A DNA stretch of 57,190 nucleotides from Neelides folsomi. Its lineage: Eukaryota; Arthropoda; Collembola; Neelipleona; Neelidae. Below the pieces are notes generated by a model. The model was not told the origin of the DNA. It did not search any database and was given only the letters and a program-made list of their open reading frames with translations. Location of the stretch: the NCBI GenBank assembly GCA_034687125.1, contig JAQGBZ010000382.1:1-57190 (forward strand), written 5' to 3'. Below are positions 1 to 57,190 of this stretch, piece by piece. Within the stretch, counting starts at the first letter, position 1; every line of letters starts with the position of its first letter. A program made the position numbers and the translations under genes.

Positions 1-17
1 ACACTTGATGAAATCAG

Positions 18-140
18 GCTGGAATAGTCCAAGCGTTTGCAGAAGTTCAGGTTGCTATGTGCAAACGTGGATGTGAAACTGTCGTTTGTTTGCGTTTGCA
101 ACGCTGCCTCGAAGCTGATGAAGCTCAAATGACAAAATAA
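18..140 (+). CDS. 3'-terminal exon of an unidentified Cys-containing protein (partial)
   Basis: An open frame runs from an acceptor-like AG at 16-17 to a TAA at 138-140, about 40 codons. It carries three Cys in a short span (the motif MCKRGC, then VVC and QRC) followed by an acidic end, LEADEAQ. The composition looks coding and unlike the AT-rich flanks. The rest of the gene would lie left of the window. I do not recognise the family. It ends in phase 0 and 187 nt before the lysozyme-like exon, whose entry phase differs, so the two are not simple alternatives of one exon. The acceptor has a poor pyrimidine tract, so the exact start is uncertain. Confidence 0.35.
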   Translation, partial: AGIVQAFAEVQVAMCKRGCETVVCLRLQRCLEADEAQMTK

Positions 141-327
141 TATTACTAAATATATTATATAATATATAAGCATTACCATTGCCAAATGTTAGAAAAATTA
201 GTTAAAGATTAAAAGAGATACTAGCTGATTAAAAAAAGAAAGATACTTACGGCCCTCCCTGTTTAACTATGTATACATACTGTATTGGTAGTTACCTGTG
301 TTTAAATTTGGTTGTGTATTATTTCAG

Positions 328-578
328 CATTCATGGATGGAAAAATTGCCGATGATTTCAAATGTGCTCAAACCATTCATAAGAAAGGAGGATTTCGAAA
401 TTGGCGAAGTTGGAAAGTGAGATGTGAAACTGTGGACAGAGAAAAGATGATCGAAGATTGTTATGAATCAGATGACGAAGAGGTCGAACAAGCAGCTCCA
501 GTCACTTCAATTCTCTCAAAGCTCAGATTCAGTGACATCACAAGTTGGCTTGGATTGGGAAGAATAGGGAAAAAATGA
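328..578 (+). CDS. C-terminal exon of a C-type (chicken-type) lysozyme-like protein with an extra acidic/amphipathic tail (partial)
   Basis: The exon follows a good acceptor (TATTTCAG, ending at 327) and enters with two bases of a split codon. Its first 34 residues match the last part of C-type lysozymes: FMDGKIADDFKCA corresponds to the family's LLDDDITDDIxCA segment, then a GF-x-x-W-x-x-W block and a Cys (KVRCE). The family hydrolyses peptidoglycan and acts outside the cell. The catalytic Glu/Asp and the remaining Cys would be in upstream exons that I cannot find in the 327 bases before it. After the last lysozyme Cys the protein continues for about 45 residues (ESDDEEVEQ, then SDITSWLGLG), which ordinary lysozymes lack. 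It may be a diverged or non-enzymatic member. Confidence 0.6.
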
Positions 579-2395
579 ACTTAACCACAGCTTATGGCAT
601 TATTCTATACAACCGACGCTAACAAAATATATAAATTATAAAATGAAAACACAATACTCATAGACTTTAACTATTTGTAACAGTTAAATAATATTATTTC
701 AACTTTGTTTATTCCTTATTTGATATTACAGATAAATATGTTATTTTTTATAAAGAATTTGTTTTAATTGTTCTTTTGTTTTACAAATATATTTTTATAA
801 CTCGAAAATTACATTCCTAATAAACTTTACCAAAAGTTCAAAACCAATTATTGAAACTAGAACAGAAACCTTGAGTTTATAATTTTAAACCGTTTTGCAT
901 ATTATAGATAATTACACATCTCTTAAATTGAAGAGAATTACTTAAAGCTTAAGGGCTACTCAACAAAATCACTTTTGAACATATTCAATTACTGAAACTC
1001 ATTAATAGATTCATAATTAAACTATTAAACCAATATGCAATTACTACCTACAATGTATAGGCAGATCTACTACCATATTAGTATATTGTACACAATATTA
1101 CATCTTTATAATCAAATTGTCATTCAAAGTATTTAATAATTAGATTGGCAGAGTGGAATTTGTCTTATGTACCATAGTTCTTAGGACAAAGTCTTTAAAA
1201 GAGACTTAATGGTGAGTAAATTAAAAGTATGTAGATAATTCAATATTTTTTCCTCCAAGTCCGTTCAGCGTGTTATGTCACTCACCGTCGTTCATCCCAA
1301 GGGGATCCCATTTGTAACTGAACCCTTTTTTCCCATTTTCCAAAACTTTTTAATGAGAAATGTGACAAAAAGGAAGAGATTTACAATCTGAGAAAACCGC
1401 TGCTTTGTTTCTCCTCTCCTCATCACGGCCGGACACGATTGTGTCTACAATTGAATACAATTCCTCGCCTGAGCTGTTAGTCAATTTATGTGGAGTAGAC
1501 TACCAGTATGTAGGAAATATATTTCTCAAATGAGTCCTCTGTAATTAATATTATGCTCACCCTCCTCTTCCATTTGAAGAGTCATTAACTTTTCCACCAC
1601 ACAGTTGTCCTCATAATTGAGTCTCGCATATTAAACACCAAGTTTCATACCTATACATAAAATGACTCCATATTACATATTTATGTATGTATCTTCATAA
1701 GAATGACTTCCTAAACTTTCTAACGTAAGCATTACATACTTCCTACAAGGGAATATGCATACAATATTATGAGATTTAATACATAATATACACATACTGA
1801 GTATGGAATATGTAATGGCTACTAAATATTAGGAAGCTTAAGGAATGTTCAGAATGTATGAACTTGACAAAAAAATTGAGTGTTAATAACGCCAAGTGGA
1901 TCCGGGACTCGAGCACGACATTTTTCTTTTTCTTTTGCCTATATTGGAGTCATTTTATTTTTTACACCTTGGACCATCAGATTATTTTGCTAATTTTTCA
2001 AGAACCTCATTGTCCCTTCCTCGTTAATAAACCAGGCGTGAGTTTTGATTTACTTGAGCATGAATAAGGTACTTAAATCATCTTGTTGGGTTCCACTCAC
2101 ATCTTTAAACATCTTGATAGGAAATGTACCTGAACTTCCCGAATCTTCGATCCATATTTTTCATTCACAGTTGCATTTGGTTCCTTCCCTTTTAAATGGA
2201 TATAAAGGGAGATTTGACCCATTCTTACCGCAATTCTTCATTGACCATCGCATTCAATTCAACTCATTTAGATCTCAATTTTAAGCAATATTTAAAGTTA
2301 CATTCAATTCAATTATTTTATGTTCAATTAATACTATTATCATTCAAAGGGTGTAACAAACTAAACAAAGTCGTTTTCATATAAATTGTATAAAA
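579..2395. other. Intergenic, no gene seen
   Basis: AT-rich spacer. Short open frames at 1858-2384 overlap in several frames, lack convincing splice borders and have no recognisable composition. I see no RNA gene or clear repeat. Confidence 0.6.
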
Positions 2396-3966
2396 ATGCA
2401 GACCTATTATCTTGTAAGTAATTTTTATTTACTTTATTAAACTATTCTCTGTGTATTTAATCAAGTAATTTAACTCTGAAAAATTAAATGTTTAGATAAT
2501 GGGTTTTGTACTCACTGCATCTGTCACAATGATAAAGTCTGAAAATATGACTTTGGAAGAGTCAAAAGAAGTTAATTCCGTTGAAGATTCCTTTACAAAA
2601 CCAAACATTTACAATTTGAGAACTGGAGATCCTCAAAAGAGGCAGAAAAAAGGAAGATCGTTACAAAAAACTCTTATTCTTACACAAGGAGCTCAGCAAG
2701 TTGTTAGTTTTTTTTACTAATTTTATATTATTAAGTATTTTATATTATATAATTCTAGAATTTCTCTATCCATCTTTTAGTTATTTTACCATTTGTAATT
2801 ATTTTTTATAATTCTTAATAAAGTTTTATTTTTAGGTGGCAAAGCCAAATAAATTGTTTACTGCCGGATTTCTTCTACCATCATTGAAGGGTAAACTTCA
2901 CTTGCTTGTTTGCTCAAAAGTCATTTCATTTGGTCATGGATAATAGGTTAGGTTATCACATTAAGAGGACTGATCAAAATAGAAGATTAAAATTTATTCT
3001 ATTTATTTAAAAGTTAATATGGAAAATATAAAGTTTATTTTAAATTGTTTAGGTGGTGGTGGAGGATGGGGAAACAGTGGAGGCGGAGGAGGAGGCTGGG
3101 GCCAACAAGGTGGTGGTGGCTGGGGTCAAAGCAATCTCGGCGGCAGCGGATGGGGTCAAGGTGGTCAAAGCGGAGGAGGTGGAGGATGGGGTCAGCAACA
3201 AATGGGTTGGGGCGGTCAACAAGGAGGAGGAGGAGGATGGGGTCAACAAGGAGGAGGAGGTTGGGGCCAGCAGCAACAAATGGGCGGAGGAGGATGGGGT
3301 CAACAACAAATGGGTTGGGGTCAACAAGGCGGCGGAGGATGGGGACAACAACAAGGTGGCGGCGGAGGTGGATGGGGTTGGCCAGAAAAATGTGACAAGA
3401 AAAAGGCCAAAGCTCAAAAGAAGAAGGAAAAGGCCAAGAAGAAGGCTCAGAAAAAGTCTCAAAAGGGCAACAAGAAGGGTGGAGGTGGATGGGGCGGATG
3501 GGGAGGAAACAGCGGAGGTGGAGGAGGCGGAAGTGGATGGGACGAAGATGACGCCAGCCAAGAGTCCAGCGAAGAATGGAGGAGTTTGAGAAGCACAGAA
3601 CTTCCAATTCACATCTCGGAAATTCCCAGCGAAATGAATGTAAACCTGAAGAGCAAAAAAATGAAGAAGGGAGATTTGGGAACTCCGACGTTTAATGCAA
3701 GACAATGGCACTTTACTCCTCCGGTTGCGAATAATGAATGGAACCAAAGAGTCACAAATAATGAACCGGACATTTTTCAAGAAGATGAACCTGTTGTAAT
3801 CATCAATGGTGAAACTGGGACTATGTTGGATCTGAAAACGCAGCCGCTTCTTGATGAAAGTTCAAGTATTTTCCCAGAGAATACAATGACCTTTAAAATG
3901 ATTTGTCCAAAGAAACCCATGATTGATACAAGTGAATGCGTTTTCATCGCTGAGCAAAAGAAATAA
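2396..3966 (+). CDS. Secreted Gly/Trp/Gln-rich low-complexity protein with a Lys-rich block
   Basis: Four exons join in phase: 2396-2413, 2496-2699, 2836-2890 and 3053-3966, giving 396 residues. The first 17 or so residues (MQTYYL then IMGFVLTASVT) look like a signal peptide made by the exon 1-2 junction. A hydrophilic stretch with basic runs (QKRQKKGR) follows. Residues about 93-205 are repeats on the theme GGGGWGQQ with variants GWGQQQMG, and contain no Arg. Residues 206-235 are a Lys/Ala/Gln block starting at Cys206. A second short GGGWGGWGG segment is followed by an acidic patch (WDEDDAS). The last 125 residues are of normal complexity with two more Cys. Plausible roles are cuticle, matrix, adhesive or silk-like material. 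Nothing proves one, and I know no named family with this order. Long frames on the opposite strand here are shadows of the repeat. Confidence 0.75.
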
Positions 3967-5136
3967 TAAGATTTTGTTTTGTTGTATTTTTTATGATGGG
4001 TTATGTTAAATGAATGTCTGAGAAAAATTTCAAGCGTTAATTAAATATTTATGTATTGGAACAAACTATAATACAATAAGTAGGTAATTATTCAATATTT
4101 TATATAAACTTGCTCATTTCATACCGATTTAGCTTCAAGTAGCAATTGACAGTAAAAAATTTTTATTTAAATTAAATAATTAAAACTTAAACCAAATATT
4201 AATTTATGTGTAGTTCATTAACTGCTTACATACAATATTGTAATACATAACTGTAAATATAACACAGTGTTTTTAATCATTTTCATGAATTGTGTAATTG
4301 AGTCATCCAGCATTTGTTTATTTTGTTGAATTCATATTTTATTGCAAAATAGTAATAATAGCTTAATTATTTCTAAACTCATACTATTATGTGCTTAAAA
4401 GGGTTTTATTGAAATTATATTCTACAGGTCTACAGGTGAAAGGTTCGTTCTCATTCACTCTGAAAGTTATTATTCAAATAAAGTAAAAGATAGTAAAATC
4501 TTAGATAATGGGAATTGATTATTTTCATTGAGACCTTCCAAGTTCACTGTGAATGAATTACATATAAAATACATATGTAATACCTACAGATATTCATTGA
4601 TGGTTAACATATCCAATACAAGTAAAGTTGTACATAATATGAGCATATTACTATACATTTTAGGTGTTTATACCTTAATAAGAATCGTGAGAAAATCTTC
4701 AAGATGGGAAATGATATGTTCACTGCTCACACTCTACTAAACTTAAGTGAGAGCGAGAAGGGAGAAATGTCATAACGTTGACATTGTAGAATTGTACATA
4801 TTCAGGTGAACGAATTGAATTGGAAAATTAAATGAAAAATATCTGTAAATACACATGTAATACGAATGTGCTAAATTATTTATCGCGATTGCATCTACAA
4901 GAAAATTTTAAATGTCAGGGTGTGCGATTGGAAATGAAGTCAATGTTGAATGATTGCATTATAATTTTCCTTATAATTAAAAGAACTCTGGAATTTATTT
5001 TTAGTTAGTGATTCTGTGTGGAGCTCATTACAAGTCTCTTGAAGTTTTCGAATATTATAAGATTGTTTTTTGAATCGAGTAATTGATTCAATAGGCAATT
5101 CAACTCTTATTAATCCTGTTAAAGAAATCTTTAAAG
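3967..5136. other. Intergenic, no gene accepted
   Basis: AT-rich spacer between the GW-rich gene and the GTPase-MACPF gene. A 74-codon minus-strand frame (4940-5164) overlaps the proposed first exon of the next gene and has no supporting splice sites or domain. I treat it as chance. Confidence 0.5.
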
Positions 5137-8100
5137 ATGAATTTATATCAACTTCACTCTTCATATCTTGGCATTATCTTCATCACTCAAATTTTATCGA
5201 CGGTACGGGAAAATTAATATTGTATTCAACATATCATATTATGTAAAATGTAAAACAATTTGCTAAAATAGAAATACTTTTAGTAATAATTTTGTTCAAC
5301 CAGTAGTTTAATATTAAGTTTTTGCTACATTTATTTAACAGACTGCAGTTGAGTCGTGTCCAAATGCAATCTCTCAAAACGGTACTTTAATACTTACTTT
5401 ATGTAATTAACATTGTTGTATTATACATATAATGGAATATTCTTTGGCAATATTTAAAATCATGATTTGTGATCAATTAGATTATTTTATATTAGAACAA
5501 TTGTAGCTCATTTGTTTTTTAATGTCTTGTTTAATTTAGTATATAATGCAAAGTTAATGAATATCATACTTACAAATACTCTATGGTACATAATTAATAC
5601 TCTACATTTAGTAAGATTTATGGGCTATACAAATAAAATTTTAGGAAATTGTGCCTTTGACGATGACCTTACTGAAGAGATGGAAATAAGGCATATTCTG
5701 CTATTGGGACTTTCTGGTTCTGGAAAATCAGCAACAGTATGAGAGATGAATATTTGTATCATTGAATTTACCTATTAATGGAATTTTCAAGTCAAAATTT
5801 TTTGATATACTCAAAATATTAAAAAAATAACAATAATCTAAACTAAATTTTAATATCGATTTTAGTTGAACTTTCTCCTGAATCAAACAATAGCAGAAGT
5901 TGAAGAATTTGGTTCGAGTTCAGAGGCTGAATTAACCGAATATTTGGTTCCACTTTCAAAGTCAATTTCACTCAAAATCACCGACACTCCAGGAATTTTA
6001 GGAGACAGTGGAGTTGAACAAGATGCCCGAATCCTCTCAACACTCGAAGAATATTTAGAGGAAAATCAAAAAGAATTCAACGTTCCTCATTACGTTCTAA
6101 TATTTGCCAGATTTGATGATGATTCTTTAATCGAAGAAGGAAGCCCAAATTCGAAATTTGTGAAAATGTTAAAATCTTTTCATATTCTGAAAGATCTTTT
6201 TGAAGACTCTCCCACCAATTTAATCTTCGTCTTGACAAATGTACTGGGAGGATCAGAAATTGAGCGGAAAAATCCACAAGCTAAAATAAACGAATTTAAG
6301 CGATTAATCAGAGAATACACAACATTTGAATCTCCTTATCAAATCGTCTTGGCTGAGAATAAAGCAGATGAAGGAGAATTACGAGAAGTTTTGAATGCCG
6401 GTTACGTTTTACCTAATGGAGAAATTTATCCTCAAAACTTGAAAGAAAAACTCACAGAAATCTCAAATCAAAAAAACGATCCAATTGGAAAAGCTTTATT
6501 TACTTCAACTGATTATTTCAATGAAACTTCCTCATTTGAAAAAACCTTCCAACAAAGATCTTTTTCACTTCTTTTCAAAAATTCTCCTCAAGTGGTTAAA
6601 ATGCTAATTTTTCTCAATAACATGGACGTTAATTTCGAAGAAACGGAAATCTCAGAAAGGCTTGGAAAAACGTTTGAATCTTACGAACCGCGAATTAAGA
6701 ACCAAAATCAAGAGTCGTTGGAATATCTTCAAAAATATTTAAATCTTCGTTCTTTCACTCGACTGGCTCAAATCCCCATTGCCAAACATAAAGTTGCAAA
6801 ATTGGTGAAAAATATGAAAAAGGATGACTTTGCTTTGAACCTATTTGAAAAGGGTCTTGGAATGAAAGTTCCCAAATTACCAATTACATCACCTTTAGTT
6901 GGGAATTTGTACAACTCCATATCTGAACAAGTGTCAACAAAAAGTCCATTTGGATCTGGAAAATTTAAATTATCCGATTCGGGTTTCAAAATCCCGAGTA
7001 TTGTCTCAATGCGAAGGAGCGAAGAAGAAAAATTCCATTATCATTTCTTCGACACTAAAAGCGATTACTTCTCGGGGAAATATCCCCATTTTTTAATGAG
7101 AACAAACGAAAAGAGGAAATTACCTTCCGGGTATAATTTAAAAGGGGAAAGATTCTTAACAGCGTCATATGAAGTTCGCCTATTTGAGATGTTCATCCAT
7201 GTTCAAGATCATAAACGGATTTTAAATCGAGATCTCATGATCAGAGTGAGGAATTTGCCAGCATTCAATGAATCTCAATTTGATTCTCTTTTCAAATGGG
7301 AAAGTTTTTTCCACGATTTCGGAACTCATTTCATTTCTTCGGCCTTTGTTGGGGGAACTGTTATGTTCGAGTTTGAAGACGTCATTTCTAATACCAATAT
7401 GACAACAGTTGAAGAACTCGTAGATGAAATTATCAACGAAGACGTTAATTATAAATTTACAATTAAAGGTGGAAATCCTAAAAAGCATTTTTCAACCATT
7501 CGGGTATTTTCTTCATTTTATTCCACAAAAGCCGGGAAAAAGATGTTGAGAAAATGGCGAGAATCTTTAAACGATTATCCGGAAATGCTCGAAAGTGAAA
7601 TTAAGCTTTCACCGATTAGCTCTTTATTTTTAGAAAGATATTTTCACATTGCCCTCGACATGGATAAAGCTCTTCATTTCTTCAGTCGCCAAGCTGGGGC
7701 TGTTGGGGAATTGCAAGGTGGAGAAATCCAAAGACTCCACAACCAAACAGCAAATCTTAATGACGAACTCATTAAAAGAAATATAGAAGAAACAACGGTT
7801 GTGGCCAAATTGAAACAAGACATTCAAAATTTCCAAGCACAAAATTCAGAATTATCCAAAACCCTAACTGGATACGAATCAAGTTTCCGTGAATGTGAAT
7901 TGTCAATTAAAAAATTGAATTACAGTTTAGTGGGAGCAGGAGCTGAGGCGACAAGCGCCCTAAACTCCCTTGAGGATGTGAAGAGACAAATGTCAGAATG
8001 TAAGTTGAACGTGATTGAAATGAAAAGTCATCTTCATCAAGGTAGCTCCAAAACCCTCGATCTACAAAGTGAACATTTGGCATGTCAGTCAAAGCTTTTT

Positions 8101-8265
8101 GCCCTTGAGGACAAAGTGAATCGCCATAATTCGGAAATTGAAGAAGTGAACAAATTGAAAACAATGTGTGATCAAGCTCCAGCACATCCCATTTTCTCAG
8201 TTTGTCATTTTCATCGAAATCAGCTAATTGGGAAGTACAAGCCGTGTAGTCAAATTGCCATTTAA
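5137..8265 (+). CDS. Signal peptide + AIG1/GIMAP-like GTPase + MACPF (perforin-like) domain + coiled coil
   Basis: Exons 5137-5202, 5342-5381, 5645-5736 and 5866-8265 join in consistent phase for about 865 residues. Residues 1-22 (start MNLYQLH, core LGIIFITQILS) resemble a signal peptide. The GTPase has a P-loop GLSGSGKS at 57-64, split from the rest by an intron right after the GKSAT turn, a G3 DTPG at 106-109 and a G4-like VLTN at 188-191, closest in style to AIG1/GIMAP and Toc-type paraseptins. The MACPF part (roughly 440-655) has the exact signature FGTHF-x6-GG at 551-563 and the typical C-terminal helix KW-x-x-SL...P. Residues about 690-838 are a coiled coil, and the tail has several Cys. 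MACPF proteins oligomerise into membrane pores, and AIG1 GTPases assemble on membranes. The combination is not one I know. The 2400-nt last exon is intact. Exon 1 is the least certain part. Confidence 0.8.
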
Positions 8266-10165
8266 ATTCTAGTTCGGTATTCAAATTTTGTATTTTTATC
8301 ATAAGTTCAATACAACAAGCAAATTAAATCCACAAAATTAACTAATTTTTATACAAAGTGGGTCTATTACATTTTTTTAACTAATGAGATTATCTCACAT
8401 TAATAATATTTTAATAAATTATCGTCTTATATTGGCAATTATTGCCAAATACATAAATATGGTCATAATTGAAAATCAATATTAGATTATTTAGGCCAAA
8501 TACACGCACGTCACGTATGTAATCGCATATTATGATCTTCATCGTATATTAAAGTCCTTCAAAACATTGTAAAATAGTTATACACAATTTGGTCATAACA
8601 ATCTTCGTGTTTACTAATGTAATGACTGAGAAGACAAACAAGGCTTTAAATCGTATGTAGTATTGTTCATGAAAATTAAGACGAATTAAGTACGCAATAT
8701 TTTTTATGCGAAGCTTATCATAAAAGAGATGATAAACAAGATGTGAAATTCATGTTTTTGAATAGAAAGGAAGTATCAAAGTTCTCATTTTATGTCGTTG
8801 AGCTTTCACAGAAGAATTAGGGCTATTAAAGTTATTATCAAATATCTAATTAATGTCCCAGCTATGTGTATGATTTATGAGATGCAAACTAAATAAATTG
8901 ACACTTTTCCATGATGAATTGCCGTCTATTTTGAGATCATTCATTCTCTTTGAACAAGTCCTTGCTTGTTGCAAACGCTGCACTCACAATAAATATTTAT
9001 CTTACCATTATTTTTATCAGCATATTTTACTTCTAATTTAAATAATAGTCAGCAAGTAGATTTTGTCATAAAGCACATTACAATAATTTTCAGTTATTCT
9101 GTTTTCAAAATTAAAATAAGATTATTTTATCAATTGAGCTCTTTTCTTGTATTCCCAATTACAAAAGAACTGAAGACATTCAAAGTACATAAAAATAAAC
9201 CAAATCGATTAGTTTTGTGTCATAAATTAGCGTAAAATTGAGTTTCTCAAATAACTTGTCTTTTCTTTTAACAATCTTTAACATTAATCTCAAGAATTAA
9301 GGCCTCGTAGTTCAATGTTATCTCATTATCTTAACGACTCAACTTGACTTTATTTTATTTTTGTAGTATCATTAAAAAGGGAGCTCAAATCCAATATAAC
9401 AAGTGAAATGATCAAATTTCTAAATAAACTGATCAATCAATAAAATGAAAATGCATTATCAAACTTAAAACAAAAGAGCCTTGAATCTTAAAGAGATTTA
9501 AGAAAACTCGAAAACTCTCTGCCCATTTATTTATAATTAATATCATAACAAACTAATAAATAATTAAGTAGCTTTTAGCTCAGGGATAAGGTACTGATAA
9601 GATTGAGTCATTTTCCAAGAAGGGAGATATTAGATAACAATATTTGTAAGTGCGTACTCGTATAATGTCAAAGTTGGCGAATTGAACTCACTTTTTGTCT
9701 CTCAATAACTTTAGCTTAACATTAGTTATATAACATAACCCGTGTTCTTACTATCCTCGTTAAGAGCAGGCTCACTCAATGAAGGAGTTTACTCGGAATA
9801 ACATCATGTGGAAAAGAGCAAATTGAGCGCAGTTAACAGACATTGATTTAAAAGGTTCATTTGCTCAATTTATATTTACATTTCCCATTTGCAAATCACG
9901 CTGAGCTAACACGGGCTTTAATCCTCTTCCAATATTCAATTACCTATAGGATATTTTCTTGTATTTTTAAAAGTTCTAAAAGGTTGGTGAAAAGTTCTTG
10001 AATTGAACCACCTCAGGATACGAAATCTGTTTACAAATAGAAGTGAACCAAAATACTTCATGGTCTTTGTCAACTTAGGAATTAAAAATAATCTTGCATG
10101 AAAATAAGTGAAGTGCAATTACTGGTCCAATCGCGAGTACTTTCTTCTTGACATTGGGAGTTGAG
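8266..10165. other. Intergenic, no gene seen
   Basis: About 1.9 kb of AT-rich spacer between two plus-strand genes. No long frame, RNA gene or clear repeat is visible. The 3' UTR of the upstream gene and the promoter of the transporter must lie here. Confidence 0.6.
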
Positions 10166-11942
10166 ATGACTTTCACGGAAAAAGAGCCCGAAGACCGAGT
10201 TATAAATATCCCCCTGACCGAATTCCCTGATTCTGATGAAGACGTCGAGGATGGAAGAATTGTAAAAGTGCCAAGGGGTTTGCCAAATCTGTTGCTCCAT
10301 CCCAATAATCCCAAAGTTTCAATTTATGTCCAAACTCATCCAATTCCCAATTCATTTGTCGAAGATGATGAAAAGAGACGAATGACGGTTGAGTCGGACT
10401 CGGAGAACAATTCGGATGAAACGACGACATCGGACGAGAGTGTGAACAAAGAACAGCCGGGTTGTTTGAAGAGATATAAAGGAATTTTATACTCTGTTTG
10501 TGCCAGCATTGCTTTATCGCTCTCTGCCCTCATTGTAAAATATTTGAAGGAATATGACAAGTCAAGCATGGGAGTTTACAGATTTCAAGGGATCATGATC
10601 CCCTCGCTTCTCATCCTCATTTTCTCACATTTTCAAGAGAATAAACCAATATTTCAGGGAATTCTCCCTTTAAAAGAAAAATCCAATTTGAAGACTTTTT
10701 TCCTCCTTTTGGTAAATAATAATTTTTAAATCATCATTTGTAGTTATTTGCTTATTTATATTTAATTACATAAATTAATTCCAAATAATACTAAACTAAT
10801 TCCGTACTTATATAATACATAATTTAAACTCACAATTTGACAATTGATGAAAAGATTGAGGATATCAATAATTGAATTAAAGCATCATGGAATAAATGAT
10901 GATCTAAAGTGTAGTTTATTTTATAATATAAAGGTGTTTAAAAGGTTTTTTGTGTGTTCAGGTGCGGAGTTTAATTGGCGGTACTTCCCTCCTCTTGTAC
11001 TTCTTCTCATTAAAGCACCTTGACGTAGCCGACGCACTTGTAATCACAGGATCCACACCTGTCTTTGTGACTCTCGCCGCGTGTCTCATCCTGGGAGAAC
11101 CTTGTGGGATATTTCCAATACTCAATGCCCTCATTACACTCTGTGGTGTCGTTTTTATCATGCGACCGCCGTTTTTACATCAATCTGATGTTTTCGACAG
11201 AAATATTATGGTTATTTTACAATTGATTTTAATGATATCTAAATATTATCAATGATTTAAATCTACTAACAAAAATAAATAAAATGAGACTTTTATTCAA
11301 TATATTAAGATTTTAATTAGAAATTATATTTTTATGTTAATTAGGTTGGTGGGCTGCTTGCTCTAGGCAGTGCATTTTTTGCAACTTTATCCATTGTAGC
11401 TGTTCGGCACTTAAAGGAACTTCACTCAGCATTAATTACTCTTGTTTTTGGAGCGTGGGGATCTTTCCAATGTTTACTAGTCGCCTTATTGTTAACTGGA
11501 CAATTTAATGTGCCAGATAATCCAAGAGACATTGGACTTATCCTGGCAATGGCTTCTCTTTCATTTGTTGGACAAATGTGTGTGACGACAGCACTGAAAT
11601 ATGAACAAGCCGGACCTGTCTCGTTAGTGAGAACTTCTCAAGTTATTTTTGCATTTATTTGGCAGTATTTGTTCCTACATGTGGAACCGTCAATATACAG
11701 GTAGTTATGAAAAAATACTCAATTATTATAATATTAACTAAATGTAAGTACAATTTTTTTGAAATTTAATCAAAAATGAATATTATTGAACACTAACGCA
11801 AGTGATTCTTTGATTTTTTTTCAGTTTAATTGGAGCATCTATTGTGATATTAGCAGTGATTTTAACTGTATTGAGAAAATGGGTGCACGCCTTGCCAGTC
11901 AATGATAGAAATCGTATAAGATTTAGGTTTATTTTAATGTAA
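10166..11942 (+). CDS. EamA/DMT-family multi-pass transporter, SLC35G-like
   Basis: Four exons (10166-10711, 10962-11210, 11345-11700, 11825-11942) join in phase to 422 residues. The N-terminal 110 residues are acidic and disordered (DSDEDVEDG, SDSENNSDETT) and cytosolic by expectation. Then come about ten hydrophobic segments arranged as two EamA repeats: the first includes LYSVCASIALSLSALIVKY and the second begins VGGLLALGSAFFATLSIVAV. The segment SLKHLDVADALVITGSTPVF, followed by LILGEP, is characteristic of SLC35G1-type members of the drug/metabolite transporter superfamily. The substrate of this subfamily is not well settled. I start at the ATG at 10166 because upstream in-frame codons offer only TTG. 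Confidence 0.85.
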
Positions 11943-12389
11943 AAGTGTTTCGGTAAAAATTGGCAAATGTCAAAAAATTGTCAACGAGTTTAAACATTAA
12001 ATTTAAATTAGATTAAAATAATTGATTATATTTATATTAAAACACGTTTCATTATAACTATTTATTATATTTATGTATATAAACGAAACGTGTAATAATG
12101 AATAACGTTAATGTTTTTAAATAGAGATGTAAATGTCGCGAGAAGAAAATATATTTTGCCAACATTGTTAACAATTCGTATTTTCCATCAGTATCTCCTA
12201 ATTCTTCGGTGTTGAATCTTAAGTCTTGTATTACATTCAGGATTTCTCAGCTATGAATTTAAACAAATAGCGTTCTATACTTAATTTTGAAACGATAATT
12301 ATTGATTATTTGTTATAATTAAGCTTTAGAATTCTGAACAAAAGACAAACTATTAATGATTAAAAACAAATATAAATCAAATGACAAAC

Positions 12390-13998
12390 CTTCTCAAGCA
12401 GTGTTTTACGTCCCTTGAAGCTTGCATCCCCACGTCGAATACGGTTAAGTTTGAAACTTCTGACTTTTTTATTTTGAATTTTAAAAGATTTTGTTGAAGT
12501 TGAAACATTACTTTCATTTATCGATGTACAATTGACTTCTTTTTTGATTGAACTAGCATCTGATAATTTATTTTCAACAATTGATTCTTTGCCATCTTCA
12601 AGTTCTCCTTCTATAATTAAAAAAACTCATTGTAATTTAATTCTCCATCAAATTATCAAAAGCTTAAAATAACTCAAAAACTGTAAATTAATTAATGGTC
12701 TATGGTGTATTTTAATAATATGTAATACCTTCTAGTTCTGAATCACAAGATCCATAACCCAATAAGGACCCCAAGGCATTTGTCCCAACAACTTGTTTCT
12801 TTCCTTCATCTTCAGATTCTTTAATTTTTGAAGGACCCATAATTTCATCATCGTCTTCATCGTCAGTAATGGAAAAGTTTTGTGTAAATGCAGATCCCTC
12901 TTTTTCGATTTCTCCTTCAAATACTTTCCCATCATCAGCATCACCAATTTCCAACTTCCCTTTCCATATAGTTTTCTTGAGTCCAATAAGTTTTCCCCTT
13001 TCTTCAGAAAATTTGACTAATGAATAGAAAGACTCCAACAAAACAATTTCTGACTTATTACGTGGAAAGGCAGTTCTCTTATATAGGTTTGGTTGCTCAT
13101 TTCTATGTTGGTTTATATTACTATCAGCATTTCGATTTCGGGATTGATTGTCATTACATGGTGTATCGTTAGCTTTATATAAGTTGTTTTTAATTTCGAC
13201 AGGTGCGTCTTCCTCTTCACCTTCTTCAATTTCAATTTGAGGAATAATTGACGATAAGGCTGAACGAGAAATCCTCTCTGCAATTTCCATTTTCTTAATT
13301 CTATTTGATTCAGCTCTAACGTTTCTTTCATCCTGATGTTGAAGCCACACTTGGTGTCTCTGAGCCTTAGCATTATCATTTAATTGACTTTTTTCTAATG
13401 TAGGAAATTTCTGTCTTCTCTCTGCTTTCCACTTTTCAATTTCTTCCGGAGTTTCATAACCTTTAATTCTCGAATAAAGGTTTGTGGCATGTTGAATCTC
13501 AATATGCTTCAAGACAATGTTTGAATGTGCTGTAAATTTGCACCCATCAAGCCTTTTAAATAAATATAATAATTTTTAAATATTCGCATCTTTCATTATT
13601 TTACATTATAGAATTATAGGGTTTAATAGGGAGTATGAGTATAATATAAAATTAAAATCCTGACATCCTTACTTGCAAGTGATATGTTCTGTAAGATGTT
13701 CATCAAGCATGGACTTGGTACGAAAGAATCGATCACAAGGTTCGCAAGTAAAATTAAAATTAGTATAGGCTGAATGTTGAGGGGGACCCCCTTGACCACT
13801 TTGTCTCCCCTGTTCATTATTTTGATTATAATTGTGATTATAACCTTGATTCTGATTGTGAGCCGGAAAATTATTAGTAGAAGAAAAATTATCTTGATTC
13901 CGCTGATAACCTCGACCTCCTCGATGAGTTTGACGACCCCCACGACCACGACTCCCACCACGATAGGGAAATTTTTGTCTACCACGATTAAAATCCAT
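12390..13998 (-). CDS. NUFIP1: NUFIP1-like C2H2 zinc-finger protein (box C/D snoRNP assembly); last exon unresolved
   Basis: On the minus strand, exons 13998-13673, 13552-12729 and 12610-12390 join in phase to 457 codons. The N-terminus is RG-rich (GGSRGRGG) then Asn/Gln-rich. A C2H2 finger (FTCEPCDRFFRTKSMLDEH, residues about 85-107) runs into a second Cys/His unit and KHIEIQHATNLYSRI. Next is the hallmark NUFIP block GYETPEEIEKWKAERRQKFP. The known role is a nuclear adaptor (Rsa1 in yeast) that helps R2TP/HSP90 load proteins onto box C/D snoRNAs, and it was first found as an FMR1 partner. The third exon ends ...GRKTLLEK at a GT donor, which matches the start of the family's C-terminal box, but I cannot find a following exon that clearly encodes that box. 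A candidate at 12250-12188 gives only 20 residues. Confidence 0.85.
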
Positions 13999-14429
13999 TT
14001 TGTAATATTGTAATTTGGTAGATTACATATTTAAAAGAATAATAAAGATTAAATCTCAACTAAATTCTCAAATTTAATCAACTCTTACACAAAAAACTCG
14101 TAATTTCACAACATTATAATCACAATACCACAAATAAATATTTCTGTATGCCTTGCTTTTTGCCATGTGCTCTTTTGTTTGCACCTTTTTTACAAAGAAA
14201 GAAAGAAGATGTATATTTTTGAATCAAGCGGCATATGGACAGAAAACAGTATGTAGTAAGAGCATTCTCTCATTTATGATGGTCTTTCTTGTTCATTTTA
14301 TTGTTTCAGACGCATTTTGTTAAAATTTAAATGGACCAAATTAGGAAATTCTCATCGAATAAATAATTGACATGGTGTAAAATTAAAAGTTTAGGGCTAA
14401 TAGTTTATAAACTCAATTGAATAAAAGGA
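13999..14429. other. Intergenic spacer, shared upstream region of NUFIP1 and 3' flank of 5S
   Basis: AT-rich spacer holding the NUFIP1 promoter on the minus strand. No other gene seen. Confidence 0.5.
14423..14426 (-). terminator. RNA polymerase III oligo(T) stop after 5S rRNA
   Basis: On the minus strand the 5S sequence is followed within a few bases by TTTT (plus-strand AAAA), the usual Pol III termination signal. Confidence 0.6.
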
Positions 14430-14547
14430 GCCAACGGCACCCGGGGTTCCCAGGCGGTCACCCATCCAAGTACTAACCGGGCCCAACGTTGCTTAACTTC
14501 AGTGATCGGACGAGAACTGGTGCTTTCAACGTGGTATGGCCGTTGGC
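14430..14547 (-). rRNA. 5S ribosomal RNA
   Basis: The minus strand reads the canonical animal 5S sequence from GCCAACGGCCATACCACG to CGGGTGCCGTTGGC, about 118 nt, with complementary ends forming helix I. The internal control region is intact (GTTAAGCAACGTTGGGCCCG, GTTAGTACTTGGATGGG). It directs Pol III transcription and supplies the 5S RNA of the large ribosomal subunit. Only one copy is present, in the spacer between two protein genes, so it is either an isolated dispersed copy or an edge of dispersed 5S loci. It looks functional. Confidence 0.97.
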
Positions 14548-14891
14548 TCTGGACTATCACACGTTTTTAGATCTCGTACTGATTTATTTCTCGTAGCTAT
14601 AATACACAGGTATGCGTTTAATAATCTTAATTTAATTTTTATGAGTACTTTGTTTTATGAGATACAGTTATACAGTTATACCTGTATCAATTCTTGTATG
14701 TATTAGGATGTAATATGATATTTACAATAAAGTGACTATATGAGATATATCTGTTCATAGGTAGCTTGTAGTAACTAGACGTTGGTTTATGATATTTTGA
14801 AAAGGTTTTGAAAAGATTCGATAAATAAATTCACCATTAGGAGGGATCTAAACTCTAATTGATCCAATAAAGATTTAAAAATTGTTTAAAA
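14548..14891. other. Intergenic spacer upstream of the SIAH-like gene
   Basis: AT-rich, no gene seen. It holds the 5' flank of 5S rRNA (minus) and of the SIAH-like gene (plus). Confidence 0.5.
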
Positions 14892-16275
14892 ATGGCCAGT
14901 GGTTACAAATTCGTAAAGGTCCAAAATAAGGTTGAGTATGAAGAAGAGTCTGATGATTCGATTGAATCCAAGTCGTCAGTCAAAGATCTCAATTGGTTTA
15001 AAAAGCACACACAAGCCCATCCAAATGCCATTCAAAAAGCAAAAGCAAAGTTGGCAGAAATGGAGTCATCTCCCAATGAACCTCCCGTCGAAGCGTAAAA
15101 TAACCAAATATGATTTCGCGTACATTTTAATATGAATATATATTTAAAATTGTAATAATAATACATACAGTGCAACAATTATTACAGTCTTGTTTCAATA
15201 ACCGACGATCGGGGTCTTCAAGAAGATTTCAAAAAGCTGCTCATTTGTCCAGCATGTACCAATTTGGCTGTTCCTCCTATCTTTCTCTGTGCACGCGGTC
15301 ACATCATTTGCACTTTGTGCAAAGAGAAATTGGAACTTTGTCCAAGCTGCCATTCTAGCTTCAGCACAATTAGAAGTGAACTTGCTGAATCAATGCTAGC
15401 AAAATTCTCATTTCAATGTATTTACAGAGAAGATGGATATAAAGAGATTTTCATGGGAGCTGATTTAAAGGATCACTTAAATCAATGCCCTTATAGGTTA
15501 TTCCTTCAGTTTAAGTTCGAGAATAGATGTACAAATATGTAAATAGTTTAAGTTCGAGATATGTAGTTTAAATTTAATAGGAATGGGTTTAATTACATGA
15601 TTGTGAATGTATGAAAACAGAGACGTTCCTTGTCCATATGTCGAATATGATAAATCACAAGCGTGTGAAGCACCAATTAACTATCAACGATTTTTGAATC
15701 ATTTGAAGAAGGAGCACAAAGTGGAAACGTACACTGGAGAATCCGGATGTTATTCAATGAGTACATCTAAACCGCTTGGACAAAGTATTTAACCCAATAA
15801 ATCTTTAAAACATAACATAAACTAAAACTTATGTATTTAATAATTCAAATAATCTATGCATTTCATTGATTTTAGAAAACTTTGCATTTCCTCCAATTGC
15901 AATTGAAGCATTTGGTGAAATCTTTTTCTGTCACTTTCATGCAGCTTACAATTTAATCATTGCTTGGGTTTCTGTATTTGGAGCAAAAGCGAAGCAAGGG
16001 AAATATTACGCATCAATTACAATGATTCATCCAGATAAAACTGTGAGTAAATACGAATTATAAGTATTTCATATTACAAATTTCACGTCGAATAATAATA
16101 TCAAAGCTTACAAATTACAATAATACAATTTTAAATAAAGTCTGTGAAAACAACTTGGATGTGCAAAGTTCACTCATTCCGACAAAATGCAAAAGATATC
16201 TTTGACTCTGGGAAATGTCTCATTCTTTTCCCAGAAACTTTTTTGCAATTTGCTTCTTCAATTCCTTCACATTGA
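14892..16275 (+). CDS. SIAH/sina-type RING E3 ubiquitin ligase, 3' end disturbed
   Basis: Exons 14892-15094, 15188-15496, 15621-15784, 15876-16042 and 16141-16275 join in phase to about 325 residues. Exon 1 codes a charged N-terminus of 67 residues not seen in SIAH proteins. Exon 2 holds a RING with exact SIAH spacing: C88-x2-C91-x10-C102-x3-H106-x2-C109-x2-C112-x6-C119-x2-C122. Exons 2-3 give the SIAH zinc finger (CPYR...CPYVEY...C...FLNHLKKEH). Exons 4-5 give the start of the TRAF-like substrate-binding domain. The family attaches ubiquitin to targets for degradation. The frame stops at 16273-16275, inside what should be the C-terminal domain, while coding-like sequence continues in other frames to 16469. 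It could be a truncated gene, a young pseudogene or an assembly indel. Confidence 0.75.
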
Positions 16276-16469
16276 AAATCCACGAGTCTAGTCGAGTTAC
16301 TAGTTGGTCGTTTAAATGCAAAATATTTGCTTTAGAAGACCATGAAATTGAAGACGAAGTTGAAGAAAGCCACCATAAAATCGAAAGGAATCCTCATGAA
16401 GAAAATTTACCAAGTACGAGTTATACTGCAAAGTCAATTGAGAGCCATGAAGAATCAGAACTGTTCTAA
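16276..16469 (+). pseudogene. Out-of-frame remainder of the SIAH-like C-terminus
   Basis: Downstream of the stop, three frames each carry a piece of what looks like one ancestral segment: HIENPRV near 16268-16290, then GRLNAK near 16317, then KIFALEDHEIEDE and an acidic tail open to a TAA at 16467-16469. This patchwork needs at least three frame changes within about 60 nt. No GT-AG intron of reasonable size repairs it. Confidence 0.5.
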
Positions 16470-16849
16470 TAAAATAATCTTATAAATTAATGAAATATCT
16501 ATAGATAGATCATTAACAAATAATGGATTAAAATTGTGTTATTGATACAATAATATAGAATCTCGATAAAAACTGAATTATTGTTTTAAAACAAATTTTA
16601 ATAATAAATAATCGATATAATTAAATATTAAAAAATCTAGTAAGAAAAGAACGACTAATTAATAACATAAAAGAACTTTATTGAATAACATTTGATAAAT
16701 GACAATAAAATTCTTAAAAGGCTGTGTTTAATTGATTTTATCATTCATTTTTTTAATAAAAAGTTTAATCATACTATAGCAAGAATCCACAATTTCTTTC
16801 ATTCACTTGACTAAAATAGTATGTACTTATATCGTATTATTTCGAATTA
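16470..16849. other. Short spacer between convergent genes
   Basis: AT-rich stretch between the SIAH-like gene (plus) and SLC25A19 (minus), holding both 3' ends. Nothing else seen. Confidence 0.5.
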
Positions 16850-18437
16850 TCATAAATTAGAAAATAAGTAGGATATTTCTTCATATAAAGTGAAGGAGAG
16901 AGAACTGACGACCATGGCTTTGATAAGACTCGGTGTTAACCCTTTGTAAAGGCCAAAAAATCCTTCTTCAATAACAATCTTCTTTATGCAGTCTACACCT
17001 CCGCTGTACTTCCTAGTCTATAAAAAATAATATTTTTCAAGTGTATTGAATTTTAAAAACTCTTAAAATCTTGCCAGATTTGGATAATCAAAATTCGAAT
17101 ATTGATCTCATAAATAATTATCTTACTTGTCCAAATCGAATTCTTGCAGATTCAAATCCTTGAACTTGAAGTCTCTTTTTTGTAAGGTCTAGAGGATAAA
17201 TGAACACTTTAGCAATGAGCCCCGAAAGTGATCCACATATCAAATTCCCCGATATTGGCAATTTATCCATTTTTTCTAGTTGACAAATAAAATGTAGGTA
17301 ATTAACAAATCAAATATTATAATATATTTAAGAATGTAAATGCCACTAATATTACTTTAATTACTTATTATAAATTTCAAATGTGTGTCTACCTATTTGA
17401 GTTAACCTGTAATAAGCTTGAGTCAATAAATTAAAACTGGAAAATTGAATTCCAGCATAAGGTACAATTTGGACTAGAGTTGGGCCGAGGCCTTTGAACA
17501 ACGATAAAACTCCTTCATTTCGGACCATTGAAGAGATAGCTGAGACTAGACCATTGTAAAGCTGTTCAAAACACAACATCGTTAGTTTTACATAATTACA
17601 TCGATATAATAACTACATACATTCATATACATAAAGGTACGTGTATGTAAGTATACCTATCAGTATATAAGGACAAAAAATTGACCATCATCTTGTAGAA
17701 AAGTTCATTTAAATATTTATTACAATAATTACTCTTTATTATAATTAATATACTGGAATATGTAATAGGATAATTGCACCTTTGGTTCTCCCTGACCAAC
17801 AAGTCTTGTTCTGAGGGTGTCAAAGGGCATGGAAACGACGGTCGCAATGGCCCCAGCACAGGATCCAGCAACGAAGTGCACAGCCACAGTGATTCCTCCG
17901 CTTTCGGCAAAGTTCCATTTAGAGGAATGAGCCGCCTTCGTGAGAAACTCGAAAGACCCGAACTACCAAAATGGGAAAGCATGAGTGGGCTGCGTGTTTT
18001 TTCCTCTCATTAAAAAAATGAGAAATGATGATGAGATCTAATTAGTAAGCTAATTCTTTGTCCGTGCACACGGAGAGACCAGACTTACTTGAGCTAGTCC
18101 ATAGACCCCGGAGAGGATCTGAGCTGGGACATGACCTTTCCATAATCCTTGCAACGACTCCTCTTGTACGATACGACGGACGGCGTGGAAAATGTTCACG
18201 TAATAACCCTTTCCCACCTTAGACACTGGTTCGTGTTGAAGCTGTCAAATTAATAAACTTTGTGCGGTTTCATTAAAAACCTTAAATTATCTTATTATTT
18301 TAATTTACCTGAAATCTTATTTTAATGACGTCAAGAGGTTGTGCAATGAATCGAGTCATCATCCCACTCAATGATCCAGCTACTCCTTGCCAAAATTCGG
18401 ATAATTGAACCCTCTTTGATCCGTCATAGCCGACCAT
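16850..18437 (-). CDS. SLC25A19: Mitochondrial thiamine pyrophosphate carrier
   Basis: Six minus-strand exons (18437-18309, 18241-18089, 17962-17780, 17561-17393, 17275-17127, 17017-16850) join in phase to 316 residues, the usual carrier length. All three Px[DE]xx[KR] carrier signatures are present: [18 protein letters not shown] and YPLDLTKKR. Subfamily features match SLC25A19/Tpc1: RLVGQGEPK before the third helix, the [13 protein letters not shown] segment, [18 protein letters not shown], and [16 protein letters not shown]. The protein imports thiamine pyrophosphate across the inner mitochondrial membrane for pyruvate and 2-oxoglutarate dehydrogenases. The start is the only ATG before a carrier-like frame ([10 protein letters not shown]). 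Confidence 0.95.
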
Positions 18438-20302
18438 CTCAGGCTCAACGTGACTCAATGATTAGAAGCGCCAACTACAGAAAAAAGTCTTGTCTTTAGA
18501 GAATTTAGATTATTAATGAGATGGGCGTAGAAATGTCATTGAATATAATACAAATGAGTGAAATATGATTTTCACAATCTGATCGATTAATCATAGTCGT
18601 CTCCTTAAGGAGAAGTTTAAAAGCATTGAAATTTAAAGACAACTCTATTCAGAATTATACTATTCACTCATTGTCAGTTTAACTTCATCTTTTTATAACC
18701 TTCCATTTTACTTTTTTTCAAATACGTTTAACGATAAGTGCGTATTATCAAACTAAAAGGTCTTATTCTTAGTCCATGTATAAAAAATTAATATTCTCTA
18801 ATGAAATTTTTAATTTTAATTGTAAAATGGAAATATTAAAAGTATTACAATGAACTTAATTAGCTACATTATTTTATAACTGCATATTATATAATATTGT
18901 TAGTAAATATAGCCAACTATATTTTTAATATACCTTTATACATATATGCATACATGTAATGTATTATAGGGGCTGCAATGAAAAGTCCAATTAAAAATGC
19001 AAATGAATAGTTCCTTATATAATAAATGATGCTCTTGGGATGCAATAAAGAGAGGTCATTTTTGTTCATTTGATACCTGAAGCAGGTAGGATCTAATGAC
19101 CCATCCTCCAGAGACTGCAGATCCAACGAACTTGTATTTCTACTTTATTCCCACACCTAATGAACCAAAAGCGACCACTTTCCCTCTTTGTTTAGTGAAG
19201 GTGGAGTGGTCAGCCCACCACTCGACCCCGACTCAACTCTTTGTCCAACCCTTTTCTTTCCTCAAAAGACTACACTCCTCATCAGTATTAATCCAAGGCT
19301 TCAATCAACCTCCTTCATTCAACTCCAATCCGCAATTTTGTTACGGTCAGATTCTATTCACATTCTTCAATCATGCATTATATAAGTCTAATTTAGAATT
19401 TATAAAAATTATTAAGACTTGTGTCTCACTTTATTATATGCGCTGATCAGTATGTAATGTTCAACAGTCGATAGTAGGTATTATTGGTCTTTTAGGCCGT
19501 TTAACTCGTCTATTACATACTTGGAGAATCTCCATTATCCATTCCAGTTTCTCTTTTTTGCCTTATTGTCTTCCGTCTTCCAGTCAATTTCACTGTCTTC
19601 CAATTTCCGTTTCCAGTCAATTCCACTGTCTTCCAGTCTTTCGGTCTTCCGACTGTCTTCGTCTTCCACTGGAACTGGAACTGGAAGAGTTCAGTTAACT
19701 CTTTAATTAAGTAGTTCGGGAATAAAATAAATAATGTCACCAATTGGTTTAAAAATTGTAGCAGGGTTTTGCAAGTTAACAGCATTGAATATCTCGAAAA
19801 GTATTGCCAAACCTAAAGGAGTCTTTCTCTTTACTTCACATTCACACGTTCTGAATTCATAAATTGAAAATAATCCTTCTCTTGTTTCTTCCCTTTTGAA
19901 TAGAGATAGAATGTCTTTCATATACCATGTACCATGGTATGTAGATCTACTATGTATTTGACTAATCATCATAAATTCATAAATATTGTTCTTGATATTA
20001 TTCATTGAATACACGATACTTATTTTGAGAGGAATGAGGTGATTATAAGATTATATACATAATTTCATCATTGCATTAGATAATAATTCATTAAAGTTAA
20101 TAAAGCATTAATTACCTATTTTTTATAATCGAATTGAAATTCGCTTTTGTAATATATTAAAACTAGACATGTAATCTAAGAATAGAACCATACTATAAAT
20201 GAGGAAAAATAATTAATAAATAGGTTTGACAAAGAGAAATGTTTTAGGGAGCCAGTGGCCTCGTGAGCTTACTCGGTGGCTGCTTTTTCATACTAATTGG
20301 GA
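18438..20302. other. Intergenic region with a degenerate repeat; no gene accepted
   Basis: About 1.9 kb between two divergent genes. Besides the repeat at 19540-19690 there is a 103-codon minus frame (20014-19703) without recognised domain or splice sites, and overlapping plus frames at 19096-19446 that look like chance. Confidence 0.5.
19540..19690. repeat. Degenerate tandem repeat of a CTTCCAGTC / CCACTGTCTTCC unit
   Basis: The stretch repeats short units such as GTCTTCCAGTCAATT and CCACTGTCTTCC with variable spacing. It ends in CTTCCACTGGAACTGGAAC, which is partly the complement of the earlier units. It looks like a decayed minisatellite. Confidence 0.6.
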
Positions 20303-22529
20303 ATGAAGGGGTTGAAGAAATGCGGAGGTCAACTTGTCATCGTTTCTCTCTTCATTCTTTCATCCATCCCTTCGTCTTCCACCCGCATTCATATCCCAAA
20401 GCAAACAATTCAAGAACTGATAAATAAAGCTCGTGAGTTTCAATATTTATCTAATATGAATAAATAAATAAATGCTACTTATAATTCTAATATATTTTAC
20501 CCTTTTCCTTAATTTCATATTAAACGACAAAAACATGAGAATAAATTAAGAATTTAATCCAATGATAGTTTGTATTGAAATGCGTGATAAATATATTTTC
20601 CCATTATTATTGACAGTTGTGGAGTCTATAGCTCACCGCCAAAGGGATTTATTAGAAGAGGAACTGACGGGGCAAGACCCCGAAGTTTTGCCCGGATTCT
20701 ATGAAGGCGACATGGCCGGCGTCAACTACGATGAAGTCTCGCTAATTTTAACCATTCATAAATAACACACTCGTAATCTAAATGTGACCATCAATCTCTC
20801 AATTTGTCTCTTTGTTTTGAAATTCGCTAATTTCTTTATTATTTGGACGGAGTTGTGATTTTTTTCTCAAATTCCAGCTTTCGAGGGTCGGAATCAACTT
20901 TGAGACTTTCCCAGGAAGAAAATGGAAAGATGGAATCGTTCATTACATGATAAGCCCTCTTTATTGTAAGTACTACTCGTACTTACCAAATCCACTTTAA
21001 AAAATATTTTTGGATAAAAACAAACAACTGCGCTTAAACTTTAACAGCAATTTATGTATTATTGCTTTCCACACTCGTAGTAAACCACTATATATTTGTG
21101 TATTTAAACAAAGTCATTTTTAACTTCAGCGAAGTGTAGTAAACTAAAAGAGTAGATGAAAAATATTTTGGATTTTATTAAGGGTATTGAACTGTATTAA
21201 CATTATTTATATTTTAAAAAAAATTAACAAATTAATTACAATTAAAGTTTGAGGACAGAGGACAGAGATTCTAAATAGGACGGTGGTGTATCGCTATAAT
21301 CCTATGCTAATAATTAACAGGAATTGTAGCGGTTTAAAAGAGCAGAAAAGAAGCTATTAATTGAGGGAATATTTATATGCGCATTGTAGAAGTTATCGAA
21401 GCCCGGATGATTTAGCAAAGAAATAGATGTGTGAAATGATTGTAGTGCCGGAGGAGTACATGATCCTGAAGACGGCAATTCGGATCCTCGACTTCTTCAC
21501 GTGCTTGGAATTCCGGGAGTGGGACGGCGAAGCCGCAGACTACTTGATCATTTGGCCCGTGGAGAAGCCTGCCGGGTGAGGTGGAGTCAACCCAGGAATT
21601 TTCAGGAACAATTTGACAATGGGAATAGGTGTTGGTCGTATGTTGGGCGCCTCGGTGGGCCGCAGATCGTCTCACTCCAAGCTCCGGACTTGAATTCAGC
21701 TCAATGCTTCCAAGGAATTGGTCGGCCGCTCCATGAAATCATGCATGCTTTAGGAGTTTATCACGAACAGTCCCGCCCAGGTATATTTATTAATACTTTA
21801 ACTACTTAAAAGGACATTTGATCATTATTTGCATTATAAAGTTGGAGGCAATTTAGCTTTTATGACATATGGAGGTTTTTTATTTCTTTGATTATGGAAG
21901 CAACATTATTGAAAATGGCAATTTTTATTTGGACTAATTTAGTTAATTAAATATTCCGAGGTTCATTATTAATGTGGAACTTCACTTAATGTTTAATTAC
22001 AGATCGAGATGAGTTCATCACTGTCGTCAAAAAGAATGTTCTCAAAGGTCTCAAGTTAATAGATTCTTTTTATTCATTTACCACTAGTTGGCTTTTATTT
22101 GAATTCTTCATTTTTTTGGCCTCGTTCTTCCAGGATTCCTCAACAACTTTGACAAATTGCATGCAAGTAATGTAACGATGCCCTTCGAGTACGACTATAA
22201 CAGCATCATGCACTACGGAGAAAACTTTTTTAGGTGATTATTATAAATACGAGTAAAAATAAGTTTATTCAATCTGTTTTTACTCTAACCCAACTTTAAT
22301 GGACTATAAAAATAATTCAATTTATTTCGCTGTTTAAATTAAAAATAAAATATATGCATATTGTATAGGTAGTACATATCTGTACTTAGGTATAAATGTA
22401 TATTCAGAATAAGGGTAATAGTTTTAATTATATTATTCCTGACCATGATTGTGAGTGAGTATAAATTACAGAATCAGAATGCGCCCAAGTTCTGTCTCAA
22501 TAACCAGAAACCAATACGATTTTTCGTAG
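20303..22529 (+). CDS. Secreted astacin-family (M12A) zinc metalloprotease, short C-terminus
   Basis: Exons 20303-20432, 20617-20735, 20878-20965, 21446-21558, 21606-21780, 22003-22047, 22134-22233 and 22472-22529 give about 275 residues. It has a signal peptide (LVIVSLFILSSIPSSS), a propeptide, and the start of the mature domain (KWKDGIVHYMISPLY). The zinc site is HEIMHALGVYHEQSRPD and the Met-turn is SIMHYG. It would cleave peptide bonds outside the cell. After the Met-turn only about 22 residues remain before a stop. The last conserved Cys of the family is therefore missing and Cys in FTCLEF has no partner. I placed a 47-nt intron at 21559-21605 because it restores frame and family spacing. 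A stronger donor at 21576 would need a 20-nt intron. Either the gene is C-terminally truncated or a last exon was missed. Confidence 0.75.
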
Positions 22530-22624
22530 ATTTCCCAACTATGTAATTGTAATTGTATTTTCCAATTTAATGTTGGAAATGAAAAATTGTTGTTTGAAAA
22601 TGTTTTGATCTTTTATTTATTTAT

Positions 22625-23006
22625 TTAAAGCCTAGAATTAAAAATAAGAAATTGATCCAGGGATTTGTTTGTACTATTTGAGAAGTATTTGAGGAATGGG
22701 AGAATCATTGATTTTGATTGAATAGTAAGATCCGGCGGAATGCTACACTGCTGCCAAAAATGAAAACCAAAATTGGTCAAAGGATCAATCTTAGCCGACT
22801 CGACTGTCTGAAGCTGAATTACATCTACGGGTGTCTCGACGAGTCTCCATTCAGTAAAAGAAAGTACACGGCCATTTGTAATTTCCTCGGTCTCTGACAG
22901 ACACAATGAATAATTGAATGCAACATTAAAACATTCTTTTGAACGACTCACCTAATTTCTCACATGGCCGTTTTATTTGCAAGTAAAAATAACCCGCAAT
23001 ATGAGT
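22625..23006 (-). CDS. Unidentified small protein, 3' exons only
   Basis: A minus-strand frame of 88 codons (22893-22625) begins at a good acceptor (TGTCTGTCAG) and ends at TAA. It joins in phase to an upstream open segment, 22952 to about 23006, that ends in a strong donor (GTGAGTCG) and encodes KRPCEKL. The main exon has coding-like composition (GRVLSFTEWRLVETPVDV, FGFHFWQQCSIPPDL). No start codon in frame and no first exon could be found, and I do not recognise a family. It is convergent with the astacin gene, with about 95 nt between them. Confidence 0.4.
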
Positions 23007-23966
23007 TTAATGCACAAACACAAATAAATACATAAACACATAAATAAATCATCTTTAAAAAGAAATGCAATCATAAGACTTGATAGAATTTTTTTATTTC
23101 GCTAAAGTTTTAATAAAATTATTACGTAGTAGAAGTGATGCCAAATATCAATAAATAATGAAGGAATGGTCGATAGAGAAGACCAACTGGAAATGTTGAA
23201 AAAGAATGTAATAAGGAAATCTTTACAAGATCAACACAACCCTGAGAAGATAAATATAAAATGTGTGAGAATAAAATAATGGTAAGTACATGAATTAACA
23301 CAGAGAGGTTCTTTTTGGCAGTGAAATGATGGGACTAATTAACATTAATTATTCAGAAAACTGTTCTTGAATACCGGGTGCATATAAAGGAAGGTCTCTG
23401 TCGTTCGTAACTTGAGCAATTTAGCTCTGCCATCCCTCACATTCAGACCCGCAAAACCTCAGTCAGGAACCAACCGACTGTTCTCATTCCAAGACGAGGT
23501 GCAATTACATAATGGAAAAGATTGTTTTTCCTTTTCCATTAAACATCTCCTCAGACGTCAGCAAATTATAATGAGTGGTAAAAATTCTCACAAGATTAAC
23601 GCCCGTATAAATTAATTGACCGTCACCGGAACTTTTTTTAATCCTCAATACCTTGAGATGAGCCTACAATTAAACGTTTTTTATTTGGGATACAAAGAAT
23701 ACCGACGAGATGGAATGTCGCTTTTATATGCGTATAAGGCGCAGAAGTTGATTTATTTGCAATTACTGAACAATACATAGTTTTAAAGTTTTAATCCTAT
23801 ATTGAACGAAACTTAACAAAACGGTAAACTGGACTTATACTAACAATAAATAACGATTAAAGATAAACCAATTTATGTTTTATGAAATTAACAAATTGTA
23901 AAATACTAAAAATTAAAAATCATATCCAGATTTATTAAATATACTCACTCTAATATTAAATACGAC
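23007..23966. other. Intergenic, no gene seen
   Basis: AT-rich spacer. Small overlapping frames near 23412-23615 lack splice support or any recognisable product. Confidence 0.5.
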
Positions 23967-25021
23967 TCATACGGTGGATAATTTAAAGTCTTCTCCTTTA
24001 ACTTTTTCATTTTGAATAATATTATTTTTGTATTGTCTCCATAAATCAACATTATTTTCATATGCGAAAGGCACCGTGAGAGCTCTTGGAAGTTCCTCAT
24101 TATCAAAATTTCGTCTGTGATTTCCCTTTCTATTAGCAAAATGCGGATGTCCAAAATCAAATTCCTGTAAAGATCCTTCTTTTACAAACAAGGATTTTCC
24201 TACGAATTCATCATTGAATGGGCGCTGGTTTTTATTAATAAGCAAATTTTCATTTTTTTCAATGTCAAACTCTTTTCCTTCATTTTGGGGAGGTTCGAAA
24301 GGAAGTAAGCGAAATTGTTCAGGGTTTTCTTCTGAACCCTCGAAGGACTCAATATGCTTTATATGTTCATATTCATTTTCTCTTTTATTTACAATTGAAC
24401 GAACTTGATTTTCCCATGTTTTATCCTCGGGGATGAATGGTGCAATTAAATATGGAAGTTTAGTTGATTTAGGCAAAGATAAAACTTCAATATTTTTCAA
24501 TTGGTGGTTGTCTTTCACTTCTTCGTCGGATTCAGCACTGGTGCTAAATCCATCTAAACTTCTAGATGGTACGCCTTTTTCATAAGCACCACCTAGATCA
24601 AGTACAAAGCTGCCAGTATGAATTGGATCTTCTTTTGTGTTTATATTGGAAGAAGTATTAAATTCTCCACTTTCCACATTCTCAAAAGTATTATTGCCTT
24701 CTTCTTGCTCTTCATCCTTCAATTCAGTTTTACTGGCTTGTGGGAGAACTTCGTGTTTATGATGATGATTTGAAATAATAAACATGGAGCGAATGAATAT
24801 TTTTGGATTGAAAATTATCGGAAATGGTTGTTCACCTTCGGTAATTAATATTTCCGAGGGTTCACTTCTTAAATCAAATGCCATTGAAATATGAAACGAC
24901 AGCCCAATCGCAATAAATTTGGAGATCTTTATTGAAAAAGAAAATATTTTACTAGGTATTAATGTTGAATTAAGTTAATTTATAAATAAATTAAAAAATT
25001 TCTTACCCATAATAGTGTCAT
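23967..25021 (-). CDS. Secreted acidic, low-complexity protein of unknown function
   Basis: Two minus-strand exons (25021-25007 and 24926-23967) join in phase to 324 residues. The junction creates a signal peptide: MTLLW plus ISKFIAIGLSFHISMA, with cleavage likely near residue 21. The mature part is rich in Glu, Asp, Asn and Lys and looks largely disordered. It has a His cluster (SNHHHKHE) and a more hydrophobic patch (LPKSTKLPYLIAPFIPEDKTW). Its C-terminal third has basic pairs (NRKGNHRRN) followed by LPRALTVPFAYENNVDLWRQ. There are no Cys in the mature part. It could be a matrix or cuticle component, or a precursor cut at basic sites. I do not recognise a family. The short first exon ending in a signal sequence is typical of arthropod secreted proteins. 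Confidence 0.65.
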
Positions 25022-28000
25022 TTTTGAGTAAAATATTTAATAAAAATTCACTTATATTTAAACAAAAACACTAATGCGTGTGATTAATTTCAGAAAAATG
25101 TATCAAATATCAGTTCATATCCTTTCACAAACGAAACATTTTGTATAGTGATCCCAATTTAACTGAAAATTTGCTTAAAACTATGAATTTTAAGTTATGC
25201 GTGCAAAGAGATATGAATAATCAAGAGGCGGTTCATTCAGGGAATCAATCATAACGATAAACAATAAGAGAAATCATCATAATTGTACATTTATAATTTA
25301 ATGTGAAAGTAAGACGTAAAAGTACATTTTGAATTACCTATCGATTACCTATGATATGCTCATAAGACAACATTGTTGTATAGCCTATAAGTGCTTATAT
25401 GAACTGATGTACTGATCTGAGATACCTGTGTACGAGTATAAATATAAAAGACAAGTAGATAATTACAAATACTTATTATTAGAATTCTAATATACATTAT
25501 TAACAAAAATTAGTGATTTCAATTAGGCAGTGATTCATATTACAATTCCAAGAATAAAATCTCAAACCATGGATTCAAATGAGGATATTAAGAGCGCCCT
25601 TTGAATGTTAACGATTAACGATTTTGAATACACAAATTATTGACATTTCAATATGCGTTTAAAAGAACTTTTAAACTTTACTTGCCTCTTCCCATCCCAA
25701 AATCATCAAAAACATTGTCTCGAGATTCCCAACACCTTGATTTCAACGATTATGTATTAATACCTGTCTGTGTTAAGATGTATAAAAGATTGAAATTCTA
25801 AAATTAAACGTCATTTATCCTATTTTTATGATAATAATTTAATCTTTGAGAACTTGGCGTCATTTAAACTTAATCTTTTCAAATTGACCGACAGCGTATT
25901 ACTGATAACAATTTATTTTTATTGAAATAACTTAAAAATATTCACATTTTGGAATTTGACTTGAATGTGGGCGAAGAATTCTAAATGAATGATGTGTAGG
26001 TTGAATTTCAACAGAAAACTTAAATTTACCCTTTAGCTTCTAAAACGCCGAAATTAATGTTTCTTATCAAATCTCTAATCCTAATGTGTCAAATAATGAG
26101 AAGTTAGAAGGCGGAATGAAAATTCAGCTCATCCAGAACGAAACGATACGGACTCACATATGTAATCATCCGGCTTTAAAATATTTTTTTCTTACCCTAC
26201 AATTACATAGAGGGGTATTCTTAAATACTTGCTCTTAACATTTTAACATATAAACCTCAAGCTGGGTGAAGCGGGTATTATCTTTATCATAATCTCTTGC
26301 CATTGAGAAAATTCCTCAATTCATTCAAAATCCCACATCTGCTTGGGTGTCTCACACAGTTCCGAAATGGAGAACTTGATGATAAAATTAGAAAAATTGG
26401 TTTTCTGCGAAAATCCGCGAACGAGAATTTCTCACAACGACCTTTCTCAATTCTTCTTCTTTCCCCTCAATGAACAGATTTTTGTAGAAGGAACGGAAGC
26501 GAGGCGCCTTCTAATTCTGACTCATCCAAAAGTGTCCCTGTCGCCCACTACCATTAATGAGAATATTTATATCAGTACAAGTGCTCGGGCTGACTTATAG
26601 TGGCTAATGAAATTACCTAAGAGAATGTGTGTGCGTTTGCAATCTGCCAAATCTATTATAAAGGAACGAGTGTATGTGAGTAAGTGAGAAGTTCAGGAAG
26701 CGTCAAGCATCATAGAACCAAAAGAATTAAATAGCTATGTAAGTAGTTATAATACATAGAGAACCCATTAAGTATTTTGAGACTTTCAAAGAAATGAATG
26801 AGCCACTTAATCTTGTTTTAATCCTAATCATAATTTCGGAATTCATTACGCCACTAGCGTGAAGATCATTCAGTGTCAAGATCACGTTCAAGACTTCAAG
26901 TTTAGATCCATTTTTATAAATGGTCTTAGATAATAATGTATGCAAATAATGTCTTGGTAGTTGTTTAATGAGCCAAGTTCAGCCAAGACCTTCCGGAATA
27001 AATATTACATCGACTCTTCATCTTAACCCTTCATTTACCTTCATCAATATTTAATTTTTACATCTTGAAATTAATTTGGTGGCCTTAAACCAACAACGAA
27101 AAATTGCAAAAAAGTCAAAAAAACTTAATGATCTTAGCTTTTTAATGTTAGCCATAATCACAAGAAAGTTCCTGATTCATTTAGTATATAAATTAATTAA
27201 AATTTTAATTGTATAAAAATATTTTTACTGGCTTTTCACAATATTTAGCAAAAAATAAAATTTTTATTTTTAACTATCTTCTACGTGTAAATGTCATTTA
27301 TTTAATTAATGAAACATGTTTAGCATATGGTCTTATTGAGCATGAACGTGCAATGAACGAGGTAAAACAGCAATGTCAAATGTCACAACAATTTTTCTAG
27401 CACATAATGATCGAGATATATTGATGGTGGATGTGAATCTGGTAAATGGAACCGAAGACATAAACACAAGAATTTGTCCTTTGATAAAAAAATAAATTTG
27501 TAAATGAGATTTACAATGTATGAATGTTAAGATACATGTTTAAAGCAGTACATACATGTATTCTAGGTATTCTTATAAACAGCAACTCTTCCCGCTACGT
27601 CAAAGAAAGCAAAATCTTTTATAACATTTTTTACAGATCTGTAATGAAGAGTCGAGAATCGAGAAATGGAATCTGGTAAATATATTAGTATAACAAGTTC
27701 GTAAATTTTATTTGAGGAATATTAATTTGAGCCAGTTGAGTTCTATTTATATATATTCAAGATGTAATCTCATATAAAAAACCCCATAAATAAAAATAAG
27801 GCCATTAGGACTCGACGATTTATTAAGATGAGCCTCTGAGAATGAAAATCCTCACAGTGAAGACTGGTTTATTGAGAACGAAGAGAAGGATTATTAAAAA
27901 TCTACAAGACTTTTACGAGACCTGGATTAAGATTAAACCCATGATCTCAAAATGATTCTTTTAACTTTTTATAATAGAAATACAAACATTTCGTAATTTA

Positions 28001-28899
28001 TAAACCTTGTAGGAAAACAAACAAATGTTAATGAATTAGCAATTTAACTATTTAGATAAGTATTTGCCTATTATGCAAATACTGAAATTTGGGTTTACAA
28101 GAAAACTACGATGATATGTCAAGTTGTGTAAAATCCTCCGGTACATTTATGACTTCACGCGTCATGTCAATTGTTCAAAGGATAAAATGCGGGGCAGAGG
28201 GAGGAATTCAGCAGTGGACGATGGCTGGGCGGGACGGAATGTGATTTAGTTGGCTTTAATTGGCCATGGCATTGAGAGGAAGGTCGTGTGTTTTAAAAGA
28301 TAGAGAAGACGATTACAACACCAATTGTTCCTCGTCCCTCCTCAACCCGGCACATTGACAATTACGAAGGATAAAGGAATTAATTACTCAGAAACCTCAT
28401 CGAGACTCAAAAGAATACCTTTTCCACTTCTTCTCTTCAATTCTCAAATTCTCGTTCAGAGCCGCGTAAATTATGTCGGATCTTTGGCCCGCCTCGCTTA
28501 TCTTCCCCAGTCGCACATTTCAAAACGTCTGTTTTCAAAATCCCTTTCCAAACATTTCCCCATATACCATAGGACCATGTCCCATCTTATTTGATCCTAT
28601 ACCAGACATAACTTTACAAATATAAGTAAGTACACAGTATAAGTACAGATGTATTACAATAGTTGAAAATGAACAATTTCGTAGTCGAATGACGACGGTG
28701 AAGAGAGAAGAGTCGTTTCTTTGTCTTTTTGGGTGTCGCCAAGATGGTGAGGCATTGAGCCATAATCTCATACGAAGCTTGATATATATATAAATCCCTA
28801 TTGTTCCTGTATCAAATAGGCCTTTTTACTTTGTATTTAGTTCTGCAGATCGGATGGGTGATTTATAGGGGACAGTCGGTGTAAATTGACATGGAACAT
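25022..28899. other. Gene-poor region, no gene accepted
   Basis: About 3.9 kb of AT-rich DNA. Short frames at 26343-26600, 27209-27400 and 28325-28594 have no convincing splice borders or domains. The part from 28150 on is less AT-rich and may hold regulatory sequence or UTR. Confidence 0.5.
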
Positions 28900-30001
28900 T
28901 TAGGTCAAAATTCCGCGTTTGGACTCTGCTACGCTTTTTGTTGATGGGGTAGGTGGCCTGGAAGTAAAAATAAGAAGACAACAAATCTTGATAAAAATCA
29001 AACAAATAAAAAATAGGAATCATTGTGAGTATTGAGAAAGTTTTTAAAGTTTAGTCAACCAGGAAGGCATTAAGTGAGTCGATTCGTAAAGGAAGTAGAC
29101 AATAGCATTCGGTCTTAAAACTCCCTCATCTCAAATGTTTATGTGTGAGAGTAAATTCCTCGCTTTTCCGTTTATTTTTTGTCAATCGCTAAAATTTTCC
29201 CAAATTTTTGCTTACAGTTTTTCCTACCTCGATCTTTATATAGTACGTACTTTAACTTTAAGTGAATCATTTTCATTCAATCAACATTACCATATAAGTA
29301 CCATACATGTTGTACAATTACAATAGCTATAAGTTTACCTAAGTTAAACAATAAAATTAGTAACTTTATTGAATTTATTCGAAGCTATTGCATTAAAACT
29401 CACCCCCCAAATTGCTAGAGTTGAACTATCAGTAAGTGTACATTTATGAATTAAACTCAAACATTGTCTAGTCAAGCGTATCTACAGTACAGACAATTGA
29501 AAAACATAAAACTTCATAAAAGATATTAATTGACTATTCTTGATTGAATATGTACAGGTGTTGAATTAATGACAAATGTCATTTATTAGCATTATTCATC
29601 TCCAACATTAAAAAAGTAAAATTCCTACAAAGGAAGGTCAACAGTATTTGATGGATGCGTGGAGTTCAATTGTGTGGGAATAAAATTTATAAATTGGGAA
29701 GTCACGGTCATTTCTTATTTATTTTTGGCCTCTCTTTCCAGTCAGTAAGCCCAATAAAGGGAGAGATCATTGAATTTGAAGGCTAAGGGAATCATTGCAT
29801 TGTGGCGAGGAGGAAGGCGTACACGTACCTTAATCCTTGTGATTCAACGCCGGGTTGTCGGAGGAATCCGTGTGTGGGTCCAATGGAGAAAGGAGGTGAA
29901 ACGTCGGGGATTTTCTTCCCGCCTGGTTCTGTCGCCGTTGGTGTTGGTTCCACCTCACCTTTAAACGCCCAGCACAATCCCCGCAACCCGTGGCGACTCA
30001 T
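28900..30001 (-). CDS. Candidate two-exon small protein
   Basis: Exon 1 (30001-29829) starts at ATG and ends in a near-consensus donor (AG then GTACGT). Exon 2 (28957-28900) follows a good acceptor (TTTTTACTTCCAG) and closes in phase at TAA, giving 76 residues. The product has motifs of normal complexity, PPFSIGPTHGFLRQPG and PPTPSTKSVAESKRGI, and no signal peptide. The exon is clearly less AT-rich than its surroundings. The intron (871 nt) is longer than its neighbours. I do not recognise the protein; small ciliary inner-tubule proteins have a similar flavour, but that is only an impression. Confidence 0.35.
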
Positions 30002-30042
30002 TTTTTATTCCATTCCCTGGCATTGAATGGAAGGAGAAGAAC

Positions 30043-30050
30043 TATAAAAG
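30043..30050 (+). promoter_or_regulatory. TATA-box-like sequence
   Basis: TATAAAAG preceded by a purine-rich stretch. About 275 bases downstream is an ATG directly followed by a GT donor (30317 onward), a form seen in some arthropod genes, but no coding exon follows that I can identify. Confidence 0.25.
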
Positions 30051-30062
30051 CACCGAGACTCA

Positions 30063-30399
30063 CTATTTATTCCAAACACAACTCGACCTCCTTACAACCA
30101 ACATCCAACAAGGAACTTCAGCTTCAACCAAACCATTTGCCACTTCATTGGAACCTAAGCTCTTGAATATCAAAACGAGTTGAGCAATTAAAGTGTCTCC
30201 AATCTTCATTAGAAAATCGGTGACTTTCCACTCAATTTCCATTCGCCTCTTGCTTTGGGGCTTGATCTTATAAATCCAAAACTCTTCATCGAAACAATCC
30301 CCCTCACACACTACAAATGGTAAACCAACTTTTAAAATAATAGTTTAAGTTAAGGAGCAATACACTACAGAAGCTTATAATTATAGTAGCTTTGTTCAT
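30063..30399 (-). CDS. Candidate small secreted protein
   Basis: The minus-strand exon 30328-30063 is open for 88 codons and encodes CEGDCFDEEFW, then IYKIKPQSKRRMEIEWKV, then a hydrophobic stretch and VPCWMLV. A start at 30399 can be joined through a 37-nt GT-AG intron (30365-30329). This makes a signal-peptide-like start, MNKATIIISFCIGLPFVV, just before the first Cys pair, for 99 residues in total. The intron is unusually short and the donor weak. The alternative acceptor at the WTTTGTAG 18 nt downstream leaves a shorter leader. No family recognised. Confidence 0.3.
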
Positions 30400-32328
30400 A
30401 TACAAATATTCATAATAGTAATTCAAAACTTTCTTTAAATTGTGAATTTAATACCTTATGAGAGAATTGTTTAACAACGATAAATGATATGATTTCTTTT
30501 TGTTGAATTCATTATTTTGTCATTGTTTTGTCACATTGGACAGATAGTATCATCAAAGGAGTATTTTATGGCACAATGAGTTGTGAGTTGGGATAAACTG
30601 CTGGTGTGATAAATTAATTGGATGTTCTTGAAATGTTCAAAAGCTTTTGCATCTGCATCTCATCTCATGGTCTTCTCGGCTCATAAGAAGAGCATAGGGG
30701 AAAGTAAATAGGAAATAGCATTAGTAAATATTAAATGCCAAATGCCAAGTCTTGTAAGTCATAACTCGTAGTCAAACTTTGCAATTTTTCAACTCGTTAT
30801 TATTTGAGAAAGCCCTTGGAAAGAACTCTTTCCCCTTTCCTCTTTAAATCTATAATCAACTGTTTGTTAACTTTTTGTATTTATTTTTTTACAATGCACT
30901 TTTCCTTATTTATTCAATTTTTCTTTTCAAATGTTTTTTACTTTCCAAGCGAAAGTATATAAAGTTTTTATACGAGTTCAATGGTTTTTCTCGTTTAACT
31001 CGAATCGTAAATTTCCAAATTGGTCGCAAAAAGTAGGAGTAAATCTCACTTGTTTATTGACTTCCCAAGCTCTAAATATAGAAACTTTTCAAAACAATTT
31101 GGCCATAGATATATTGTATTTGTTGGTATATTAATTATGTACTTAGTTTAGGCATACTTTGATATTGTACAAACGGTATACAACTTCCTGTACTTAAATC
31201 CTATATTTACCTATACCAACAATATGTATTTAGTATAATACATACCTTACTATACATGGAACTTAAATATAACTGCTAAATATTTACAATAAAGAACAAT
31301 AACATTTCAAATTCAAAATTTTTCTTAAATTGGAATTTTAAATTAAAATTCCATTCAACAGAATTTCGTATTAATCATTAAATATATTACTTATTTAACT
31401 AAAATGAACTTAAAATTCCAACAATAAATATCATAAAACATAAATCATAAACCAATTTTTGTTAATTGTTGTAGAAAATTAGGAAGAGTAGACAAATATG
31501 TACAAGCCGGCTTCATTTACAAAAAATGGCAAGGATAGTGAGGAAATGCGTTCCCGAGGAATGTCTTCAGTTCATTGCCAAGGAATGGCTTTTATAGGAC
31601 ATCAAGCGACTTGAATTACACAAACATTACACCATATACCTATACAAGACATCAAATACACTTTAAGCTATAGCTATACACTACACTTTCATACAAGAAA
31701 CTATTTATATTTGTTTAGTATTTACATAAATATTAGAATAGCATGGACTTTAGTATAGTCACTTTACTATTAAAAAATCACTGGTAAAAAACCCTTGGTA
31801 TTTAAACTAAATTACATGTATAGTTTCGCTCAACGGTTGTGAGGAACCCAACCGTTTTATTCCATATTACTCAATTTAACGTCAATTTCTTCACTTATTA
31901 TGATACCTATACTCATCGGGTATATTTGTTTATTATTACAGGAGCAGAAAATCCAACGGGAGTCGAGAATCTGTAAGCAATTTACTTTATTAAAACATGA
32001 TTTTTTACAAATATGCAAAAATAAAAAATTACCACATATCAACACAAGCGATAGAGATCCGCATTAAACATGATGAATGTGTTCAAAACTAAAAAGATCA
32101 TATTTTTACGTGTAAACAAAGTAAACATGATTTTTCCAAAACGCTAAAAATCCCCTATAGCGGATTTGATATGCCAAACAAGAATTCACGAAAACTCTTA
32201 TTACAGATTATTAGTTAGAAAAAACTCATGTAGTAAACACACAAATTCCAGCTGACAAAGTGAACCGTCCTTGTGTTCTGTGAGTTATATGAGAATTTGA
32301 TTTATTTCATATTTGTTGACTTTCAGTC
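30400..32328. other. Intergenic, no gene seen
   Basis: About 1.9 kb of AT-rich spacer. The EF-hand gene may have an upstream untranslated exon here, since its first coding exon follows an acceptor-like TTTCAG. Confidence 0.5.
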
Positions 32329-32968
32329 ATGGAGAAGCAGTTCAAGAAGTACGACCGTAAAGGGTCAGGAGCAATTCTCACGGCCGATATGGGAAAAATA
32401 GTGAAGACCCTCGTTCCTAATTATAATACGGAAGAACTAGAAGAACTTCTTGCTGAACATGCCCAAGGTATTTCACCTTCACCTTTCACCATAAACTCGC
32501 ATCTTACATAAAAACAAATAAATAGTGAAAAGTAAATAAATAAATTCATCTATTTTCTCTCTCTACAATTTATTAACCTGTGTTTTTAATTCTTAGAATC
32601 GAGCTACTTAGTACCAAACAAAGAGACGAAAGAATTTGACATCAAAACAGGTGATTAAAATATTAAAAACAATCCTCAAACTAAATTACGTTTAATTACA
32701 TATTTTGTTACATGTACAATATTTGTTGTAACATGTATTTAACTGCATATTGTATTTAATAAGCATATTAAATGAATGACTTTTGGTTTGTTTAGAACAA
32801 GATACGATAGACTTTCCCTCAGCCATGTCTATCATCGTCCATTTCCTCAAGAAGGAAGAGAGAAGGTCCTCGAATGTCTTTTCAGGGAAAGGTCTCGTAA
32901 AGTTGAGTGATCTTCCAACTCCCAACTTTGCAGAATCAATGGTCCGACAAAACAAGAAGATGTTTTAA
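32329..32968 (+). CDS. Short EF-hand protein, troponin-C/calmodulin-like with one canonical loop
   Basis: Exons 32329-32467, 32597-32650 and 32796-32968 join in phase to 121 residues. The first unit, FKKYDRKGSGAILTADMGKI, is an EF-hand with a DxKxSGxI calcium loop. The following helix, IVKTLVPNYNTEELEELL, resembles troponin C and calmodulin (IVKTLG...ELEELI). The second half lacks an acidic 12-residue loop, although the FPSAMSIIVHFLK helix sits where the second hand's exit helix would be. It therefore probably binds at most one calcium and works as a regulatory or structural light-chain-like subunit. The ATG lies two bases after a TTTCAG acceptor, so an upstream coding or untranslated exon is possible. 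The tail (SDLPTPNFAESMVRQNKKMF) is unfamiliar. Confidence 0.65.
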
Positions 32969-35484
32969 AAACATCTCACTAAAAACTAAAAACTCGCAAT
33001 TTTACCATATTTACCTAAACATGATGAAGAGTCGAATCATAAATATTGTTTAAATATTATTTCAATTACTTAATATTATCACACTTATACACTCTAACCT
33101 TGATGTGCATACACGCTACTAAATGTAGTTTACAATTACATTACATACAAACAAACCCTTTTTAAACGTCGGATTAAGTTTCCTTTAATAATGAAAGGAA
33201 TAAGTAGTTTGTAAAATGAGTCAAATCCAACCCTGTCACCCAAACATTATCACTTTTATCACCATCATTTTTAACTATTTCAATTTTGTATGTTTGGAAT
33301 GGCGGCACAATGGAATCCGAGTTAAAAATACACAGTGTAAGAATCAAATACATTGTGCGGTTGTTACTTGTGTTAGATAAAAAAAGAGGATTACATAAAG
33401 AGAGACATTTCTCACACGGCGGCCAAATTCCGGTAGAGTCACCGGGGATTTAATCGGAGCCTTTTTATTCTCATTTAATAGTCTAAATTTAGTAGTGGCA
33501 GTCCCGGCGGCTCCACTCCGACACATTCTTCAATTCTCTACTGACATAATGTGAATACCTTAAATGTCACCTTATTAATGGTGGAGAATCAACTCCGCAC
33601 ATCCAGACGTCCTCATTCATAACGCACATCTCTCTCAATTAAATTCGTCTCACATGTTTACATACATCAAAACTTGACTTTGAGTTGAATGAATGAGGAT
33701 TAGATTTAAATCCAAAGATGAGAATTCGTCTTTCTTCTTTCGCCTCTTTTCTTTGACCCTTGAAGGTTCCAACCACTCGCTTCCGCCGTGCTTGAGAGGA
33801 AAAGACCTCATTCTACTATAATTAGCTAGTTATACTTATAATCAAATTGAAAGGTTGTTTGTATATAATGTTCTTGGATAATTACTAATACGTTAGTATG
33901 TATATACATTAATACTTTATTATATGATATATATTTAACTACTATTAATTAATTTACTTACATAAGAAATATCTTTTAGAGCTTCTTTTATTTTTTAACA
34001 ATGGCCTTTTGAGTAAACTTATTTGTTAAGTTCTAAATTAGATTTTAAGTGTTAACTTTACTCCAACTTACCGACACACGTGACTGCACTGATGTTAAAT
34101 AACGTACTTTTAGTTTAATATGGATGATGTAAATACACAAATGTACCTTTTTTTGTAAAAACCTTAAACTTTACTTACTCTACAACGACTTCTCAATTTT
34201 GTTAAAATGACATGAAGTTAAATCTGACTCAAAATGTTAGACTTCTTTTACTTTACTATACGATCGAATTTTCTACCGAACTGTACTTAAGTTGAACAAT
34301 TTGACTACACTTTTGGACTTATGAATGGGAATTTGAGAAAAAGTGATTGCTTGTAATTTACTCTGTACATACAATATGCATGCCTTTAAGTCAATAATGT
34401 TATAAAATACATGTAATTGTAATGATTACTTGATTACATTAATTTTAAGAATGTACCTAACATTTAGTCATTTAAAAAGACCTTCTAACAAGAAGTCTTA
34501 TCGTCTGAATAAATTAAACTGAATATATTTTAATTCTAAATTGTCTATGTTTCTTCAAATCTTTTAATGCATCAATTCGTGAAAGTTTTTGAAAAATACT
34601 TCTTGGAGCAATCTTAAACACTTTTTATTCATTCAAACCATTATCAAAATTAGAACAGAGCACACTTTTATGAATAACTTTATAATCAACGAAAATTAAT
34701 AAATTACATTACGAAACAAAGCATAAGCTTTAAAAGGTGATAAAAATTATTTCAAAATATCAGTCTTACATATATAAATAAAAATTACAGTTTAATAATT
34801 GGTAATTTTGTTTTTGCCATCATACACGCACAAGTTTCTGCATTATGTATAAATGCATTATTTATTTATATTTTTGTAGGTAAGTAGGATATAATTTATT
34901 TACTGGAGTATAGTGGGATCGAAAGAAGTTGATAAAATGGTTAAAAATAAAATAAATAGTTAAACTGAGGTTGCAACTAATTGGAAAGTTAAAAAATATT
35001 GCCTTTTTGTTAAATTATTAAATGTATAATTGCATAATTATGAGCTATCTGTAACACATGTTTAAGCTCGTGATAAAATAAATTGCATACAACCTTACAG
35101 AAGAATTGTAACAATAGAAAAACTCATCAATTAAAAATATGTTCATTGTTAAATAAGTACAATAATATGTGTACAATTAACATCGGAATACTGGACAAAA
35201 CTGAACATTGGTTTATTATAACTATGTATAAAATAATTATAATAAATATATTTAGAACACCTACATGTTTGATATCACAAATATTTAGGTATATAAAATA
35301 TTTATAATACCCTAGCGTTAGTGTAATAAAATAGTAATTATTATGCGTTTGTATTCGTCACAATATGGTTGTAAAAGTATTTGTAGTAAATGCTATCAAA
35401 TTCAAACATTTAAATGTATAATAAGTTTATGGCGTTTTAGGCGATGCACCTAAAGAGTATCTTCAAACTTCTTAAAAGTTTAAT
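32969..35484. other. Intergenic, no gene seen
   Basis: About 2.5 kb of AT-rich DNA. A short less AT-rich patch at 33400-33530 contains a 60-codon minus frame without domain or splice support. Confidence 0.55.
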
Positions 35485-37764
35485 TTATCTGAGCCCAAGG
35501 AATCCAGTGAAGCTCGACTTTTCTTTATTCTTTCTCAGGGCGGATGTAGCTTTAGTTGGAGGAAAAGCCCTCCAGAATCTTAAGGTTTCATCTGCACTCG
35601 TAGTCGCCACAGTAGTTTCATCTGGAGAAATCACCATTTGGAGGATTCTGTGAGTATGGCCAGCCATTTCTCCCACCTTTTGATTAAAAATAATAATTGT
35701 ATTAATTGATTTTAGGATTTCAATTTTTTGAATCCATACATGGCAATTTGGAAAAATATTTATAATTTCATTGCGTAGAATTTCATACAATCAATGATTT
35801 AGAATATTAGAACATTTAAGAACCTTTGTCATTTCAGGATACTTCCATAAACTAAGCTGGTTTTTGCTATATCCGTGTGAGCTGATTATCTCTCTATAAC
35901 AATCTTGCCAGATGAGTCCAGAAACTTGGCTTTGGGCATCAACAGTTCTTTGCAATTTGCCACTTGATACGTTCCAAATTTTAATTTGCCTGTCGTTCGT
36001 CCCGCCACCACTTGCAACGATGCATGAATGCGAAGGATTCCATGCGATAGCTAAAGATAATTGAAAAAACATTTAGCAATTGTCCAATTTTTAATCTTTA
36101 TATATTATATTCAGAAATAAGTCACCTTTAACAGCAGCAACATGTTCATCGAATGAAGAAATGGGAGTTGCTGTTGAGCTCATATGAAGTGAATCCCAGA
36201 TGTTCAGGATATTGTCATTTCCTCCAGAGGCGTAGTACCGGCCGTCACAAGACCATTTTAATCCACAAACCTAGTTTTCCAAACAATTATTATTATAACA
36301 TAAAGTTAGTCAAGTTATTAACTTTAAATAGTATGGTAATTTTAAATTTTAATTTTAAATTACTGGGAATTATTAAATTATTATTTAAATGTAATTATGG
36401 TGTAATACCTCTTGCGAATGTGCAGTCTTATTTGTGAAAATTTCATGTTCCTTTTCTCTGAGATCGTGGTTTCGTATCGTCCCTACCTTATTCCCACAAG
36501 TTAACAGGTGAGAATTGACGCTCATTGCAGCAATTCGAGACGTGTCGTCCGTTTTTAAAGTTCTCACTACTTTCATTTTTTGAACATCCCATAGTTGAAT
36601 CTTTCCATTGTCGAGTGCAACAGCAAGGTGAGTTCCAGTTTCAATCCACTCAACTGAAGTAATTATTCCAAATCTGAAATAAAAAGTACAAAATAAATTA
36701 AATAAGAGCAAACATTTCGATATAATATAAATATGTATCCTACAATAAAATATAAATAATACCATATTTATAACTTATATGTAGAAATTTAGTTTCTGAA
36801 ATTACCTTTCTTTGGCCGCTGTATCGCAAGGCAATCTTTGAATGTCAGCAGACTGAGCATCCCAAAGATAGACACTGTCTTTAAGAGCAACAGCTATGAC
36901 ATTGAGTCTGGACCAAGCAATGATGTTGAGATAAAAGTCATCGACAATGTCAGGAGCATCAAGAATCTTTTCTGAGCATTTTGGGATAACTCTGAACTTT
37001 TGAAAATTGTCGTTCACGCCCGATGAGCCTTGGTATACAACTTTGAGAGCATTTTGATATCCCTGAAAATGAAAATTATACGATTTTAAATAATTGAAGT
37101 AAAAGATATTAGGTATACCAAGTCGGTATGTAAAAGAATAAATACTGCATTTTCCTAAAATCGAATTTTATATCATTTTTATTGTAATTAATAATTTTAG
37201 AAATTACCTCTGGTGGTCCTTTAGGCTTTTTAGCATATGAAAGTACTCGGGTCTTGGAAAGATCAGAGACTCCTAGTAATGCCTCTGTAACGGATCTTGA
37301 ATATTTGGTGTCCTTTTTCCCTTGTCCCGATGTAGAATCCTGAGATCCTTGAGATGAACTTTCGCTCCTATCAGATTCAGTCGTTGGTGGTTGACTGAGA
37401 ACATAATTGGCCATCTCAAAATTTGAGCGATCTGGGATGAACCGGTCTCCTGTATATTTTTTATTCCCAGATTTATTCAGACTTTTACTGCCACTTGATG
37501 TCTTCGAGCGATTGCCTTTACTTGTCGGTGTCTTCAAACTTACAGACGACAAATTGTTCGTTAGAAAGCTATAACAAAATATACATGATTAATACTAAAA
37601 AAGTTTTACTACTTTTAACATTTAAAAAGTTTAAATCTACCAAATAATATTATTTATGAAATATATTATACAAACCTGCCCGTTGAATTGTCCAACAATG
37701 GCTTTCGACTACTGTAACTTTTATTAAATGATTTAGCGCTGGCGCTTATGTTCCCGATATCCAT
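35485..37764 (-). CDS. CDC20: CDC20/fizzy, APC/C activator WD40 protein
   Basis: Seven minus-strand exons (37764-37676, 37568-37208, 37062-36806, 36673-36409, 36270-36126, 36050-35824, 35676-35485) join in phase to 511 residues. The N-terminal tail is Ser/Lys-rich and contains the C-box DRFIPDR at 71-77, followed by NFEMANYVL as in CDC20. The WD40 propeller follows, with ASGGNDNILNIWD, IVASGGGTNDRQIKIWN and TTSADETLRFWRAF, and with SVEWIETGTHLAVAL in blade 2. It binds the anaphase-promoting complex and presents securin and cyclin B for ubiquitylation in mitosis. The C-terminus reads GFLGLR, so the usual Ile-Arg tail is Leu-Arg here. I see no KEN box. Confidence 0.93.
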
Positions 37765-38600
37765 TTTATTCTATTTACTTATTATAAAGACGATAATTCA
37801 AATAGAAATATTAAAATTGAGAGGAACAGAATTTGAATAAGTTCAATGAAGGATTTCCTGTTTGATAAATCTTTGTTAAATAGTTAATATTATTTAAATG
37901 CGTGCACTTGACTTGAGAGGAATGATAGTAGGACAGCTTTTCGGTAAAAAGTTTATAAAGAATAATAGTTTAATTAAACCTAAATTATGTTCAGAAGAGA
38001 ATTGAGTTCTAAAGTAACTCTAGCTGTAAGCCGTTGGCTATTTCTATCCTGAGCACAAGCACACGCACACAGGTTGATGTAAAGAAGCGGTTTGAGAATT
38101 CAAACTTCTGCCCGAACCAAAGACAATATGATACGACGATGAGAACCAACGCAGCCAATACGCTAACAGCCGCAACCACAACACGGCAATAGCATAGCAC
38201 AATTGCCAAAATGTGGTCTGTGTAATTGCAAGAGCAGAAGATAAATTAAATTCAATTTCCGCATCGTAATCAGGCAGGTATTTATCACTAACTTTATACA
38301 CTGAATTTTTTAAAATATATCTTTTATGTGGTGTTTAATTACTTTCAATTCTTTGCAGCATAGCACTTCACAATAATAATGAATTGGCTTTTACGAAATT
38401 AACAACGGTGAACACTTTGCTCATTCATATAACTATGGTTCGTGGTAAAATTTTGTAATATATTGCTTAACATTTGTTGTAAGGTAGTTTATATATTAAA
38501 AGTATTTTCCTTGAATTATGGAGAAATGACAAAATTAACATTGAATTTATTTAATTGCAGGTATAAAACGATTCTTTTGGAAGAATTTTAATCAGTAAAA
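37765..38600. other. Shared upstream region of divergent CDC20 and PRORP
   Basis: About 840 bases between two divergent start codons. The middle (38010-38230) is less AT-rich than its surroundings and holds the weak minus-strand frame listed separately. Confidence 0.5.
38009..38209 (-). CDS. Weak candidate single-pass membrane protein
   Basis: A 66-codon minus frame encodes a good membrane segment (VVVAAVSVLAALVLIVVSYC) followed by a hydrophilic tail. An acceptor-like CACAG lies just upstream. A plus-strand frame over the same bases is equally open and the region lies between two divergent promoters, so this may be only a GC-richer promoter island. Confidence 0.15.
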   Translation of the reverse strand: MAIVLCYCRVVVAAVSVLAALVLIVVSYCLWFGQKFEFSNRFFTSTCVRVLVLRIEIANGLQLELL

Positions 38601-40488
38601 ATGAGCAGAGCAATTAGCAGAATATTTCAATGTCTAATCTTTAAACACGGGAATTATCACCATAATTGTTATTCAATCGGAAGCAAAAGGTCTTCACCGG
38701 CTTCACTTTTATATCACTGTCAGGAGTATTCAACTTCGGCTATAAGATCAACTGTAGTTTCGAAAGAATTAACCGATAACAAGGACAAGACCTATGAATA
38801 TGAATTCGATCTTATTGAACAGCGGATGGAATGGACACAGGGAGTTAGTCGAGGAAAAGCTCTCATTGATTCCATGGTTGAATATCTATCTCGAAATCCA
38901 AAGCTTACTCATAAAGTATCATTTGAATCAATGAAATCTCGTACTGAAAAGGTGGACCACTTTTTTAAAAGACAAACATTTGGTGAGTTTTTCTAAATAA
39001 ATTCCATTATGTCCCTATAAAATATCATTGAATTGAATCATACTGAATATTAATACATTGAAAATATTTATGTATACCAATAGAAATTAGAACACTTGGA
39101 TAATATTAACTGTGAAGTTGTATTCATTTTAAGTATAATCATGTCATTATGTTAATGTTACCCTAATATCTGGATTTATTTTTATAGGGGCCCATTTGCT
39201 AAATGCCTGTTTAATTACTGACAATTTAGCATTGGGGAAAAGATATTATGATGAAGAGAAATCACATAGTTTATCGGCGATGGCTAACTACATCCGGCTC
39301 CTTGCTCGTCGTAAAGGCCCAACAAAGAATTTCGAAGCTGACATTCTTTCAATTTACGAACAAATTCAAAAGAAAAATAACAACACGTGGGATTTGAATA
39401 CAGGAGAAAAAGTGGTTGAAGCAATTATTCTAACAAAGAAATGGAGAGATGCTTTTAAAATAGTCGAAGAAATGAAGATAGGTGGTCCTATTCCAGGCGC
39501 CGTTTACGCTGATTTAGCCACAGCATCGTTCAACAATAAGGATTTTGACACCGGTTGGTCTCTCTTACAAGGAGATGGGAAACAAAGATTTACAATTACT
39601 CCATTTGTAGCCTGGCTTCGCAATTGTCCGGTAAAAAATGAAGAAAACATGAAAAGACTTTTAGATTATCTCGACGAAAATAATATTTATGTCACAGGGG
39701 AATTAGTGGAAGAAGTCAAATTTTATTTTAAAAATGAATTGCGTTACAATGTTTTTGAAACTAAAATTAATTTTCACAACTCTTCTTGTAAACGGTGCAA
39801 AGGAAAACTTGAACAAAATCAACTTACTCCAAATGAATTCGAGGAGCTTCAAAAGTTATTCCTGGATAGAGTTGTCAAAGACCAGGATGTTTTCCTTAAC
39901 ACAAATCCCAAAGAATTGCAAAGATACATTGAATTTATAAACAAATCATCCGCGTTTGATTTCATTGTCGATGGACTCAACGTTGGATTGAGTCATAAAA
40001 TGGGTAAGAAGCTTTCTAAAGGTCCAGGTCAAATTCTCTTTTCTGCTGTGAAACAATTGAAAGATAGACGAAGTAATATTTTAGTCATTGGAAGAAAACA
40101 TATGGTGACTTGGAGTGAATGGTCACATATTAAACAATCAGCAGAAACCTTTCTCATTGAAGATATGTCTAAAGATGATCCTTTTATTTTATATGCGACA
40201 ATGAAAAGTGGAATTCATGCTAAATTCATTTCTCGAGATTTAATGCACTCGCATTCATTCAGACTTCAAGACACCAAATTCGAAAGGATGTTCAAACGTT
40301 GGAGACTTTCTGCCCAATTGTCCCCTTTTTTCGGCCCACAAGGAGTTTTCAGACTCAAGCCCTTCAGTGACATTCTTCCTGTGCCGCAAAAGAACAATAA
40401 TTGTTGGCATATTCCTTATGATAACGAACTTCTCATTTCTCCTTATGCAATACCGGATAACTGGCTCTGTTTTGAACCAGTTAAGTAA
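38601..40488 (+). CDS. PRORP: PRORP (MRPP3), protein-only mitochondrial RNase P nuclease
   Basis: Two exons (38601-38982 and 39188-40488) join in phase to 560 residues. The N-terminus is rich in Arg, Ser and His with few acidic residues, fitting a mitochondrial presequence. A PPR-like helical region covers about 100-300. The zinc-binding CKRC and the closing HIPYDN...WLCFEP frame the NYN nuclease domain. Its four catalytic Asp are visible: D389 (VDGLNVG), D457-D458 (KDDPF) and D478 (SRDLMH). Their spacing of 68, 1 and 20 nearly equals that of human PRORP. The enzyme cuts the 5' leader from mitochondrial tRNA precursors, in animals together with the TRMT10C-HSD17B10 complex. Confidence 0.95.
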
Positions 40489-41322
40489 AGTGTATTTATT
40501 AAGTACTTGTTATGTAATTTAATATTTAAACTATGTGTGGAATTTTATTAAAGAGATGGATTCGTGATTTCGTGAAATTGAATTGTATTTATTTATTCAA
40601 AAGTAAAATAACTTATATTTTATGAATTCGTCTTTAATCAAGTTGCTTGTTCATCTTCTAAACTATGCGTTTGTAGGAATTTCATGAGTAAAATCACATC
40701 TAAACCAGACTCCTTTAATTTGAGTTATAAATATTATATTATGACTTTCGATATTATTTAGATACATACATTTAAACTTTTCATCATTAGCAGATGCATT
40801 ATTATTATTATGCTATTAATTTATTCATCATTCATTACAACATAACAAGGCGCACGGGTGAGATAAAAATTCTGCGATCATACTATTGTTGCATTCGTAA
40901 TTTATATAACTGACATAAAATATAATTATTAAAAAGAATCTAATCTTTTATTTAAAATATATTTAGCATTAGCTTAAGGCTTAAAGTAAACGGTGTTAAT
41001 CAATGTTAAATTAATACATACAGATAGTACATAGATGAAGGAATCTTTTCGTCCTTAGGATAAGCTATAACGCTTATCCTAAAAGGCAAGGGAAGTAAGT
41101 AATAAGAAGAAAAGTGAGAGCTGCTGCGACTGCGCCGGTGGTCGCTTCCTAGGGAAAGCTTTCTTTCTCTTTTCCCTTCACTTCTCTTGAGGAAAGCGAG
41201 AGACAAAGTACTCTTCATTTTCATTTGCTCCGTTTTCTTTTCACTTTTCCCATTTTCATTTTCTTCATTTTTATTTCGAAAAGTTGATAGTCGATTGATC
41301 CTTCATCACACATCAGATCAAG
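40489..41322. other. Intergenic, promoter side of the coiled-coil gene
   Basis: AT-rich except for 41090-41250, which is richer in GC and C/T runs and is probably promoter and 5' UTR. No gene seen. Confidence 0.5.
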
Positions 41323-44172
41323 ATGGGCAACAAAGCTGACGCCTACAATCTTGGGGATCTGCTCACGGCCCATGCTGTCGACATGGCTGAAAAGGAGACA
41401 ATTCTTTTTGATTTGAAAGAGGCCATCACCATTGAAGAAAAACGCGTGGCTACTCTGGACGATGAGATCCATGATTTAAACATGAAAATTGGATCAACCA
41501 AAACTATGATCAAAGAGGATCAAGGGCTTAAAATATTCATTTCAGAAAAGTGATTTATTAATTATATTTTATAAACAAGGTGGGATAAATTTAATTTGAA
41601 TTTAAAAACGATTTAGGCTGTCCAAACTATCCAAGCGAAGCAAGGATTTGGAAATGGCAGCTCTTCAGATCCAGGGATTTCGTACCATGTTCCAAAACAA
41701 AATTAAAGATGATACCGAAATACTCCAGAAGATTCAAGACGAAAATAAGAATCTTGCCAATGAAATTTCCCAAAAGAAGGAAAATCATAAAAATGCAAAG
41801 GGGATATTTCGAGCTGAATGTAAATCAAACTATAGAAAACATTCTATAAATTTTAATTCAATATCCATAATATAATGTATTTTGAAATTAACATAAAGTA
41901 TATATAGGATATACTACTAATACACATTACTACTTATGTCTGTACCTTTTCACTTCGAACCTTTGCTTTAGTTAGATCTTTTCGGTAAACCAACCAATTG
42001 TTTTTTAAATTTTAGTGAAAACTTTGGAGAGAAACGATATGGAGTTAAGCTACAAATTCACTGCACTTGAAGCAGAGTTAGAAACTAATCGAACAGGTGC
42101 GTCGGAAATCAGTGCAAAATTGAATGACCTTGTCGAAGAGAATACAAAGATGCAACATCAACAAGAAATACGAAAGGAAGAAATGCTCATAATTAAAAAA
42201 GAAAAGACGGGGGTAATTTAATTTCGATAGGCGCTCTCTTTACCTCTAATTTGATTTAAACTTAATAATCAATCTAAGCTAATGTTGTCAATCAAAAACC
42301 ATCTATAAATCTATACATATTTTTATCAAGTTTAAATCATTAATAGAGTATATAGTAAAGTTGTTAATAATGTGCATAAAGCATCATTATATTGGGTTAA
42401 TTCATTTAAATAAATAGGAAATTAGCAAACTTGAGAACGATTTTAAACAACAAAATGTTGTGAAAGACGAAGCATTGAAACAAGCACTAAAAGAAGTAGA
42501 CGAAAAAAGAATTGAAAAAGACGAACTTGATCAAAGGCTTAGAAAAGTTACAGCCCAGCTTATTAGCAAGAAGCTTGAATACGACAGGATGGAAACTGAA
42601 TGTTTGGCTTTCGATAGAGACACTCTCGCCTTGGATGCTGAGATAGAAGCTGCTACAACTCAAATCCAACTTCTCAAAAAAGATCTTGTTCAACAAGAGT
42701 GTGACAAGGCAATGGAAATCAAAACCATGAACGAAGACTTTGAAAATTTCAAGTAATTTACTAAATAAATTGTCTTCAATAATCCGATATAATCAGTATA
42801 TAATAAATATTTCGTTCGCTAAAGTTGATTAATTAAATTGAAAAATAAGTATTTATAATAAAGTAATTTTTGCGTCTTCAATGAATCCATTCAGGATTCG
42901 GAATGCTGAAGCAAAGAAGGAGCACGAAGACAAAAAGAAGGAGCTTCATATTAAGAGCATAAAGGTCAAAGAAGAAAGTCATGCGATTGAAAGAGAAGTT
43001 CATCGACTTCGCAATTTGAAATCTAGCGTCCAAGAGGACATCGAAGCAAAAATGATGAACGCCGCTTCATTGGCCATGACGCTCAACAACTTGAAAGAGA
43101 AACAAAAAAGAGAAGAAGTCAATCTGGAGACTTTTGCAGAGAAGAAAAAACGCTTTGTGCAAGAGCACAAGGAAATGCTCGAAACGGTGGAGAAACTTGA
43201 AAAGTTGCGTATTAACCTCAAGGAATCATACGAAACTAAACAGAACAACAAAAGAGAAATCGAAAAGATCCTTGACAAACTTGAATTTTCGGTCAACCGG
43301 ATGATCCATGAATTGGAGGCAAAAGTCGGAGATTCGGACAATAAAACACGCCTCATAAAGACTATTATCACTAAGCTTGAAGACTTCAAAGACACCTTGA
43401 AAGAAAAAGAGAACGCCATTGCTGAAATGATGGTGGAAATTAAAATGGCCCAAGAGGATAAAGAGGCTCAATTATCCGAAACTGCTAGACTCACCTCCCA
43501 GGTCAAAAAGATGAGTGATGAAAAGGAGGAAAAAACTGACGAGAAAAACAAACTTTACAAAATGCTTGTTTCGATCAAAGAACAAACGGACAAATCATTG
43601 ACTGATCTGAGGCGTAATCATGTTGTAAGTCTATTCCCCGTTTTATTAATAATTTTTATAAAAAATCATTTTCATTCTCTTTTAAGTATTATTTGGACAT
43701 TTAACAATATAATATATGTATTTTTAGGCTGAACAGATTATTTTTGCCGATGAAATTAAAAAGTACCAAACAGCAGACATTGAAAGGGACGAAGCAACAG
43801 ACAAAATTCGTGCCAAACTTGAAATGCTCAAACGACAAAGCAAAGACGAAATTGCCAAAAGACTCAAAATCACTCAAGAACTGAAGGCACTCAAAGCGGC
43901 CTCGGAAAAGGAACGAGTGGAACGCGAAGGGAAAATACTTAAAATTGTAAGCATTTTTAATATTTTACAAATATATTAGTCATTTGTCAAAACTTTGAAT
44001 TCATTACATAAATTGTAAATTTGAATACTATTCTCTACAGCGTCAAAACAGAGACATTATCAAAACGAACATGAAGGTGTGTATTGAGAAATATCAACTC
44101 CATCAAAAGCTCATCACTGACTTCCTTATGGAATATAACGACGCCACTTCCGAGAGCGAGTTTTCCGGTTAA
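41323..44172 (+). CDS. Long coiled-coil protein, unidentified
   Basis: Seven exons (41323-41549, 41617-41819, 42016-42212, 42418-42752, 42895-43624, 43728-43946, 44041-44172) join in phase to 680 residues. Almost the whole length is Glu/Lys-rich heptad sequence (LKEAITIEEKRVATLDDEI, LEKLRINLKESYETKQNNK). There is no globular domain, signal peptide or membrane segment. The N-terminus MGNKADAYNLGDLLTAHAVD is non-coiled, and MG could allow N-myristoylation, an inference only. The C-terminus ends in an acidic SESEFSG. Proteins of this kind are typical of axonemes, centrioles, synaptonemal complexes or the cytoskeleton. I cannot choose between them, and I do not match it to a named CCDC gene. The junction phases agree at every intron, so the gene model is firm even though the function is not. 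Confidence 0.8.
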
Positions 44173-45202
44173 TTTTCCTTTTGAGCAAGTGCCAAGTTCC
44201 TTTCGAACACTTTTTTCTTAAAGTTAATTAATATTATCTTAAATAGTTACCAATTTCCTAATTAACTTAAGTTCCTTATTTGAGATATTTACCTAATTAC
44301 ATACATTACATATCAGATACTTATTTCATTCTATATTTCTGTATTAAAGCATTCTTAAATGCTAAAAAGTTCTTTTATTATTTATTTGAAGAACTTTTAG
44401 ATTTATAATATTATATAAAATGTTTCACACATACAGATAAATATTTATTATAATACATGTAGATAGTTGGTTTTTCTAAAGACTACTATATATACATTTA
44501 TATTGAAACAACAAACTGTTAACTTTAACTTTATTGTTTAGTCTATTTACTTTTTTCAAACGATGAGAATTCATCCCGATTTATTTGTAATATTAGCTTT
44601 TAGAATAAAAGGCTAAAATGTAGATTTTACGATGTTTTTTCATTTTCATTGATAGAAATTATTTTAAGTGTGTTTGCGTTAAAATATTTAATTTGCAAGA
44701 GGGATTCAAAAAAAATTGGCTAATTGTAAGTTAATCATGCATACCTAGGTATGTAATTACAATATTCATTTATAAATCCAATTAACAGTAGATTAAATGA
44801 ATTAACTAAAATATATCGCACAAATTGTCAATTCAATTCATCAATTAATAACTTAATAATTGTGAATATTCACGAATTCATGGGTAAACTTATTGTAATA
44901 ATGTACATGTATAATTAAAATCCATTCATGATGGCACTTCGCATAATGATTCGAATGGAACGGCTGGCCCATTTGGCATATGAATATTTGGGTTATGAAC
45001 TTATGTATGTAGTGGGAAAGTTCACTTGTGGAAACGTGTTTATCAAACAACAATGAGAATCCATTTGTTCCTAAATCGCGACTTTCCCTTTGTTCATCTT
45101 TGTATAAATATCAGGTAAAAATGATCATTCCTCTCATTTATATCTTAACAGAAAATTACTCTTTATATTATAAGTTGATGAGTATTTCACAATAAAATAA
45201 TC
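44173..45202. other. Intergenic, no gene seen
   Basis: AT-rich spacer of 1 kb holding the 3' flank of the coiled-coil gene and the promoter of the DM13 gene. Confidence 0.55.
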
Positions 45203-46621
45203 ATGGAATATTCTTTTAAGCTATTTCATATAGGAATTCTTTTACTCTTATTTGGGAATGAAATATTTGGAAGAAGGTACAATAAACGACCCAAGCAAAG
45301 CAAACCTATCAACATTGGAAGGTGAAATAATTATAATTTTAAAAATTATGTAATTGAAATTGTCAATTTTTATGAGTAAATGGTTATAATGTTTTTTATT
45401 TTGTAGCTTTGAAAGCTATGCTCATTCGGTCTCTTCAGACGACGTGATGATAATTGATGAGAGAACTATTGAAATTCCCAATTTTACTTATGATGGAACT
45501 GGACCTGCGGCCTGGTTTGTCGTTGGTTCAGGTAAAGTGTCATTTATTGAAGTATTATACTGTTACATTTTTGCTATTTATTTCAATAAAATATATTTAT
45601 TTCTTAAAGTTAATCGTTGTGTAATTAATAGGAGGGTCTCATAGAAGAGAATTTGTCGAACTTGAACCAACTGTAATTCCGGATGAAAATGAAAGGTAGG
45701 GAATTTCCTCTTTTCTCAATCAGTAGATAATTTTTATACATTCCATTAAAAACATTAATTTATTGCGATATTCTTATATTACTCTTTGATTAAATATGAA
45801 GATTAATCATCTTGATTATCATTTCAGTTGTGACAATTTAAAAAGATACCGCAATGACGATTTGAGATTGAAACTTCCTGGAGATATGAAAATCACAGAT
45901 TACTCATACTTGGCAATTTACTGCCTTAGGTAATTTAAAAAAGATTAACAACTAAATAATATATAGTTGATGCATTTAATATTTAGTTCCATTAATGATG
46001 TTCAATATTATCAATTAAATTCAGCATTTAATACCAATTGGTAAAATAATCGATCTGAATGGCAAACATTTATTTTAATATAGGTTTAATCACAATTTTG
46101 GTTATGTTGATATTCCGGACGATATGACTTTTGGAAATTCTACTAGTGTAAGTTATTTTCTAAACACTAGTCTTTTTCCTCTTTTTAACATTCCAAAAAT
46201 ATAATGATTTCATATTATAAACCATTAATATTTTAAAGAATGTTAAGCATTAACTTTTGGTTAACTATAAATTTAAAATCAATTGTTTATTTCAGAAATC
46301 ATCAGGGAAAGTTGACGAATGTAAGATTTCATATAAATTATATATTTATTGTTTATAAAAATATTTAAGCTGAACAAATTATTACCAACAATCAAGATTT
46401 AACGTATAAATTGTATATGCTATACATATTACCATTTGCTATTTTAATATTTTTCTAAAATAGGTCCTCAAGATTTAACTGAGAACTCTGAAGAAAATGG
46501 TCGACCTTCTGGTGGTGGTGGACGACCACCACCAAGAAGACCAGAAGGGCCGCCCTCTGGAGGTGGCGGCGGCGGTGGAGGAATCGTACAAGGAGCACTC
46601 AACCTTCTCGGGCTTGGTTAA
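45203..46621 (+). CDS. Secreted single-DM13-domain protein with Pro/Gly tail
   Basis: Seven exons (45203-45321, 45407-45531, 45632-45695, 45828-45929, 46084-46147, 46296-46320, 46464-46621) join in phase to 218 residues. Signal peptide: FKLFHIGILLLLFGNEIFG. Residues about 45-165 form a DM13 domain: VMIIDERTIEIPNFTYDGTG, PAAWFVVGSG, a Cys, LKLPGDMKITDYSYLAIYC and FNHNFGYVDIP. DM13 occurs in Skeletor-like arthropod and nematode proteins next to DOMON domains, and a conserved Cys is proposed to take part in electron transfer. Here it stands alone. The tail switches from GRPSGGGGRPPPRRPEGPP to a run of eight Gly and ends in a hydrophobic VQGALNLLGLG. An extracellular redox or cuticle-linking role is plausible but not shown. 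Confidence 0.8.
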
Positions 46622-47103
46622 ATTGTTTGTTACCAATCTTTGTTTTGAGGAAATTTCAGGGTTCAAATTGATTAGCCAATATATGATAAAACTTTATACC
46701 TTCTGATAACGAATAATGACAAACTAGAATACAATACGCATGTTACCCTAATTATCTAAAGTTGAAATCTGTATGTAATTGTTGAATGACTAACAAAGCT
46801 ATAATAATGATTGTAATTATTGTGACTATATTATATTTAGCAAGATGGAATATATTTTTGCTAATAATGAAAATATAAAATGCAAAATACCCGAACTGAT
46901 TTTAAATTTCAACTTGATAAATAAAGCAAGATTGCTAATTTAGACTATGTAGATGTATCGTTATTTATTATTGCTCAAAATTTTTAATTTTATTTTGCCG
47001 CATTACGATTTTTGCATTCATTGATAATATAATTTTCACAATAAATTTTATAATTTCATTATTCTATTGAACATAATTTAGATTAGGCGAATTATCATCT
47101 TAA
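46622..47103. other. Short spacer between convergent genes
   Basis: AT-rich 3' flanks of the DM13 gene (plus) and the MSP-domain gene (minus). Nothing else seen. Confidence 0.5.
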
Positions 47104-49038
47104 TTAAGATCTTGGTGGAATAACGGCTGCGGCTGTAGCAATAGCAGCTCCAGCTTCAATGTAGTCAAGAAGGGGAATTTTAAAATAATTCCAAACAAGA
47201 GCCGCAATTCCAAGAACAACGATGATAATGAGCAAAATATTAATATTGAAAAGTACTTCTATGTTGTGTTCCAAAACCTCGAGTCTCTTAATTAACTCTT
47301 CCTATCAGGATATAATTCAGTAACTAGTATAGGTAAACAACTTGCATAATAATTGAAAATCAAAAGTAGTTAAATCTGTCACCTCCAAAGGGTCATCTGG
47401 ATTGTAATGATTCGGAAGGTGCGGATGGGGAGCTTCTTCGATAGTAGCATTATTTTTATGGGCAGGTCTTGAATAAAGCGGAATAACGTTCACTCGATGA
47501 CATTCAATTCGTCGTCCTTCATTCACAAGTTGCTAATTATGATGTAATAATTTCAATGAGCAATTAATTTTCTTTTAAACATATTTGCTGAAAATAAATT
47601 AAAATTTGACCAACTTTAAACAAATGTGAAGTGGCTTCTTTCGACAGTTCGATATCCGAAGGTGCTAAAATGACTTTCACTTGGAAAAAGAAGGATTGAA
47701 ATTCTTCTTCTTCGTATCCCGTGTAATTGAAATTGCTATTCACTTCAAATGAAATCCGCGTTTCTCCTCCCCATCCAATCACTCCAAGATTTGGAAGCAC
47801 TTTAAACGTTTCAGGTGAGTTTGATTCAATCTTTAACAAAACAATGTCTTAATATTTTATAACGTACATTACATACATCACTATTTAGTTTGACTATTTT
47901 GAATAACGTGGAATAATATTACTTTATTTAAATACCTTATAAATGATGAACCTTCTCTCAGGTGCTATATTGTGAATGATGATGAATCCTCTATAACGAA
48001 CTTCTGAAAGTGATCGAGGCCTTTGATGATGACGATGATAGTGATAGCGACTTCTGACATCGTTAGAGGTCTCGTATTTTTTGAACAAAGCTTTCTTTGA
48101 CTTCGTCCCAAGATCTTTTACTATTTGGGCAGCATATTGAACTTTTGGGCCCATTGAACGTTTATGGTCATGTGCTAAATGGATACCCTGAAGATAATTT
48201 CCGCCGACCAAGAGAGGATCGAGTTTATTATGATGGTGATGTCCCCTACTTCCTGTAGCTACTGAACCCAACTTGTCATGTAAATCAAAATGAGAATCTT
48301 CAACAATTTTGGATAATCTCAATGATTGTGATATCTCCGCAAGACGTATGGTTGATCCACCTATTAAATATCTTACATTATTACATTCAATAATTACATT
48401 TATAATAATTGTCGTTAGTGTTTTGAATATTCTTATTTTAAATTTTTATAACATATTTATTACTATTTTGACAATGTGTAACATAGTCACATCTTCCAAA
48501 GTTGGACATCAATAGATTGAATTTGCTCCGTTGATGAATTTCATCATGTTCTGACTCTTCTTGTTCTTTGGTGTCTGTTTGGAATGTTTCTTGTCTGTCT
48601 TCAGTTGTTGGAACTGATGGTTGACCATATGATTGTTGGCCATATGATGGTTGGTCCAATGATGGTTGGCCATAAGATGGTTGGTCAAATGATGGTTGGT
48701 CATGTGATGGTTCTGGCTCTTGTCTAGTTGAATGGCTTTCAGTCTCTTCAGGTGTTCTAGCTTGCTCCACAGTTAAAACATTTTCATCAATGTTGCCCCC
48801 TGTATTGCATAAGTATAATATATTTAGTATATAGCATGACTGTTTTCGAATGATAAATTCTGACAAATACCACCAAGCAATGAACATTGTGATTGTGATT
48901 TAGCATTTTAACAAAATCAAGCAATAAGTATATTATGTAAAAATACATACCTAATGTGATTTGACCTGGTTCAATTTCTTGAACAGAAATACGTTCATTT
49001 CTCTTCGGTTCATCATCGGAAGGCGTTGAACGAATCAT
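47104..49038 (-). CDS. MSP-domain, C-tail-anchored membrane protein (VAP/MOSPD-like) with long disordered N-terminus
   Basis: Six minus-strand exons (49038-48951, 48799-48491, 48360-47936, 47830-47615, 47532-47383, 47301-47104) join in phase to 461 residues. The first 130 residues are disordered and include six tandem five-residue units [DG]Q[PQ]S[FYLV]. Next come a His cluster (GHHHHNK) and YHYHRHHQRPR. Residues about 240-365 resemble a major-sperm-protein domain: YRGFIIIHN, RRFIIYKIESNSPETFKVLP, NLGVIGWGG and FFFQVKVILAP. A coiled segment and one membrane helix (ILLIIIVVLGIAALVWNYF, about 417-435) close the protein. VAP-type proteins sit in the ER membrane and bind FFAT motifs at contact sites. 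The KTT segment they use for that reads ESN here, so FFAT binding may be lost. Confidence 0.75.
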
Positions 49039-49344
49039 TTAACCAATCAATTAATCATAAAACCAACTCATACCTTATTAATTCAACTAGAATTTGGATA
49101 ACAAATTCGTGATGCATAAAATAATAAACATACAATGATTGTAAAGGTTAAAATATAAGTTTATTGTCAATGAGAATAGAAATTCATGTTTATCCTTTAA
49201 TTGAATCCCAACAAGTTTGAGCTTGCTCTTGTTTGTGATCATTTCATGAAGTTTATAATTTATAAAGTTTTATTCACAAACAATGTTTTATCAAAAACTT
49301 ACTAAATTGAATAAAATTAAAGTGCAGACATGTTAAATCATTAA
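49039..49344. other. Spacer between tandem minus-strand genes
   Basis: About 300 AT-rich bases: promoter of the MSP-domain gene and 3' flank of the DUF229 gene. Nothing else seen. Confidence 0.5.
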
Positions 49345-51888
49345 TCAAGTACTTTTGAAAGGGATTGGATTTACTGGTTTACAAAAGCAATAATTTTTAA
49401 TTAGATTATCGTTCACACAGATAGAGTCATTGCCATACAACGTCGTTCGAATCACATTTTTTACACTCCATTTCTTTTTCGATTCTTTAACTATTAGAGT
49501 TTCAAAAACTCCTCGGCCAGGTATAGCCGACACTGTGATTTCAAATAGATCAAGAATCATTTCATCTTTGCTTTCATTTTGATTTAATTCTGATTCATCA
49601 GCCATAATTCGTTTAGAACTTACAATTTCTTTTAAAGCCAACTTTTCACATTCTGGAAATTTTTGTAACTTATTATTCAAGTAATTAATAATTTCGTTTG
49701 CTCCTCTTTCAACATTATTTTTATCCCTTTCCTCAGTTTCAATTTTTGAATGGCAAACGCAATATTGGATTGGAATTCCGGCATCGGAACATGTACGCTT
49801 ATGGGGAATAGGAAGAAACAAACTGATCCCTCTTGGCATTTTGCTCAACTTTTTAAGGATCATTTCCCTCACATTCAATTTCTCATTGGAAATTCTTCTC
49901 AAATCGAGTAAATCTTTTAAGGTTTCGTAAAAATCGAAATGAGAAGTCAAAGCTTGGGTGTTTGCATTTACATTTTTCACGGCTTGCTCATGATCTTGGC
50001 GGAATTTGTCTGGGAGGATTAAATAAAGGAACGGCATTCTTGCTTCAATTTGCCCTTGCATTGTTTTCGTAATTTCTCCCCATCGAATTCCGTGATCGCT
50101 CATTAAAATCAAAATGGTGTTGTTTAAATACCCTTCATTTTTCATCCATCTAATTGTTTTGAAAAGAGCTTTATCTCCCAATTTCGGATAATTGACATAA
50201 TCATGAAAAAGTGAAGTTGCCCACATAAATTCAAAATATCGTCTGTCTTTTTCTTCACCACCAAAATAAGCCATTTTTTTCACGACGTCCAACATTACAT
50301 CAAATGCGAGTCTTGGGCCGTAGCACAAATTCGCATTTAACTTTTTATTATTCCCAATTTCATTGTCTGCTTTCTTAAAGAATGGTTCTAAGAAATAATC
50401 GACGGGGTTTCCTTTAAAGCCTTTTTTGAGATAATTGAAAATTCCTATTCGAGGAGCGTCTTCAAAATATGTTGTGTAATATCCTTTATTTTTGAAATCT
50501 GTCCAAATAAATGGACAAAAATCAAAATAATTTTTATTGGAATCTAGTGAACACACTCTTTCTAATTCCTCAATTGACTTCCCAGTTAGCGCTGGAATCT
50601 ATTTAATTAAGCAATTATTTTTAATTAAATTTTAAACAATTAATATTAAACAATGAACTTTTAAATATTCCCTAACTTTAAAATTATAGATTTATAATTA
50701 ATAATTATAGGATATTTTGTAATTACGAGAATCGGAAAAGTATTATCTCCCACTTTTGTTAATCCATTCATTTCAATACCTTTAAGTTCTTTTACAATAT
50801 ATTCGCTAGTTTTTGGCATTGTTCTATTGAGAAATTATATAGATTAAAGATTACATTTAGAAACATTTTATACTATACATAAGATAAAATAATATTCTTA
50901 AATAATTTAAACTGTAATTAAGTTAAGAGTAAAAACCAACCGTTTAAAATTCATATGAGAAACAGCATCAATTCCAAGAACAACAACGTTATATTGTTTT
51001 GCTATATCATAATCTAAGTCAATTGCACCAGAATTCTTTAATTCTTTAAGTTTCATTTCAATCAAAGGCTTTTTTCGAATGAGGGGTAAAATGTCAATCA
51101 ATGAAGTATTTTCAACAATGGAATTTTCGCAATAAACTGAAATTGCATCATAATCTCCAGTTATATCAGTTTCAAGTTCTCTAATTAAATTGCATTCTTT
51201 GGATTCTCTAAAATTAAAATTTCTCATTCAAAAATAGAAAAAAGAAATAGAAAAAATATAAAAAATTTAATTAAATATGCAACTTATTTAAGTAGCTTAT
51301 TACAAGATAAATATCATTTATTTGGCATAAATATCAATTAGTTCATAAAAACAGAAAAACTTACTCAAAAATAATTTTATTCGATTTCTCTTTGGTACTC
51401 TGATTGATGAACTTATAACAGCAACTTTTAATATCAAATTTTCCAATATCATCTAAAAAGATAATTTTTGACGATGAAACGTCTGATTCAAAAAGTAGAG
51501 GGAAGTCTTTTGAACAAACAACTTTCTCTGGTTCTTTAAAAGATTCCATTATTGTTTTGTTAAATGGGTTTAATAAAGGTAATTTACAGTGTCTTTTGCT
51601 TGTTACAAGATTTGGATTATTTGTAATGTCAAAAGATAAGTTTTCATTTCCCTTATTTAATTTATATTTGGAAAAGTCAAATTTTGAAACTTTTTCGTTT
51701 ATTTTGTTCTTGGGTTGTATTTTTAAAGAGGTTGTAAAATTATTGAGTTTTTTAGCCAGGGCTTCCTGCACATTTTCATTGGCATATATAAAGTACAAAG
51801 TAGTCACAACGATTGATAAAATAAAAAGACTGACGATTCGGCAAGGATTTGATTTGATTTCGTATTCCAAATTTTCTTTTCTCTTCAT
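49345..51888 (-). CDS. DUF229 type II membrane protein, alkaline-phosphatase/sulfatase fold
   Basis: Four minus-strand exons (51888-51365, 51207-50941, 50823-50727, 50598-49345) join in phase to 713 residues. A single membrane segment near the start (IVSLFILSIVVTTLYFIY, about 18-35) places the rest in the lumen or outside. The catalytic fold shows in NVVVLGIDAVSHMNF (Asp255, Ser258), where sulfatases and phosphatases place a metal ligand and nucleophile, and in LMSDHGIRWGE (Asp464, His465). The tail is Cys-rich (SICVNDNLIKNYCFCKP). DUF229 proteins are abundant in nematodes and arthropods and their substrate is unknown. The active residues look intact, so a phospho- or sulfo-hydrolase or a phosphoethanolamine-type transferase is possible. 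Confidence 0.88.
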
Positions 51889-53060
51889 ATTTTAATATAT
51901 AATTTTTGGGGTTTAAATTTTTTATTATTACAAGTTATCTGCAATATTATATAGTAAAATTGTTGCTTACTTCATTTTACATAATGGCCTTTCAACATAT
52001 TATTGCAAAATCTGTGCTTGTGATATAATACATTATATAGCTTTTTTGTTTAATTATATAAAATAAGTAGAGTGAATACACTGTGTATTGAACTTTATAC
52101 TTTAGAATATTCCTTGAATTATAATTTATTTTTACATAATAGAAAGGTTTATCGCACTTAACTTGGATGTTGTAATGAAAATAAAATTTTTATCAATTTA
52201 TTATATTAAAGTGAAAATGTTTTAAATTGGTAATATTTATCGTTAATATTTAATATTAAACTTACTGAATTATACTAAACATCCTCATTTGCACGTTAAA
52301 TTGATTGAAATTCAAATTAACCTCATTAATGATAGAATTTTTATTTTGTTTTCAATAACAAACGGAAATATAACATACGTACAGATACTTACAATTACAT
52401 AGAGTATTTGACTTAAGAATTTAAATAAAATTATGGATTTTATGAATTCTGCGATATTATGATTATAACAATATTTATATGCCAGTTGTTTAAATTCATG
52501 CATTTCTGAATAATGAACTAAAATAATGCTACAGGAAGTTATAATAATTTTATAATAAGTTATATCTTTAAGACCCATTTAGTTGAGGTCAACCTCAAAA
52601 GAAGATGGGAAGAAAGCATTCGGCTTAATGGAGAATATATTGATAATAAATTACTTTTATAAATTGACTTTATCATAAATACACGAATTTATTGGGCAGA
52701 CTGATATATGTTGCATAAAGTCAGTTGAGTATAAGTAAAATGTTTTTACATATTTTATTTAAAAATTACAAAACAAGTTGTGGTAATAATTTATTCACTT
52801 CAACTATTAAAACTTGTCAAAGCCTTTAAAAACAGTTAAATTATTAGATTTACAAATTGACATTTTGTGAATGTCATTAAAATTATGATGCATAATAACA
52901 TATTTATAAATTACGTATGATACTAAGCTAAATGTATAGAGAGAAATAAGTAGTATTAGGTACACTACTCGTATATAAGGAACGTCATAATATTATACTT
53001 AATTGTCATTGAAATGCCTTAATATGTTAAATTCATAGTTATGATAATGAAATGATAATT
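51889..53060. other. Intergenic, no gene seen
   Basis: AT-rich spacer between the two DUF229 copies. An 88-codon hydrophobic minus frame at 52578-52312 has no supporting signals. Confidence 0.5.
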
Positions 53061-55183
53061 AATTTATGATCGACAATAACATTTTATTTCATTCTTTTCC
53101 GTCGCAATTCGTGAATGGCAAGCACAAAATTGAATGGGAATTCCAGCATAAGAGCAAGTTCTATGTTTAGGAATTGGTAGAAATCAACTTAAACCTCTTG
53201 GCACATTTTTAAATTTCTGAAGAATCAACTCGCGAACATTTAAATTCTTATTTGAAATTCTGCTCAAGTCAAGTAAATCCTTCAAGGTTTTATACAAATC
53301 GTAATTCGAAGTTAAAGCTTGGAATTTCTTTTCAGATTTTTTACGGCTCATTTATGTTGAGCACTGAATTTGTGAGGAAGGATGAAATAAAGAAACGACA
53401 TTCTTGATTCAATTTTTCCTTGTAGTGTTTTTAAAAAATCATAACCTCGTAGAATTCCATGATCGCTCATTAAAATCAAAATTGTATTGTTCGAATATCC
53501 TTTATTTTTCAACCATAAAATTGTGTTGAATAAATTCTCATCACCCAATTTAGGGTATTGAATTTCATTATGAGACAAAGCAGCCACATAAATTCAAAAC
53601 ATCGCCGATCGTCTTTTGCTCTTCCAAATATTGCCATTTTCTTTATAATGTCTAACATGTGCGTAAACGATAGTTTTGAACCATGACAGATAATTTTGTA
53701 TAATAATTTATTTGTTGAGTGGCCTAAATATCTTTCAGCTTTTTTAAAATAATGTTCGAATAATCAACGGGGTCCTTTTTGAATCCGCTTTTTAAATAAT
53801 TAAATATCGTAAATTCAGTTGCATCTTCCAAATATGCTGTGTAGAAGCCTTTGTTTTTATATTCGTTCCAAATGAAAGGACAATCATCATAAAAATCTTT
53901 TACTTTTGGAGGACATACTTTTTTAAGCTCATCTGAAGATAAACCAGTAAATGCAGGAATCTGGATTTAAAGAACAGATAAATAACTTAAATTGTTAAAT
54001 TAAAAAATGAATTCATTAAGGTCTCAAAGTTAATTTTGCCCAGAATAAATTATGTACCTACAATTGATGGAAATGTGTTTTGTCCCACTTTTGTCAATCC
54101 CGTCATTCCAATTCCATCAAGTTGGTTTTTGATAAAATTATATGTTTTTGGTATTGTCCTAAAAATAAAAAATATTTAATTTGATTAGTATTAAAAATTA
54201 GTAGGTTAAAATACGAATAATAGTGATTTATTGTAATTGAAACCTAATGAAATTCATATGTGAAACTACATCTAATCCCATTATTACAATGTTATATTGT
54301 TTCTTAATGTTATAATCTCCAGCTTGGGATTTCTTTATTTCATTAATTCGTTTTTCCACTTCGGGCTTTTTACGTACAAATGGAAAAGGATCAATACTAA
54401 AAAATTTATTCGTTTTGTTGTTCTTTTTGCAATAAACTAAAATTGCGTCGTAATCTTCTGGTACTTTCGTTTTAACTTCAGTAATTGGAATGCATTTTCC
54501 AGATTCCCTATTCAAATATTATAAATATATTCAAAACCAGTTAAAATTTCAATTAATATAATATAGTGAAAATAAAGGATATACAGATACCAATCATATT
54601 TAATATACATAGTACATGATATTGATATGTATTTTTTATATGTATTTTTATTATTATAATTTGTTCATTAAATATCCATTTGTAAAATATTTATGAAACT
54701 TACTCGAAATTAAAATATTTGGATTTATTATAATTTTGAATAATGAATTTGTAACAGCAATTTTTATATTTTTCTTTTATACCACCAACATAAATAATGG
54801 ATGAAGTTTAAGCATTGGATTCAAACATGAGTGGATAAACGGTCGAATTGCAAGGCATTTTAAATGGTTTTCCACAAATTTTATTATAGATTTGTCAAAA
54901 GAATTTAATTGAGGTGATGCGCATTTTTTTTCACTTCCGCTTTTTCCTCCTTTTATTTTTGAAGAATTTTTTATATTGATCTCACTGTTAAGTATGGAAA
55001 TTTTGGAGGATTGTTTGAAGTCAAGTTGTTGATTTAGGCTTTTGATTGTAAAGTAGAATTTGAGGAGCTTTGGAGTTGAATTTCTTTGCGAAAAATGTCC
55101 TTTGAGTTTAAATAGACAAAGTATAAGACAATGCTTATTGATATTACCGAAATAAAAATAATTGGAGAAGTTTTGGGATTCAT
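53061..55183 (-). pseudogene. Broken DUF229 paralogue
   Basis: Minus-strand matches to the intact neighbour appear in the same order: a membrane-anchor start at 55183 (PIIFISVISISIVLYFVY), the exon with NIVIMGLDVVSHMNF at 54515-54240, ILILMSDHGILRG near 53465, and a CYS-containing block IPIQFCACHS near 53110. The copy is not translatable. The frame of exon 1 stops about 48 codons in. The region 53600-53800 changes frame and has stops where the neighbour is open. A Leu codon (TTG) of the intact gene is TGA at 53184-53186. The neighbour's C-terminal 150 residues are absent or unrecognisable. It arose by tandem duplication and then decayed. Confidence 0.8.
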
Positions 55184-56126
55184 TTTATCGACGGTTTTAA
55201 CTTTTTACATTACATTATTGCCCTTTGCAGAATAAAGAGCTCAGTGACACTTTCCTTATATAAAAATCTCTATAAATCTATTTTTAATTAAAACAAACTA
55301 TATGTTTTTTGTGCAGCGCCATAAGAATCTAGTAAACTTTGTTTGGAATATTCCTGATATATTGATTAATTTTTTCATTTAAAAATTTGGAATAATTATT
55401 TTTTAATACGAATTATATTTCAAATTATATCGACTTTTTATTAGAAGAATACATGTATCGCGATTTATTGAAGCAAACATTTGGAAACAATAATATGGGA
55501 TTGAAATTTAAAGAGTTTTTGAAAGATGTAACTCATTTTTCCAGGGACACAAATTTTAAATCACAACTAGGAAATGAATGTACTTTTAAATTTGTATGTA
55601 CAGAATATAAATGGAAATATTTTATTATTAGAATATTTTATTATTAGAAGAAAATAAGCTATATATGATCAATGATTCAATATGTTACATTACCATATAT
55701 GTACTTATAGTATGTCTAAATACATAACATAAGTACAATAAATAAAAAATATAAATTAAGGCAAAGCACATACTTACATTTGATAATTTGATTTAAAATA
55801 TTGAAATGCTTTGAAAGGCAAACGCGCTATGATTCTAATTGTAAAATATGATTCTTTACAATGTGAAATAAGTATTAGAATTAATTTTATTTCGTTTGCA
55901 TCTATTATTTATTTATTCGAATTATTGAATTCTTAAGCAAAGAAAGGATTTTTTTTTAAATCCAAATCATTTATTTTTATGTATTATTCCGAAATTAAAT
56001 ACTTTAACATAAAGCTTTATTTAATTTAACGGAATAATTTTATGTTACCTTTTATTTTTATTTAATATTTAGCAATCAATAATTAAAATTTTAAATGAGT
56101 TTGCATTATACCTGTGTAAGTAGGTA
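55184..56126. other. Intergenic, one orphan exon candidate
   Basis: AT-rich spacer. Apart from the plus-strand exon candidate at 55445-55593, nothing is seen. Confidence 0.5.
55445..55593 (+). other. Orphan exon-like segment
   Basis: A 49-codon open segment lies between a good acceptor (GACTTTTTATTAG) and a strong donor (GTATGT). Its translation has coding-like composition (KFKEFLKDVTHFSRDTNFK, LGNECTFKF). No partner exons were found. It may be a relic of a lost gene. Confidence 0.2.
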
Positions 56127-57019
56127 CTATGCTTTAATGGTTTTAAATAACTGTTCAATATATGGGGGAATTGAATCCCATGGATTGGGCAAATCATCGT
56201 TTGTCACATAAATGTATTTCACCGTCTTTTTCGCATCTATGATAGCGTTCTCGTTCAGCTTGCCAACTCCATAAGGAATGATCCCCCAGGTGCTTCGGGG
56301 ATATTTAGAATGCCAATTATTTTTCCCCTGAATCTTCGACTTCTTTGGAAAGCCCTTTGACTCGTAAATGAAGAAAGTGTCCAATGTGTCGACATATTCA
56401 GGTCGGGTGTCAATCCCAGGATTTCCAACTGTGAAATTGAATCCTTGGGCTTTTGCATATTGCCCTAAATGACTGTAATAATTCACCAGATTGGAATTAT
56501 CTTCGTTGGCCATTTCATCGAAAAAGATTCCGGTAACGCCAACACCATAAAAAGTTTTCCAGGTGTCGATGTCTTTTTTCACAATATCTTCGCTTCTGTT
56601 CCCATAATGTGTAAAGACATAGCCGAGCATTTTGACACCTCCATCTTTAAGCACAGTAATCCCTTCTGCGTATTCATTATCTTTAGTTTTTCCTGGTCCA
56701 TTTTCGACGTTCATAATTGCCCAAGCATCAATGGGATATTTCTTTTGGGCTTTTACCAATCTTGACCAATTATGTTCACCTCTGGTTTTTTGTGGGTAGA
56801 GATATAAAGGGATGATTAGCCCTATAATGAGTGTTTATAATAACGATGAAGGAATCTTTCTACATCAATACGCATCATAATTTACTGATAATTAAAACTA
56901 GACGAATAATTTTACTTTTAAATAATTATTTTACCTGACTCTTGCAATAAAACTGTAGATGGTAATATAAAAATATTCAACAAAATGATTGTGATAAGTC
57001 CAATTTTAAAGTCTCCCAT
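56127..57019 (-). CDS. Secreted spherulin-4-like protein (GH114-type TIM barrel)
   Basis: Two minus-strand exons (57019-56935 and 56821-56127) join in phase to 259 residues. The signal peptide is KIGLITIILLNIFILPSTVLL. The mature protein starts with GLIIPLYLYP and shows the hallmarks of the spherulation-specific family 4: AIMNVENGPG at about 63-72, GYVFTHYGNR at 95-104, GIFFDE with an acidic pair at 130-131, and TVGNPG. The fold is related to GH114, whose members cut alpha-1,4-galactosaminogalactan. The family is mostly known from fungi, Physarum and bacteria. The single intron and animal-like signal exon show it is a resident nuclear gene. A digestive or microbe-directed secreted glycosidase is the likeliest role, by inference. 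Confidence 0.85.
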
Positions 57020-57190
57020 CTTTATTTCGTGTTGTTTTTTAGTGATTGAATTCAACTGTTTTTGTGTTTATGTATTCATTTAATATTTTAAATAAACACC
57101 TGTTAAAGTATGTTATATCACCCTATCCAAGCCAACTGCGAAATTGTGGGAGGAACCACCCTCCAGAAAATGACCTTTTTTCCCGTCTAT

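Follow-up and report, generated by a model that had tools for sequence, protein, structure and literature searches.

A predicted gene joining a Toc/AIG1-like GTPase to a perforin-type MACPF domain in the collembolan Neelides folsomi

Toc and GIMAP GTPases pair or polymerise in a nucleotide-dependent way. MACPF pores form when two hairpin regions unfurl (PMC7593815), and in lancelets MACPF and AIG1 are given as separate enriched domains in one study (PMC12373286). Both kinds of domain are found in a single chain in stonustoxin-type proteins, in which a MACPF_SNTX domain (PF24674) at the N-terminus is followed by DUF7656 (PF24676) and, towards the C-terminus, by an AIG1-like GTPase. Two genes of this order, each a single open frame of more than 1000 codons that begins directly with the MACPF domain, are carried by the genome of the collembolan Neelides folsomi itself (C555, L017 2104-5319; C681, L018 3066-6608). 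C555 matched stonustoxin chains with an E-value of 7e-32, and its use as a query against protein sequences retrieved 21 matches, including sequences of the centipede Strigamia maritima, the oribatid mite Oppiella nova and fungi. PF24674 was found in 21 of these 21 proteins and a GTPase Pfam family in 12. A P-loop pattern was present in all 14 stonustoxin-type sequences examined, i.e., the two Neelides genes and 12 of the 21 matches, P0007, P0015 and P0018-P0024 being left out.

The gene analyzed here has the GTPase first. It lies in a window of 57,190 nucleotides that corresponds to an entire contig (C382) of the N. folsomi assembly (75.1 Mb, 840 contigs). The original prediction, made from the letters alone, had described it as a signal peptide, an AIG1/GIMAP-like GTPase, a MACPF pore domain and a coiled coil joined in one gene. 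Coordinates are collected in Table 1.

Table 1. Features of the GTPase-MACPF gene and neighbouring genes in the window
Feature	Coordinates	Strand	Details
GTPase-MACPF gene	5137-8265	+	four exons
Exon 1	5137..5202	+	MNLYQLHSSYLGIIFITQILST, a hydrophobic leader that may be a signal peptide; open frame followed by a GT donor at 5203
Exon 2	5342..5381	+	holds Cys28; AG acceptor before 5342, GT at 5382
Exon 3	5645..5736	+	P-loop GLSGSGKS at 5707-5730 (residues 57-64)
Internal Met48	5680	+	exon 3; possible cytosolic start
Exon 4	5866..8265	+	799 codons and stop; remaining G domain, linker, MACPF, coiled coil
G3 motif DTPG, residues 106-109	5983..5994	+	exon 4; D, P and G invariant in six-row family alignment
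Conserved linker, residues ~270-398	6475..6861	+	between G domain and MACPF, probably helical; aligned in C778, P0001, P0002, P0003
MACPF domain, residues ~399-659	6862..7644	+	PF01823 at 491-585; family profile matches C8 beta, C7 and perforin chains
MACPF signature FGTHF-x6-GG, residues 551-563	7318..7356	+	FGTHFISSAFVGG; motif present
Segment expected for second membrane hairpin (TMH2)	7357..7467	+	37 residues, short
Heptad coiled coil, residues 701-840	7768..8187	+	single register; heptad analysis
Cys743	7894..7896	+	heptad position d
Cys778	7999..8001	+	heptad position d
Cys806	8083..8085	+	heptad position d
Cys834	8167..8169	+	heptad position d
NUFIP1	12712-13575	-	neighbour gene
Protein-only RNase P (PRORP)	39139-40488	+	neighbour gene
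DUF229/sulfatase	49345-50598	-	neighbour gene

Gene structure and relatives

As originally proposed, the locus could be read as one continuous gene, in which three canonical GT-AG introns separate the exons of a protein of 865 amino acids devoid of internal stops. Independence of the fusion from splicing had also been claimed, on the grounds that the MACPF and GTPase motifs share the 2400-nt exon. This applies to the G3 motif and to the MACPF domain, but not to the P-loop, which lies on exon 3, so that the GTPase depends on one splice, although the paralogue C778 keeps the intron concerned. At the local, AT-rich base composition, the 799 open codons of the last exon would be expected by chance with a probability of about 1e-28 for a given start.

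The paralogue on C778 is intact and consists of three exons encoding 755 amino acids, with a P-loop, a DTPG motif and a MACPF domain matched at 67 bits, and without a leader. Its intron after GKS-S/A-T occupies the same place and phase as that of the window gene. Where its MACPF exon begins, the paralogue has an intron of some 2 kb (L014 4524-6553), which may hold a remnant of a mobile element, as judged by eye. Elsewhere in the genome, a relative on C413 is decayed, its open piece beginning near window residue 179 and its frame containing stops, and neither P-loop nor G3 was recovered in it. Just upstream of this copy, two tandem and very similar open frames of about 610 codons (L015 316-2154 and 2994-4826) look ionotropic receptor-like by eye. 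On C573, only a piece of the GTPase was found, with no match to MACPF. A genome search with PF01823, which works exon by exon and therefore gives lower bounds, found at least three places, all of them in loci of the GTPase-MACPF family.

Outside Neelides, three proteins (P0001-P0003) matched with E-values of 1.5e-50, 2.0e-45 and 3.8e-32, in alignments that cover 58-71% of the query at 25-27% identity. All three share the G3 region, the linker and the MACPF domain, within which P0002 ends, and all three lack the P-loop. P0001 and P0002 begin exactly at the start of the exon that follows the P-loop, which would fit an unspliced prediction from genomic contigs. A profile search for further homologues returned two proteins, both already known, and not P0003. 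A search for the same architecture elsewhere, which had been suggested as a check, yielded an intact paralogue and three outside proteins that share the layout from G3 on. The window gene is a member of a small arthropod GTPase-linker-MACPF family. Because its layout and the intron that follows the P-loop recur in C778, and because the outside proteins share this layout from G3 on, the fusion is not attributed to a splice artefact and is considered real with near certainty.

Other origins of the locus were rejected. A bacterial contaminant is ruled out by the introns, by the contig neighbours NUFIP1, PRORP and DUF229/sulfatase, and by the presence in the assembly of a mitochondrial genome using the invertebrate code. 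Two genes run together are ruled out by the position of G3 and MACPF on one exon and by the paralogue of the same layout, and a transposon product by the lack of any such Pfam match in the window protein. The mitochondrial contig (15,157 bases) has open frames when the invertebrate code is applied. ND2-CO1-CO2-ATP6-CO3-ND3 follow one another on one strand and ND5-ND4-ND4L lie on the other, which we take to be the ancestral arthropod order; CO1 and the large rRNA were named by family matches and the other mitochondrial genes by eye. The window further contains a frame of 327 codons (2983-3966, +) with GGGGWGQQ repeats and Lys-rich and acidic parts, perhaps structural or silk-like, which gave no Pfam match, and a tandem repeat of 6.5 copies of 15 bp (48615-48712). 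A tRNA scan across the window returned none.

The MACPF and GTPase domains

The presence of a MACPF domain was confirmed by PF01823, which scored 42.4 bits for a Pfam cut-off of 21.5, i.e., about twice the cut-off. However, 'complete' in the original prediction is true of the FGTHF-x6-GG signature only, since of the 214 profile positions the match extends no further than 107, a truncation that the short segment of the second hairpin probably explains. Using a four-sequence MACPF profile, 19 distinct PDB sequences were matched within an E-value of 0.1. C8 beta ranked first (3.5e-8), and C7 aligned across profile positions 11-277. From the GG of the signature to the next GG, the span of TMH2 comprises 37 residues in the window copy versus 63 in C778, 58 in P0001 and 47 in P0003. 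This shortening makes normal perforation by the window copy doubtful, and a classical pore made by it is judged unlikely. Two AlphaFold predictions, each based on only four sequences, reached mean pLDDT values of 42.9 and 47.5. In the MACPF domain pLDDT was mostly 22-52, too low to place the hairpins or the fold, while the linker was modelled as helices with values of 64-77 in its best part. No MACPF chain was present among the Foldseek rows listed, which is uninformative given the low model confidence in this part.

The GTPase was recognized through the P-loop and the DTPG motif, both of which were found as predicted, and through a match to MMR_HSR1 at residues 53-118 (24.2 bits for a Pfam cut-off of 21.9). 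The assignment to AIG1/GIMAP was only partly upheld, since AIG1 (PF04548, residues 52-120) reached 26.3 bits for a cut-off of 27 and is therefore 0.7 bits short. The best PDB sequence matches of the G domain in a single-sequence search were Toc33/34 chains (E 0.0008), and a second stretch, AEN..LPNGE, aligned weakly with Toc33 (4.6 bits). In a low-confidence model of P0001, Foldseek placed Toc34 first (probability 0.97, E 0.012, with all rows above E 0.001). The nearest entries to the low-confidence model of the window exon were mostly entries with GTPases, a comparison that concerns the G-domain part. A four-sequence GTPase profile gave no match to a PDB chain within the threshold of E 0.1. 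Among NCBIfam models, only Toc, small-GTPase and SMC models matched the window protein, all far below their cut-offs. A search of the N. folsomi genome with the AIG1 profile returned the two stonustoxin-type genes and not the window gene. At the sequence level, the domain is nevertheless a clear GTPase, predicted to be Toc/AIG1-like. In the alignment, the presumed G4 motif reads TN in the window copy versus TH in C778 and P0001; as TH is presumably the G4 of Toc, guanine binding by the window copy may be lost.

Coiled coil, cellular location and possible mode of action

The predicted C-terminal coiled coil was borne out. Indeed, the heptad score of residues 683-835 was reached by none of 5000 shuffles, and a single register was best over residues 701-840, another one fitting better before residue 694. 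Of the 36 LIVMF residues in the coil, 13 occupy class a and 10 class d, where E/K/R/D/Q residues amount to one each; the coil is mostly helix in the low-confidence AlphaFold model. The window protein contains eight cysteines (28, 38, 743, 778, 806, 834, 846 and 860), leaving residues 39 to 742 without any. At the cysteine rate of C778, such a stretch of 704 residues would occur with a chance of 8.4e-5. The placing of all four coil cysteines at position d has a chance of 0.0003 (0.002 for any one class), both statistics having been conceived after the sequence was seen. Ten cysteines are spread throughout C778, six occur in P0003 and none in P0001 and P0002. In the decayed C413, an open piece of 394 amino acids is free of cysteines, and tail pieces carry cysteines 14 residues apart in one and 13 in another. 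A stapled coil does not characterize the family as a whole, because P0001 has neither cysteines nor a clear heptad signal in its tail (968 of 5000 shuffles as good). The combination of Cys-free domains and d-position cysteines fits an oxidising compartment as the location of the window copy, as for extracellular disulfide-stapled coils. This is in line with PLVAP, compared here for the principle of a core-cysteine, disulfide-stapled coil and not for homology, which forms an extracellular parallel coil dimer with several interchain disulfides (PMC10083539).

The original claim of a signal peptide fared less well. Among 339 ATG..GTA leaders sampled at random from this AT-rich DNA, with repeats allowed, 53 were as hydrophobic as the modelled leader, which lies within chance, and two of the four one-exon leaders that could join exon 2 were more hydrophobic. 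The idea of secretion is supported by the cysteine pattern rather than by the leader alone: with its Cys-free domains and four d-position cysteines, this pattern is the better argument for an extracytosolic location. N-glycosylation sequons did not discriminate between copies (six in the window protein, eight in C778). Overall, an extracytosolic window copy is slightly favoured.

In the explanation that we consider best, albeit tentatively, the G domain would pair or polymerise in a nucleotide-dependent way, by analogy with Toc and GIMAP GTPases, and this assembly would bring the MACPF modules into an array on a membrane, with defence as the probable function. The window copy would be the extracytosolic form, in the ER lumen or secreted: its folded domains lack cysteines, and those in the core of its tail coil could link chains through disulfides into a parallel dimer or oligomer. 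Because its second hairpin is short, a small pore or an array resembling a prepore would be likelier than a pore of the classical giant kind. C778, in which cysteines are distributed over the whole protein, the leader is lacking and the tail is hydrophobic, looks cytosolic and membrane-tethered. The fusion on which the proposed control of pore assembly by the GTPase was built is real and recurs in a family, but the control itself is an inference, and the short hairpin speaks against a normal pore in the window copy; nucleotide-controlled MACPF assembly is given an even chance. A bolder version, in which a secreted or ER-lumenal stapled machine would use GTP/GDP as an assembly clamp or as a damage signal (extracellular GTP) while its cytosolic sister C778 uses the same switch inside cells, is rather improbable.

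Several readings compete with this explanation. The window protein may instead be cytosolic, exons 1 and 2 being wrong or optional and translation starting at Met48 or elsewhere. It would then be an intracellular GTP-switched effector resembling C778, its missing cysteines reflecting chance or drift. GTP is cytosolic and scarce outside the cytosol. The chance-level hydrophobicity of the leader, the lack of one in C778 and the existence of alternative starts, among them Met48 and a frame that extends open from exon 3 back to 5473, also favour this reading. Besides, a study of Biomphalaria glabrata states that none of its AIG genes encodes a signal peptide (PMC7053062), so that a secreted member would be unusual. 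Against it stands the fit of the 704 Cys-free residues and the four d-position cysteines with an oxidising compartment, and we hold a cytosolic protein to be a minority possibility.

A further possibility is that the MACPF domain has become a scaffold that no longer makes pores and the GTPase has degenerated, the protein binding or organising a surface by oligomerising. The hairpin segment shorter than in three relatives, the truncated Pfam match and the replacement of TH by TN would agree with such a loss, whereas the P-loop, DTPG and the MACPF signature are all kept and the model confidence is too low for hairpin placement; this reading is regarded as improbable. That the gene model is an artefact or the copy dead, as the decay of its paralogue on C413 could suggest, is very hard to reconcile with the stop-free 799 codons and with an intact C778 of the same layout and intron, and is given almost no credence.

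Comparison with known MACPF-GTPase fusions

The original prediction had seen a new effector design in this gene. This was too strong, as the N. folsomi genome itself, a centipede, an oribatid mite and fungi have stonustoxin-type fusions with the domains the other way round. Among the papers listed in a search of the open-access literature, none was seen to describe a GTPase-first fusion with a perforin-type MACPF domain. The two systems share a single-chain construction and a homologous Toc/AIG1-like GTPase (profile probability 98.5, E 1.9e-15). They differ in that the stonustoxin type has MACPF first, DUF7656 in between and the GTPase late, whereas the order is reversed in the window gene, and in their MACPF domains, between which no similarity could be detected (profile probability 22.9 over 32 columns). 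Neither PF24674 nor PF24676 was found in the window protein at E-values up to 1. In a GTPase tree of 20 rows without outgroup, the stonustoxin type and the window family formed two groups (100/100); the branches leading to C573, P0003 and the window row were long.

Compared with Toc34/Toc159 and AIG1/GIMAP, the window GTPase lies below the AIG1 cut-off, is fused to MACPF, may carry a leader and belongs to a protein with Cys-free domains. Perforin- and complement-type MACPF proteins resemble the window protein in the PF01823 score, the signature and the profile matches to C8 beta and C7, but they differ from it in its N-terminal GTPase and linker, its short second hairpin segment and its Cys-core heptad coil. 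The window copy may also be one of the rare GTPases that are located outside the cytosol. A Toc/AIG1-like GTPase was apparently tied to a pore-domain fold on two occasions, which differ in the MACPF subfamily and in the order of the domains, and this apparent double origin makes the coupling a testable case for nucleotide-driven assembly as a general control of MACPF rings. The coupling of MACPF and GTPase is already known in kind; what appears to be new, within the literature searched, is the GTPase-first order with a perforin-type MACPF domain.
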